64,000 bases of DNA, taken from Symmetrospora coprosmae. Its lineage: Eukaryota > Basidiomycota > Cystobasidiomycetes > Symmetrosporaceae. The stretch lies in NCBI GenBank assembly GCA_008802785.1, contig VUYT01000011.1, positions 372,001 through 436,000 of the forward strand. The letters run 5' to 3'. The notes under the pieces were generated by a model. The model was not told where the DNA came from, searched no databases, and worked only from the letters and a program-made list of their open reading frames with translations. The position numbers were made by a program, and so were the translations under genes. Shown here one piece after another: positions 1-64,000 of this stretch. Numbering within the stretch: position 1 is the first letter of the stretch; each line of letters begins with the position of its first letter.

Positions 1-519
1 GCGTGCACAGTTGCGCTATGCATCTCCGACTCTTGCATGGCTGCTATCGTCATGAAGTCGCATTCTCTCGCTACGAGTCGGTGTTCCTCGCGTGAGTTCT
101 GGCTGTAGGCCTTCACAGCATCAGCCCGCATCACACGAATCCTGTACATGAGCTGACAATACTCGTAACAGTTGTATCCACAGATAAATCTCTCTACTGC
201 TGTATTGCTGCAATGCAGATCATTCATGCGTACTACTGCACTCGTCGACCATTTGCCATGGGTTTGCAATCTGACCAGAGGGTAGCAGGACGTGAACGGA
301 AGGGCAAACGTTCAGGTTGCAGCTGCTGCATACATTGTGCGGCTTGACTGTTGCTGTAAGCGGGAGACTCTCAAGCAAGCTGACGCACAGCAGCACCAGT
401 GCCTGCACTCTGACGTCGGGGGCCGCCCGGCCTCCGGACCTACGCGCGGCTTTGCGCGTGTACTCTTACCATATAGAGGAACAGTCTAGGAGGAATACGA
501 GCAAGCAGGGTCGCACAGA
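1..519. other. Upstream region, no gene seen
   Basis: Only short overlapping open frames lie here on both strands, and none carries a recognisable motif. The stretch most likely contains the promoter and 5' leader of the gene that starts at 520, and possibly the end of a neighbour outside the window. Confidence 0.5.
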
Positions 520-3500
520 ATGGACGAGGATTGTGCCACTGGTGCGATCCCAGCTGTCGACGCTCAGCGTCGGTGAGTCCTGCTGCCGCGCTCGTGCTGT
601 CCAGGCCGTCACGCGTCACGCTTCGCGCGGTGTTGCTCGGCAGGACTGACGACATTTTGGGATCCGACAGTGTATATCAGGAACAGCAGCAGCAGCAGAT
701 GGGACAGCACATGGAGGAGTGGCATGATGAGCTGCAGATGCCGTGTAGGTGCTGCTTCTGGCTGTCCCGGTGCTGTGGTGGCACCCGCTGACCCATGCTC
801 GTCCTGCGTCGCAGCGCCGACGAGGCAGCAGGCAGGCTCGCTGGCTGACAACAGCAGCAGCACGGAAGGAACGGACAGCGCTTTTGATACGTCAGAATGC
901 GCGACGTTGGGTGAGCAGACTTGGGGCTGTCATCCGCTGCACAGCTATGTGCTCTGAAGCTACGCACGTCCGCTCAAGAGTCGCTGATTTGTACCTGCCT
1001 GCTCGCTCGCCTTGCCCTCCGGTCTCGCTTCTTCATAGATGGGCACATACAGATTCTGCAGCTGCTCCACCACATGCACAAAGAGCGTCAGGATCAGCTC
1101 GTCGCGCAGCAACGGCAGCAGCGAGCCGACAACTTGAGCGCCCTGCAGGATCTGTGGCGTCAACAGGCGATAGATCAACATGCGCTTGCAAAGATGCAAG
1201 AGCGGGAAGAGGACCGTTTGGATGCACTCGTTGCTTCTTATGCGAAGCAAAGCAGGAATCTGCGCAAGCCGCCAAAGCTGCGTAAGACTGTCCGTGCCCA
1301 AGCATCGGCCACCTTGCTATCGCAGTATGCGCCATTACGGTCAGAGAAGGGGCGGAGCGCTTTGCGCACTACAGAGCAGCGCGAGCAGGACGCGGCACAG
1401 GAGAGAAATCGGTATGAGGCACGGCTCCTCGCGCGCGAGGCGGAGTTGCTCGAGCAGCTGCGGCGGCGCGCACCTCAGCAGCAAAGGCATCAAGACGCGC
1501 GCAATGTTCAGCAGCGCAATACCAGCGCCTCTGAGCAACCTTCGGATCTTCCGATGCTGCAGGCTTCGGCCAATATCATAACACCCTCCACGTCGCGCTC
1601 ACCTCGTCAGTCTGGGATTCCTGCGCGCACCTTCCAGCCGACAGGTCGTCCGGCTCAGGCGGGAACTTCTGCGGGTGCTATGCGCGCTTCTCCGGCGAAC
1701 ACTCCTGCGCCGCTAGATGCTCTCGCTGCCTCCAGCGTAGCGTCATCCTCGTTCATGCAGTGGCCGCAGAACGATTTCGACAGCAGCACGCCGTACGAGC
1801 CGTCATCGACAGAAGCGATATCCGAGGCGCAACACGAGCCATCAGTGCAGCATGGACACGCCGCGGCGGGCGTCAACGCAGGCGCATCGTCATCTCGCTC
1901 GTCTATCTCGCAGGCGACAGTACCAGAATCCTTGTCGTCCCGCGCTGCCACCTCGGTTCCTGCAGAACTGTCCAGCTCGTCTCCGCCGGCAAGCGCGCCC
2001 CGTTCTTCCGCCACAGTAGGAGACACGCGTACTCCTCGAGACTCCCACAGCACGAAGCCTGCTCCGCTTCCGTCGTCTTCCACACTTCGACTGCATGCCT
2101 CACAGGTGCACAAGCGTAATCCGCTCGCCAACAAGCCCTTGGCAGGGAGGTCGAATAGCAGTGAGTGCCACTCGTCCGAGCAGGTCGTATGGGTTTGCAT
2201 TTGTGCCAGTACGTTGACTGATAACGTGTTCGTTTCTGACAAGGCCCGCCTCGAGCGAGCATTGTATCCCAGAATGCCGCGTCACCAATCGAGAATACAG
2301 ATCTCAATGACGGTCAGACGCTTCATGTTGCACGACTGTGCGTTCTGTCAGCCTGCTGATTTCGCCTCTGCGCCGCTTTGACTCGCGCATACAGCGTCTC
2401 ACGCGGGAAAGCGACGCATTGAAGCAGATACTGGACTTACGTCGACGGAATCAAAGCGCTGTCGGATCGAAACGTCGGCCAACAAGCCGGCATCAGCGCG
2501 CATCAGCGCCGAACTGCTCGCGAACGCTTCCGCTTCGACCTGCGCTGTCGACGGCGTTGCCGGGCGACAATCTTTGAGTCTCACTGTCCCGCCTGTCGTC
2601 CGCACGCCGCGCGATTCTGTTACCAAGCAGAGCGCACCTTCCACTTCCTCTACCCCTGCATCTGCCTCGTCTTCTTCCACATCAAGGAATTCGGCAACAC
2701 CTCTGCCACTCCCGCGACCCTATGTGCCCCGGCCCGTTACGCGGTTAGAGCAGCTGCAGCACGACGCGTTCCGCAAGCCCAGTAACGCAGACCCAGCCTC
2801 GAACGAGCTTTCAAGCGGGCCGGAGGCGTCACCTGTAGCGTCCTCTGCCCGGCTCACGGACATCTGTGCAATCAGCGACGAGGACGCTGCTCTCGCGGAA
2901 TCTCCCATCGACAACGAGGGGGCTGTGAATGTCGCGGCTCCGGAAGGCGTGCCGCAGCCGGAGGTGCCGCCCGACGACGACTGCATCGCCAGTACTACCA
3001 AGAAACGCTACACGTTGGCGGACCTCGAAGCTCTTCGCTGCAGGACGCTGGCTGCTCTGCCTGGCCCAGTTGCAGATCTGCTCGGTACTTTCCGCAACCC
3101 GACGTCGCCCCCATTGACTTACGCAGCAGGCGCAGTCGTCAGCACGTTTGCCGAGACAATCGTGTCGCGCGAGATAAGTGACATGGCGCAGGCTGCGCAG
3201 CTGCCAGATATCTCGTACCTGTGCGTGCTTGACTTCGCTCGGCGCGAAAAAAGCCGTCTATAGAACTGACGCTGCATCATGCGACAGGGCTACCCGGTCC
3301 TTCGAGAGCACTGATTGCCTGATGTGGGCATACCTGCTGCCCATCGCCAAGGCGGAAAATCTGCCTGTCCTTTTCCTCCTGTGCGTGGCAAGCCAGGTAC
3401 GCTCGATATACGCCTGCGCTGAATCTCATGGACCTTCCAGCCAAGCTCTCCCGGCCCACTTCGGTCAAGTCATGATCGAAAGTAACTGGGCGACTCTACA

Positions 3501-5475
3501 AGACTGTCAGACAGCCGGCGTCAAGGCAGAGATGGCCGATCTTGTTACGCCGAACGGCTCTGTGCAGGGCGAGAGAGTGTCGGCGCAGTTCTTCGGCAAG
3601 ACTCCCAGCACAACCACCACCGCCATGAAGAAGAGCGGCCTATCCCTATCATCAGTAAGCCAGTCTACTCTCTCCTGTTGTAAGCTCAGTCGCTGACGGT
3701 TGTCTCGATTTAGACCATTGTCACCCGCGACCGGCAACCCTTGGTCTGGTCCAACAAGCTCACAGGAAAGGCGCCACTACGGACGTCTTCGGAACGTCTA
3801 CATCGCGCTTATCTGCTTGTCGAGGCGATAAGTCTGCTCGTTTGGCTCAAACTCGGCGGTGGCATGTCACTCGTCCTCTCGTGCGAGACGTTGCGCGACT
3901 TGCAGAAAGCAGTGCAGATGTTGGAGAGTGCACGTCTGGTCAAGATGGAGTCGAGCTCTTTGAGCGAATCGATGGAGGGTGTGGTGCGCTGGACCGGTGG
4001 GTAACGTCGACTTGGCCGCTCTCGCACTGCTCGATACTGACAGGTGCCTTACGCAGTCGTATATCTATCCAACGATGCGTCGAAATGGGTCCTGCTCTGG
4101 CATGGGTACGCTCCGAGTCTGCGCTGGTACTTGGAAGCGTCTCGTTGGCTTCATCTCTCGGCGGTAAGGCTCCAGTCTCTCGGCAGGTTTTTCCCTACTT
4201 GACCACATCGTTTCTTGTGCTAGGATCTCACCATTCTGACATTCAGACTCATCATCGGTGGACCGTCGCCTCTCTTCGACGAGTATCACGCCTCGCTGTT
4301 GTGCCCGGCACAGCTGGGGCCGGAAGGCATTACTCGCAGTCTCCCACCGTGGCTCTACGAGACGCATCTCCGCGCGACTCTGGCCCTTGGAGACGAGAAG
4401 TCGCCAGCAGACACTGAGCCCGACGATAGCCTCCACCGCCTGATCTCGCACCGCTATCAGACCAATGAAAGCGACATCAAGAAGCTGTGCAAGGACCTCT
4501 TCAGCCTCGGCTGGAAAAACATCTTCTCAATCTACAGCGTCTACTTAGCGAGACGAGGCCACCGAACGTGTACGGAATCTCACTACAGTATTGATCGTTG
4601 CTGTTGCGCTGACCTCCATGAACCGCCAGACAACCTGTACATTACGCTCGGCCGCTTTTTGAGCACGCACTACGTCGGGCAGGAACTGCCTCCCCAATCT
4701 ACCATCAAGAGCCTTCATCCGGAAGTCGGGCTCGCTCTCGAGCAGGTGCTGGAGACGCCCATCTTCAAGCTGCAATACCTGCCGCTCCTGGCGCCAAAGC
4801 CCGAGCTACGCATGAAGGCGGTAGCGGCTGTCATGAGCGCCACCTCACCACAGCAGATCGCGCGGAAGAGTGAGTTCGTCACTTGAGTCGTAATCTCAGG
4901 TCAGCGCCAGCACTGATATTCGTGCGTCCAGGATGGCTTGAGGCCACCTTTAGGAAGATCTTTGCTGAATGGGCGACCCTTGAACGCATAGAGGACGGGC
5001 AGCTCGAGCGCGACAACCCGATAGCCTACCAGGGTCTGCTCGAACTGGAGCAAGTTCTGGTGCACAAGTTGGGCTGGCCCGCATCATCGGACAAGGAAAG
5101 GCTCGCGCGCCTCGAGCGTTTCGACGCTAAGGCCTCTAGCCACCGCGCAGCACAACGCAAGGTCCGCGACTGCCCGGAATGCTGTACGAGAGCCCGACTT
5201 TAGGCTAAGTGGTGGACGCTCCAACCCGACAGTACAACCAGTCCGAAAGGGGAAAATCGACTACCGCAGCGCGCATCCAGAGGGAGCGAGACGATCCCGA
5301 CGTCTGGTGCCGCAGCTGCAACACTCGAGAGAGCAACGGAGGGTTTCGCACTGGGCCCTACGGCGAGAATGGCGCTCCCCTTGCAAAGTCACTGTGCAAG
5401 ACTTGTTACACCAGGATGCTCCCGCTCAAGAAGGCAACAGCCGGAGAGGGAGAACAGCAGGCGGCCGCCCAATAG
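520..5475 (+). CDS. Multi-exon protein of unknown function with terminal GATA-like Cys4 finger
   Basis: I do not recognise the family. The start at 520 (MDEDCATGAI) was chosen because exon 1 (520-572) ends at a GTGAGT donor and joins in frame to 644-742, which encodes a Gln run and an acidic/Met-rich helix. From about 1045 a long Gln/Arg/Glu-rich segment is predicted to be a coiled coil. A Ser/Pro-rich disordered stretch with the sequence RYTLADLEALRCR follows near 3005. A better-folded helical part covers roughly 3,290-5,190; a clean intron with a CTGAC branch site, ending at about 3289, links the two halves. The last exon has a finger C-x2-C-x25-C-x2-C (WCRSCNTRES ... SLCKTCY), a widened GATA-type pattern. 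Other introns are only partly resolved, and two separate genes (split near 3.2 kb) cannot be excluded. Gln run, coiled coil and finger suggest a nuclear regulatory protein; that is inference. Confidence 0.5.
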
Positions 5476-5496
5476 TTTGCCTTTTGTAACAATACT

Positions 5497-6140
5497 CTAC
5501 TTCCTCTCCTTCTTACTCGCCTCGGCGACCTCCTCCATCTTTGCGAGCTGCACACGCGGTCTCAGCACAGGCTCACAAGCAGAAGCCACGAAACCCACCA
5601 GACTGGCATTCTTCCTGCACACGAGCTTCATGTCGTCCGTGATGATGCCGCTGCGTCCTGCGTGTCTGTGCGGAGGTCAGCCGGGACCCTCATCCGCAGA
5701 CTGCGCTAACTCACGCAGCAAAGGCTTCCAAATCGGTGCCGAGTGCCTCTGTCGATGCTGCATTAGCTCGCGCTCGCACTGAATGTCGCGCACACTCACC
5801 AATCTGCGCGTAGACCTGCGGGAGGCGGGAGGCGTTCAGCCTCGCCCACCTGGAGGGACAGCCGCGACTCACCAGCTCTGTCAAAGTCGACACGAACGCC
5901 TCGGAGGCGATGACATTGAGGTGGACTGGATGCATGCGTCAGCGTTGTCCTACGCCAGCCACAGCCACAGCGCACCCACCCTCTTCCTCCTGGATGATCT
6001 GGGTGACGGTGTAGAAAACGGCGGCCAGGAGCTCCTGCAGACACCGGGCATCAGAGCGTGTCGCTGCTCGCACGGCAATGCACACTGACTGATCTAAGCT
6101 CCGGATCTACCGCCTTTCCAGTCTGGGCTTTCGGTGCCAT
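5497..6140 (-). CDS. MHF1: CENP-S / MHF1 histone-fold protein
   Basis: Small histone-fold protein that pairs with CENP-X/MHF2 at kinetochores and in the Fanconi-pathway FANCM complex (family knowledge). The spliced protein begins MAPKAQTGKA. It continues with helix 1 (ELLAAVFYTVTQIIQEEE), then VHLNVIASEAFVSTLTELV, a YAQI segment, TDLEAFAAHAGRSGIIT, and DDMKLVCRKNASL, and ends in a charged tail (EASKKERK). The order and the LEAFA-HAGR-DDMKL-CRKN block match CENP-S. At least five introns with GTGAGT-type donors interrupt a coding sequence of little more than 400 nt. The stop is at 5497-5499, only about 20 bp from the stop of the convergent gene on the other strand. The identification rests on motif order and is strong. 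Confidence 0.85.
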
Positions 6141-6215
6141 GTTGGCATGACGGAGGAGGGCAGCGCTTCCTCGGCAAATACATACAACACGACAAATAGT
6201 GCAACTACATAACAA

Positions 6216-8751
6216 CTAGGCAAAAGCCTCTGCAGGGATGCTCGCTTTCGCTGCCTCGAACGCCTGAAGAGCCGCCTGCAGGTTCCAGCCCGTCTCGCTC
6301 AGACACTGAAAGCAGAACTGCGCATTCAGGCGGGTCTGGGCATGCAGCTGCCCCATGAGCGCTTGCTGCTCGGGTGACTGCAGAAACCGCGTCGGCTTGA
6401 GTCGTTACACGGGCAGGAGATCGCAACTCACAATAGCCGAAGGATCCGGCTGAGCAGGAGTCGCAGCACTTGCTTGTCCTGGCCCGGCCTCCTCCACCTT
6501 CCACACGCTCGGGTTCGTCCAATTGCGCAGAACGAGCATGTCCGAAATGATGACACAGGGCCAGCCATTGGTGGCGGCTCTGTAGAAACGCTCATCAGCT
6601 CGCGCGTCTTGAGCAAGCTCAATCAAAACACTCACGGTGACCCTGGCGCAGCGGGAGCGAGAACAAAGGTTCTCTCGAAGGAACGCAAGCCCATAGATGG
6701 GTCTGCAAGCAATGAATCAGTACATGCCAAAACATTCGCGCAATGCTTAAACTCACGCTCGGTGAATTCGCCATGCACGACCACGATCAACAGATCCGGA
6801 TACTCCTGCGTTTGCCCAGGCTGCTGGTACGTATCGACGACAAAATTGCTCGCCTCACCGAGCGGATGCGACGTCTTTGGCAGCTTTTGCAGCGTGGCCA
6901 CGATACGTTCGGGTCCAACATGCAGCGTCTCCTCACGCCGTTGCGCCTGCTTGGTGCGCAGGAAGTTCCGGCTCAGGTTCTCCTGCTGCGACCGGCTCGA
7001 GTCGCCCCCGCCGTAAGCTGAGCCCAAGTACGAGCTCCATGTGAGCTCCCGCTGCTTGCTGATCTGCTCAGGTGGTAGTTGAGCCGAGCGACGCGCACGC
7101 TCGGACAGTGCCGTGTTTGCTGAAAGGGAAAAGGTCGCTTGCGGGACGTAGGCGTGGCCCAGCTGCATGCGATCGCCATCGTAGCTTGTAAAGTATCTGA
7201 GCATGGAGGCGTCAGTCGATGCTTCTCCGGCGCAACTACGAAGGCCACCCACTTGATCAGGAACTGCCCCATGGCATTCCTGCTCGCATCCGAGTCTGCA
7301 AACCCAGCCTGCATTGTGAGCGGAAGGACGGCTTTAGTCCGTGTGGTCGCACCGCGCCCTCCGCCGCTCCGGCTGCTCTCGCCCTGCTCTTCTGCCTGTC
7401 GCTTGCGCGAGCCTGCAATACTGATCTGCTGCGGTGCGGACGTGGAGGTGCTTGATGAAGATGCAACATTCGGCACGGGGATACTTCGGTCGAGAGTTTG
7501 CGAGTCGAGCATGTGCAACGAGGGGAAGCGGCGGCGGATCTCGCTGAAGAATCAAAATAGCAAGTCAGACGAGCTGGCGGTATCGTGCAGTCGAGTGAAC
7601 CCACTTCTGATAGTCCTGAGGATTCTTTGCCATCTCCTTCTCTTGCAGCGGATTGCCGGTGAGCACCAGCTCGCGCAAGTCGCTGAGCCCGGGCTTGCTG
7701 CCGCTGATCGTTCCAACGACATTCGAGAGTGGGTTTAGGTCGGCGTACTGTATTGACTGATGGTTAGTGCGTGGGCGAGGACCAGACCTAATCTGACACG
7801 CACATTGCTAAGGTTGTTGTTGCTGAGCGATAGATTCTGCAGCTTGGGAAGGTAGCGGATGATTGCAGCGGGTGCGAGGTGGATGAGTGAGGACAGGTTG
7901 TTTTGCTCCAGCGATAGAGATTGAATCTGTGGTGCCATCTCAGCAGCTGCAGCCAGTCAAAAGAAGCAGAGATGCACGCACATTCGGACACAGGTCACCG
8001 GCCAGCTTCCACAATGCGGGCGCAGCATTCTTGGGTGCAGCCCTGTCGCTCGGCGGCTTGAGTTGTGAAGTTGCAAAGGCTGGATCGCTTGCCATGTTCT
8101 GCGAATGGAGTAAGGCGCGGTCGGTACACGCCCGACAGAATCGATTCATTCAGGCGGAACCCACCTGGAGATTCAGCAAACCCGTCGTCGGGTCCCAGCG
8201 CGACTGTATCAGCTGCTTCAACGCCTGAATCGCTCCCTTGATGTTGATGGACTCCTTGATGACGCTTGATTTCCCTCTGGTGCTCGTCGAAGAACCTCTG
8301 ATGCCGAGTCTGTCTGCAAGGCCGCTCGGCAGAATGCCATTGACGGGCCGTTCCCCCGAGCCACGACTGCTGGATGCACGGGCTGCTCCGGCTATCCTGG
8401 AAGGCGAGCTTGTGCTGGCGTAGGGTGTCGCGCCGGTCTTTCCCGTCTGTCATCGCGGTCGGAAGCGCGGCAAAGAAGAGGAATACAAGGAGAAAACAGA
8501 AAAAGGAGGAACCTCCAGACTTTCAATATCGACCGCCTTGTGTGGATGAGCTTGCGTTATGAGACGGATGGTATGCTGACCCTGCTGTTGACGGCGCCTC
8601 TCCCGCTTCTCTTGCGTCTGTCGGGTCCTCCAGCGCCTGGCGCGTCGGCCATTCCTACGTCCTCTGACGGCACCTCCTCGCCCGCCGTCCGGCGTCCACT
8701 GCCATTCAGGCTGAGGCCAGTGGACTTGCCACGTCGTGCACCCGGTGCCAT
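6216..8751 (-). CDS. MEX67: mRNA export factor Mex67/NXF1
   Basis: Principal bulk mRNA export receptor, working with Mtr2/NXT1 at the nuclear pore. Domains in order: a basic N-terminal tail (MAPGARRGKSTGLS); an RRM-like fold region containing SINIKGAIQALKQLIQ and DPTTGLLNLQNM; leucine-rich repeats (SLSLEQNNLSSLIHLAP, NLSLSNNNLSNV, LRELVLTGNPLQEKEM); an NTF2-like domain (YFTSYDGDRMQLGHAY to WPCVIISDMLVLRNWT); and a C-terminal TAP-C/UBA-like domain (QCLSETGWNLQAALQAFE). All five expected parts are present, so the gene looks whole. It has about eight short introns. The start at 8751 is preferred because the basic tail begins there; an in-frame codon at 8832 is an alternative. It lies head-to-tail downstream of a gene-poor stretch and upstream of MHF1 on the same strand. 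Confidence 0.9.
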
Positions 8752-9211
8752 TGCAGCTCGTGTTCGCTTGCGGGTATCGACTGGACTGTGACGCCGCGCT
8801 GCCCGACAATGGCAGACGGACCGCAACCGCAACGAGACGAGCGGCGCCCCCTTCTGGCTAGCTATTCACGCCGTCCAGCGAGCGTCCAATGCCTCCTCCT
8901 TCGTTGTTGCTGCTGATATAGACGGTGTCGCTGCTTCTGCTGTGTGGTCGGGAGTCAAGGAGGATGGAATGGAGCAGGCAGTCCGACCTGGACGAGGACC
9001 GCGAGTGGCAAAGTCGACGACGCTCTCCCTCCCTCCGGATCCCTTCTCCCTTTTGTCGACTGTGGACTCCGGAATGCACCCACACCGAATCAATGCAGGC
9101 AGGATCGTCCACATAGAGCGTAAAGACGTCGGCAATGCTCAAGCTGCATATCGCGATATGATCTGGTCGCTTCCTGTCGATGCCGGTCAGGAGTCTCCCT
9201 GGCCCGCTTGT

Positions 9212-9227
9212 CAGGCAGGCAGGCAGG
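9212..9227. repeat. (CAGG)4 microsatellite
   Basis: Four uninterrupted CAGG units in the gene-poor stretch upstream of the velvet gene. Confidence 0.9.
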
Positions 9228-10549
9228 CCCATTCGGCTGTTGAGCTGTCCGAGTCAATGCTGGAGTCAAGGTTGTTCGACTCGTTCAATCCGTTGGTCAA
9301 ACCCTCTTCGGTCTCACCGTGCTCGCAGAGTTTCGGAGCTCCGCAGGCGTCTGAACGCGGGCCATGCCCTTCTACCCGCATCCTGCCATCTCGGATGCTC
9401 GGCCTGCCTACGTACAATGCGGCGCTTCAGTCCAGCTCCATCCCAGCTATGTCCATCTCTCAACTCCTTATGAAGACTGTGCGATTGTGGCTAGTTCGGT
9501 CATCCATTTTCGGCCTCCAAGCCCATCATCAGCCGGCTGCACCGCGAATAGCGATGACTCCTGCCCTGCTGCGATAACGCACAGTGCACGTCACTCGGGG
9601 AGGCAGGCAGTCACCCGACTGCCGTCTCAGCTTCAGTCGCACCAGACCTTCCCGTTCGACGAGCCCGCAGTCGAAGCAGACTCACTCTCCAGCTCAGGCT
9701 ACCCCCATCCACTGGGGGTTCTGACGGATGCAGACAGTCGAGAACAACACCCGCCTCGGGCAGAGTGTCCCGGGGTCTGGCCACGCGGGCAGAGGGACTC
9801 AGATCCTCGTATGCAAGCTCCGCGTCGCAGCATGGCCGTCCGGACGTCTCAGCCCACCCTTGTCGGCCATGCGCAACTTCGCTTCAGCTCGCTCCTTAAC
9901 GCTTGAAGCGGACTGATAGCGGAATACGGATTGCGGCAGCCCTCCAGCGCCCGCTTCAAGCCGACCATTTCCCTGCTTCGGACAGCAAGGCTTCTGCGGT
10001 TCTGAGCGGCGTCGAGCAGCCCCCTCTTCCAGGTTGTCCACGTGACTCCCTGGATCAGCTCCAGCGCAGAGAGTACAGTACTGACAGCGTCCGTCAAAAC
10101 AGGATGGCGCCCTCCAGATGCACAGTGTCGACGACACCAAGAGCCACAGCATGGCCAGCTCTGCTCTCCAACCGCCCAAGGCCTCGCGGGTCGGGCGCGG
10201 GAATTCCCCTGATCGGCGCTACTGCCTTGACGGGCGCAATCAGAGGAAGCGGGACAGCGGGGTTCTTTTGGCAGAGACGGTGCGACAGCAGAGATGAGCG
10301 GAGCTGTAGAGATCTACGGTCCGTGTGCTATACCGGTATAGCGTGTGCTATTCAAATGCATGTCGTTTGGCTGTACTTGTTGCTGCTGATGCAAGCTCCT
10401 GCGCCGCCGGGACCCGCAACGCGTCTTGTGCCGCCGCAACGGCCCGGCTGCGGGACGTGCGCTAGCGTCCTCCTCTCTAACCCTCTGTCACGATGAGAGA
10501 CACTCTGCCAGAATGCACGCTTGAGCCAAAACTTGACAGAGTGGCACGC

Positions 10550-10564
10550 GTGTGTGTGTGTGTG
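10550..10564. repeat. (GT)n microsatellite
   Basis: A run of seven or eight GT units in the gene-poor stretch. Confidence 0.9.
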
Positions 10565-11800
10565 CATCCACCCGCGCACAGGTCCAGTCCACAGCCCGCG
10601 CACTCCCGCTCGAGCTCTTGCCATCGCCTCACTTCGCTCGAGTTCCTATCTCGGATTGCGGGCAACCTCAACAGGGTCTCTTTGTCCGACCTGTACTGCC
10701 ATTGCTCCTTGCTCTGCAGGAAGCCGTTGCACCCGTCCGGCAGTGCCAGTCCCTGCCCACCCTTGCAGGCTTCCCTTGGCTCCAGGGCTCCTTCTGGTTC
10801 AGTTCAGGGCGCATTCGGCACACAGCGAGCCGAAACAGCAACAACGGTGCTAGCCGCCTTACAGCCACAGGCGATAGCGACAACGTCACAGTGTGCTCGT
10901 AGATAGCTTGCTCGTTTGCGGGCTCGTTGCCATCTCTCCTACACACATCGGGAGGTGCACTGGCGCGACGCGAAGGGACAGAAGGAAGGAAGCGCAGACT
11001 CAGGAAGCGCGCAGCAAAAGCTAGATAGACCCGTAACGATCTACACGGGTCCATACCCAGGAATACGGCACACGTCCCACGCAGCCAGCTGCTCGCAGCT
11101 CTTGTCGGCCTCCCGTCTTGACATTCCCAGGCGCCACCGAGCCGCGGGCTCTCACGTGAAGGTGCGGCAGACGGGCTGAATTAGTGAGCTGTCACCTGGC
11201 CAAGATCTGCCACAGGCACGCCAACCTCTTGCAATGGCACGCCCTGCTGTACCAAGCCAAGCAAGGAAGACCCGCTGCTGATGCTGTTGCTCCCTGCTGG
11301 CCCGCTGATCACCCAGGCCGCCCGACTCGAGAAGGTGAGCTCATCCTACCGGCAGCTGCCAGAGGACTGGCGGCATTCGCGTGCCTGGCCCGAGCCGCGA
11401 GCTTGCGATGGCGCAGGACAAGGCGAAGACACCTTGCGAGCCGGATCCGCTGTCGCTGACAACGGCCACCATTGTTCCTTTCGCTCTTGACAGCAAGCTC
11501 CACACCGCTGGGTGAGCTTGGAGACCGATGAATGGAAAAGGACGAGCGGGCGGGGAGCTGCATCTCAAAGGGCTGAAACAAGGTTTCCCGCTAGCGGAGC
11601 CGCAACTCCCGGAGACCCACAGGAAGGTGGCGCGGTGCATCACCGCAGTCTCAAGCAAAGCAAAGGTCACAGATCCCACCCAGCTTGCGCCAATCGCACG
11701 TTTGTCCGAGATCAACTCAAAGCAGCTCGGTGAGCTCGGACGGTGAGGCGTTTCTCCGTTATCAGTGCCACGGCAGCCGTCCGAGATCTCTGACGACTCG

Positions 11801-11820
11801 TCTCGTCTCGTCTCGTCTCG
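11801..11820. repeat. (TCTCG)4 pentanucleotide repeat
   Basis: Four perfect TCTCG units, preceded by a partial one, in the gene-poor stretch. Confidence 0.9.
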
Positions 11821-13010
11821 GATCAGCAGCTTGTCTCGCACACGCCGTGCCATCTCTACAGATCTGCAAATACGATAGAGCATCAAGCAGCGGCTTGTAG
11901 CCCAGACTTGGTGGGTCGGTCGGACGAATGTTGAACGCGTGGCGTCTAGAGAGTGCGCTCGTGCGTGAGCAGCTTGGCGACGCGAAAGCTGACATGCGTG
12001 CAGTTGATCCTGTGCGTCGTGTGTCCTCAGAAGGCACGCAGCCGTAACAGCGGTTTCGGCCCTGACAGTCCTGGAAACACGTCCCTGTCGCCGGCTCGTG
12101 ACTCCGATCGGCTTCGCCTCCGAGGACAGATCCAGAACCGTCGACGCAAAATCGCCAGCGAGGCTTGTCGAGCAGGACGGCATCGTCGCTGTTGCTCCAC
12201 ACCCTCTTCGATTGGTTGCATCATCTCAACGCTCCATCGGCCGGCGCGTACGAGCGACCGTGCTCATCGCCTGGATTTGACGAGGAGTGGCGGTCATCTC
12301 GACCAAGTTGCCGCACACCTCGAGCCAGGTCTTCAGGGCTTCAAGTCCGAAGGTCCAGGGGCGTAGTCTTCGCGAGTCTATCGTCCTCCAAGCCGAGCTA
12401 GAGCATTGCTCCGGCAACCCTACGCGTTCCTCCCTCCGAGCGAACTTCGCCAGCATCGGGACGCGCCTAGTATCGGACATCTGCAGAGAGGGACGCTCCT
12501 CTCGAAGAGAATCGACAGGTCTTGATCGAAAGGTTCAGAGACGAAGTCAGGCAGCTGCAGCGCCCTGACGTCGGATCCAGCCGCGTCGATTATCGGGCGT
12601 GTGAGGCGCTGTATCCGCAGAGCCACGTTGCCCGAAGCTTTGTTGCCTTGGTGATCCCGCGCGCGTCGCCTCCGGTGTGGCACAACGACGTTTGCGACGA
12701 CGTGGCACGACCAGTGGGGAGAAGAGGTAAGACGAAGGGCTGCAACGCTCCGCATCCCCAAGACACTTGGAGCTGATTCATGGAGCATGCTGGTGCTTGC
12801 TTATTACAGCCAGACGCTGTGGGAGTCTCCAGTGGGCCCGCCTGTCAGGGACGCCGACGAGAGGAAAGACAAAGGGATTGCGAAACGGTCGGCGACTAGA
12901 GCGCTGTCAGGGTCCACGGGAGTGAACCAGAAGGGCGACCCACAAAACGAGGGCGCTCTGCCCTGCTGGAGCGCTGAGCGAGGCGACTTGCCGGGAACAG
13001 GCAGAGCGCA

Positions 13011-15962
13011 ATGGACGCCGGATGGAGAGGCGATGGGCATAGACTTGTAGAGGGATTGCCGCAGCAGGACCAGCGCGTATCGGGGCTTTCAGGCCCACCG
13101 AGCTCCCAACCAGAAGAGAGTGAACGCGCGAAAGACCGGTACTACGGCGATGGCGCGTCGCTATCACCGCGAAGTGTGTCATGGAATCGGAGTTGGAGAG
13201 GGACGGCGGCCACATCGAGCGAGCGCGAAGCTCCTCCATGGACAGGCACATCGGATCACTATACCCGCCAGCGTGGATCGGCAGTCGCCTCGACATCGGC
13301 TTCTACGTACGCTCAGCAGCAGCAGCCTGGTCGTTGGGGAGCCGACCCGGAAAGCGATGCAAAATCAGGGTTGCGGCTGCCGCCCATCTTTCTCCAGTCC
13401 CGACAGGGCTCTCCGGGGCAGCTTGTCCTACCGCATCGCACGGCTACTGGCGAGTACCGCGAAAGCTGGGCCACTCTCGGGCTGCCATTGCCGCCGACAT
13501 TGGTGAGCTTTGGTCCAGGGATGTGCGACGAAGGACACGCAAGAGCGCGGGGCTTCGAGACCGCAAGGCATTGGGACGTGAGAGAGTCAAGACTGGCGAT
13601 GCCAGGCGAGCAGTCGCTCAAGAGGAAGTGAGTCGCATAGGGTGATGCTCCCCCGTGCTGCTGGGGCGGTGTTGGATGCGAGGGTGCTGATGAGCTGATG
13701 TTATGAACTCGCACCGCTCTCGTTGAATGAAGGTCATCACCTCGAAGCCCATCTCGCTCGCCGTCACCGGCAAAGAACACGCGGCGCAAGGTGTCTCCAT
13801 CCCTCGCTCGCTCTCCAACGCCTGGCTCGCCGCTGCCAGAAGAGGGCGGTTGGACCTACCGCCTTGAACTCGCCCAGCAACCCACCCGCGGGCGGTCCTG
13901 TGGACAGGGAGACGCTGACCGGCGGGCTCTCTCGGCGCCTCTCATCGCCAGATTGCGGGTCTACGATGCCCAGAATGGCAGCGAAGAGGACCTCGAGTGT
14001 GTCTCAGACTCGCTCCTGCGCCTGGAGATTTATAGCTGACCACTTCGTGCCTTCAGCCGCATCGACACGACCTTCTTGATATGCGCTGCGGATCTCTGGT
14101 CAGCAGACGGGACAGAGGAGAAGAACCTCGTTCAGCATCCAAATCACGGCCACTCCAGCTCGAGAACGGCTCGACCATTGTCTGGCGCTGTTGGCCCTGC
14201 CTCCTCCTCATCGGCGTCTCCAGGACCCACAGCCAGAGCTCTACCCTCCGTGCCGACCGTCAAGCGGCCAGCAACAGCGAGCACAGTACTGACGCCTGCT
14301 CCTCAGCGAAAGCGGGTCGAAGCTGCTCGTCAATCATTGCCTGAATCTCAAGCTAGACAGCTTGCTGCACCCTCGGCTACTCTCTCCGCCACCGAAGCGG
14401 TAGGTTTCGGGCCAGCACTGCCATCCCACCAGCTGCAATTATTGCTGACGATCGCTTCCATCCATTCTCAGTATTCATTAGCGCAATACTCATTGTCTGG
14501 ACCCATCAGCAATGACTCCATCTCGGACCGTAGCCCCCCGCATTCCCCAGCGATACATACCAGCCAGGAAGCGCTCGACGAATCACATACCTACACGTAC
14601 GCCTATCCCCGTCGAATCGAGCCCCGAGAGACCATTGAGGGCAGCTCCCCAACGCGAATAGCCAGAGAAGCAGAGCTCGCAATGCCATTAGACGCCATGC
14701 CGCGACCTTCGTGGCGCAGGGCATCGATACCCGGTACCGATACCTCACCGCCTATGTCCACTTTCGCCTTCCAAGCACCTCAAACGCACAATCAGCAGGT
14801 CCCTCTTGACCCTTCACAGCCGCCAATGCAGGCATTCGGCGGGCCGGAATCTCTCGGCCCACCGCATTGGCCACCTCCGCCAGAAGCTGGCCCGTCCAAT
14901 CCATGGAGAAAGACCTCTACCTCTTCGTCAGCGTCGACGAGCATGAGTGCTCGCCCTTTCACGGCCATGACGAATCGCCCATCAACAAGCGCCACGAGCG
15001 CATCCATGCTCGCAGGCGGCTCCAGTGGGCCGCCGCCATCGACTGCCACGTCCATTGGTGGAGGCATGCGCAAGTCCTTTATGCCTCCTTTCGCAGCGGG
15101 TCCCGCCCTGTCCCCGCTTCCCGCTTCTCCATCTCCGCCTCTGGATCCAGACGGTTCCGCACCGCTTCCTCCGCTTCAGCAGCCGCAGCCGTTGTCTCGC
15201 CCGTCCACGCGATCGACTAATTCCGAGTATGCTTGCGTGAAGAATCTCGTCGGAGCGCTCACGACAAACGCCCACAAGCTCAAACCGCCAGACGAGTCGG
15301 GCATGGGCATCTTTTTCGTTTTCCACGACCTGAGGTTGGTACCCCGGCGGACTCATCGAGCATAGAGGGGTCATGGGCGACAAGTGCTTCGCGCTGATAT
15401 GTCTTCACCTATTGCTGCAGCGTCCGGACGGAAGGCACTTTTCGTCTTCGTCTTCGCCTGGTGTCGATAGGAAGGTGCGTCATCGAGGCGGGGCGGATTG
15501 GGTATTTGTTTTGACCATCGCTTTCTCCTCTCGCAGCGCCGAAACAGGTCTCCACACTGGCAGGAGGCCTGTCCTCTGCGAGGCGTTGACCCAACCATTC
15601 GAGGTCATGCCGGCCAAGAAGTTTCCAGGCATGCTTGATCCAACTCCGCTTAGCCAAGCGTTCGCTAAGCAAGGGCTGCGCATACCGACTGTGAGTAGAA
15701 TGCTTAGATCGAGAGACATCAGAGAGGGTGTTGAGCTGACATGGAGTTCTGGTGGTTTCAGCGGAAAGGGGCGAACAGGAAGCGGCGCAAGACAGACGAG
15801 GACACGGCGGGAGCGGGACTGCAGAGAGGCGCAGGAGCAGAATCGTTACCGATTCCGACAAGGGGTTTGGGGCAGAGGAGCAACGGAACGGACGGTGAGA
15901 CAACCCCGATGCCCGAGGAGAATTTCGACCCGGAGGATCAAGAAGACAGTCCGCCTCCGTGA
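13011..15962 (+). CDS. velB: VelB-like velvet-domain regulator
   Basis: Fungal developmental and secondary-metabolism regulator that binds DNA as velvet dimers (family knowledge). Visible exons are 13011-13627, 13733-13996, 14057-15334, 15421-15474, 15537-15690 and 15762-15962; all joins keep frame. The first half of the velvet fold is in exon 2 (YRLELAQQPTRGRSCG, ALSAPLIARLRVYDAQNG) and continues after the intron as RIDTTFLICAADLWSADGT. The second half starts near 15229 (YACVKNLVGALTTNAHK), followed by GIFFVFHDL, SVRTEGTFRLRLRL and EVMPAKKFPGMLDPTPLSQ, and ends with a basic RKGANRKRRKT segment that looks like an NLS. Between the halves lies about 345 residues of Ser/Pro-rich sequence. A mid-domain insertion is the mark of VelB rather than VosA or VeA, but VelB's is usually near 100 residues. 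The N-terminal 200 residues are disordered and their start is uncertain. Confidence 0.85.
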
Positions 15963-16377
15963 GACCCACACCGGCCGCTTCCGCCCTGATCTCCGCTTGA
16001 TGTCGATCGTCACCGCGATTGTCCAGTGATGCGACTGGCGCACTCTGGTCCAATCAATAGTTCTCTGCGATAAGGGCGGTGATGGCGGGTCTGCCAGAGG
16101 GCAGTCAGCCAACACCTACAGTGCAGCCAGGAGCGACCGAACGACACTTTGAAGCTCGGCATACAGGAGCAAATGTATTAGCGTTAGCTTAGGCAAAAGT
16201 ATATGCAGTCAACGGAATCAGTCGCAATGTACGAAAAACGAGGATTCAGGCGCCAGGTGCATTCGCGGAAAGGTCCGGCAAGTCGACTGGCCAATGGTTT
16301 GCAACCCGCATGCTACGATACATGACGATGGCGTTGATATAGAGCGCAGCGTCGCTCATCCTCTCAACAGCGTTGAT
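15963..16377. other. Convergent intergenic region
   Basis: The region lies between the stop of the velvet gene and the stop of the PPR gene on the other strand. It should contain both 3' ends; no gene or clear structural element was seen. Confidence 0.5.
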
Positions 16378-19300
16378 CTAGAGCCGACTGGCAAGCCTGG
16401 AGGCCCGGAGGTTGGCCTTTTCCCTGTACTCCTGGATAGCGCGCACAGTGAGCGGATACGACTGTGTGATCTTGTCCACCTGTTCCGCGGCCGCCTCTTG
16501 TCTCCGCGCCGCTGCCTGCCTCGCTTCCTGGTCAAATGCATCGCTATCGTTGCTGCTCAGCCGCAGCGGGACGGTATCGCGGACCTGTCGCAAACGCGCT
16601 AGGGCATCCTCCAGCACGCGGAGTGTCGCAGCGTGCGCAGTCCAGGTATTGCGATGCGAGCGCTCGCGCAGCCAGTTGAAGGAGCGAGTCAGATCGCCTG
16701 GCGCGGTTACGGACTCGGATCGTTGTTGTCGGCGCATAGGTGGATCAGAGGTGGCAAGCGAGGTAGCCGAGTACTCCCTTGCAGGGCTGCGCGATGCAGC
16801 TTCTTCTGTGTCTAGAGCATGTGATACCAGAGCCTGGTCTGTTGCATCCGGCTCTCCATCTTCCGTCCCACGTCGGTCCGACCCTCCCGCAGCGAGTGAC
16901 GGCCCGCGAGACCTGCTGCTTGACTCCTCTGCTCCTGGCAAGGTGAGCTTGTCTCCTCTTCGCGCTAGATATTCCTTCTCGCCCACGTGCGCCTCGTGCG
17001 ACCGATTAGGAGGGCGTATGGGCGTCTCTGCTCTGGCCGCCTGGACCTCGCGGACATGGTCTGCTGCCTGGAGAAATTCTTGATGATCGTACGTGTCGAG
17101 GTTCTCGTCGACAATGTCGTTGCTGCGGCCTTCTAAAGAAGGCAAGGCTAGCGCGGTAGCCTCTTGCAAGAGGACCGTCTCGACTGTCCAGAATGCGCGG
17201 TCGAGCTCGCCCGCTCGGACGAGCGCAACGGCGAGATGGTTCCAGTTTGCCGCATCGAACCCGAACCCTTCGCTCTGCAGTTTCATCCATACGCTCGCAA
17301 TCTCGGCGTGCAGGTTGTTGGCGGACAGCGCGTCAATGTAAATGGACAGGGGCAGGCAGAGCAGGTTGCGCCGAGAGGGGTCGATTGGCCTTGCTACGCC
17401 TGGGCCGCCTCTCTCGGACTTTGTGGTCTCCGACAGCAGCTGAGCGTGGTCTTGCTTTGTCGTGCTGAGGGCCAAGCTGTGCAGCGCGTCCCAGATCTGC
17501 TGCAGGCCTTGCATATCGTTCGTCCGCCTGTATGCGTCGAGCAGGGCGGTGTAGATGTGCACAGACGGCTTGGCCCCGGGCAGACTGAGCATCTCCCGGA
17601 ACTTCTCTGTAGCCTTCTGCGCCACGTCGACTGCCTCCTCTAGGCGGTGGCGCGAGTCTTCCTGTCGAGCGAGACTGCCTGACTCGTCCTCCTGCTTACC
17701 CGCCTCGAGCGCCTTGGCGTTCGCGCCCGGCCCCGCTGCTAGCAGGTTACTTGCGGCTGTAGGCGGCCGGCTAAGCGCTGCAATCTGCCCATACGCTGTG
17801 ATGATCGGGCCGTACACGCTCTGCAGCGCCGTCCCATTTGCAGCATTCTTGTCCTCCTGGTATGGTCCACGGCCGAGGCGCTTTCTCTTCAGTTCACCGC
17901 CATCCGCAGCATCCGTGGCCGCAGGCTGAATGTAGCCAGCGAGGAATTCGTCCAGCAAGCCACGAACGACAGCCTCTGCCCGAGGGTCGGTGACTTGCGC
18001 GTCGGCGTATGCGCCAATGAGGATGGACCAAGTAGCCGAGGACGGCCGTATGCCGCGCCGGACCATCTCTTCGTAGTAGTCCCTGGCCGAGTCGAGCTGC
18101 CCCGCGCGCAGGAAGCCCTTGATCATGATGGAGAACGCGTACACGTTGGCCATGGACTGGCGCGCTGCTCCAGAATCACCGCCAGCGCCATCTTTGCGCC
18201 GACTCGGCGCAGCAACGCGCGGGTCGTGCTTCCACCTGGGCCCGCCCTGCGTTTCGACCCTAAAGTTGCCGTTATTGCTGCTCCCAGGCCGCTCCGCAGG
18301 GAGCGCGTCCATCTTTCTGAAGATCTCCTCTGCAAAGTCCAGCATACCCGCATCACACGTGGCCTGCAGGAGGAGGGCGAACGTCTTGCTGGACGGCTTG
18401 ATGCCGCGGTTGACGAGGCCGGAGTAGACGCGGATGACCTCGGAGACGGGAGCGCCCATGAGGACGTACGCCTTGATGAGGGTGGTGCACGCGTGCAGGT
18501 CGGGCGTGTAAGGGTGTTCAGGCGGATGCGCGTCGAGCCACTCGAACAGCGCGACAGCCTCGTCCCACTGCCCGGCCTCGACGTGCGCGTTCATGAGCGA
18601 CGTGTAGATAGCTAGCGAAGGGGTGAGGCCGCGCTCGGCCTCCATATGGTCGATGACGCGCCTGGCCGACTCTGGGTCGCGCCGCCGCGCAAACAGCGTG
18701 ACGAGGTGCAGAAAGACGGCCTCGCCTGGTCGGGAGCGCCCGTCCACCTGCTCTCCCTCCGCGAGCTGCGCTTCCTCCAATAGCGCAGCGCGCTTGTCCA
18801 TCCGGTGCAGCACGCTGAATGCCCCGTCGACGTCCATCTGCTGTACGTACCCGCGCATGAGGGTGCCGTACGACGAGCGCGAGTAGCGGAACGAGAGCGC
18901 GTCGGCGTTGGCCTCATAGTGCTCGATGAGCGCCTCCATGTGCTCCGTGTCGCTGAACGGCAGGTGCAGGCGGACCATGTCGCCAAGCAGGGCAGCCGAC
19001 TGCTTGCGCGCGATATCGCTGTCGGCGGCGTCGCTGTCGAACGTGTGCGTGAGGAACTTGCGCGTAAAGCGGTAGAACCTTCCCCTGAGCGCAGAGTATT
19101 CGTTTGCGAGGTCCGGCGAGAGCGTGGTCCCCTTGGCCGACAAGGCAAAGACCTCATTGCGTATCGAGTCGAGCGTCTTGAGCTTGCGCTTGGTGAGGAG
19201 GTGCGAGGTGGACTGCTTCGGTTGGCGGACGCGCTGTGGGCTGGCTCGCACCTGCTGTCGCGCTGTGTCGGCGACTGCGTCACCATTTTGCCGGTACAGC

Positions 19301-20064
19301 TTGTCTGCAGTGTAGCCCGAGTCCAGCGCGTGCTCATCCTGCTGTACAGCTCGGCCCTTTCCCTTTGTGTCGAGTCTTGCGGACGTCGACGGCGGGTAGG
19401 GAGGTTCACCGCCTCTATCGTATGCATGCATCTGCTCTGCAAAGTGCTGCTCTTGGTTTGCAGTCGCTGAGGTCGATAGGCGCCGCTTGTGCAGCGGTAG
19501 CGGGGCTGACGAGCTGGGGTACCTCTGTGGTGAGGGCGAGGCGAAGAGGGCCGAGCGCGAACCTCGCGGCACAGACACGGATGCAGCGTACGGTGATGCT
19601 GGCGTGGGTGCATGCGATGCTGCTACAGGCGATAGCCCAAGCGAGCGAGAGGACGACGGCGGTGCCGCAGACGCCCGAAATTTGGGGATCCAGCCGAGAT
19701 GTTGACGTGAAGGGCGGACGCTGGCGGGAGCGACGGCAGAGGCAGTCGGAATCGATGCAGGGATGCTCGAGGCGCTTGTGGACGCTGCCGTATTGCCAGA
19801 GTGGCCGAACGAGGGGCTGAAGAACAGCAGCACCTCAGGACCGGTGGCGGCGACGACGCTGGACGCGCTCCCGCTGCTGCTGCCTGCATCGTGGTGATGA
19901 TGGCTGATGCTCCGACGTGAGCCTCTACCACCTCGACTAGACAGCAGCAGTCGTGCACCACACTGGCATCGCGGTCTGCTGCTGCTGCTGCTGCTGCTGT
20001 GGTGATGAGTCGATGCTGCGACTGCCTGCAAGGTGCTCGATGGCCGCAGTCGGACAGTGGCCAT
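16378..20064 (-). CDS. Mitochondrial pentatricopeptide-repeat protein
   Basis: A single uninterrupted frame of about 1,228 codons. The chosen start (MATVRLRPSSTLQAVAA) opens an Arg/Ser/Ala-rich, acid-poor segment typical of a mitochondrial presequence; an in-frame ATG at 20250 would add 62 residues and consume the divergent promoter. The middle holds helical pairs with PPR spacing, for example LAIYTSLMNAHVEAGQWDEA, TCTTLIKAYV-like ACTTLIKAYVLMG, KTFALLLQATCDAGMLDFAE, YAFSIMIKGFLRAGQLDSAR and SVHIYTALLDAYRR. Such proteins bind specific mitochondrial RNAs for processing, stability or translation. I cannot assign a known yeast counterpart (Pet309, Aep3 or others). A Ser run near the N-terminus is encoded by a CTG-type repeat at about 19978-19999. 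It is unusual here in having no intron across 3.7 kb. Confidence 0.85.
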   Translation of the reverse strand: MATVRLRPSSTLQAVAASTHHHSSSSSSSRPRCQCGARLLLSSRGGRGSRRSISHHHHDAGSSSGSASSVVAATGPEVLLFFSPSFGHSGNTAASTSASSIPASIPTASAVAPASVRPSRQHLGWIPKFRASAAPPSSSRSLGLSPVAASHAPTPASPYAASVSVPRGSRSALFASPSPQRYPSSSAPLPLHKRRLSTSATANQEQHFAEQMHAYDRGGEPPYPPSTSARLDTKGKGRAVQQDEHALDSGYTADKLYRQNGDAVADTARQQVRASPQRVRQPKQSTSHLLTKRKLKTLDSIRNEVFALSAKGTTLSPDLANEYSALRGRFYRFTRKFLTHTFDSDAADSDIARKQSAALLGDMVRLHLPFSDTEHMEALIEHYEANADALSFRYSRSSYGTLMRGYVQQMDVDGAFSVLHRMDKRAALLEEAQLAEGEQVDGRSRPGEAVFLHLVTLFARRRDPESARRVIDHMEAERGLTPSLAIYTSLMNAHVEAGQWDEAVALFEWLDAHPPEHPYTPDLHACTTLIKAYVLMGAPVSEVIRVYSGLVNRGIKPSSKTFALLLQATCDAGMLDFAEEIFRKMDALPAERPGSSNNGNFRVETQGGPRWKHDPRVAAPSRRKDGAGGDSGAARQSMANVYAFSIMIKGFLRAGQLDSARDYYEEMVRRGIRPSSATWSILIGAYADAQVTDPRAEAVVRGLLDEFLAGYIQPAATDAADGGELKRKRLGRGPYQEDKNAANGTALQSVYGPIITAYGQIAALSRPPTAASNLLAAGPGANAKALEAGKQEDESGSLARQEDSRHRLEEAVDVAQKATEKFREMLSLPGAKPSVHIYTALLDAYRRTNDMQGLQQIWDALHSLALSTTKQDHAQLLSETTKSERGGPGVARPIDPSRRNLLCLPLSIYIDALSANNLHAEIASVWMKLQSEGFGFDAANWNHLAVALVRAGELDRAFWTVETVLLQEATALALPSLEGRSNDIVDENLDTYDHQEFLQAADHVREVQAARAETPIRPPNRSHEAHVGEKEYLARRGDKLTLPGAEESSSRSRGPSLAAGGSDRRGTEDGEPDATDQALVSHALDTEEAASRSPAREYSATSLATSDPPMRRQQRSESVTAPGDLTRSFNWLRERSHRNTWTAHAATLRVLEDALARLRQVRDTVPLRLSSNDSDAFDQEARQAAARRQEAAAEQVDKITQSYPLTVRAIQEYREKANLRASRLASRL

Positions 20065-20276
20065 CACTGCAGGATAGCAGCAACGAGCAACGCGATGAGC
20101 TACACGAGCATGCAATGGCATGACGTGTCCCATACAGAAACTCACGATGGCTCGTGTCCTGGCCGTTGAGGCGATTGCGCAGTGCGATGACTGCGATGCG
20201 ATGAATGCGAGAGTGGGCAGGAGGAGGAGCCGCAGAGGAACATCATCCATAGACCATACGAGTACACAATATCACG
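20065..20276. promoter_or_regulatory. Short shared promoter between PPR gene and ARH1
   Basis: About 210 bp separates the inferred start codons of two divergent genes for mitochondrial proteins, so both promoters must share it. No specific binding site was identified. Confidence 0.5.
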
Positions 20277-22311
20277 ATGGCGACGACGACAGCGGCGATG
20301 GCGTCCACGTCCTCGATGAGATGCATAGCGCAGTATCGCACCTCGGCCTTGCATGTATGGCGATGCAGTCCCTCCCTCACGCCCAAGCCTGCAGGAGCTG
20401 CTCCCTGTCGTCATCGACGCGCCTGGCCACCACCACCACCACCGCCGCAACGTCGCAGCATCCACACAAGCCCGGCAAGGATGGCCTCGACATCCTCGTC
20501 ATCGCCTCTGTCCCTCCACGCTCGACCGCTCAGACTCGCCATCGTCGGCGCTGGGCCAGCCGGGTTCTACGCGGCGGCTCGCCTGTTCGGGCTTCCAGGC
20601 TCCGACAAGCTCCGCATAGACATGTACGAGGAGCTCCCCGTCCCATTCGGTCTCGTGCGATACGGTGTCGCTCCTGATCATCCAGAAGTAAAAGTGCGTG
20701 CCGCGTGCGCGGAGCCGGATGGGCTGCCTCTATCTGCGCGTCGTGCACCTCTCTGACCAGATTCCGGCTTTCTCCTATATCACGCGGACGTGCCTTCTGC
20801 AGAACTGCATACACAAGTTCGAAGAGGTCGCTGCAGACCCACGCTTCCAGTTCTTTGGCAACGTGCAGATTGGCGGGCCAGCTCGCGAATCTCCCGCGCC
20901 TTCTTCAGCCTCCGCCGCGACATCGACGTTCACCTCCGTCCACCCATCGCACCAACCCACTTCGCATGCTCTGTCCATCCCGCTTGCCTATCTTCGACAG
21001 TTCTACAACGGAATCCTCTTCACCTACGGCGCGTCCCACGACCGCTCCCTGGGTCCATCAGTCCGCAACGATGACTCGACGACGCTCGAGAACGTCCTCT
21101 CGGCACGGAGCTTTGTCCACTGGTACAACGGCCACCCTCACTCGCCCTTTCACAGGGGCGAGGCGACGCTCGACCTGTCCACCCTGCAGAGCGCCAGCAT
21201 CATTGGGCAAGGAAACGTCGCTCTCGACTGCGCTCGCATCCTCCTGTCTGGCGGCAAAGAAGGCGAGGCGGTGAGCAAGCTCAAAGGAACAGACATCCCC
21301 GAGTCGGTCCTCGCGACGCTGCGAGAGAGCACAATCTCCTCGGTCGACATTGTCGGCCGGCGCGGTCCCCTGCAGTTCGCAGGGACGACAAAGGAGGTCC
21401 GCGAGCTCGTGACGCTCGACGAGGCGGGCGTGTCATTCCACCTGACACCGGAGGACAAGCGCCTCGTCGACGGCGCGCTCGCCGAGCTCAAGCGCTTCGA
21501 GGAGCTGGGCGGCAAGATGGAGAACGCGCGCATGAAGAAGCGCCTCCTCGGGCTGATGCAGAAGCCGGCCCCTCCCGACTCGACAAAGGCCAAGAAGTGG
21601 TCGCTATCCTTCTGCCAATCGCCCGTCGCGCTCCTCGGCGCCGGCGGATCCGGGACCGGACCAATCAGGTCGGTCGCGTACGAGGTCAACGATCTGCAGC
21701 CCGCATCGACATCCACTCTGCCGAGCAGCGAGCTCGTCGACCCGAGCGCCATGCTCGCCCGCGGCACGGGCCAGACGGTCGAGAAGCAGACCGACCTGCT
21801 CCTCAAGAGTGTGGGATACAGGTCGATCGGGATCGAGGGCCTGCCGTTCGACGAGCGCAAGGGCGTCGTGCGGAACGCAGGCGGGCGCGTGCAGGATGCG
21901 GACGGGAAAGACGTGAGTGCCCTCAGCGCTTCTTGAGTGCCATGAGGGCACGTATGACTGACATTCGCTGCATCTTTCAATCGCTTGCTGCAGCTCCCTG
22001 GGCTGTACGTCTCTGGCTGGCTCGCCCGCGGCCCGAACGGCGTCATCGCGACGACCATGTACGACGCCTTCGAGACGGCAGACCTCATCGCGTCCGACCT
22101 CGGCGCACCCTCCTCCAGCACTTCCAGTCCAATCTCAGCCGGCGTGCCGGACCTGCCCAAGTTGCAGGATGCCGGGTTCGGCGCGCAGAGGATCGTCAGC
22201 TGGGACGAGTGGCGCGCTATCGATGCTGAGGAGCGCAAGCGGGGAAGTAAGCTCGGCAAGGAGAGGGAGAAGCTTACAAGGGTGCAGGACATGCTCGCAG
22301 TGCTTGGGTGA
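20277..22311 (+). CDS. ARH1: Adrenodoxin reductase / NADPH:ferredoxin oxidoreductase
   Basis: Mitochondrial FAD enzyme that passes electrons from NADPH to ferredoxin for Fe-S cluster assembly and related reactions. Three exons keep frame: 20277-20693, 20803-21912 and 21994-22311, with introns of 109 and 81 nt. A long Arg/Ser/Pro-rich leader ends near SIHTSPARM. The FAD motif RLAIVGAGPAGFYAA is followed by the family signature PVPFGLVRYGVAPDHPEVK, then FGNVQIGG. The NADPH site is SIIGQGNVALDCARILL, followed by DIVGRRGPLQ. The C-terminal block GLYVSGWLARGPNGVIATT and the end VQDMLAVLG are typical of the family. The product of 632 residues is longer than usual because of the leader and a Ser/Thr-rich insertion after the first FAD segment. 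Confidence 0.95.
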
Positions 22312-22566
22312 TGCCTCTCCCTCGGCCGGGCCATGCGGCTTCATGCGAGTCGTGCCGCGGCGCTCGGCGTCGGCCGATCTGCTCCGCCAGGCGAAAGTGC
22401 TACCGCAGGGCCGTTCACGCGGTCAGCGTATGTCTGTACTGTCGAGATCTGGCCTGTCTGGCCGAATCGCTGTCTTGTCTGGTCCGGTCACAGGCCCGGA
22501 TTCTCGATCCAGCCCACATCGCCGTCCCAGCCGCCACTGGCTTACATACTGCAGATAGCTGTCAAC

Positions 22567-23550
22567 ATGCACGCACGCAACAATACAAACGGTAGCTCTG
22601 GCCCACGATTCGCTCTCCTGCTTGGTCTCTCAGCTGTTGCATGCCAATCACAAAGTAGTAGCTCAAATGGCAACAGTCAGCCTCAGGTATGTATGCAAGA
22701 GGGAGGGAGGCTTTAGCCAATCTCTAGCACACTGAAGTCCCTCCTCTATCGTCACGAACAGCCACGATCCATCATCCTTCTTCCGAACGCTTGAGCAGCT
22801 GGACCAGGAGCAGACTGCCGTGCTGTGCGTGCCTTGTCCACTTCGAAAACTCTCGATCAAGGAGCGCCAGCTGACTTTCTCCTTTCGCACGATGACAGAG
22901 CCATATGCCCAATCCCACCGTCACAGTCAACATCAGATAGACTCGCCCGCCCGGCGGTGTCTTTGGCAACTGCGCCGGGCACGGAACTCATCAATTCTCC
23001 AGTCGCCGCAAAAACCACTACTGAATCGAGCCACTTGACGCACCACGTTAGGCTGTCCCCCTTCAGCTCAACACCAGGGCTGTCTGTCTTCAGGGCCAAG
23101 AGCTTCAAGGCGTCTGAGGACGGGAACAGCTCCGCCTTGTCCAGCAAGAGCAGTTCACTCGCTCGTCGCTGGTTCGGGCCCTACGCCGCCGACGCGAAAA
23201 GCCTTGCACATCTGCTGGTCGCGTCGCCGAGCCGCATTCAACTCGCCCACATCGGGGACTATCAGGAGCAGCGGCATCTCGCCGAGGCGACGCACTTCTA
23301 CCGTCTGAAGAAGGCGACTAGAGGGCAGAAGGCAAGGCCCGAGGGCGACAAGCCGTTGCGATGCGAGCCGCAACGAGCTGTGAAGCCCGTGAAGCGTCTC
23401 ATTGAGCGGGCGGCCAGCGACCTCGCGGCTTGGAGGGATGCGGGAAGCAAAGAAGCTGGAAGCTTGCTGCACGAGCAGATGATGGAGCAGGAGGTATTGC
23501 ATGTTAGGCTGAGAGGCTCCAAGGAAGCGAGAATGGATCTAGATCTGTAG
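22567..23550 (+). CDS. Uncharacterised basic protein (two-exon model)
   Basis: I do not recognise this protein. The best model joins exon 1 (22567-22686, MHARNNTNGSSGPRFALLLG, a possible signal or membrane segment) through a GTATGT donor to a pyrimidine-rich acceptor at 22926. The frame then stays open to 23550, giving about 247 residues. The second half is helical and Lys/Arg/Glu-rich (RRWFGPYAADAKSLAHLL, IQLAHIGDYQEQRHLAEAT, LIERAASDLAAWRDAGSKEA). That frame has no internal early Met, so an upstream exon is needed. It converges on STE24, with stops under 70 bp apart. A minus-strand frame with a hydrophobic stretch overlaps it, so the strand is not certain. Confidence 0.45.
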
Positions 23551-23617
23551 GCCCTCCTCTTTCTAGCTGCGATTCCACGGCCAATGCCAGTCTGCACAGC
23601 TCGGTCTGGTCTCTGCC

Positions 23618-25339
23618 TCATTGCTCCTTTGCTTCAGCCGAGATGAGCTCGTCCAGGCGGACAATCCGTTCCGGCATAGTCTGCAAACATGCCGAAGGAC
23701 GTAGATCAGCAGTAGTCTGTCCCGGAGGGAGAAGCGCCACGTACAGGATGCGAGTGCTTGTAAGCAGACCACAGGCCGTCGACATCCGTGACGGATTTGT
23801 TCTCGTTCCCGAGCCGGATGAGCGCCGACTTTAGATTGTCAGCGTACTCGTGCTCGTCGTTGCTGAGATCGAACGCAAACTTGTCCGCTTGGAACTCGAA
23901 GCGCCGTGAGACGGCGTGCACGACGAACGAGGTGATGGTGTCGAGCGGGCTGAGGAGGCTCATGGACACCATCAGGCCGATAATGAGCGGGCGCTCGCTG
24001 GTAAAGGAGAAGGCGCGGTACTTGGAGTGCAGAAGCGGCGTTGACTATTCTTGTCAGCTCTGCTTGATGAATATGGGACCGTCTGGTCAAGCGTCACATA
24101 CCAGCGCAGGGTTGAAGATGCTCAAGCGGATGAGGCTCAAATTAGCGAGCAGGATGACCTGGCTCATGAGCATCATTTTCGCAACGTGGTTCTTCTGCCA
24201 GTGCCCAAGCTCGTGTGCGAGAACCGCTTCGACCTCTTCCGGGGTGCTCGAGTCGAGGAGGGTGTCGTATAGCACGACGTGCTTTGAGAGGAATGGGAGG
24301 CCAGAGAAGTAGGCGTTGCTGTGCGAGCTCCGCGTCGAGCCGTCGATGACCCACAGCTTGCCGAGCGGAAAGTTGAGTCGCTTGGCAAGCGCCTCGGTCC
24401 TTCGTCCGACTTCAACGTAGTTCGGCTTGTCCGTGAACTCCTTCAGGGCTCGGAACTTGTTGAAGATGGGCGCGATGAGATACTGTTCGAACATCGAAGC
24501 AGGTCAGTCGGGATTGAACAGCTGCATATGCAGTACGGTCTGGTGCTCCGGACGCACTGGGTATGCCGGAATAAGGACGAGTTGGAGACCGATGACCATG
24601 GCCATGGCGTAAGACACAAAGGCTGGTCCAGCCCACTGAATAATCTTGAGCAGGGCAGCGATCAGAGGCAGTCCAAGGGCGGCTGACAGCACATTTGACT
24701 TGATGAAGTCGAGAATCCACGTCCGCACAGTCGTCTTGTTGAAGCCGTGCTGTGTGACCGCGAGTCAAGATCAGCGGCTATTCTGCGTCTACCGCGCGTA
24801 ACGAACGAGCTTGCCTTTTCTTCGAGGACAAAGGTCCTGTACAAGCTCGCCGGGACGGCCGTAACTTGCCCTACGAGGGAGAGGACGACTACAAACGCGA
24901 GCGAGTATACAATCTCGCCGTACTTGTTCACTCGCGGCAGGGTACCCGCAAAGTCCCACAGGAGCTTCAGGCCGGACAGCGCCTTTCCGCGGCCGAGAAG
25001 CGTTGTGCTCGCGACCGTCGAGTAGATGAGGGTCGTCTCTGCGAGATCGACGAGCGACGTGAGCTGGCCGAACCGCAGCTTGTCCTTGAGGTACGCTTGG
25101 GCGGCTAGGAAGTTTGACGTCATGTCTCTGGTCTTTGGGTCGGGTGCATTGTCGTCCTTCGCGGCTTTCGACGCAGGTACCGCTGCGACCTTGTCTAGGA
25201 GCGTAAAGTACGGCCCGAGGTGGGACGGGATCGTCTTCCAGTCGAGCTTGAGCAGCTGCCGCGAATTGAGCCAGCTGTCGAACCAGTGCTGGGCGACAGT
25301 CAGGCCCAGCGTGGCCTTGAGATAGTCGACCTGCACCAT
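23618..25339 (-). CDS. STE24: CAAX prenyl protease Ste24
   Basis: Zinc metalloprotease of the ER/inner nuclear membrane that trims prenylated proteins such as a-factor-type pheromones. The start MVQVDYLKATLGLTVAQHWF is followed by several membrane segments. The zinc motif is in EVEAVLAHELGHWQKNHVAK (HELGH), with the partner Glu in SRRFEFQADKFAFDL downstream. Other family blocks are SHSNAYFSGLPFLSKHVVLY and DGLWSAYKHSHP, joined over the last intron to TMPERIVRLDEL. The C-terminal exon (stop 23618-23620) was found by splicing after the SHP codons. There are several short introns. It is divergent from the UPF0598 gene and convergent with the uncharacterised gene at 22.6-23.5 kb. Confidence 0.95.
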
Positions 25340-25665
25340 GCTGCACGCGTGTGGATACTACGCGAGGGAAACGACAAGAAGCGAGACGCTCGTCCAATGA
25401 GCAAGGCGATGCGAGATGGTTGTGTTGGCAGAAGCGTGAGATGCATGGAAAGGGGGGATCCCTTCTGAACTCGACGAAGCACGCGCGGCTCTCCTCCGGG
25501 ACCGACCGAACAGCCCAAACGCACAAATAGACGTGACTCCTCGCTCGCATGGTAGCCGCTCCTGTATGGAATACTGCGAGCATCTCTTTGCGGCAATGCA
25601 CCAGGCGGGCCTGCCGCGATACCTACACCATCTCTCGGCCTCGCCGACAGCTGTCGACTTCGTCA
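25340..25665. promoter_or_regulatory. Divergent promoter, STE24 / UPF0598 gene
   Basis: A 326 bp interval between two start codons on opposite strands. No gene is supported inside it, although open frames of both adjacent genes appear to run on into it by chance. Confidence 0.45.
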
Positions 25666-26668
25666 ATGCGGAAGAACGCGACTGTACCAGAGCGAGACTA
25701 CTTCTGTGAATGACGATGATGCGCCTCCATGAGATCCGGGAGTGTCTACAAGAGGCGCTGATACATGGCCGTCGCGCTGTCAGACGACATGTTAGTTGAC
25801 CCCACATGCTAGACCGCTCGCACAGTCCTGATATCAAGGTGGCATCTGCAGAGACCAACATGGCCAGCTCTTCCTCTCCAACACCAAGATCGTGAGCATA
25901 GCTGTGCAGCCTTCCTGCCCGGCTGTGACCCGTGCTGACACGCCTGCCATACAGCGCAACTTCACCACCTGCTTCAAGGACCCTGCGTGCGTCGTCTCTG
26001 CAGGAATCATCAGGCAGCAGGACTGACGCGGTGCATGTGACTGACGCGGTGCATGCGCCCTCAGCTTCCTGGACTTCTTCTACTCCCGCATCAAGCCAGT
26101 GCCTCTGAGCTCGGAGAAGGAGAACGAGGAGACTGCGATGTTGCGTCGGCAGGGCTACACGTTCCTATCGCTCTGCGGAAAAGAGAGGAACTACATCCGA
26201 ACGCAGGATACGCCAATAGTGTTTCGCGCTCTGATCGAGACTGAAGCGTCGGACGAGGGAGCCTTGTCGAGATGTAAGTGTCTCTCTTTCGCACCCTTCA
26301 GTTCGATGCCAGCTGAAGGCTGCGGTTGGTCGACATTGCAAGACGGACTCCGATATGCCGGCACGCTCAGGACGGTCTTTCAGCCGTTTGCGCTCCGGGT
26401 CGATAATCGAGGCTACTTGTACCATCCGTCGCCGTTGCCGACCACCGCACCGCGACGAAAGAAGGCCGCCACAGGTGGCCGTGGACCGCCAAACCCGTAC
26501 GGCCAGTACAGCCTGCTCGCGTCCGAGCTGGTCCTAAGCACCTTTAGCCAAGGTCTAGACATCGATGAAGCGTCTGGCATTGGAGAGTACGCCTGGCAGG
26601 GACAGAGGTACGCCATCTCAAGCCTTGAAGCCAGCGACGTGACGAGAGGAAGGGGTTATCCCGAATAA
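25666..26668 (+). CDS. UPF0598 family protein (C8orf82-like)
   Basis: Homologue of the small UPF0598 family, whose members are mostly predicted mitochondrial and have no established function. Matching blocks in order: PERDYF near the start; DQHGQLFLSNTKI; RNFTTCFKDPAFLDFFYSRI; GYTFLSLCGKERNYIRTQD; TPIVFRAL; LRYAGTLRTVFQPFALRVDN; RGYLYHPSP; and WQGQRYAISSL. The block order and the FLSLCGKERN core match the human protein. Confident introns are 25892-25954 and 25986-26063; another lies at about 26275-26344. The first intron, between the RDYF codons and DQHGQ, is not settled, so the start at 25666 is provisional. A Lys/Arg-rich loop (APRRKKAATGG) is a fungal addition. Confidence 0.8.
26021..26056. 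repeat. 18-bp tandem duplication inside an intron
   Basis: Two adjacent 18 bp units (actgacgcggtgcatgtg and actgacgcggtgcatgcg) differ at one base. They lie within the 78-nt intron of the UPF0598 gene and duplicate its CTGAC branch-like site. Confidence 0.85.
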
Positions 26669-26856
26669 GGCAGTACCTCATCGCATTGGATTGTGTAGCC
26701 GTAGAGTGTAGCAATGAGCATGCCTTCAAGCGGCCCTCACTTACTTATTCTGAGGCGGTCGGCGGGAGCGAGCCCTCCGCGATTTTCGTCGGTCATCCTG
26801 CGGCAAGGAGCCCTCCTTTCTCTCAGCCTTTCGACCATTCTCGACTTCCACTCGCA

Positions 26857-27964
26857 ATGCCACGACGACTTGGAGCATCCGTGCCAGCGACAGTCTCGCG
26901 CCTGCTACAGGGCGGCCTCATCCCACAGCCGCCAGCGTGGTTCAGCGCCGTGGGGTCGGTCGCTCCCTTGCGGCCTTCGTTGACGCGCACGGTGCCCAAG
27001 CAGTCGACGAGCAGCAACGATGGAAGCAGCAGGAAGGGCAAGGAGGCAAAGAAGCCGTCGTCTGCAGCTTCCTCGTCGTCCGCGTCGAATGACGACCTGC
27101 CCCAATGGCAAGGGAACCGCCGGCTGAGCGCGGCCAGGCTCAAGTCGATGAAGTACCGCCCGCCCAAGCCTGCGCCGATACCGGGGATGGAGCTGCACGA
27201 CAAGCTCAGGCGGATGTTCTACGCGGATCATCCCTTTGAGGCGTTCAGGGGCATCAACCTCGTAGAGGCGGACGGCGTCCTGGCTGAGCAGGACAAGCCA
27301 GGACCCAAGGGAGAAGCCTGGACAGAACTAAGGCAGCGCAGCTGGAACCCTAGCCCAGAGGAGTGGGTGCCGCTTGCTCATATAAGTATGCTACGTCAAT
27401 GGGGTGGGAGTGGTTACTGACGGCTCCCGCTCCACTCGCTCACCCTCCTCAAACAGCTGCGTCGACTTTGCCATCAACATGCACACCGCGCACGGCATCC
27501 CCGTCGCCCTAGCATACTCCTCCGCTGTGCAGCAGTTCCAGTCGCTCCGCGCGTCGTACGAGATCTCGCTCAATGCGGCGCAGGCCGAGCTCGAGGCGCA
27601 CGGCCTGGTGTGGCCGACGGAATTCTCGCCCATCGACCGGCTCGTCCGCGCCGAGGACCGCAATATCGCCGACGTGCTCAAGGACGGCTACCGTCCTGCG
27701 GCTGCCGAGGCCAGTCTCGACATTCCCCTGCGGTCAATCGGCAGCCTGGCTAGCAGCTCGTCCCTGGCGACGTCTACGCCGTCAAGTCGGCTGCTCAACC
27801 CGGAGCAGGCAAAGCCGAAAGCGTGGTCACAGGGCAAGGACTACCTGGCGGGGAGGAAGGCTAGCAGTGCAGCAGGAGGCAGTGATATCAGGGCGGCAAG
27901 CGTGGCTGCTGTGACGGGCGAGGCGCGGCCTGATGATCTCTTTGGTCTCGGTCCGTCCTCGTAG
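26857..27964 (+). CDS. RSM25: Mitochondrial small-subunit ribosomal protein mS23 (Rsm25/MRPS23-type)
   Basis: Component of the mitochondrial small ribosomal subunit. Exon 1 (26857-27362) begins MPRRLGASVPATVSRLLQGG, then has PQPPAWFSAVGSVAPLRP, YRPPKPAPIP, and LRRMFYADHPFEAFRG before VLAEQDKP. A GTGGGT donor and a CAAACAG acceptor (intron 27363-27456) complete an Asp codon and lead to CVDFAINMHTAHGIPVALAY and then a helix (VQQFQSLRASYEISL). This is the Rsm25 order: AW-F-V repeat, YRPPK, FY-HP-E and a C-terminal helical part. The tail is Ser/Ala-rich. Length is about 337 residues. It lies 190 bp downstream of the UPF0598 gene on the same strand. Confidence 0.85.
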
Positions 27965-28231
27965 GCTCCCGGTCACAAGCTTGTAGCGCGCCAGGAGGAG
28001 AGTGACGTCCATCGCAAAGGGAGCTCCCTGCCATGTCACGGAGATGCGTACTGTCATTGCAGTGGAGCCTGCCATCCCTCGTTATCGATGTCGTCCGCAC
28101 TGTCTGCGCCTCCCTCTGTCCGTCCTTCATGGCGATCTCCTGAAACGTGACCAGTTTCTGGACTGGCTGCTCTTGCTCTCTCTCCGCCTTCGCCTTCGCC
28201 ATTCATTGCATAGCAGAAGTGGTGCACCGCC

Positions 28232-31200
28232 ATGGAGCAGGTGCCTCAACATGACAACCCCGTTGCAGCTACCGTCTCGTGCGTGCTCGCCATCGACGGG
28301 GGCGACCGCCTCGCAAAGGAATGGCTCGCACTCAGCAATGGCTACATCCCTGCCATCATAAAGTGCGTGATGGGATGAGATGGTGTGATATGCCCATGGC
28401 TGTTGCTGCTGCTGCTGCTGACGTTGTTTCCATGCTGACTCGCTGCTCTCCCCCGGTTGGGCGCGCCCTTGCAGGCAGATGGGGACGCTGCACCCCCAGG
28501 CACAGGTGTGCACTTCCTCGTCGATGCATCCTCCCACTTTCTTCCCCTTCTCTTTTCCTCTCTGACACCTTCCCGCATTTCCCACCCGTCTCCCCTTCCC
28601 GCAGCTCGAGATCGCGTCCATCACAATCAACTCGCTGCGCCCCACCTCGTCCCGGCCGCTCCACATCCGCCCTTTCCAGCCAGCCGCAACATTCGTGCAG
28701 ACCATGCCCGCCCTCGTCGCGACTGACTCTGTGCCAACGGCTAACTGGAAGGGCAAAGGGCGAGAGTCGACAGCGGACATTGACTTTGCGGTTCTCGAGG
28801 GCCTGGTGGCGGCTACATCGGTACGTGCAGGCGATGCGATGCCGCTGCAGCTGCTCTCCACTTTGCTGATCCGATCTGATGCACGCAAACACACACGCAC
28901 ACACACACGCACACACACACAGATGCTCGAAGCGCGAAAGTCGAGGACCTCGTACCTCCTTGTCGTCTCTGCGCAGGATATCCCCACCGTCGCGCTATGG
29001 GAGGACGATACCCCGCATGCCCTGCCGCGGACTAGCCTCTGGCCGGACCTCCTGCCCGATGTAACGGAAAAGATCAAGGGCCTCTACCTATCGGACGCCT
29101 GGCGAGCCCTCATCTATCATCTGAGCGCGGTGGGTGCACGTCCGCAGCCTCCTCTGTGAGCGGGCATGGACAAACACTGACTGAGTTCCCTTGGCTCCCC
29201 TCAGAATGTCGTCCACCTGTGCACCATTACCACACGCTACCTTCCCCGTCTCGAGGAGCTGCAGCGCCAAGTGACAGCCTCACAGAGCTCGACATCGCAG
29301 TCGCTTCCGAATCTTCAAGATCCAGAGCATGCCATCCTCCTTAGCGGTTTCCAGCCCGGCCACGCGCCGACGTCAATGGTCAACCCAAACAAGCGCGGTC
29401 ACTCTGATTCCATCTCAGTGTCATACCCGAGCAATGGGCGGAACAACCAGCAGCAGCTCGGTCTAGGGACGCCATCCGAGCACCCGAACAAGAGGCTGAA
29501 GAAGTCGCCAGGTGCCGAAAATGCCGGGCTTCCTGGAGCGGTGCCAGCAGCGTCGGAGATGCCCAGCAGAGAGGCGCAGCAGGTTGCGGGTACCCAGCAA
29601 AGTTACATCCAGCAGGAGCCGCAGGGCTACCAGGTCAACTCGATGTCTCTCGACCTGCCACCGAGCATGCAGCCGCAGCAGCCGCAGCAGCAAGCACCTG
29701 GCGCCGCGCGGAATCTCACGGCGCAGGAGATGCAGGCCCGGCGGGACGAGGTGAAGTCACAGATGAAGCAGTTCCTTACGGGCCTGGCGAAGATGACGAA
29801 GGAAGGGAACATCAGCATGGAGAAGGCCAAGATTACTGCGGAGAAAGTACGAGCCGAGGCGATGAAGAAGTGGGCGCCTCCTTTCTTGAGCATCTGCCCT
29901 TAGAGACGCACTGACAGCTGACGACTGTCCGTGGCCACAGGTTGCAACTGCTCGACGTACTAGAACAGACGCAGTCGCAGAACAACAGCAGCAATCAGGA
30001 TGCTGGTCAAGTCCAGCTGGCCCTGCAAAGCGGTGGCGATGGGTCTCAGTCAGCAAGTGCGGCACTGCCGAGTGCCGCACAGGCTGCCCTCGATGCGCAA
30101 CAGCCTCCACTCGTGCCTCAGCCGAGTAACCCTGCCTGGAACGCCGCCCAGCAGCAGACTCATCAGCGGCAGCAGTCGACATCGAGCACAACCCCGCAGA
30201 TGCAGCAGAGCGGTACGACCGGACAGGCATGGCAGAAGCAGCCACAGCAGCCTCAGGGTGCAGATGGCAGTGTTGCAGTCCAGCAAGTCCAGCAAGTCCC
30301 GCAGACTGCACCGCAGTCGGTGCTTGCCCAGTCTAGTGCCTCCGCGCAAGGCTCGCCGCGCAAAGGCCAGCAGCAGCAACCGACACCTGTCTGGTCTGGC
30401 CCGATCCAGTGGGCTATGATCGATCCCATCAGCAAGATGAAGCGCGATCTGGCGTTCTATGTCGAGGCGCGCCCTGTTCGAGCGTCTGCTGTGGCTGAAC
30501 TGTGCGTTCCCCCTCTACTCTCCCGAACCCAATTACAGTGGAGTCCGAAGCTGACGCATAATGTCGCTATACACCTCGCAGCACCAATGTGCAGTGGCCG
30601 ACCATGATGGAAGTCTCGTCCATCTATCCCATGGGCATGCAGGACCTGCAGAAGTACGCCACGGACCACAAGATTCAAGTAATTCAGTTTGGTCGTGCGA
30701 GTGCTCCCTTTGTCGAGAGCATGGGGATGAGCGCCCAGCAGAACGACACGCTGTACCAGCTGCTCGCCAAGAACCTCGAAGGCAAGCAGAGTGTCGGCGT
30801 CGTCAAGCTGCCGGGGACGAACAGAGGCATTGTGATTGTCTCCCTACCACAGCAGAGCAAGCTGGTCGGGCTGGTCTTTGTCACGACGCCGTTGCCGCCC
30901 AAGACGCCGGCATCGGGCCAGCCGAGGCAGGGCGCACCCACAATGCAGCAGCAGCAGCAGGCCGCGTATCAGACGCTCCAGCAGCAGCAGCAGGCGCAAG
31001 GCCAGCCGCCACCGCCGCCAATCAGCAAGGGTGCGCGTGATGCGGGTGGAGTGGGGTCAAATATCGTTCCCTCCCCGCAGCTATCCGGCCAAGCAGCTTT
31101 CCAACCGCAGCAACACCAGCAGAACTACCAAGCGAACCAGCCAGCACAGCCCGGGCAGCAGCAGTTCATGCCGAGTCAGAACTTCACGAGCCCTTCTATG

Positions 31201-31365
31201 GCCAACCAGCAGTCTGCGCTTAACGCAGGTCCTTTCAATGCATTCTCGTCCGGCAGCGCGACCACGTCCGCTCCGCAGTTTACCGACGCCCAATTCCAGG
31301 AGATGCTAGCGCAGATGCAGAGAGCTCAGCAGATGCAACAGCTGCAGCAGCAGAATCAACAGTAG
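28232..31365 (+). CDS. MED25: Mediator subunit 25-like protein (VWA + ACID/PTOV domains)
   Basis: Mediator subunit that receives signals from transcriptional activators. The N-terminal VWA-like domain starts VSCVLAIDGGDRLAKEWLAL, GYIPAIIK and continues over several exons through LEIASITINSLRPTS, SRTSYLLVVSAQDIP, WRALIYHLSA and VVHLCTITTRYLPRLEEL. A Gln/Pro-rich linker with a possible NLS (PNKRLKKSPG) and a helical segment (EVKSQMKQFLTGLAKMTKEG) follow. The ACID/PTOV domain begins PTPVWSGPIQWAMIDP and runs through NVQWPTMMEVSSIYPMGM and GVVKLPGTNRGIVIVSLP to KLVGLVFVTTPLP. The tail is almost entirely Gln/Asn/Pro. At least six introns are present. Budding yeast lacks Med25. Assignment rests on the domain pair and the W-SG-I-W start of the ACID fold. 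Confidence 0.8.
28886..28922. repeat. (CA)n repeat forming a 3' splice site
   Basis: An imperfect CA/CG-CA run of about 37 nt ends in ACACACAG, which serves as the acceptor of a MED25 intron (next exon begins MLEARKSRTS). Confidence 0.85.
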
Positions 31366-31538
31366 CAGTAAATAGAGCGGCCGTACGGGGTCTGAAGAGC
31401 AGAAGATCGAATTGGTGCATGACCGCTGCAGGGCCAGATTTCGGTAGTCTAACGCGCCTAATCATATACAACAACAGCTCAGGAAGTCAGAGAGAATCAG
31501 GCAAATCTAGGAATTCCACCCACGCCTGGATACAATGC

Positions 31539-33812
31539 TCAAGCAGGAACGGGCAGCTCGGTCATCTCGGTATCTGGCGCGTCGAGTCGCCCATGCTTGA
31601 GCTCGCTGCTTCGCGCAGCTGCAGCGGCAGCCTCCTCTTCCTCCCTCTTGCGTTTGCTCGAGCCGCTCGGCGCGACGCCCGAGAGGAGCTTGTTCGCGTC
31701 CTTGCTGGTGAAGTTGATGAACAACGGCGCGCCTCTTGAGCCGCGACGCCCGCCTCGTCCGACGTATCGGCGAGATGCAGGCGAGGACGTGGTGGCTCGG
31801 GGTGTGCCATTCTGACCAGTGGATGACGGACCAGCCGTCACGGGGGCTGACATTGGGACGGCCGAAGCAGATCGGGTCTGATCGCCTCCCGGAGAAGCTG
31901 TAGGCGTGCGTGTCGGGGGCGAGGCGAGCCTGAGCATCCCTGGGCCGACTGTCGATCTCCGCAGCGCTAGGTTACTCGAGGCGATGCGGCCTGGTCCAGG
32001 GCCGAGATAGGCCGAAGAGAACGACAGGCGATGAGGTCCGGCTTGGGACCGGCTAGCCGACAGCTGCTGCTGCTGCTGTTGCTGTTGCTGTTGCTCAAGG
32101 GCAGCAGGGCCGAAAGGCAGCATGGTCGCCGAATCAACGGATGAGCCCCGCCGGCGGTCCATCTCCTCTGGGTACGCTGCGATGCTGTACGGCTGCACTG
32201 GCGCCGCCTCATCTGCAGGCGGACACGATGCTGGCCGCTCGAGGTGAGCGCCGTGCGCGAGCGGGTCGTCCATCTCGTTGATGGGTGTGACGATTGGGTT
32301 GAAGCCGTGGAAGCTGGCGAAGTTCCAGTGGGAGGCTTGGCCGGATACGGGAAGAGCAGGGAGGAGGCGTGTCGGCGAGAGGAGCTGTAAAGGCTGCGGC
32401 TGCGTGTGCGGGCGGCCTGCTGGTGGCACCGCGAGGCTGAAGGATGTCTGCCAGCCCGTGTTCTGTGGCTCCGGATAGCTCGTTTGCAGAGCCACAGGTG
32501 CGGCCTCCATGGTTGGCGAGAGAGGATCCGGGCCGAGCATGTGCAGGTCCTCTGGCTGGAGGAGGACGCCAGAAAAATTGTAGTTCTCGAAAGCGGATAC
32601 CTGCGCTTGCGTAGGTGTCTGCTGCTCCGAGTGTGATTGCGAGGATCCGACGTGCATCTGCATCGGCTGCGAGTACTGATACTGCATCGAGTGATTCGAG
32701 CTGGTCGGCGAGTACAAGGCCGTGGAGCCAATCATGCGCCCCTGGCTGGTATTCTCGCTTTGCTGCTGCTGCAGGGGATAGGGCGGGGAGACGGGATATT
32801 GAGCCTGCTGTGGCGTGCCGAATACCTCTGCATAAAGTCGCTCGACTTCACTCGTCTGCTCCGGCGTGGGCGCGGGCACCGGTGTCGAAGTCGATGCGCT
32901 TCGCTGCTGCTGCTGCTGCTGCTGCTGCCCGAGGACCGGCGTCGTGGGTATTTCAAGCGTGGATCTAGAGCGTGTCGGTGACCTGCTCGTCACGGCCGGG
33001 TCCGAGTTGCTGTTGCCCTGCATCGACGGCCGACGCAGTACAGAAGGATGCGGGCGCGATGCCGTCGGTTGGAAAGTGACGACAGAGGCGCGGCGGGGCG
33101 GAGAGGTGGTATCTGTGTTGACACCAAGGTACTGCCCGTGTGTGGGGCCGGACCCGGACAGCTGGCGTGCCGGCTGCTGCTGGTACACTTGCTGCGAGGG
33201 CGAGTACAGCGGCATCTGTATCTGCGGCTGCATGTGCGCACTGCTATTTTGCTGCTGGGACGAGAGCGACATGCGCTGCATGCGTTGAAGAGTCGGACGC
33301 CCACCACTCCCCGGCGAAAGGAGGCCCTTGTTGGCGAGGTACGATTCCTGCATTGCCCCGAATACACTCTCGCCTGCTTGTACGCCTGTCGCGTTCATAT
33401 CGAGCGGAGTGATAGGCGTGCCAAGGCTGGACGAGATACTACTGCGATACGAGGACGTGCCCGTCGGTGCAGGCGAGAGGCGACTTGCTGTTGTCGAGGC
33501 GGACGACATTGATGAAGCGAACGACGCGTTCGATGAAATGGATGTGCTCCTAGGATTGCCGTATGCGCTCATGCTCCCATAGCGGCTCGTTGACGCCTCT
33601 GAGGAAGCTACGTAGCTTTCGTACGGCTGCTGCTTGTATGCAGCCGGCTGCGGCGGGATGTACACGCCAAAGGTGGACGTCAACGGGTCGGCATAGAACG
33701 GTTCGTGTGCAGCATGGATGGGGCTCGGGCCGGAGCTGGAGCTTGGACCAGCTTGTGGTTGATGCGGGTGTGGCACCTGGCCCTGTTGGTAGTATCCGCT
33801 GTAGCCTTGCAT
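31539..33812 (-). CDS. Gln/Ser/Pro-rich orphan protein with basic/acidic C-terminal motif
   Basis: One intron-free frame of 757 residues; function unknown. Most of it is low-complexity sequence, with Ser/Thr runs near the N-terminus (SSNASFASSMSSASTTASRL), poly-Gln patches and Pro-rich segments. The only ordered-looking part is the C-terminus: an Arg/Gly cluster (RRYVGRGGRRGSRG), then PLFINFTSKDANKLLSGVAP, SGSSKRKREEEE and an Ala/Glu helix. Arg/Gly cluster, KRKR and composition suggest a nuclear or RNA-associated protein; that is inference. It is convergent with MED25, with stops about 170 bp apart. Codon use and frame length support real coding sequence. Confidence 0.75.
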   Translation of the reverse strand: MQGYSGYYQQGQVPHPHQPQAGPSSSSGPSPIHAAHEPFYADPLTSTFGVYIPPQPAAYKQQPYESYVASSEASTSRYGSMSAYGNPRSTSISSNASFASSMSSASTTASRLSPAPTGTSSYRSSISSSLGTPITPLDMNATGVQAGESVFGAMQESYLANKGLLSPGSGGRPTLQRMQRMSLSSQQQNSSAHMQPQIQMPLYSPSQQVYQQQPARQLSGSGPTHGQYLGVNTDTTSPPRRASVVTFQPTASRPHPSVLRRPSMQGNSNSDPAVTSRSPTRSRSTLEIPTTPVLGQQQQQQQQRSASTSTPVPAPTPEQTSEVERLYAEVFGTPQQAQYPVSPPYPLQQQQSENTSQGRMIGSTALYSPTSSNHSMQYQYSQPMQMHVGSSQSHSEQQTPTQAQVSAFENYNFSGVLLQPEDLHMLGPDPLSPTMEAAPVALQTSYPEPQNTGWQTSFSLAVPPAGRPHTQPQPLQLLSPTRLLPALPVSGQASHWNFASFHGFNPIVTPINEMDDPLAHGAHLERPASCPPADEAAPVQPYSIAAYPEEMDRRRGSSVDSATMLPFGPAALEQQQQQQQQQQLSASRSQAGPHRLSFSSAYLGPGPGRIASSNLALRRSTVGPGMLRLASPPTRTPTASPGGDQTRSASAVPMSAPVTAGPSSTGQNGTPRATTSSPASRRYVGRGGRRGSRGAPLFINFTSKDANKLLSGVAPSGSSKRKREEEEAAAAAARSSELKHGRLDAPDTEMTELPVPA

Positions 33813-34259
33813 CGTGTCAAGGTGTCTGCGCAGTGGGCGTAGCTAAACTGTCGGACGCAAGTGAAGTGAGCAGGAGCGCGTCAGCACTCGTCGACTTTGC
33901 GTGGTGTAGAACCGGGTGCGCATCGACTTGTCAGGTACAGGACCCCGTGCCGGAGGCAGCGCCAGGGCAGGCCGGTCAGGTACCGACCCACGCAAGGCTC
34001 GGTATCCACGACAGCGAGGACCTGTGCCGGGGCCAGCGGCGACGCCTGTAAACGTGGCCTGCCTCGATGAGGCCGACGACATCACGGGCGACTGCCGACA
34101 CGTCCATGGACCGCCTCTCGGCTGCCATCAGCAGAAGCATGACTCACTCTACCCGAAGCCGCCCCGAGGATCTCCTGCACGCGCCACGCCGATGGCCACA
34201 GCGGTATATGCAGGAAGCTGCCGCTTTTCAATGCCCTTCGTATGAGTGTTATCCGCCGG

Positions 34260-34308
34260 AGATGCGTATGCGTATGCGTCGGTGCGTAGGTGCGTGCGTA
34301 TGCGTAGC
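34260..34308. repeat. Imperfect ATGCGT/GTGCGT repeat
   Basis: Irregular hexanucleotide-like repeats of atgcgt and gtgcgt in intergenic DNA. Confidence 0.8.
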
Positions 34309-34913
34309 TGTACGCAGATGGGCAGATGTATATGCCGTGCACAGTCCCGGATTCAGCGGTGGTCAGGTCAGGTCAGTCGGTGATGAGGCAAGGGAGGGTG
34401 CCGGGATGGGAGGGGTCCGACGCATATAGAGGCGGCTTGCATGAATGCCCTGGGCACTGGGCGCATCGACGCTTATTCTTGCGAGAATGTCGCGCGCGCC
34501 GCTCCGAGTCGCTCTTCCATCTCGGAGCTTGAGGGGCCCGACCACGCTTGTCGGGTGGCCCTCTCAAGGGGAGGGCGGCGCGGGCCGGAGCTTCGACTAG
34601 GGCGCCTGCCAGTTTGAGCGTTGCGCGTTGTGCGGCCGTCAGTGCCCATTGTCCATTGTCAGTGTGCGCATAACCTGATATCTGTCATTGCATGGCGGTC
34701 AAACGTGTGCAGTCATGCGACTGCCTCTTCGGGGTGCATGCAAGGGCAAGTCCCAGGGGTGCCGGCGTGGCGCGCAGAGGCTGGTCGGCCCTGCTCCTGC
34801 CCCATCCGGCGAGTGGCGCCGAAGCTCACCCATCTCCGAGGAACATGCAGCCGAGTAGCACAGCGCTTGACTCTATTCAACCTGGGTCGCTTTACCCTAG
34901 AGACTAATCGCTG

Positions 34914-34944
34914 CCAGTCGCCAGTCGCCAGTCGCCAGCCGCCA
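34914..34944. repeat. (CCAGTCG)n heptanucleotide repeat
   Basis: About four tandem ccagtcg units, the last two diverged to ccagccg-like, in intergenic DNA. Confidence 0.8.
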
Positions 34945-35310
34945 GCGAGGAGGAAAGGGAGAGCGCAGTGAACAAGGCGGCACGTGATGCCTGCGCAGAC
35001 AGTGCACGATGACGGGGTAACAACAGCAGCATACGAGCATCAAGCTGTTGGTGCGCGGCTAGACCCTCTTCGACCTAAAGGAATACCACCTGCGTCATGG
35101 CGGCCCGAAGGCCGCGCCCCTTTCGGCACTACGCCCGTGCAGGCGTAGCTCGAAGCCTGCTTGCACGCGTACTGCACGGGGGCGAAAGGCGTATTCTTTG
35201 GGAGAGGACGTCGCGCGGAAAGTCTCTCGCGACTGTTGCACTCTTGTAGAGACCGCTCGAAGGCGGAATGGGGCGGCGTGACGGAGGGACCACTCTAGGC
35301 ACCGCAATCG

Positions 35311-36609
35311 TCATGGCGCTCGCAGCTCGGCAGTCCAGACGACCGGCTTGTCCGTCGTGACTGTGACAGTGTCGCTGACGAGATGGTTGGATGTCGAGAG
35401 CATTGTGTCGAATGACGTCTCGGCGTCGTCTGCGGCGCAATCAGTCGGGAACGGGCAGCGTCAGCGTCCGTGTCATCATTGCGGCGGCTTGCAAGCAGCG
35501 CAGTGCGAGAAGGGGGCAGAAGGAGGGGGAGCGGAACGCACCGAGATTCCACTCCAGCCCTGTCGTAGTCACTTTGGCAGAGTCGACACCGACAGGGAGA
35601 ATCCCGCACGTCTTGCCCAAGAGCGCGTGCGGGAGGTAGAGCTCATGAGAACCCTGAGAGGAAGCGAGTGAGAGCGAGGCATTTAGCTCGTCAGCGAGGG
35701 ATTGCCGAACACGCCTGCACGGTCCATTCGAGCCAAGCTCGGATTGAGGGGTTCCGGGACCTAGTCCAGCGAGTACTTACAGCGTCCAGCACACACGTCA
35801 GGCTCTCCTCGCTCACGATCCATGCCCACTCGCGCTCCTTGCGCAGCTTGTATAGCGCATGCAGCGTGTGTGCAGTCTGGTCCAAGCGCCCGGACAGACC
35901 TCCGTACACTACGAGCTGGTGCTGGGAGAGACCCGAGGCCTGTCATGATTAGCTGCAACGTCGCACTTCGGAAGGAAGGGTGGCACTCACAATTTTGCCC
36001 GATGTTGCCTCCTGCGCCTCGAGTGCCTTGATGCATTTGCCAAGGTCCGTCGCGTACTGGTCGCCATCCCGCTCGACGGGGACGCCCTGTTCAAGAGAGC
36101 CAACTCTAGAGTCTACTGCAGATAATGGCGAGGAGAGAGACTGGCAGGACGCACCTTGCTGGCATAGTACTGCCTCACATTGTCCCTGAGCGAGTCGAGG
36201 TCTCCCTTGATGAGGTCGGGGATGAATCTGTCTTTAGAGTGCCAGTCAGGTCCGGCAGGGACAGGGACAGACTACGACGCAGCGTGACGACACACGCACG
36301 CATCATCGTCGCCAAAGACGTCGTATACGCGGTTCGCGCCTCCGTCTGCACAGTATCGTATACTAGCTGTGTGCGTCCGAGCGTCCCAGGGCGATTCATC
36401 AGCTTGGGCCAACGGTGCGGCCGCCCTGGAGCGACGGACGACGCGTGCGCACCGTTCTTCCAGACAGTTGCGAAGACGTCGCGGCGGATGATGGGCGTGT
36501 TGATGACGATGAGGGCCGTCTCGAGCGGGCTGGCAGCAGCAGTGCTGTCAGAGGTGCTATCCTCGCTGCTGCTGCCGCCGAGGAAGGGCACAGGGTTCCA
36601 TCGCTTCAT
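35311..36609 (-). CDS. THI80: Thiamine pyrophosphokinase
   Basis: Makes thiamine pyrophosphate from thiamine and ATP, in the cytosol. The start MKRWNPVPFLGGSSSEDS opens a Ser-rich leader. The core follows as ALIVINTPI and VFATVWKN; after an intron, YCADGGANRVYDVFGDDD (substrate-pocket block); then FIPDLIKGDLDSLRDNVRQY with GDLDS; and GVPVERDGDQYATDLGKCIK (the D-Q-x-T-D block). The second domain has QLVVYGGLSGRLDQTAHTLH, SHELYLPHALLGKTCGILPV, TTGLEWNL, TSNHLVSDTVTVTTDKPVVW and the end TAELRAP. All expected parts are visible over about six exons. It is divergent from the SIS-domain gene. Confidence 0.9.
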
Positions 36610-37228
36610 CTTGGCTGCGGAGAGACGGGGTGCGCGATGGAAGGGTCTTGCATCGTCAGGATTCGAATTGCGGACGTTGGGCGACGCCTGCACGCCGGTA
36701 CATACATGTACGTGCAGCTGACTCACCACCACCACTTTGCATATGAGCGGATGTCGTCATGCGCGGGCTTGGGTGCAAGGCAAGAGCCTAGGCCCAGGCC
36801 GAGGCCCGTGATGCTTGACAGGTAGGAGCGCGACCACTGCCATCGGCGCAGTACATACTGCACCGATGTGGCTTTCCCGATGGACGGACGAGATACTAGT
36901 AGCGGTACAGCTGCACCCGCGATGTATGACAAGTCCTGTCCGCATTCTACGAGTACAGTATGCCTGCGTTCCTGTTCCTTGCCTGCCGCATGATTGCGCT
37001 GCTGTGTGCGCACGTGCGCAGCCTGGACCTGGCTCTATCGGCTTTATCGGCCTTTTATCGCCGCGACGCGATGCGATCGATTCTCGATGCGACGGATTGT
37101 GACGGAGACGGAGAAAGGGCGATGGTGTCAGCGGCCATGGCAAGCCCCGCGCAAGCACGCGCGTCCTTTTCAGGCTCAACATCAAGCATCAGAAAGGACC
37201 ATCAGCATCGCAGGACACGGGCAGGGAC
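36610..37228. other. Divergent intergenic region, THI80 / SIS-domain gene
   Basis: About 620 bp with no supported gene; it should contain both promoters. If thiamine controls THI80, a TPP riboswitch would most likely be in an intron or leader here, but I could not recognise its conserved core. Confidence 0.45.
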
Positions 37229-38756
37229 ATGGACCAGCTCTCATCCTCTCTCGACTACTCACAACGGCTGCAAATTTGCCCCCTCAACATGGACATCACC
37301 GCCGTGGACTACCTCCTCGCAAAGGGCAAAGCGGCGGCGTCGCCTTCCTCAATCTCAATGACGGAGCCCGAGGCGCCCCTGTCGTCCACATCCGAGCTGG
37401 AAAGCGACTTTATCAGCTCGGAGCCCTCCAGCTCGAGCGCGGCCTCTCCCATCACATCGGCACTCGCATCGCCCGTCCTGTCGCCCACCGACAACATCAG
37501 CGAGCCCATCGTCATTGTCGAGGCTGGCTCGACCTCGAGCTCGAGCTCGGTCACGCTCCCCGAGCTCGATTTCGATCTGGATCTCGACCGAGATTCAGAG
37601 CGCAAGCATCACCACCAGCGCCATCGCCGGGCAGCTCGTCCCCACTTGCGCTCAGTGCCCACTGCCCGCCCTTCCCTGCCTTCGTCATCGGCCACTCCGT
37701 CCGCGAGTGCTGGGCATAGCAGCCATGGACGGAGAAGCACGTCACGCAGGAGCCGGCAGCGCTATGGCGCCGACCTCATCCGGAGGGAGGCAAAGGCTCT
37801 TCTAGATCTAGCAGAGAAGCTCGACAGGGATGGAGAGGACGAGGACGAGGACGAGGACGAACAGCATGCAGAGGATGCGGAAAGCGACGGCGACGAGGCC
37901 GATGACGATATGCGGCCTGAGGAGGCGGCACTGGCAAACGCTCGCCACCTCGCTCGTCGGGCTGCTGCCTCGACAGTCTCGAGCTCGAACTCGACCACTA
38001 CACCGCGACGCCGCACACTTACAACCTTCACCGACGCTCTCGATGCCTTGTCCACAATGAGCAAGTTCGGCAAGGTCGTCATCACTGGCGTGGGCAAGTC
38101 TGGCCTGCTGGCTCGAAAAGCTGTGGCGACCTTCAACTCCCTAGGTGCGTCTTGCCTAATCTCTCTATCGCGGCTAATACACGCACCCTGCTGATGCTGC
38201 GATGTCGTCCCGCGCTACAGGCATTCAGAGCACCTTCCTTCACCCCGTCGAGGCGCTGCACGGCGACCTGGGCTCCATCTCGCCGCACGGCGTCGACGTG
38301 TTGATCCTCGTCTCATATTCTGGCAAGACAGCCGAGCTCTTGTCGCTCATAAAGTCGCTGCGCAAGGACCCGCCCCCGCACCAGCACTGCCACGCCATCA
38401 TCTCGCTCACCACGCCCAACTCGCCCCTCGCGCAGGCAAGCGACGTCAGCCTCGACGTCAGCTTGGAAAAGGATGAGGAGGCAGACCCGGCTGTCCCTGC
38501 GCCAACGAGCAGCGTCCTCGCTGCCCTCGCCATGCTCGACAGCTTGGCGCTCACGCTGCTCCGCGAGCGTGTCGGGTGGGACGCCGACCCCGTAGAGCGG
38601 AAAGCGACATTTAGAGAGTTTCACCCAGGAGGTGAGTGCCCGGGCTGATTGTCTCTTCTAGCAGCAGGTGGCTGATCTTGATTTCGCTTCGCTTCACCAC
38701 TGACAGGATCCCTCGGCCAGCAGATGGGACTTCCACCTGCTGCAGCACAGAAGTAG
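37229..38756 (+). CDS. SIS-domain sugar-phosphate isomerase-like protein
   Basis: Three exons keep frame: 37229-38144, 38221-38631 and 38707-38756 (introns of 76 and 75 nt). The first 270 residues are Ser-rich, then Arg/His-rich, then acidic (a run of Glu-Asp pairs). The SIS fold starts with FGKVVITGVGKSGLLARKAV, then IQSTFLHPVEALHGDLGSIS, DVLILVSYSGKTAELLSLIK and CHAIISLTTPNSPLAQASDV, and ends at the family-like REFHPGGSLGQQM. The GVGKSG, HP-EALHGDLG and SYSGKT blocks match bacterial KdsD/KpsF/GutQ arabinose-5-phosphate isomerases. Fungi make no KDO, so the substrate is unknown. CBS domains, present in KdsD, are absent. An alternative start is MDITAVDYLL at 37289. Confidence 0.85.
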
Positions 38757-39088
38757 ACAAGCGCGGCATGCATTCAGTGCGCAGTTGCAGTCAGCATGAC
38801 GCGTTTGGATGGAGTTTCTGCCACATCAGTGCCGATAGGGCATTCACTACCATGAAACACCCAGGTATCTGCACATTTTTTCGCCTCTTTCCCCCATCTA
38901 TGTCATTACGGCCTGTCTTGTCGTATAGCTACGCAGCACCACTCTATTCTTGACTCCCAGCATTGTCAATGTACATAGACTAAAGTCAACAAGTGTAGCC
39001 CTTCCGTATTTCCCCAAAACATCCAGCATGCAACGCAGAGCATGTTCACTCTCTCCTCATGCTCGGTAAGAGTCGGAGACAGCAATGA
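38757..39088. other. Convergent intergenic region
   Basis: The region lies between the stop of the SIS-domain gene and the stop of the flavoprotein gene. It is AT-richer than its surroundings and should hold both 3' ends. No gene was seen. Confidence 0.5.
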
Positions 39089-40694
39089 CTACGCTCCATC
39101 CGCGACTTCCACAAGCAGCGCATTCCCAGGCGTGCTGATGACCGGCTGCGGCTTGTTCTCCTGCCCAGGCGGGTCGAGCGCGCTCGGGGCGCCGAGGATG
39201 GTCTTTGCCATGCCTTCCATGATGTGCGAGCCGTCCTCGTTCGCAAGCTCGGCGTACCACTCGTGCGTCTGCTCCTCGCCGTCCAGCGCATGCGTCACGG
39301 CTGCACGCTTGCGCGCGCGGAGGACGGTCTCGCCCACGCGGGTGCCGCGCTCGGCCTGATACTGCGTGCATATCGCCTGCAGCGCCGATGCGGGCGGCGC
39401 GGTGTCCGCAGAGAGTGAGGCAGCTTTGATGAGGTGCGCGAGGACGAACGCGTCCTCCATGGCGAGGCACCCGCCCTGACCCAGGTCTGGCGCCGTCGCG
39501 TGTGCCGCGTCGCCGATGAGCGCCGCGCGCCCAGACGCGTCGACGAGCGTCGGCAGCGTGTCCGTGTCGCAGATCTCGACGCGCGCAATGCTCGCCGGAT
39601 CCAGGTTGTCGATGAGCAGCTGCACGCTCTCGTGCCACCCGGCAAAGTACCGCTTCAGCTCGGGCTTGACCCCATCCGGGTCCGTCGCGGTGCCTCGTGG
39701 CAAGGTGCAGTCGAAGAAGACGTAGAAGCGCGAGTCGGACATGGGCATCATCGAGACGCGCTTGCCTTCGCCGCTGTATATGCAAGGAAGATAGAACAAG
39801 CGCATTGTAAGACGCAAAGTCAGCTGTGAAACTGGATTATGAAGGCATGGGCAACGCCAAAGTGGTCCGCCCACACAAATTGCGTCCAGGTGACGGGGTC
39901 TAGCGTGCCCTGTAGATGGACGTGTCTCGCGTCAGCCCTACCGGCTCCCTCTTCCAAATGACCGAGTAGCGCACCTTGACGGCCGCCTGGGGCACAGCAG
40001 CATTAAAGTTGATGTACCCGACATACTTCCTCTCTACGTTACTCCGGCAGATCCTATTCCGCAGCTTGCTGTGCGTCCCATCCGCGACAATGAGAAAGTC
40101 GCCCTGCTCAGTCGAGCCGTCGGCGAAAGTGACAGTCACGCCGTCGTCCGTGGGTGTATAGTCGACGACTTGCTTGTTGAGAGTGACGGTCCCCGGGCGC
40201 ACGCCGTCGTACAGGAGCTTTTGGAGGTCCGTCCGGGCTATCGGGCACGCGCGCGACTTGACCTGCGGGCGGGCGTGTGTCGGTCCCTCGTCAGCTCAGC
40301 TCAGCAGCGGAGGGCGGGCGAGACGGGCAAGCGGGTGTGAGGGAAAGAGCGAGGACTCACCCGCGTGTACAGCGGCTCGAGCGAGAAGTCAGTGAAAGTC
40401 TCGCCCGTGTCGTGCTTGCGATACGCCATGCGGTCCATCTGCCCCGCGTACGGCATAGGGTCCAGCCCGAACGCCTTCAGGCACTTTACGCCGTTCGACC
40501 AGACTGCATGCACATCTCATCTCAGCGAATGGAGTATGTGGAAAGGGGAAGCGACTAGACGCACCGGAGATGGCCGCGCCAATGGGCCGCATCTCCTTGA
40601 CCCGGTCAAACGAGACGACGTCGTGCCCGTCCTTCTGCAGCGCAATGGCCGCGGAGAGGCCGCCGACGCCTGCGCCGGCGATGATGACCTTCAT
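39089..40694 (-). CDS. FAD-dependent urate hydroxylase-like monooxygenase (HpxO type)
   Basis: Single-component flavin monooxygenase. The start is MKVIIAGAGVGGLSAAIALQ (FAD-binding GxGxxG). Further blocks are PIGAAIS with VWSNGVKCLKAFGLDP, MDRMAYRKHDTGETFTDFSL, SRACPIARTDLQKLLYDGV, FLIVADGTHSKLRNRI (DG motif), GEGKRVSMMPMSDSRFYVFF, KRYFAGWHESVQLLIDNLDP, and ALIGDAAHATAPDLGQGGCL (GD motif) followed by AMEDAFVLAHL. The tail has RARKRAAVTHALDG and WYAELANEDGSHIMEGMAKT. This long co-linear match, including GEGKRVS-MP and RYFAGW, fits bacterial HpxO, which turns urate into 5-hydroxyisourate, better than salicylate hydroxylases. The C-terminus (EVADGA) has no peroxisomal SKL signal. About five short introns interrupt it. 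The reaction is inferred from similarity recalled from memory. Confidence 0.8.
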
Positions 40695-41694
40695 TGCTAT
40701 GCTCAGAGCTGGCTGTATCGGAGAGAGGGAACGTGCGAGATGGCAAGGAGCAGAGGAGCAGCCTTGTCTCTGCTGTGTCTTTCTGCGAGATAAGCGGGCG
40801 CGACCGATAAGCAGATCCCGCCGCCGCTGCCGACAGATCAACCACTGCAGAAGGACGGTCAGCGATGGACACGCAAGACCTTCCGTCGTGGAGGAGCACG
40901 GCTACGGTACCCTAGCACTCTGCAGCAGGATCGCAACGAGTCGGGAGACGATGCAGCAAGGCGCACACACCCGCACGTGACTGCGTCGACGAGGTTGGTC
41001 GGTCGCACAGAGACACAGCCTGAGGCAGACCATGCGCAGCAAGCATTACTCATACACTGCGGTAAGCGTCCGAAGCCAGTGTGTATCACCGCAGTCGAAG
41101 CCAGTATGTATACTGCGAAAAGCTGCCGTGGATGAGGAGAACCGCTAGTCTAAGCTACAAGAGTGGGGATGATCATCCAAGCTCGAAGGAGAACCGTTCA
41201 CGCGCGCGCAGGAGAAGGCACCACCGTTCCACCACAATGCCCTTTCCTCGACTGTTACCGCATCCCTCTGTTTTTGGAGGCATCCATATAGCCGACGATA
41301 CGAGCAGTCACGCACCAGCCCTGCCGACCCGAGACATCGAGACAGTCCAACCGAAGCAGAACGGCAGCCCAGGAAAAGCGAGGCTGTTCCGCGCACGGTA
41401 AGCTACAGCGTCAGAACAGCCCTCCTCTGCTCCGTGAGAAGCGAGAAAGGCGTTCGAGCGAGCACGCATGCGCAGTCTGCCCCGCCTTCTGGGTCCCGCA
41501 TCGCCTGGGTGGTCTGCCTCATTGCCCAGATCGCGAGGCCGGATCTGGTGCCCTTTCGCCAGTTGATGATGTCGCTCCTACGGTGGAAATGCGATGCGAT
41601 GTCGAACCCTGCGGGTGGCGATAGTGGAGTGGTCGACCAGGTGAAGAAGAAGACGGCGAAGAAGAGTCGAAAGAAGCCAAATCAAAAGAGTCGC
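40695..41694. other. Intergenic 1.0 kb
   Basis: Upstream of the flavoprotein gene and downstream of the bZIP gene, both on the minus strand. No supported coding sequence; one inverted/direct repeat patch is listed separately. Confidence 0.5.
41056..41111. repeat. Nested inverted and direct repeat upstream of the flavoprotein gene
   Basis: Two 15 bp copies of gaagccagt(g/a)tgtat lie at 41072-41086 and 41097-41111, one base different, 25 bp apart. They overlap an 8 bp inverted pair, actgcggt at 41056 and accgcagt at 41088. The arrangement could be a protein-binding site for the flavoprotein promoter about 370 bp away. Confidence 0.6.
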
Positions 41695-43076
41695 CTAAGC
41701 CGCGATCCCTCCCGGGCCAGAGCCAGCAAGAAGCGCATCAATGCTCATTCCGAAGAACATGTCGTTGGCGCCCTCGTCCCCTTCGGCCGCTGTCATAGCT
41801 GACACAGGCGCGCTCGTGGTATAATCGCCCGTCCCGCTAAAAGTGAACGAGAACGAGCTGAGGATCGAGTCTATCTCTGCCTGCTCGCGGGTCGACGGCT
41901 GATGCTCGTCGATCTCGCTGTCGTCGATGAGCAGGTGGTGGGAGTAACCACTAAGCTCAGCCGGAGTTTGGGCTGGCTCGACAATGCCGACGATGCTGGG
42001 GAGGGGCGCCGTCGGTGCTGCAGGCTCCATGTCGACTGGGGCGGCCGCCGGGATGGGCAAGAGGAACTCGTCAAAGATCGACTGGAGGTCCTCTTGCTGC
42101 TCGCTGTCGCCACCGATGTCGGCGCTGGCTGCTTCCGGCTGCTGGTCGCTGCCTTCGAACAGCTCAAAGTCCTCGACAAAGGACGGGACGGGCGTGAGGC
42201 CGATCGGGGCCCGAATGGCCTGACCGCTGGTGCTGCTGTTGTGATCGCCGTCGCTGTTGCCGCTGCCATCGCCGCTGATCCCGATGGTGCCCGCCTGGAA
42301 CGGAACAGCGAGTGCATACCCGTAGCATGGGCCTCGCTGCCTACTCCAGGGCAGGCGGTCTCGGGGGTGGCGGCGGACGGCGCGAACGACAGCGACGGGG
42401 TGGGCGACAGGTCGGCCTGACCAGTGATTGATGACGGGTGTAGCACGGGGAGGAGAAGAGGGGAGATGTGGAGGGGTTGTTGCTGGGAGAGACTGGCCGG
42501 GATTGTCTGCTGCGGAGGTGCAGCGGTGGTGTTGGTGGGGGTGGCAGCCAGCTGGACCTGTCTGGTCATTGCCAGCATTGCGCGCTCGAGCCCGACAAAG
42601 CGGTCCTTCATCCCGTCGAGCTCGACCTGCATCCGCTGACTTGTTGCGTTCTCGGCGGCAAGCCGCTCGTTTTCGCTCCTCAGGGCTGCATTTTCGCGAG
42701 CGAGGATGTCGAGACGGGTCGTGGCTTCCTCGAGGCGCGAGCGGAGGGTGTCGTCCTCCTCGCGCTTGCGCTGGCGCGAGCTGGCCGCAGAGAGCCGATT
42801 GCGCTCCTTGCGGGCCAGCTTGCGCGCTTCGACCGAGGTGGCCTCGTCCGAGCCGGTGTGCGACGTAGAGGCGAGGGAGACGGTCTACAGGGGGTGAGCC
42901 GGACGGGGAGGTGTCAGCTGGACAGCGAGGAAGCCAGCGTGAGGCTAGGAAAGACCCACATCGTCGTCATCGTCTGCGACACTCTCGGCTGGCTGCTTGC
43001 CTCTCTGCCGCTTTGAGGGCGGCGTTGTCGCCAAAGACGAGGTCGAGGCGGATGAGGGTGCGCTTCGCTTGGGCAT
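41695..43076 (-). CDS. bZIP transcription factor
   Basis: The start MPKRSAPSSASTSS is followed by a basic stretch (PPSKRQRGKQP) and an acidic DDDDDVG segment. After the first intron comes the bZIP domain. Its basic region is ARKLARKERNRLSAASSRQR with the N-x2-(A)ASSRxR signature. The zipper runs through LEEATTRLDILARENAALRS and ENERLAAENATSQRMQVELD, with leucines or aliphatics about every seven residues. The C-terminal half is Pro/Ser/Gln-rich, then acidic (SFVEDFELFEG, EQQEDLQSIFDEFLLPIP), resembling an activation domain. A 50-nt intron (GTAGGC donor) after TPETACPG restores the frame to AGTIGISGDGSGN. I cannot place it in a named subfamily with confidence; the basic region resembles Hac1/XBP1-like factors. 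Confidence 0.85.
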
Positions 43077-43659
43077 TGTGACGGATGACCGGAGAGCTGT
43101 CTCTGTAGTGGGCGAGCCTGTGTATGTATGTGATCGTGTGCGATGAGGAGTGAAGCAGCTCTCCGGTCTGTCCAGCCGTCGGTGTGCAATTGGGTTGAAT
43201 GTGGATCGATGTCGACGTGTGCGGACGTGGCAGCTGGCTGGCACTGGCAGGAGGGAGAGGGGCACTCCAGGAAAAGGGGGCAGAAACCAATTAAGACGGA
43301 GGCCGCACCGCCTCAGACCGGCTCAGAATGGCAGAAACTGCAAATAAAGGGCATATCGTTCCATCACGTGCGGCTCCTGCATTGGAGGTGCGCGTCGCAG
43401 CTCCGAATGTGGGAGAAGCCGAGCGCGTATGGGCTGCAATTGACACTGTGGGAGTGTGCAGGAGCAACAGAGCGATGCTCTATCGCCTCGATGATGCTGG
43501 TCTGTCGGAACCTCATCGCCGCCGTTCAAGGTGTGTGGCGTGCTCTCTGCCGTCACGCGTCGTCCCGCCTGCTTGGTCAGGCTCAGGCTTGCCTTCCCAC
43601 TCTGCAACGATATCCGCCTGCACAACCCTTAGGCAAATACAGCAGCACCGTCCTCCATC
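43077..43659. other. Divergent intergenic region, bZIP gene / ESS1
   Basis: About 580 bp between two start codons on opposite strands, with no supported gene. Promoters of both genes should lie here. Confidence 0.5.
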
Positions 43660-44323
43660 ATGGCTTCATCAGGTGTACGTGGTGCTCCGTGTGTCGCTCG
43701 TTGTGCCTGTACACGGCTGACCGGCGAGGGTCCCGCCGCAGTGGGAGGTCCGATACAGCAACTCGCGCCAGCGCCCTTACTTTTACAACGAGTCACAGTC
43801 CCTGTCCATCTGGGAGCCGCCTACGTCGCTCTCCGAGGACGACATTGTCAACCTCCCGGGCGCGAGGGAGCACCTCCACCGCAAGCCAGACCCGGACACG
43901 GTCCAGGCGAGCCACCTACTCATCAAGCACAGGGATAGCCGCAGGCCGGCCTCGTGGAAGGAGGTGCGTGCTCGCTGTACCGTGATACATGTAATGTTGT
44001 CACTGCGAGAACGCTGACGCCCCGAGTGACCCGCCCCGCAGCCCATGATCACGCGCACAAAGGACGAAGCCATCACCGAGCTCAAGCAGCACCAGTCCCA
44101 CCTCCTCTCCTTGCCCTCCTCCGACCTCCCCGCAGAGTTCGCAAAGATCGCATCCACCGAGTCGCACTGCTCGTCCCACTCGCACGGGGGCGACCTAGGC
44201 CCCTTTAGGCGCGGACAGATGCAGAAGCCCTTCGAGGACACGACGTTTGGACTCGAGGTGGGACAGATGAGCGACATCGTAGAGACAGACTCTGGGGTGC
44301 ACCTCATTCTCAGGACGGCCTGA
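43660..44323 (+). CDS. ESS1: Parvulin peptidyl-prolyl isomerase Ess1/Pin1
   Basis: Isomerase acting on phospho-Ser/Thr-Pro bonds, best known on the RNA polymerase II C-terminal domain. Three exons keep frame: 43660-43674, 43742-43963 and 44042-44323, giving 172 residues. Exon 1 codes only MASSG; the GTACGT donor and CCGCAG acceptor give an in-frame join to WEVRYSNSRQRPYFYNES, the WW domain, ending IWEPP. The PPIase domain has ASHLLIKHRDSRRPASW, with the His and the Lys/Arg/Arg phosphate pocket. It also has STESHCSSHSHGGDLGPF, with the catalytic Cys, and SGVHLILRTA, with the second catalytic His. All key residues are present. Confidence 0.95.
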
Positions 44324-44640
44324 TTCTCCCGAGACGAGATAGACGGGCATGTATGCAGCCGAGCACAGCGTGCAGATCATGGACCGCCCAAAGCACGCAG
44401 TCCCTGGAGGACGCGCGTATACTGCTGCTCGTTGCATCTCGCTCTGATCACTGACTATGCTGACTACTGTCGCATGACGGCCTGCAAGCACACACGAGCT
44501 GACAGACTGATGCTTGAGCTTCGTTTCCCAAGACCGCTGGCCCGTGTGAACCAGACAGGTCGGCAACAGTCCCCTTGTGGCCACCCAACGAATCGACCGT
44601 CGAGGCTGCGCAAGCTGGAGTACAGCGTAGGACCCTCCCC
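44277..44640 (+). repeat. Duplicated block, first copy (ESS1 3' end plus downstream flank)
   Basis: This stretch is highly similar to 47204-47560. It includes the last codons of ESS1 and then non-coding flank such as ctgctgctcgttgcatctcg and gacaggtcggcaacagtccc, shared by both copies with few differences. It forms the upstream region of the zinc-finger gene that follows. Confidence 0.85.
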
Positions 44641-44803
44641 CCGCTCGGCTTGGCACACCCTGGCCTGCCGACTGGCCAGGCAGGCAGGGTCGCCGGTCTC
44701 CTCTGCTTCCACTCCACTACACAGACCCACTCCGTCCACCCCTCGCATCAGCCCACCCTAGCTTCTGCATACCTTCAGCATAGACACACGAGATCGCAAC
44801 ATC

Positions 44804-46704
44804 ATGGCGAGCTCGATACCACCCGCTGTCAAGGAGCGTCACCCCGATTACCCCGATGACCGCAGCAAAGATCGATTCCTATGTGGATGGCCGGAATGGT
44901 GTGTCCACGATGTAAAAGCTCTTGTTGACGCATACGCCTAACACTTCACGCACTCGTGACTGTTGTAGCGAACTCGACAGGCAGCGAATACCTGGATTAG
45001 CAAGTGCTAAAAGCCGCAAGACACACTATCAGCGACACCTGAACCCAACCGAGAAGAAGAAGAGTGGGTTCCAACAGGTAGAAGCATGCGGAACTTGGTG
45101 CGCCCTCACCTGATCAGTGAGGCCCTCGCTCGTATCCCATTGCAAGCTAATGGCCCGTCCATTCAGCCCTGGTGAGTTTCACAAGGGAGCACTTCCCCAG
45201 CATCGAAACTCCTGTAGGAGGGGACCCTACGACGAAAAAACCGGATACTACCTCTGCGGGTGGCCAGGCTGGTAAGTGTAGGCTAGAGGCCCTGCTAGCA
45301 CTGAAGCTGCCTCGAGGCGTGCGGAGTTCATGACACACATCTCACACGCGACGTATAGTCCCTCAACGGGATTCAAACATCTGAGAAACCGTACCGATCA
45401 TTATGGCGATCAGCACGGCTTCCGAGCTCCTTTTGATGATCCGGAGACCCCTTTGCAGACCTGCGACTGATGAGGAGCGACTCACATGTGAGCAATGCAG
45501 GACACAACTGATAGGAATCTATTCTCCTTCTCAGCGGACTTGAGATACCACGAAGCGCCTTCAGTCGTCACCACAGTCATTGCAAGAGAGGGAGCCACCC
45601 TGTCAAGGACGCAGAAACGGGAGCCCTGCTTTACTTTTGTGGCCACAAGATATGTCCGTGAGTACCGCTGCCAGCGGACGACGTTCGACGGCAGCCTTTT
45701 CGTGCGCGATCAAGCTGAGGACGTCGATACCGGACACGCCTTGTCGCGCATGCAGCTTGGATCAATCAAGGGTCTCAGGCTGGAAGGGCACAGGGCCACA
45801 AGCCCACCACTGGAAGATCTACCATGACGGTAAGGGTCCGGCCGAGGTCTCACCGGACCGCAGCCAGTCCGGCTCTGGATCGCTCAACCGCCGCGGCCCA
45901 TCACCTGTAGAGAGAGGACGATCGTCTCGCCGCTCTCCGAACTCAGAGTCACCTTCGAGATTTGCAGGGTCGTCCAGCCAAGCGCAGTCACACGATCGCG
46001 GGAGACCCCGGGAGAAGGGCAAGGGTCCCGCAGTTCCGACACACTCGCAAAGGCCCCCTACTGGCTACGACGTTTCTTCCTACGGGAGCTCTTCGAAGGG
46101 AGGTTACGGCGTTTTAGCAAATGACATCCGTCCAAGCAGCTTGCATGGTGCCGCTCGACCTCCTCCGGGTGTAGCTCCGCCCCCGCCACGTCCTCCTTCA
46201 ACTCCAAGCCCATCAGAGTACGCTCGGATGGGGTCTCCTGGCTCTGTCAGATCAATTTCCTCAAACTCAGGCTACCGAGTCCCTGTGAGTGTCCCATCAA
46301 GCAGCCTGCACTCTGCCGCCCAGCCTCCTCCGGGAGTACCTCCGCCCCCGTCACGCCCCCCTTCAACTCCGGGTTCATCAGCGTATGATCCTCGGATGGG
46401 ATCTCCCGCCTCCGTCAGATCACTTTCGCGTCCCCCGAGAGTACCGCCGCCACCGCCACGTCCGCCATCTACTCCAAGTCCAGCAGCGTACGCTCAGTTG
46501 GATCGTCGGCGTCACTCGAGATCAAGATCAGCGTCCTCTAACGCAATTCATGAAGGACCTGCAAATGTCTCTTCAAGTAGCCTGCAATTCGCGGCACGGC
46601 GTCCTACGAGAGTCCCTTCGCCACCGTCGCGTCCGCCATCTACTCCAAGTCCAGCAGCGTACGCTCAGTTGGATTTTTGGCCGCCTGCCGGCCCTAGTGG
46701 CTAG
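44804..46704 (+). CDS. Zinc-finger/Pro-rich paralogue, copy A (probably partly decayed)
   Basis: Paralogue of the gene at 47737. Supported exons include 44804-44898, 44969-45077, 45147-45271 and one from 45359, with the tail in the frame ending at 46704. Fingers seen: RFLCGWPEC then KTHYQRH (C2H2); a C2HC half QHRNSC preceded by ACGTWC; YYLCGWPGC then RTDHYGDQH (C2H2); AFSRHHSHC (C2HC half); and LLYFCGHKIC then AHHWKIYH (C2H2). Introns cut the second-Cys codon (TG/C or TG/T) in the first and third fingers, as in copy B. Two places do not splice cleanly: a stop follows ACGTWCALT, and another follows PLQTCD, so the finger array may be decaying or use unusual sites. The tail is intact and holds three or four repeats of a Pro-rich unit (PPPGVAPPPPRPPSTPSP). 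Confidence 0.5.
46459..46674 (+). repeat. Exact 45-bp repeat pair in the Pro-rich tail of copy A
   Basis: Identical 45 bp blocks at 46459-46503 and 46630-46674 encode RPPSTPSPAAYAQLD twice. Perfect identity at third codon positions points to recent duplication or gene conversion within the tail. Confidence 0.9.
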
Positions 46705-47203
46705 CCAGCTCGTCCATCACGGTCGGGGGCGTACACCATCAGTCGCCGTCGCCCATTGGGCTCCCTCCATTCCAACGAAGACGTTCTCCGCCTTCTAGCA
46801 GCAGTGACTACAGCGGTCGAGGGCGACCCTGAGAGAAACGGGTCCGTCGCTCTCTTCGTCTTCAACCGATCGCAGAGTACGGCATCAGAAGGAGGCGGAC
46901 AAGATTTTGCGACGGCTTGACTAGGAGCTTGTACATGCCAGCCTGTAGTCTAAAGAGTTCTCTACGCCCAGCCTCGGAGCAACTCATTCCACTGAGAGAC
47001 TAATAACACCTCTCCAACAGTCAGGGCACCTTCATTTACGAGTAGGCTGCCTGCCCCTGTACATTACCGACGCACGTAGCAGCGCCAAGATCGTCAAGCT
47101 TGCTGTTCAGATCATCAATAACGCCATTGTTCCTGCCTGCAGACCATCAGCCATTTACTCCGATCCTGCCATGCCGGACAGAATCGGCAGCCAGCTCATC
47201 GGT
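46705..47203. other. Spacer between zinc-finger copies
   Basis: The 3' flank of copy A up to the duplication boundary. A frame resembling the Ser/Arg-rich end of copy B's tail continues for a short way past the stop of copy A in another frame (to about 46,920), suggesting the original tail was longer. No separate gene was seen. Confidence 0.45.
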
Positions 47204-47251
47204 ATCGTAGAGCCAGACTCTGGGGTCCACCTCATTCCCAGGACAGCCTGA
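47204..47251 (+). pseudogene. ESS1 3'-end fragment
   Basis: Fifteen codons plus stop reading IVEPDSGVHLIPRTA match the end of ESS1 (IVETDSGVHLILRTA), including the catalytic His position. Nothing of ESS1 is recognisable upstream, so it is a passenger fragment that marks one end of the duplicated segment. Confidence 0.9.
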
Positions 47252-47560
47252 TGCTCGACAGGAGATGGGCGTGTATTGCAGGCTAGCACCGCGTGCAGAT
47301 GGGAATGGACCGCTAAAGCACGGAGTCTCTGGAGGACGCGCGCATACTGCTGCTCGTTGCATCTCGCTCTGATCACTGACTGCGCTGACTACTGACGCGG
47401 CAGGTCCTGTATGCCTCAAGGAGCTGACCGAGACTGGTGCCTGAGCTTCGTTTCCCAAGACCGCTTGCCCGTGTGAATCAGACAGGTCGGCAACAGTCCC
47501 CTTGTGGCCACCCAACGATTCGACCGTCGAGGCTGCGCAAGCTGCATTACAGGGTAGGTC
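47204..47560 (+). repeat. Duplicated block, second copy
   Basis: Counterpart of 44277-44640. Similarity fades after the shared segment gaggctgcgcaagct. The block precedes copy B at about the same distance as the first block precedes copy A, so promoter and gene were copied together. Confidence 0.85.
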
Positions 47561-47736
47561 CACCCGGCTTGGTCTGCCTGACCACATGGACCAGTCAGGC
47601 GGGCTCGCTCCTTTCCTCCTCTCGTATTCCGGGTGGCCTCTGATCATCGCCATTAGCGTGCAAGCAAGCTGTCTGTCGGATTGCACCCATAAAGCATAGC
47701 TCGCAACCCTACCGCCTGACACTTCAGACGACTGCC

Positions 47737-49426
47737 ATGAGTGCACATCCCGAGTATCAGCAGGAGCCCTGCGAAGTCTGGTGCCTTTTCACCGGAACTA
47801 TGTGTACATGTCGCCCTGAGCTGACCAGCATTCTGATGCACTAGCAACGCCCTCGTCAGTAGGAACAACCTCAAGAGCCATCGAGGGGCCTGCGGGGGCG
47901 GTCCGTTCATTGATGGCTTATATCATTGTGGCTGGAGTGGCTGGTGAGCATTTTCCACTGCTTGACGAAGAGCCTCTAGGCTCACCGATGCGATCAATGT
48001 ACCGGACTCGTCTGCTTTCTTGTCCCCGCGGGGCCGCGTTAGCGAGGCGTCATCGCAAGGATTCAGAACTCTGCAACTCCGTACTGTCCACTACGAGGAC
48101 CAGCACTACTATCTGGGCCCTTTCGAAAAGATACCGGATCTTCGACTGTGCGACAACTGGTAAGTTGCCAGGCCCCGTAGCTCGGGTCGCGACAGATCTG
48201 GACCAATATTGCAGTACGCCCATCCGAATTCACCAGCGAGATGTATATCCCCGTCCCAAAGTACGATAGCCATCACAGGAAGTGTCTGGAAGGACCCATT
48301 CCTGTTCCGGACCGTACGGGTCGGTTGCGTTACCTCTGCGGGCACGAAGGCTGCTCGTAAGTATCGCTCTGCGAGGCACGTCAGAGCAGCGGTCTAGAAG
48401 GAAGCTGATATTGCCAGTGATCACATTGTTTCGCGTCTTGCAAGTCAAAACGATCCGACTTTGGTTGTCTCGGGTTTTCTGACCAGGAAAGGGCGTGTCG
48501 ATCACTGGAACAAGTACCACAAGAAGCAGCGGCCGGGCTACGGTCAGCGAGGCCCTTCAGTCCAACGCAGCGTTGAGGAGCGAGGCTCGGGGTCGCCTCC
48601 CTCAAAGTCAGGCGCACCTTCAGAACCTGGGGCCTCATCCGGTCAAGGCGCACCTTTGCGGGTTCGCGGGAGATCCCTTTCGAGGCCGGCGGATACCGGT
48701 AGCCCCGGTCGCGTATCTGCGTCTCATTACACTGGACGAAACTCGAGGCTACCATCGAACACAGGCACAGTCCTGAGCGCCATAGACCCGTCTAGTCAGG
48801 CGACGAGATCCAGCGGAAGGCCTCCCAAAAGGCTAGAATCGAAGGGCAAAGGTCCCGCAACCTCGAGAAGCTCGCAGAGCTCCTCTTCAACATCACCTCC
48901 GCCTCCACACTCCGCCGGCTCTGGTGGCCCTGTTTCTAGCGCAAGCGCGAAACCTCGCGGTCCGCCCCTTCAGCGTACAGGACCTCCCTCCGCAAGCGGA
49001 AGCCGAACAGTTCCGCAACCGACTTTTACGCACGCCACTGCTCAGAGCCACTCTGCTTCGGCTGACTCATCACGCTCACTTACGGAGCGGTCCCCACTAG
49101 CGACTGCGCCACGTCATCCATCGCCCAGAGGATCTCCAATACGCACTCGTGAGACATCACCGAGATCGAAGAGTACGGATGGTCCAACCGTCGGCTCGAT
49201 CGGCTCGAGCTCAACGCATCAGATCACACCGTCCACCCGAACTCCGCCGCATGTGCCGTCGTCCCTAACACTGCCGCCTTTCAAACGGGGATGGTCTACG
49301 TCGTCTAGCAGCGAAGGTAGCAGGAGCAGAAGCCGGGACAAGACGGGCATGTCAAACAGGTCCGCCTCATCGTCGTCCCAGACAGCCCAGCGAAAGGCAG
49401 CGAAGATCCTGTCGCAGCTCGACTAG
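47737..49426 (+). CDS. Alternating C2HC/C2H2 zinc-finger protein with Pro/Ser-rich tail, copy B
   Basis: No known family recognised. Five exons keep frame with GT-AG introns: 47737-47801, 47860-47943, 48043-48159, 48237-48356 and 48445-49426; 455 residues. Four fingers alternate in type. Finger 1 is C12-x3-C16-x12-H29-x3-C33. Finger 2 is C45-x4-C50-x15-H66-x4-H71 (YHCGWSGC ... HYEDQH). Finger 3 is C86-x2-C89-x11-H101-x3-C105. Finger 4 is C123-x4-C128-x20-H149-x4-H154 (YLCGHEGC ... HWNKYH). All four introns are phase 2 and fall inside a finger: in fingers 2 and 3 they split the second-Cys codon, in finger 4 the next codon, in finger 1 a few codons later. From about residue 160 the protein is Ser/Pro/Arg-rich and disordered, with a KGKGPA motif shared with copy A. 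Nucleic-acid or protein binding is inferred. Confidence 0.75.
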
Positions 49427-49670
49427 CTGCCGTCCTATTCTTATGTTTCGGTTGCCCTCTCTCCGCCACGCCCCGGCACAACGCAGTCCACTAGAGCTGC
49501 GCGATAATCTACGTCTGCGTTGCGTTTTTCTCGTTGAATTGATAGGTGGCGGCTTCACACAAAAGACGATGGAGAAAGTTCGGATACTAGTGCGTGTTGC
49601 ACACATTGGCGCTTCTTGAGCAATGCTTGCGCTTGTCTAGCTAAAAATACTAAGGGGTATATGGTTGAGA

Positions 49671-52600
49671 TCACCAACGTCGCGGTACGAGCGAGCCCTC
49701 GCAAATGCCTCGTTGGCGGTGTCGAGTTAGGGCATCGCCTCGTGCGAATCCCTTGCCGCTGTGAAGAGTAAGGTGTAAGATCAGCGACTGCAGGAGATCA
49801 GTGTGGCTTCCACACCGAAGACGTACCAGGCACATTCGAACGGTTTTGAGCCAGAGTGAATGCGAACGTGACGGGTCAGGTCGTGCGATCGGACAAAGGA
49901 GGCACCGCTGGACGACAACAAGGGGATCAGTACAAGCATGACAAGTCATAGGCACAACACCACTCACCAGTCGTCGTACGGGCAGGCAAACGGCTTGTCC
50001 TCGAGATGCGTCTGGATGTGACTCTCCACAGCCGACTTCCTCGGGAACTCCTTGAGGCAGCCAGGTATCGCGCAGATGTAGACCCTCTGCGGCCTCCCCT
50101 TCTTGGTCTGCCGGTCGCCCGTGCTGATGCTGTAGAAGCTGGCCAGCGTGTCTTTGGATAGACCAGCCTGCTGCAGCTGGAGCGCGGCCAGGCTTGCAGC
50201 CTCCGGGTCGGGGGACGGCGAGAGTGCAGACTGGGAATGGCTGCTGACGCTCCCGCTCGCCATGCCGGAGCCGTACGTCATGGGCAAATGCGGGACAGGC
50301 GGTGCGTTTGCCGCCACAACAAAAACGGACTGGCGAGCAGCTTGCAGATTCGGCAGCGAGGTTTTGGGTTTTGGGCCAGGACGGAGACGGCCAGGACTGG
50401 CGCCGCTCAGGCTGGGATTTGGCGACTGCGCGAGCGTGTTCAGCCCGACGCTTATCGACCGCTTCTTGGCTGGTGGCTGATGTCCGAGGTAGACACCCTG
50501 CTGATACTGCCCATTGCCGTTCTCATCGCCCCCATAGTCCTCCTCGTCCTCCTCGTCTTCGTACTCGGACGCATACGCGTTGCGGCCGCGCTTGAGCGAT
50601 GCTTTGCGCGGTGTCGGCGAGTGCAGGAGCTCTGCAAAGTTTGGGCTCGTACTTTGCTGTTGTTGCTGATAGAGGGCGCCGAGATCTGGTGCACTGCGCA
50701 TGCCCTGCAACCGACGAGGCGAGGAAATCGGCCGACCAGACTGGGAGAGCTCCCCATACTGCGGGTTATGCGAAGGGTGAGACTGCTGCTGCGGACTTCC
50801 GTAGAAGGAGGCCGTCTGCTGCGAATGTGGACTGAGCAACGCATGATTGCCGACTGAGCTTTGGGAGATCTGCCGCAAAGCAGGGTCGATGTTGCTGCCG
50901 TCCGTTCTCTGCGAGATGCCTGCGCTCTCGGTCTCGTTAGAAGGCGGTGCCCACCACGTCGACTGCGCGTGCTGATGCGATGGTGACGGCGCATTTGAAG
51001 CGCCTCCTTGGAAGCTTGGGCTGTGGGGTGGACTGACGAAACTGTGTCCTGGAGGCGCATAGAGCCGTGGCGGTTGAGCCGAAAGGAGCGCATTTATATT
51101 CATCTGCTCTTGATACGCCAAGTCCTGCTGGAGCTGCATCGGGTGCTGCCCGAACCGTGCTGAATACAGGGCATTGCGTTCGAGTAACGTCGCCAATGCC
51201 TGGTCAACGGAGCTTGGCTCGCCCGGCTCAAAGAAGGACGGTGAATTGGGACCAGCAAAGAGCGAGGCCATCTCATCGGTCACGGACGAAAAGACGCTCG
51301 AGTATGTCGAAGTCGTCGATAATGGGCCCGGGCTGAGGTACTCGCCGCGCCCGCCGTTCCGAGCACCACCGGCGCCACTTGATGAGGAGACGGACCCGGC
51401 GGACGAGCACGACTCAAGGCCCGGTGTGCGCGGGAGCCCGAGGGCAGCAGCAAAGTCGTGATGGTTGCCGTTGGTCACTTGTGCGCTGTAGTTCTCGTAG
51501 TCTTCGAGACTGAACTCGAATGCGGGCGGAGGAGCAAGCCCGGTGGTCGAGTACCCGCCGTGCCCCGTCGCTGCTGAGGCTGCTGCCGCTTTCGCAGGCG
51601 AGGCCAGGCGATGGGGCGACCGGGACGACATCGTGGACGTGGCCGTGATAGGCAGGGTCAGGGGCATGTCTCGCTTGGACGGGCTCATCCTGATTGGGAC
51701 CAGCTTCGACGAGTCGCCGCTGCCTCCTGCCGCCGTGTTGATGGAGAGCTTGTTGCGGTTTCGGGCAGCCGCGGCTTTGGCAGCGGGCGAGTTGGGCGGC
51801 ACGTACTGGATGAAGGGCTTGTTGAGGTTGGACTGCTTCATCACCGGAGCCTTGGCTGATATCGGTGCCGCTGCCGTTGCTGGAAGCTCTTCCTCTTCCT
51901 CCTCCTCCTCGTCGTCCTCCTCGTCAGAGTTGTTGACACCCGGCGGGCACGTGCTCGCCAGTTGCGCCTCCTCATCTCGGCTAGGGACGGGCACGGGTGG
52001 GAAGCTGAGATGCGATACAGGTGCATCCACATCATGCACATGCTTCAGTCCCCTTCCGAGCGTGACGGTGGGCAGGTGCTCCGGGTACGGCAGGAAGGCC
52101 GCCCCTCCGTTGCCCGGCAGAGGCGCATTGGCAGGGTCCGCACCTGGAGAGGCGCTGCGGGCCAGCGGGCGGCCATAGATGCGCATGCAGCCATAGTCGA
52201 GCTCGCTGAACGCTGCTCCCGGTATGCCTAGGCCAATGTTGCTGCTGGTCGGCTGCTGCAGCTTGCTCGAGCTCGCCTTGCGCGAGGCGGCTTTGCGCTT
52301 GGTTGTGGCAGCGGCAGCAGTGGCAGCGGCAGCAGTGGCAGGTCGTGCTGCAGCAGAGGGTGCCTCATTGGCAGGCTGCACTGCGGGAGCCGGTGCTGGC
52401 ATGGGCGGTAGCGAGATCGCTGCGGGAGCTGACTGCATGCGCGACATGGCCGTGGATGTGATGGAGGGAGCCAAAGGTGCCGAGTTGTAGCACCACTGCT
52501 GCTGTGACTGTGGTTGCTGTGGATCCTGCAAAGAGACTGCCTGCGTGTGCTGCTGCTGCTGCTGCACTTGTTGCTGATATGATGGCTGCGAGTAACTCTG

Positions 52601-53293
52601 CTGCATCTGACTTGACTGCTGCTGGTACGGCTGATGCTGCAGCTGCCGCTGCGTCTGTTGCTGAGGCTCGTGCCGCCGCTGTTGGTACGGCTGTAGAGGT
52701 TGCAACGGCTGGAAGACTGAGTGCTGCCGCTGTTGGTAAGCCTGCAATACCTGCTGATCCTGTTGCGGCGGGTGTTGAAGCGGCTTCAAGGGCGACGACT
52801 TGGCAGGACTCGTATTCAGCGTCCCTTCGCCCGATGCACCGACCTGATTCATCTGCACGCTGTAGCCCGTCGCAACAGCTCCCCCTTTCCGCATCATGCC
52901 CATGGGGCTGGTCAGATAGCCTCCTCCCATGCCCACGCCGTCCAGGTGCGACTTGAGCTTCTTGATGGTACTCGGCTGCGGCGAGCCGAGGTTCGCATTT
53001 CCCACCGCGAGCTCCTCTCCGTCCTCGTCGACCGCAAACGCTGGCTGGTGCGCTTCGCTTCCACCCCCGATCCCTCCTGCTAGGCTTGCCTGCAGCCCAA
53101 AGCTGTACATGGGGCTGCTGCCCCGCCCAACCGTCTGCAACAGCGCGCTGCTGTCGAGGTCGTACGCTTCGCCTGTCAGGCTGAAGGCAGTGTTGATGTC
53201 AAACTCGTAGTTCTGGTGCTGGTCGTGCCTGTGCTCGTGACTCGCCAGGGGCGCATCGTAGCCGGCGTCCTCAAAGTCGTTGTCTGAATACAT
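49671..53293 (-). CDS. Ace2/Swi5-like C2H2 zinc-finger transcription factor
   Basis: Exons are 49968-53293, 49827-49907 and 49671-49758, all in frame; about 1,164 residues. The long N-terminal part is Gln/Ser/Pro/Ala-rich and disordered, with acidic patches (DEEDDEEEEEEEL) and many SP/TP sites that could be kinase targets. The C-terminus carries three fingers. Finger 1 is YICAIPGCLKEFPRKSAVES followed by HIQTH. Finger 2 is FACPYDDCGASFVRSHDL followed by TRHVRIH. Finger 3 is FECACGKGFARGDALTRH with RQRGIC, a C-x-C ... H-x5-C form. The sequence HIQTHLEDKPFAC, the FVRSHDLTRH finger and the variant third finger ending in IC are the Ace2/Swi5 signature. In yeast these factors drive daughter-cell and cell-separation genes. 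The protein ends 10 residues after the last finger. Confidence 0.9.
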
Positions 53294-54213
53294 GTTGTTG
53301 TTGGCTGTGGCCGGACATTGAAGGCAAGCGGCAAGCTAATCAGTCAGAGCGAGAGGAGGCGCCAGAGCACAGCACGTTAAGCAATGCTCACCTGAAGATC
53401 TATGTATGGCCCAGCCTCTGTCCTGACGCTCGGGTTGCCGTAGGAGCAGGATGGATACCAAGCTCTCCCGTCGCAAGGAGCGCTTTCTCCGATTGCGTTC
53501 CCGGCACAACCGCTATCTGTATGTTGTGTTATTTGCTTGACTGCCACGAGAGCTACGGCAGCGACGCAATGCAGCTCCGGTGCTGCCTGTCGGATTGTTG
53601 CGGCTGGGGTTGTTTGTGTTGTGTTGCAGGCCGGACTGGACCAGATCGGCACGCAGGTCGGTCCCGGCTCGGACGCAGCCGATGTTTTGAGCGGCAGCGA
53701 AGGCACTACCGTACGCCAACTGTGCTGCTCTCGCTATGCTCCTACTTATCCTGCTGGACTCTTCTGTCCTGCTTCGTGGATGCTGAGGTTGCTGCGAATC
53801 TTGGTGGTCAGCAGCAGCACCAGCGGCAGCGTCAACCGTCGAGACCGTCAGTGGCAGAATGCGCAAGTGCACGCGGTGATAATAAACATGGTCAGAGAGG
53901 GGAAGTCTGGCCTGCTTGGTCTTCGCCCGGGTCAATGAGGGATTGTTTGGCCTCGATGTGCATGCCTCGACTTGCATGCCTCTCTGGCATGCCACAGGTC
54001 TTCGCGGGGGCAGAAAGGCGTTCGGCCAGGGAGCGCGGCTTTTCAGATGACGTCTGGATGCAATGCTTTCATCGCAGTCCATCTTTTTTGCTGTCCATGC
54101 ATGAAGGTTGCTGTTGCCTGTGGATGCGCAGCTGTCCGCAGTGGCGCGTAGAGTGCCCGCCTCACCGAGCTGCTGCTGGACGCCTGCCAATACCACGCCG
54201 CAGCAGCACCAAG
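53294..54213. other. Divergent intergenic region, zinc-finger factor / CIA30
   Basis: About 900 bp. A plus-strand frame is open through much of it, but its translation is rich in Cys, Trp and Arg with no motif and no splice support, so I treat it as leader or promoter DNA. Confidence 0.5.
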
Positions 54214-55207
54214 ATGGCAGAGAAGCTTCCACTGCCTCAGGCATCGTCAATTGGTGCCTCAGTCGACCGCAGGGTGCTATACGGCGGATGGGAGCAGCCA
54301 TGGACCACAGCAGTCCATGGGTTCCGCTCTGTCGACGACCGGATTCGGGGGGGCGCCAGTAGCTCGTGAGGGCGGAGACGCAGGCCCGCGCGGCTCTTGA
54401 CACTGACCTTCGCATTACTGTATGCCCGCTGTCCGCACGTAGGAACCTTGTCGCAGTCGTGCGGATGCAACTGCCGCCCTTTGTCAACTTTTGCGGTCAG
54501 GTTGGCCCAGGACTGACGAGATAACAGCACGAAGATGGACCCAACAGCTGACATCCGCGGTCCACAACAGGCGAGCTCGACACAAAGACTCTCGGAGGCG
54601 CAGGGTTCGCCTCGCAGGCGTGCACCCTGCGCGACCCGCTCGACTTGGAAGCCTACGACGGACTCGAGCTCGTCATCCTCCCTTCAACGCCGTCTGACCC
54701 TGACGCGCCTACGCGCTTCAACCTGAACCTCAAGACGGATCTCGGAGAGAGACGTCCAAACGGACGTCTCGAGTCCACCGTCTCGTACGAGTACGAGTTC
54801 GCCTGCACGCCGCCAGATGGCACGCCTAGAAGACCCTATGATACCGTCACACTGCGAGCGAGATGGGCCGATTTCACGCCTACGTACAGGGGACGGCCGA
54901 AGCCTGACGCAGAGCCTTTCCATCCTGAGCGGATACGCGAGATCTCCCTCATGTGTCGCTCCAACGTAAGGCACCATCGGACGCCGAGACTGTCACATAC
55001 CAGCTAAGCATGCGCGCCTCTTACACACAGTTCGATAAGCAGAGCGGCAAGTACAGCTTGTACCTCATGGAGGTGGCTACCTTCACGGCCAAGAACCACC
55101 AGCGAAACACATTCTCGCGTCTGCAGGCCTGGTGGACGGCCCTGTCAAACTGGTTCTGGGCTCTCCTGCAGTCCCGCACTTCAGGACGCGGGCACGTCCG
55201 CTTGTGA
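54214..55207 (+). CDS. CIA30: CIA30-family complex I assembly protein
   Basis: Homologue of complex I intermediate-associated protein 30 (NDUFAF1), an assembly factor for the mitochondrial NADH dehydrogenase; some fungal members of the fold act elsewhere. The first exon starts MAEKLPLPQASSIGASVD and has FRSVDDRIRGGASSS, matching the DD-x-x-GG-SSS block. After one or two introns whose ends are unclear come ELDTKTLGGAGFASQ, LEAYDGLELVIL, FNLNLKTDL, WADFTPTYRGRPKPDAEPF and IREISLMCRSN. A GTAAGG donor then leads to FDKQSGKYSLYLMEVATF. The C-terminal 35 residues (RLQAWWTALSNWFWALLQ) could be a membrane-associating helix. No clear presequence is visible, so an extra 5' exon is possible. Confidence 0.8.
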
Positions 55208-55375
55208 CACTTCCGCAATATAGAAGTGGCGATACAGGGTCACATATCACTCGTCGTCTCACCCGACCTCGGTCACGCCTTCTGAACGGAGATGACGGAA
55301 GGAAAGACGGCCGGATTCCAGCACAAGCTCTGTACTAGTCGATATAACAACAACATTGTGAACTTCGCTCTGCAA

Positions 55376-56268
55376 CTACTGAGTCGTAGATTTATTGGAT
55401 GGTGGCCCGGGTGCTGTCGTCGCTGACGGAGACTGAATCTGCTGGCCACCACCACTGTCGAGTGCCTGCCTGCCCTGCATCTCCTGCAGCTGCGCATACT
55501 GCTGTTTCACCCGGACCAGTTCCTCCTGTTGCTGCTGGAACTTTCTGCTCATCTCGTCCTGGCGCTGCTGCATCACTTCCTGGTGCTGCTGCATCAGCCA
55601 TTGCGCCTTCAGTAGCTGCTGCTTTTCCTGTGTGCGCGGAACGGCGGGAAGAGGGAGCAAGCCTTCAGTCATCGGTCCGAACAGAGGCAGCGCCAGGGAT
55701 CACCACTCACCCCGACATAATCGACAAAGCGCCGCTGGACATAGGCAATCTCGTCCGGCGGAACTCCCATTTGCTGCAGACCCTGCAGCGTTTGCGTGAG
55801 CGCCTCGGGCGTCCCCTGCTCAGCCGCAGCCTTGGCGTATCCGTCGAATACGCGCTGCCGATGGTAAAGCCGGTTGAGAGCGTCCAACTCGCCCACACTC
55901 AGCATGCCTACCTGTTGCTGCTGCGGCTGAGGCTGGGAGAGAGGCAGCAGCTGCTGCTGCTGGGTGGCCGCTGACGTTGCTCGACTATGTGGACTGCCGA
56001 TCTGCGTCGGCATCGGGATGGACGCGGTGCGCGAGTGCGCGAGCGGCTGATACTGGTAGTGCAGCTGCGTCAGCGTCTCAGGCTGCGGCTGCGGCTGCGG
56101 CTGTGGGAAGCCAGCTTGATGCGATCCAGCCGAGGAAGGCTGCGTTTGACTGTTCGATAGCCCCGATGATGTGCGTCGTTGAGGCGGCTGGATCTGATCT
56201 CGCGCCGGCCGTTGGTACTGAATGGATGAGCCTGGCTGTTGCCCTTGGCTGGCGGCAAGCTGATGTTG

Positions 56269-56314
<46 letters not shown>

Positions 56315-59300
56315 AAATGTGCGTGGTGCGTCCGCATTTGCTGTATGCCTTGCTGCTGCTGCTGAAAGGCCTGCATTGCGGGTTCCTGTGGAGCCAGCTG
56401 TATAGGTACCTGATGAGGCGGCCGAGCTTGTGGCTGCATGTGCGGCTGCGCCAACCCATTGTTACTGGCCTGCAGCTGTGTCGTGCCGCTCTGCCGTTGT
56501 TGCACGTCGTTCTGTGCTATGTGGCTATGGGCGCCGCTCATCGGAGAGGGCCGGCCTTGGGGACTGACTGACGCGAAGCTCGGCTGATGCACACTCAGGA
56601 GCGGACTGGAGCTGTGCTGCCCAGATTGGCGTTGCTGCGCCATGGGAGCCGGATGCTGTTGTTGAGCTCCAGATGCGGATACCTTCAGCGGTGGAGCTTG
56701 CCCTTGTGCCGGAGCTGACAAGGGTGGAGTCATCCTTCCGAATTGCGTTGTGAGAGGCGTCGACACTCTACGGGCGCCGCCTGACTGGGCCAAGCCGCCG
56801 GATAATGGCATCGATGGATCGCCGTTGGTGACACTTCGATGCTGCTGCTGCTGCTGCTGTGATTGCTGCTGCCTTTGTGAACCCGATGCGGCCAACGGCG
56901 ATGGCACAACTGGGGTGTTCTCGCAAAAAGCAACTGAAGGCACGATCGGCGCAGCCGAGGCCGGACGGACATGAGGCACTCCAAGGGACGGAGACGATGA
57001 GGCGCCCTTTGTATAGGGGACGTTACGTCAGTAGCCGCTGTGTCGATGCACCTCATCGCAGTGGCAACAGCAGGAGTCTCACCGGGCTTGTAGACAATTG
57101 CGCCAATGAGGGATGGTCCAGACTGACGTGTCGTCTCTGCCCAGCAGCGCTCTGACTCGAGGTACGCGCTTGTCCAGATGCAGGATGACCGAGGCCCACG
57201 GACGAGCTCGCACTAGTCGGTAGAGACTGGCGGAGGTTTGCGGCACTAGCCTGGGGGGCTCCGCTCATCGTGCGGCGATGCAGATTCTCCTGCCTCAAGC
57301 GGATTTGCTGCTGGATCTGGTCGGTCCCTGTCGGTGGCTGCGAGGCTGCGCGATGACCGATAGCGGCTGGACCTTGATGGGTAGGCACTGTGCTTGTCCC
57401 TGCCTGCGCAGACTGCATAGCAAGCACAACGGGGTTGATGGTGACGACCGCGCTTGCGCGGTCAGAAGAGCTGGGAGGTGGTGCGCTAACTGCTCCAGGT
57501 CGGACCGGAGCTCCAGACGCGAGCTGAGAGCGTAATGTCTCCGCTCCTGCAGGAAGCGGGGTTGAAGCAGCTAAGCCTGCGGGAATCTGTTCCGACGCAC
57601 TGCCATTGCCTGTCCCTGTCGCTGTGCCTGACGTCTGCTGCGCTGATGCAACCGCAGGATGAGAGGAATCCCATGCATTCAGCTCTTTCTGCGTCGCTCC
57701 GCTGTGGACGAGAGCCTCGCGTTCCTTGCGCAACTGAACGATTCCTTCTTCAATACCTTTCGCGGTTCTGGCTGCGTTGAGCGCCGCTCTCTGTGCCATA
57801 GTGAGTGGAGAGGCAACAGTCCCAACGCCTGAGTCGAGTAGGCTTGCGATCTCGCGCGAAGGAATGTAGAAATAAGGCTTCGAGCGGTTGGGACCGGTGT
57901 TACCCTGGTCTGGTATCTGGCCGGACATCTGGACAGCAGGTGCTGGCGTTGTTTTCGGAGGTGGGCCGGCCCGCGTCGAAGCCGGAGTCGGGCCCTGCAG
58001 GGCATTTGGCACGGCTGCGACAGCTCCTGGTGCGGCACCAGCTACCGGTGCCTTAGCTGGACCCGGACCAAGATATACAGGAAGGATGCCCGGAGTCACG
58101 CGTGGCTCGCGTATCGGAGCCATGAAGTCTGGGAAGAGCGGCTTGAGCTTGTGGACGGGCAGCATGGGCTTGAGCGTGGGGTCCGTGATGGAGCTCGCGC
58201 CGTGCTGATATTGCGTAACTCTCGCCTGCTCTTGTGGTTCTCCTGCTGCCGAGATGGGCATCTGATCCGGTACGGCGGTTGCGGGCGCCGCTGTTGTCGG
58301 AACCGACACGGCAGCAGCAGCGGCGGCGGCGGCGGCGACGGTAGTCTGCACGGCAGCTGCTGCCTGTGCTGCCTGAGGGGCTTGTCGAGCATGTCTTCTC
58401 GCCTCCCGATCCTTCGCAAATCTAGCCAGCGCCTTCTTATCCTTGTCACTGTCCGATAGCCATCTCGCCACCTCCGCAAAGGCGGCTCGACGGTCTCCCC
58501 CTGCCTTTTGCTGATCCATCAGCCGACGATTCAAAAGGCTATCCAGCTCGTTGAAAGTGTCGAGCCATACGTCGCCTGACCCTGTGCCTGTGCCCGAAGC
58601 GGGGCCAGGCAGCGCAGACGGCTTCGCTTGTGGCACGCTCAGTAGCGGAGCGGAGGCTGTGCTGGCGGCTGAAGCAGGCTTGAGCTGAGACGGCCCTGGC
58701 GCATTTGTTGACGACTGCAGGGCCTGCGCGGGGGCCACATTGCTAAGTGCCGGCGTTGTCGATGGGCCGGCAGCCCCTCTCGATTGCTGCACTGACATCG
58801 GCTTCGGCGCAATGGCCGTGTAGGCTTTCTGCATCGCCTGCAAGCGTCTCTGCGCCTCATGTAGAACGGCCGAAGCTGCGGCGCTGCTGAGCACATTGAC
58901 AGCGGGCTGGTGAGTCAGGATCGGGCCAGCTGGAGGTAGATGCGGAGCAGTCGGGACTGAAGGTATTGAGCCGGACGGAGGCGGCATCATTGTATGATGC
59001 AGAAGGGGTTTCGGTGGAGAATAGACGGCATGCGCAGCCATTCCTGGAGCAGCGTCCCGTGCAGGCGTGCCATTCGCTCCTTGAGGCTTCGAAGCACTTG
59101 TGGCAGCCGCTTGAGTACTGCCAGGTTGCCGCTCATACGTCAGCTGGGTGATGGCGCTCGCTGACCGTCGTCGATGCGCGTTCTTTGCCGTAAGCTCTTC
59201 GTCCGAGCTATCGTAGATCTCGATGACGTTGGTTGGCTGGGGTCTAGTCCTAACCGCTGCTGGGGCCAGACTCGTTCTTGGCGCGTTGAAAGCGTTCGAG

Positions 59301-61626
59301 ATGGGTGCGTCGCTCGTTGCGTTGGTGATGGGTGACACAGTCTTCCCGTTGGCAGCTATAGGCAATAGAGACTTGGCAGGCGGTGGTGTGGGTGAGCGAG
59401 AGGCAGATTGGATTGTGGGCGCCACGACGGCCGACTGCAGAGCGGTGAGGGGCGGCGCTGCCGCCGGGACAGGCGGACTTATCTCTGCAGGAGGCATGGC
59501 TGACTTGAACTCCGCCGCAGAAGTAGAAGCATTGCCACCAGCCGGAGCCGGTGACGGCAGCTGCTGCGTAAAGCCCGTAGTCGGGCGCAGCGGCGTACCC
59601 CGCCGAGGCCCAAACATCTGCGCCAGAGTGGGATTATCGATAGCAGTTGCATTCGCTGCAGTGATAGATGGCGAGACGACTTTTGGCGAGGCATCGGCGG
59701 CCAAAGCTGCCTTGGAGCGAGCATGGGCGGGACTACCAGGCGGAGGAGGCGTAGAGCGCTGAGTAGCCGCTCGTTGACGTTTCTCCCTGTGCCCATCTTC
59801 TTGCGTCGCTTCGCTAGAGACAAGTCTCTTTGCGCTCCCGACATCCTGCGCGGGCCTCTTCTCCACCTTGTCTGTTTCACTCGCCGCCTGCTCCGTCTCC
59901 CCTATTTGCTGCTTTGGCTCCAGCTGCTTCGGGCCTGATTGCTCCGGGCGCACGACGTCCATTTCAAAGCTCGGTGGTAACACGCCTGGCTCCCTTGCCT
60001 GCGTCGCTACTGGCACGGCAGGGACCGCATCCGTAGCGGGCACAGCCGCCCACTTCGATCTTGCAGGCTCCGAAATCCCGGTCGGCGCAGCAGGTGCCGG
60101 CGAATCGCTCTTCTTGCGCTTCCGCGAAGCTGCCACCACGTAGGCCGCTTTGACAGCTTCGTCCTCGCTGCTCGTAGCGGGCGTCGGCAGCTTGTGATGG
60201 ACGCGTGTTGTCTCCTTCGGCGGCATGCTGCTCCCTTCCAGACTGTCTGTCGCTTCGTGCTGGTCTGACGCAATGGCCGGTGACCCTTCCTGCGTGGGCC
60301 CGCTGGTAGTCCTCGCAGTCCGTGGGGAAGTCTGTCCATTGACCTTCGCGTTGGCTGAAGGAGCCTCAGAACCGTTGACGGGCGGCACAGACAACGGCGC
60401 CTTGTCCTCCGCCTCTTGCAACACTGGGCTGGCCTCGGAGCGAGGCAGTTCTGCCGATGTTTCCTTCTGCGTATCCGCGGTAATGTACTGCACATTAGCC
60501 TCCTCGGCCGGTTCAGACGACAGCTTGGCCCGGCGTGCCTGTAGCTCCTCGTATCTGCAGGTCCATGCGCGATTGACCAAGCGTCAGCGGGTGCGGCTGA
60601 TCCGTCATCGATCAGGAAGAGCCTACCTCGCCAGCATGTCGGAAGACGATGTCAGAATAGCGCGCGTTGCACCGAGCTGAAACAGGTCCTCCTGGAACAG
60701 GTGCGCCTGCCCGCCCTGCAGGCGCTTGACAAGATGCGCGTACTCTGCATTGATGCAGCTCTTGACCTCGTCGAGCATGCCGAGGATCTTGCGCCTGTTC
60801 TCCGGCGCCCACTGCTCGGTGAAGATGTGATGCCTGGCAGGCACAACACGTCGGACCCGCACGTGAAATCAGCCAAAGAACGCTCGGGCCTATGCATCGC
60901 GCAGAATCAGAAGGACGCACGCAAAAAGGAGGATGAGGTTGTTGGACAGCGGCAGTGCCCGCCATTCTGGATCCTGCTTGCTGCAGAAGTCCCGCAGCGC
61001 CCCGAAGCTCTTGCGGATGGATGCGGCCCGAGACGGATCTATGGCGTCGGCGTGCCGCTCGATGGCTGCGAGGGCAGCTGCTTCGTAGCGAGCGGCTGTG
61101 CGCGCATGAGACGGTGAGTTGCGATGTTGTGAGTGCGGATGCCCGGGAGCGCCGAGCGGGTCCGAGTGCGCGATGGTGTTCAGACATGGTCATGTCCGCG
61201 CGTGTCCATAGGCGTCGGACGTCCAGCGGAACGCGGAGGTTCAGAGGAATTTGCAGCATCGACAGGGTGGGAGAGAGTACAGTACGATGCGTCTCAGCCA
61301 TGACCAATGCGTGTCCATGTATGCTGCAGTCGCTGCCTGCGCGCACCCTTGTTGCCCTTGCCCAGGAGGTACCGGTGGAGCTCCTGCGCCAGCGTAATGG
61401 CCTGGTTCTCGCCGCTCTCGAGGATGAGCTGCGACAGCTCCATCGCCTCATCGCTGAGCATCTTCATCATCATCATGGCAGCGACTGCTGGCTGCTGTCG
61501 TCGCTGTCGCTGTCGCTGCTTCTGCTGCTGCTGCTGCTTCTCCGCCACGCCGTCCAAGTCACGCGTCCGTTTCCGCTTCCTGGAGTCGGGCGAATGCGAC
61601 GACGACGGACCGAGCGCACCAGCCAT
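55376..61626 (-). CDS. Very large Gln/Pro/Ala-rich nuclear-type protein
   Basis: Not recognised. One gene is inferred because the frames join over GT-AG introns: the frame ending ...SLAQLSTSP at about 57,09x joins GASSSPSLGVPHVRPASA, and RRFVDYVG near 55,720 joins EKQQLLKAQWLMQQHQ; estimated total about 1,900 residues. The N-terminus is MAGALGPSSSHSPDSRKRKR (basic, NLS-like), then a helical domain: DEAMELSQLILESGENQAIT, AARYEAAALAAIERHADAID, IRKSFGALRDFCSKQDPEWR, FTEQWAPENRRKILGMLDEV and QLGATRAILTSSSDMLARYE. The middle 1,100 residues are Pro/Ala/Ser/Thr-rich with scattered basic clusters. The Gln-rich C-terminal part has a poly-Gln tract, then a short ordered segment (ELDALNRLYHRQRVFDGYAK) and a coiled coil (QEELVRVKQQYAQLQEMQ). 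Composition suggests a chromatin or transcription scaffold. Exons in the first kilobase are approximate. Confidence 0.6.
56263..56313. repeat. CTG/CAG trinucleotide repeat (poly-Gln)
   Basis: About seventeen CTG-type triplets on the plus strand, nearly pure, encode a Gln tract on the minus strand in the large Gln-rich protein. Confidence 0.95.
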
Positions 61627-61827
61627 AACGCTGGTGCTGATGCTGATGCTGATGCTGATGCTGTCCTCCTGCTCAAGAAGAGCAGCGTCCAGCCGTGTCA
61701 GATGGCCATCTTGGTGGTGGACAGCAGCGTGTAGAAGGGCAAGAGGGAGACGCGCTTAGGCTTGCGAGCAACGACAGGGGACATGCAAGGCACTGCGTTG
61801 CTTCAATCGTACAAGCGCGCACAGCAT

Positions 61828-64000
61828 CTACTCGTCATCATCGTCATCATCCCCATCCTCCTCCTCGTCCTCCGACACGTCCAGCCCAGCTTCCTTCATC
61901 CTGGCCTTGTCTGCTCTCCGCTTCGAGCTGAGCTCCTCGAGCAGCACAAGCAGGTCCTCCTGCTCCTTCTCCGCGTCCGTCTTACTCGCGTCCTCGTCCT
62001 CGTCATCGTCACCATCGCCGTCCGCGCCACTCTTCCCTGCAGCGCGAGATGATGGCTGCGCTGGTGGCGCCGGCGGCGGAGGCGGCGTGCGCGGTCGCGC
62101 CTTCTCCGCATCGAGTGCCGCCCGCGCCTCCTCGAGCTGCTTCTCCAGCGCGCTCTTCTCGCCTTCGAGCGCCTCGACCCGCGCTCTCTCCGTCGCCGCC
62201 CCCTCGCGCGCCTCGGCCACCTCCGTCCTCAAGCCCGCCAGCTGCCCTGTGAGCTGGCTAATCTCGCGCGACAGGCCATTGCGCTCTTCGTCCTGCTCGG
62301 CAGACATGTCCAGCAGCCGCTGTCGCAGCTCCTCCATTTCCTTCTTTTGCTCCTGCACCGCTGACCGCAGACCCGCAATGAGCTCGAGCGATTCGGTAGA
62401 GTCGCCGCCCGCTGCCCCAGACGAAACGGATGCTCCGGGGTCGAGGAGGATGGACCGTTGAACGGACACTGCGGTACCCAGAGCAAGTGAGGTGGTGAGA
62501 GGATCAGCAGGACCGCCAGAGAGACATAGCAGGCTTGCAGGACCCACAGTAGTTGTTCTTGAGATACTCGACAAACGCCCAGTCGAACCAGATCCCATCT
62601 TCCGCGGCGTTGGCGCTGTCCTCGTCGTCGGCCATCTCGAGGATATCGGGCCGGACGTTCTTGAAGCGCACGTCCTCGCGCAACCGCAGGATCCGGTTTG
62701 CGAAAACGTCGGGCCCCACTCTGCTCTGCAGGATTGGATGCAGCGTTGCACGCGTAACGGACCCGGGCTCCCGGTTGTACTCGTACAGGATGCCGAGCAG
62801 GAACGCCGACAGCCCTTGTACGACGCTGTCGACGCCGGAGGTCTGCGTGATGGGCTGGATGAGCTGCGGGCGCCGACAATGTGGAAATGTTCAGTCAATG
62901 TCTGACAAAGCTCGGACTTGTAAGCACGGCGCGTGGCCACGCCACGCTCACCACCTGCAGATTCGACCCTTCGCTCAGGAATTCCTTGACCGTCTTTGGG
63001 CTCTCCCACGTCCACACGCACAGCACCATGAGATACCCGACCATGACGCGGCTCCACTCGCCCAGGAGCGCCAGGTGCGACCCCGCCGTGGCGCCCGCCA
63101 TCCCGCTCGCGGTGGCCGCGAGCTGGCTCTGCTCGCGCTGCGCCATCATGAGGTTGCCCACGATGACATGCACCAACCCCGTCTTGTCCTCCTCGTCTTC
63201 CTCCGTACCCGCCTCGCCAGCTGGCGGGGAAGGCGAGCGCGCCTCCGGAGCGTCCGAGATCTGGATGTCGCGCGCGACGCGCTTGCACGCCTCGGTGTTG
63301 CGCAGCAGGTGACAAAAGAGCAGGCACGAGAAGACGGTCGCGTGCGCGTCAAACGGCATGGCCGGGCTCGTGCTCGGCAGCGTCTTGAGGCCCGCGAGGA
63401 GGAGCGAGCCGGCCGACTGGGACGAGTCGGCTGCGTTTTCGCATATCCTCAGCCCAGATTCTGCTCTAGTGCTCGAGTGGGAGGAGGGACCCGCACTCAC
63501 TGCCCGGCGGACCAGCCATGCCCGACACAATCGTGACCTGCGCGTCCGGATTGCCCACGACATACCCTTCGAACGCGCGGACGGCCCCCGCGCGCAGCTT
63601 GAGGTTCTCGCGCTCGTTCGGGTCCGTCTCTGAGCCCGGTTCGCCCTCGATCGCCATGCCCACGAGGGCGAGGACGGCGCTGACGGGCCTGGCGCGCTGC
63701 CATCCGTGCGCGGGCGGGTCGTACGACCGCGAGGGATCGGGCGCGGATGACCCAGGAATCAGAGGCATGACGTGTAAGGAAGAGAGGAAGTCCTGGTTCT
63801 GCGGTGACGAGGCGAAAACGTCGGCGAGCGTGTTGAGCGCCAGCGTCTTGAGCGACGGAGGGGCGGTCGATGCGAGGGCCAGCTCGATCAGACAGTGCGT
63901 GAGGCCGGCTGCGAGGAGGGCGCGCTGTAGGGTACAAAGGAAGACTGGGATGGTAAGCCTCGATTTGTTTGCGGGAGCATGCAGACGATCCAGCTCGCTG
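61828..64000 (-). CDS. USO1: Uso1/p115 vesicle-tethering protein (5' part outside window)
   Basis: Golgin-type tether that docks ER-derived COPII vesicles at the Golgi. The gene enters from the right edge, so its N-terminal part is missing. Visible head-domain segments include LTHCLIELALAST, LKTLALNTLADVFASSPQNQ, HGWQRARPVSAVLALVGMAI, LRAGAVRAFEGYVVGNPDAQ, RVGPDVFANRILRLREDVRF and DWAFVEYLKNNY. After the head comes a coiled coil (LIAGLRSAVQEQKKEMEELR, REISQLTGQLAGLRTEVAEA) and an acidic end (DVSEDEEEDGDDDDDDE), the expected Uso1/p115 order. The coiled coil is only about 120 residues, far shorter than in budding yeast and closer to p115. Several introns interrupt the head. The stop lies about 200 bp from the start of the next minus-strand gene. 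Confidence 0.85.

Follow-up and report, generated by a model that had tools for sequence, protein, structure and literature searches.

The window analysed here, a 64,000-nt stretch of the Symmetrospora coprosmae genome, contains two tandem copies of a split zinc-finger gene. Copy B begins at an ATG at 47737 on the forward strand and encodes an array of four Cys/His clusters; a four-intron model yields a single open frame to 49426. Its tandem paralog, copy A, lies upstream on the same strand (44804..46704), and an ordinary three-finger C2H2 gene adjoins copy B on the reverse strand (49671..53335, the span of the listed frames). An ESS1/PIN1-type gene, identified with phmmer, occupies approximately 43660-44323. 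The end of this gene and the upstream region of copy A (44264..44634, forward strand) are duplicated 5' of copy B (47192..47561, forward strand) with 85% identity, the duplicate beginning within an ESS1 tail fragment. The flank common to A and B, with the end of the ESS1/PIN1-type gene in it, shows a tandem duplication of the stretch. The tail fragment itself (47192-47256) forms the border of the tandem duplication.

The copy B model has exons of 44, 99, 117, 120 and 1009 nt, the last ending with the stop at 49426, and introns of 64, 99, 77 and 61 nt, and no single exon contains an entire finger. Exon 1 (47737..47780) carries the start codon, the first Cys of finger 1 and the tg of its second Cys. 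Exon 2 (47845..47943) encodes the end of finger 1 (C2HC) and the start of finger 2 (CGWSG), exon 3 (48043..48159) the end of finger 2 (C2H2) and the start of finger 3, and exon 4 (48237..48356) the end of finger 3 (C2HC) and the start of finger 4 (CGHEGC); exon 5 (48418..49426) supplies the end of finger 4 and a basic Ser/Pro-rich tail up to the stop. All features are on the forward strand, and all four predicted introns are phase 2. Intron 1 (47781..47844) lies in the second-Cys codon of finger 1, introns 2 (47944..48042) and 3 (48160..48236) lie within the second-Cys codons of fingers 2 and 3, and intron 4 (48357..48417) falls one codon past the second Cys of finger 4. The acceptor of intron 4 is ambiguous, being 48417 or 48444, with the frame kept by either. 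Finger 4 is oddly spaced, with 29 residues between Cys2 and His1.

The original prediction, made from this sequence, placed all four introns in phase 2 and each within a finger, which agrees with our model apart from the location of intron 1. We also agree with it that introns 2 and 3 interrupt the codon of the second Cys (tg|c) and that intron 4 falls in the codon that follows. Its intron 1, set six codons past the second Cys and leading into an 84-nt exon, is probably misplaced. We modelled the corresponding donor at 47802 and dropped it for 47781, which matches copy A; the intron 1 options of the earlier reading measure 43-58 nt, and all 50 introns modelled in the family are longer (61-231 nt). 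The donor at 47781 (tg|gtgcct) and the acceptor at 47844 (cactag|c) are preferred because their join forms the second Cys of finger 1, the resulting spacing (C-x2-C-x11-H-x3-C) is that of copy A, and a 64-nt intron suits the family's intron lengths; the donor, gtgcct, is weak and was picked by comparison with copy A. Three of the four predicted introns thus probably split a second-Cys codon, with the fourth one codon later. The internal exons are all multiples of three, as had been proposed, and the sizes of 117 and 120 nt stand, while the 84-nt exon, which resulted from a different intron 1 acceptor, becomes one of 99 nt. The even fingers do share Y-x-C-G-W/H-x-x-C, and the alternating order of C2HC and C2H2 fingers is retained, although it is better described as a repetition of C2HC+C2H2 di-finger modules.

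Copy A is modelled with five phase-2 introns (forward-strand exons 44804-44898, 44969-45097, 45167-45271, 45359-45469, 45535-45657 and 45756-46704) and one finger exon more than copy B, encoding an extra N-terminal C2H2 finger. Its intron 4 (45470..45534, forward strand) has an AT donor (tg|atgagg), and an in-frame TGA is met unless an AT-AG intron is spliced; a rare AT-AG intron, truncation to a three-finger protein and recent damage are the candidate explanations. The frames past the in-frame TGA are open for 356 codons, despite the AT at the conserved intron donor.

Protein searches of the 20-Mb assembly and one gap pattern allowed us to model ten genes, and the census is a lower bound of at least ten. 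Besides A and B in the window, there are eight genes on contig C1 at four further loci: C and D (C1:237-250k), F (C1:266.5-269k), G and H (C1:402.7-405.7k), and I, J and K (C1:159.8-164.6k). The number of finger positions per gene is two in H, J and K, four in B, G and I, five in A, six in F, eight in C and 14 in D. The count for D assumes that D and a downstream part are one gene; its eleventh exon stays open and runs into another four-finger part, so that D may be a single 14-finger gene. The start of gene H is uncertain, and both of its intron phases were corrected to 2. Protein searches show good sequence kinship among C, D and F and modest matches between loci for copy B (best match to another family locus D, E 6.1e-5) and for G/H (best match D, E 5.6e-4). 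Used as assembly queries, the I, J and K modules found only their own locus at E up to 10; with no sequence match elsewhere, the membership of these genes rests on layout, module consensus and a weakly resolved tree. They came from the gap-pattern search. A pattern with a fixed C-x3-C spacing, which was wrong, found nothing, and the corrected pattern gave 10 matches, versus 1+1 for the reversed control, nine of the 10 being at family loci. The tenth (C22:924336) gave candidates in a loose exon scan but no convincing finger, and none in the strict scan described below, and was dropped. Among protein-search matches, C40:31090 (E 0.10) has no exon in the loose or strict scan and was likewise dropped, and there is a further match at C65:557018 (E 0.008). 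The tail of gene C contains a CAG run (C1:237150-237200, L019) encoding about a dozen Gln, and a conserved D-P-R-K-R-x-x...W...N-A-R/G-W stretch, recognized by eye, follows several modules of C, D and F (L019, L020, L059).

The ten models contain 51 finger positions, made up of 25 C2HC+C2H2 modules and the orphan finger of copy A. A predicted intron is present at 50 of these positions, the exception being finger 3 of gene I. The phase is 2 in every one of the 50; 45 introns interrupt the codon of the second Cys (tg|c or tg|t) and five are one codon later (one each in A, B and H, two in G). With all joins in phase 2, every internal exon (n = 40) is necessarily a multiple of three, and 35 of the 40 are 75-300 nt long. 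Introns range from 61 to 231 nt (median 82, n = 50). Of their donors, 48 are GT, that of F intron 1 is GC and that of A intron 4 is AT; the acceptors are CAG in 34, TAG in 11 and AAG in five (n = 50). The GC donor of gene F reads tg|gcgagt (L059, C1:266577). By eye, all four ligands are kept at 49 of the 51 finger positions; finger 3 of C and of D is degenerate, having the first two Cys only, with the His and the last Cys missing. Within modules, the linker from the C2HC to the C2H2 finger is 11-22 residues in the measured modules and 33 in one, and it ends in W-P in 17 of the 25; between one module and the next, the linkers measure 2 to 388 residues. The family's linkers are not of the TGEKP type. 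If retained, the intron would bring a stop into the codon directly following the split codon in 33 of the 50 cases, which follows from tg|gtrag being read as TGG TRA, and would provide no in-frame stop in three of the 50.

Splice sites were partly picked to restore Cys, which biases the models toward the pattern; the controls that follow reduce this bias, but do not remove it. A strict exon scan, requiring an acceptor, H-x3-4-H/C near the exon start and C-x2-8 before tg|gt, recovered 31 donors in the five family regions (5, 15, 5, 1 and 5), versus 0.45 expected in total from shuffled sequence (means per region 0.00, 0.20, 0.10, 0.05 and 0.10; 20 shuffles each). Elsewhere, it recovered two in the window's other 58 kb and one in the rest of L060, with none in L061, L063 and the rest of L062. 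A CTRAY branch-site motif is present in 32 of the 50 introns, versus 7.4±2.5 (maximum 15) in 200 shuffles.

The proposal that exon cassettes are duplicated or lost in frame is supported by the sequence of several genes. In gene G, a 494-nt direct tandem repeat with 70% identity comprises a whole module, with two exons and two introns, and the paired introns are alike at 48/68 and 58/77 aligned bases (z 6.8 and 9.6). Over the part in which the two are collinear, gene D exceeds C by one module (exons 8 and 9), and copy A has its extra exon. The original prediction took a single finger cassette as the duplicating unit; the unit is usually an exon pair instead, encoding a C2HC+C2H2 module. Introns are also alike between C and F (z 4.8-9.0), while the likeness is mixed between C and D (z 1.5-6.5) and weak between A and B (z 1.3-4.4). 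A module tree of 23 of the 25 modules (C2 and D2 left out), in which four of 20 inner branches are starred and many branches are long, gives good support to A1+B1 (97/92) and G1+G2 (99/99). Differences at the three codon positions are 0.42, 0.39 and 0.56 for C/D (dN 0.54, dS 1.93), 0.37, 0.34 and 0.52 for C/F (dN 0.46, dS 1.51), 0.40, 0.41 and 0.64 for A/B (pN 0.40, pS 0.79, saturated), 0.20, 0.17 and 0.27 for the G modules (dN 0.20, dS 0.46), and a nearly equal 0.51, 0.51 and 0.54 over 39 codons for J/K (dN 0.84, dS 1.08). Third positions differ most in all five comparison totals, which is coding-like in four of the five and unclear for J/K, and dN is below dS in the four comparisons having finite dS.

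A profile of 21 of the 25 modules, leaving out C2 and D2 (degenerate), I2 (long insert) and G2 (near copy of G1), has as its best match in the PDB the fingers of GLI (2gli, E 2.9e-10), followed by Aart (8e-8), PRDM9 (2.4e-7) and TFIIIA (3.7e-6), and also matches WT1; for GLI, Aart, PRDM9 and TFIIIA, the best stretch spans one finger in each case. Searched by itself, copy B gave neither a PDB match (best E 0.61) nor, at E up to 10, a match to a classical-finger Pfam family. No Pfam family reached its cut-off in the 13 proteins or parts scanned, the best classical-finger score being 19.0 bits for zf-C2H2_4 (cut-off 27) and the best score overall 23.6 for DUF7565 (cut-off 27.1). When modules were scanned singly, nine of 21 matched zf-C2H2_4 at E up to 1 (best 0.0002), and B module 1 had no Pfam match. 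Matches to UBZ, XAF1, MYST, HypA and DUF7565 are all under cut-off and were set aside. The earlier reading knew of no described family of this layout. The array is not foreign to known zinc fingers, as the module set leads to classical C2H2 fingers in the PDB, though copy B on its own does not; judged by profile, the family's fingers are divergent classical C2H2 fingers. The 21 modules share the consensus C-x2-C-x3-F-x5-L-x2-H-x3-C-x2-G-x2-P-x5-G-x3-W-P-C-x4-C-x3-F-x5-R-N-x-H-x4-H, in which the eight ligands are invariant and the Arg occurs at 90% or more. Cys2 and His1 are separated by 12 residues at 13 of the 25 C2H2 positions and by 13 to 29 at the others (C2, D2 and I2 assigned by eye), and 10-14 residues precede the His at 23 of the 25 C2HC positions, C2 and D2 being without a His. 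Ser, Pro and basic residues abound in the tails, and a script search returned at least one basic cluster within the last 200 residues of eight of the ten proteins (all except D and K). A PR/SET match was not found in the whole of B, two parts of A, partial C, D, F, G, I, J and K, and one module of H. The proteins are probably nuclear.

The ordinary C2H2 gene adjoining copy B has phase-2 introns (49967-49908 and 49826-49759, reverse strand) in the second-Cys codons of its fingers 2 and 3, so the family does not have this intron position to itself. It resembles the family in these splits, in the symmetrical 81-nt exon between them and in its last finger, which is C2HC (finger 2 is C2H2), but differs in having an unsplit finger 1, short linkers of the classical kind and a long frame (1123 codons, stop to stop) before the first second-Cys intron. 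A link between this gene and the family, for example as source or sister, is plausible. At ten other ordinary PF00096 loci, chosen from 61 matches partly on the basis of matches that were truncated or closely spaced, the second-Cys codon is split in none of 28 fingers (by eye); five of these fingers seem to have an intron elsewhere (L074, L075, L076, L079, L081), and other introns were noticed in linkers.

We consider it likely that the ten genes form one family of split-finger modules that grows and shrinks by exon pairs. Each protein would be a chain of di-finger modules, with a C2HC finger, a linker and a C2H2 finger in each and the basic Ser/Pro-rich tail last. With a phase-2 intron at the second Cys or one codon past it, most fingers would obtain a ligand codon through splicing, and an internal exon would complete one finger and begin the following one. 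Exon pairs, together with their introns, would be duplicated or lost through recombination in introns, and the phase-2 joins allow such gains and losses without a frameshift. More tentatively, and as a possibility that we would put well below the module history itself, this is a lineage-specific nuclear family in which nearly every finger is made by splicing, exon-pair swaps set finger number, regulated intron retention could cut the array after a chosen finger, and the neighbouring C2H2 gene is an ancestor or sister.

Other histories could be read into the same layout. The introns could have been inserted independently and repeatedly at a favoured second-Cys site, rather than copied with the exons; the neighbouring ordinary gene is split alike in two of its three fingers, different finger types have the one position, and the introns of A and B are barely alike (z 1.3-4.4). 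We regard this as unlikely, given that the introns of the G modules (z 6.8 and 9.6) and of C and F (z 4.8-9.0) are alike and that none of the 28 fingers at the ten other ordinary loci is split there. It is about equally improbable that several splice sites are misplaced and that the real transcripts encode fewer or differently spaced fingers. Some donors are indeed weak (gtgcct, gtaaat), five acceptors are AAG, intron 4 of copy B has two acceptors and 18 of the 50 introns lack CTRAY in the scanned range, yet the motif is found in 32 of the 50 against 7.4 expected, and the same joins yield the same ligand pattern across genes. The least probable of these readings is a decaying cluster, in which the arrays are relics whose finger number drifts without function: long tail frames are open, 49 of the 51 positions have all four ligands, dN stays under dS in each of the four comparisons for which dS is finite, and upstream blocks are conserved in several pairs. 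Decay would account for the AT donor and in-frame TGA of copy A, the degeneration of finger 3 in both C and D, the low identity that paralogs show, and the nearly equal change at the codon positions of J/K.

As to what the module family does, the likeliest function, at about even odds, is that of nuclear nucleic-acid-binding proteins, whose reach or specificity would vary with finger number; this function is inferred. The main rival on function keeps the same family and exon history and has the fingers recruit proteins, as in FOG1, which we hold to be somewhat less probable but a serious contender. Half of the fingers are C2HC, between-module linkers vary from 2 to 388 residues, and FOG1 likewise mixes C2HC and C2H2 fingers; on the other hand, the C2H2 half is nearest by profile to the DNA-binding fingers of GLI, WT1 and TFIIIA, and the tails are basic.

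Multi-finger proteins usually alter finger number within one exon, as in KRAB-type genes. A family whose finger number changes by symmetrical exon pairs, with 2 to 14 finger positions per gene within one genome, would allow exon shuffling to be studied as a compact natural test where introns are short, and raises the question of whether splicing itself controls finger number. Retention of an intron would end the array at that finger. Like the family, classical C2H2 fingers (GLI, TFIIIA, WT1; PF00096) have these zinc ligands, similar profiles and a nearly invariant Arg three residues before the His1 of the C2H2 finger; the family departs from them in scoring under the Pfam cut-offs, in its alternating C2HC fingers, in lacking TGEKP linkers and in having an intron for nearly every finger. 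Judged from titles and the starts of abstracts, the only close match to this gene anatomy among the papers listed is teleost Piccolo b (pclob), in which split-finger exons of 702-1350 bp (zebrafish) are described as duplicating singly to 8 to 16 copies in frame 0, and the protein as synaptic, with CXXC-type fingers (four CXXC pairs) (PMC3484663). In both systems a finger spans an intron, exons combine the end of one finger with the beginning of the following one, a single frame is used throughout and copy number varies, in Piccolo b by exon gain or loss. In contrast to Piccolo b, the family has C2HC and C2H2 rather than CXXC-type fingers, phase 2 rather than frame 0, and mostly an exon pair as its unit; the Piccolo-type CXXC finger family is absent from the Pfam matches of the family proteins or parts scanned. 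By analogy, the family works like the Piccolo b arrays without being a member of them. According to the sections consulted, FOG1 combines a PR domain with nine fingers, which include C2HC and C2H2 fingers of classical type, so that both finger types occur in one protein as in the family; a regular split-exon di-finger repeat is not described for it there, and PRDM-family proteins are said to be absent from fungi (PMC4146578). A basidiomycete C2H2 survey counts introns and duplications; the sections consulted describe no such layout, and the term 'C2HC' appears 0 times in the main text (PMC12295980).

Upstream blocks are less diverged than the coding parts in several pairs, with such blocks also present 5' of C, D, F, I, J and K. 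The regions upstream of A and B (44264-44803 and 47192-47736) are 81% identical over 448 columns, reaching 93-95% in three of nine 60-nt bins, and this block stays conserved while A/B synonymous sites are saturated. Blocks are also conserved between C and F (81% over 207) and between J and K (74% over 205). The cause may be strong constraint on the promoters or a gene conversion confined to the upstream part, and conserved upstream sequence beside diverged coding sequence hints at rapid change of the binding part under common regulation. Gene I has a 42-nt upstream match with gene F, and G and H have only a 30-nt upstream piece in common.
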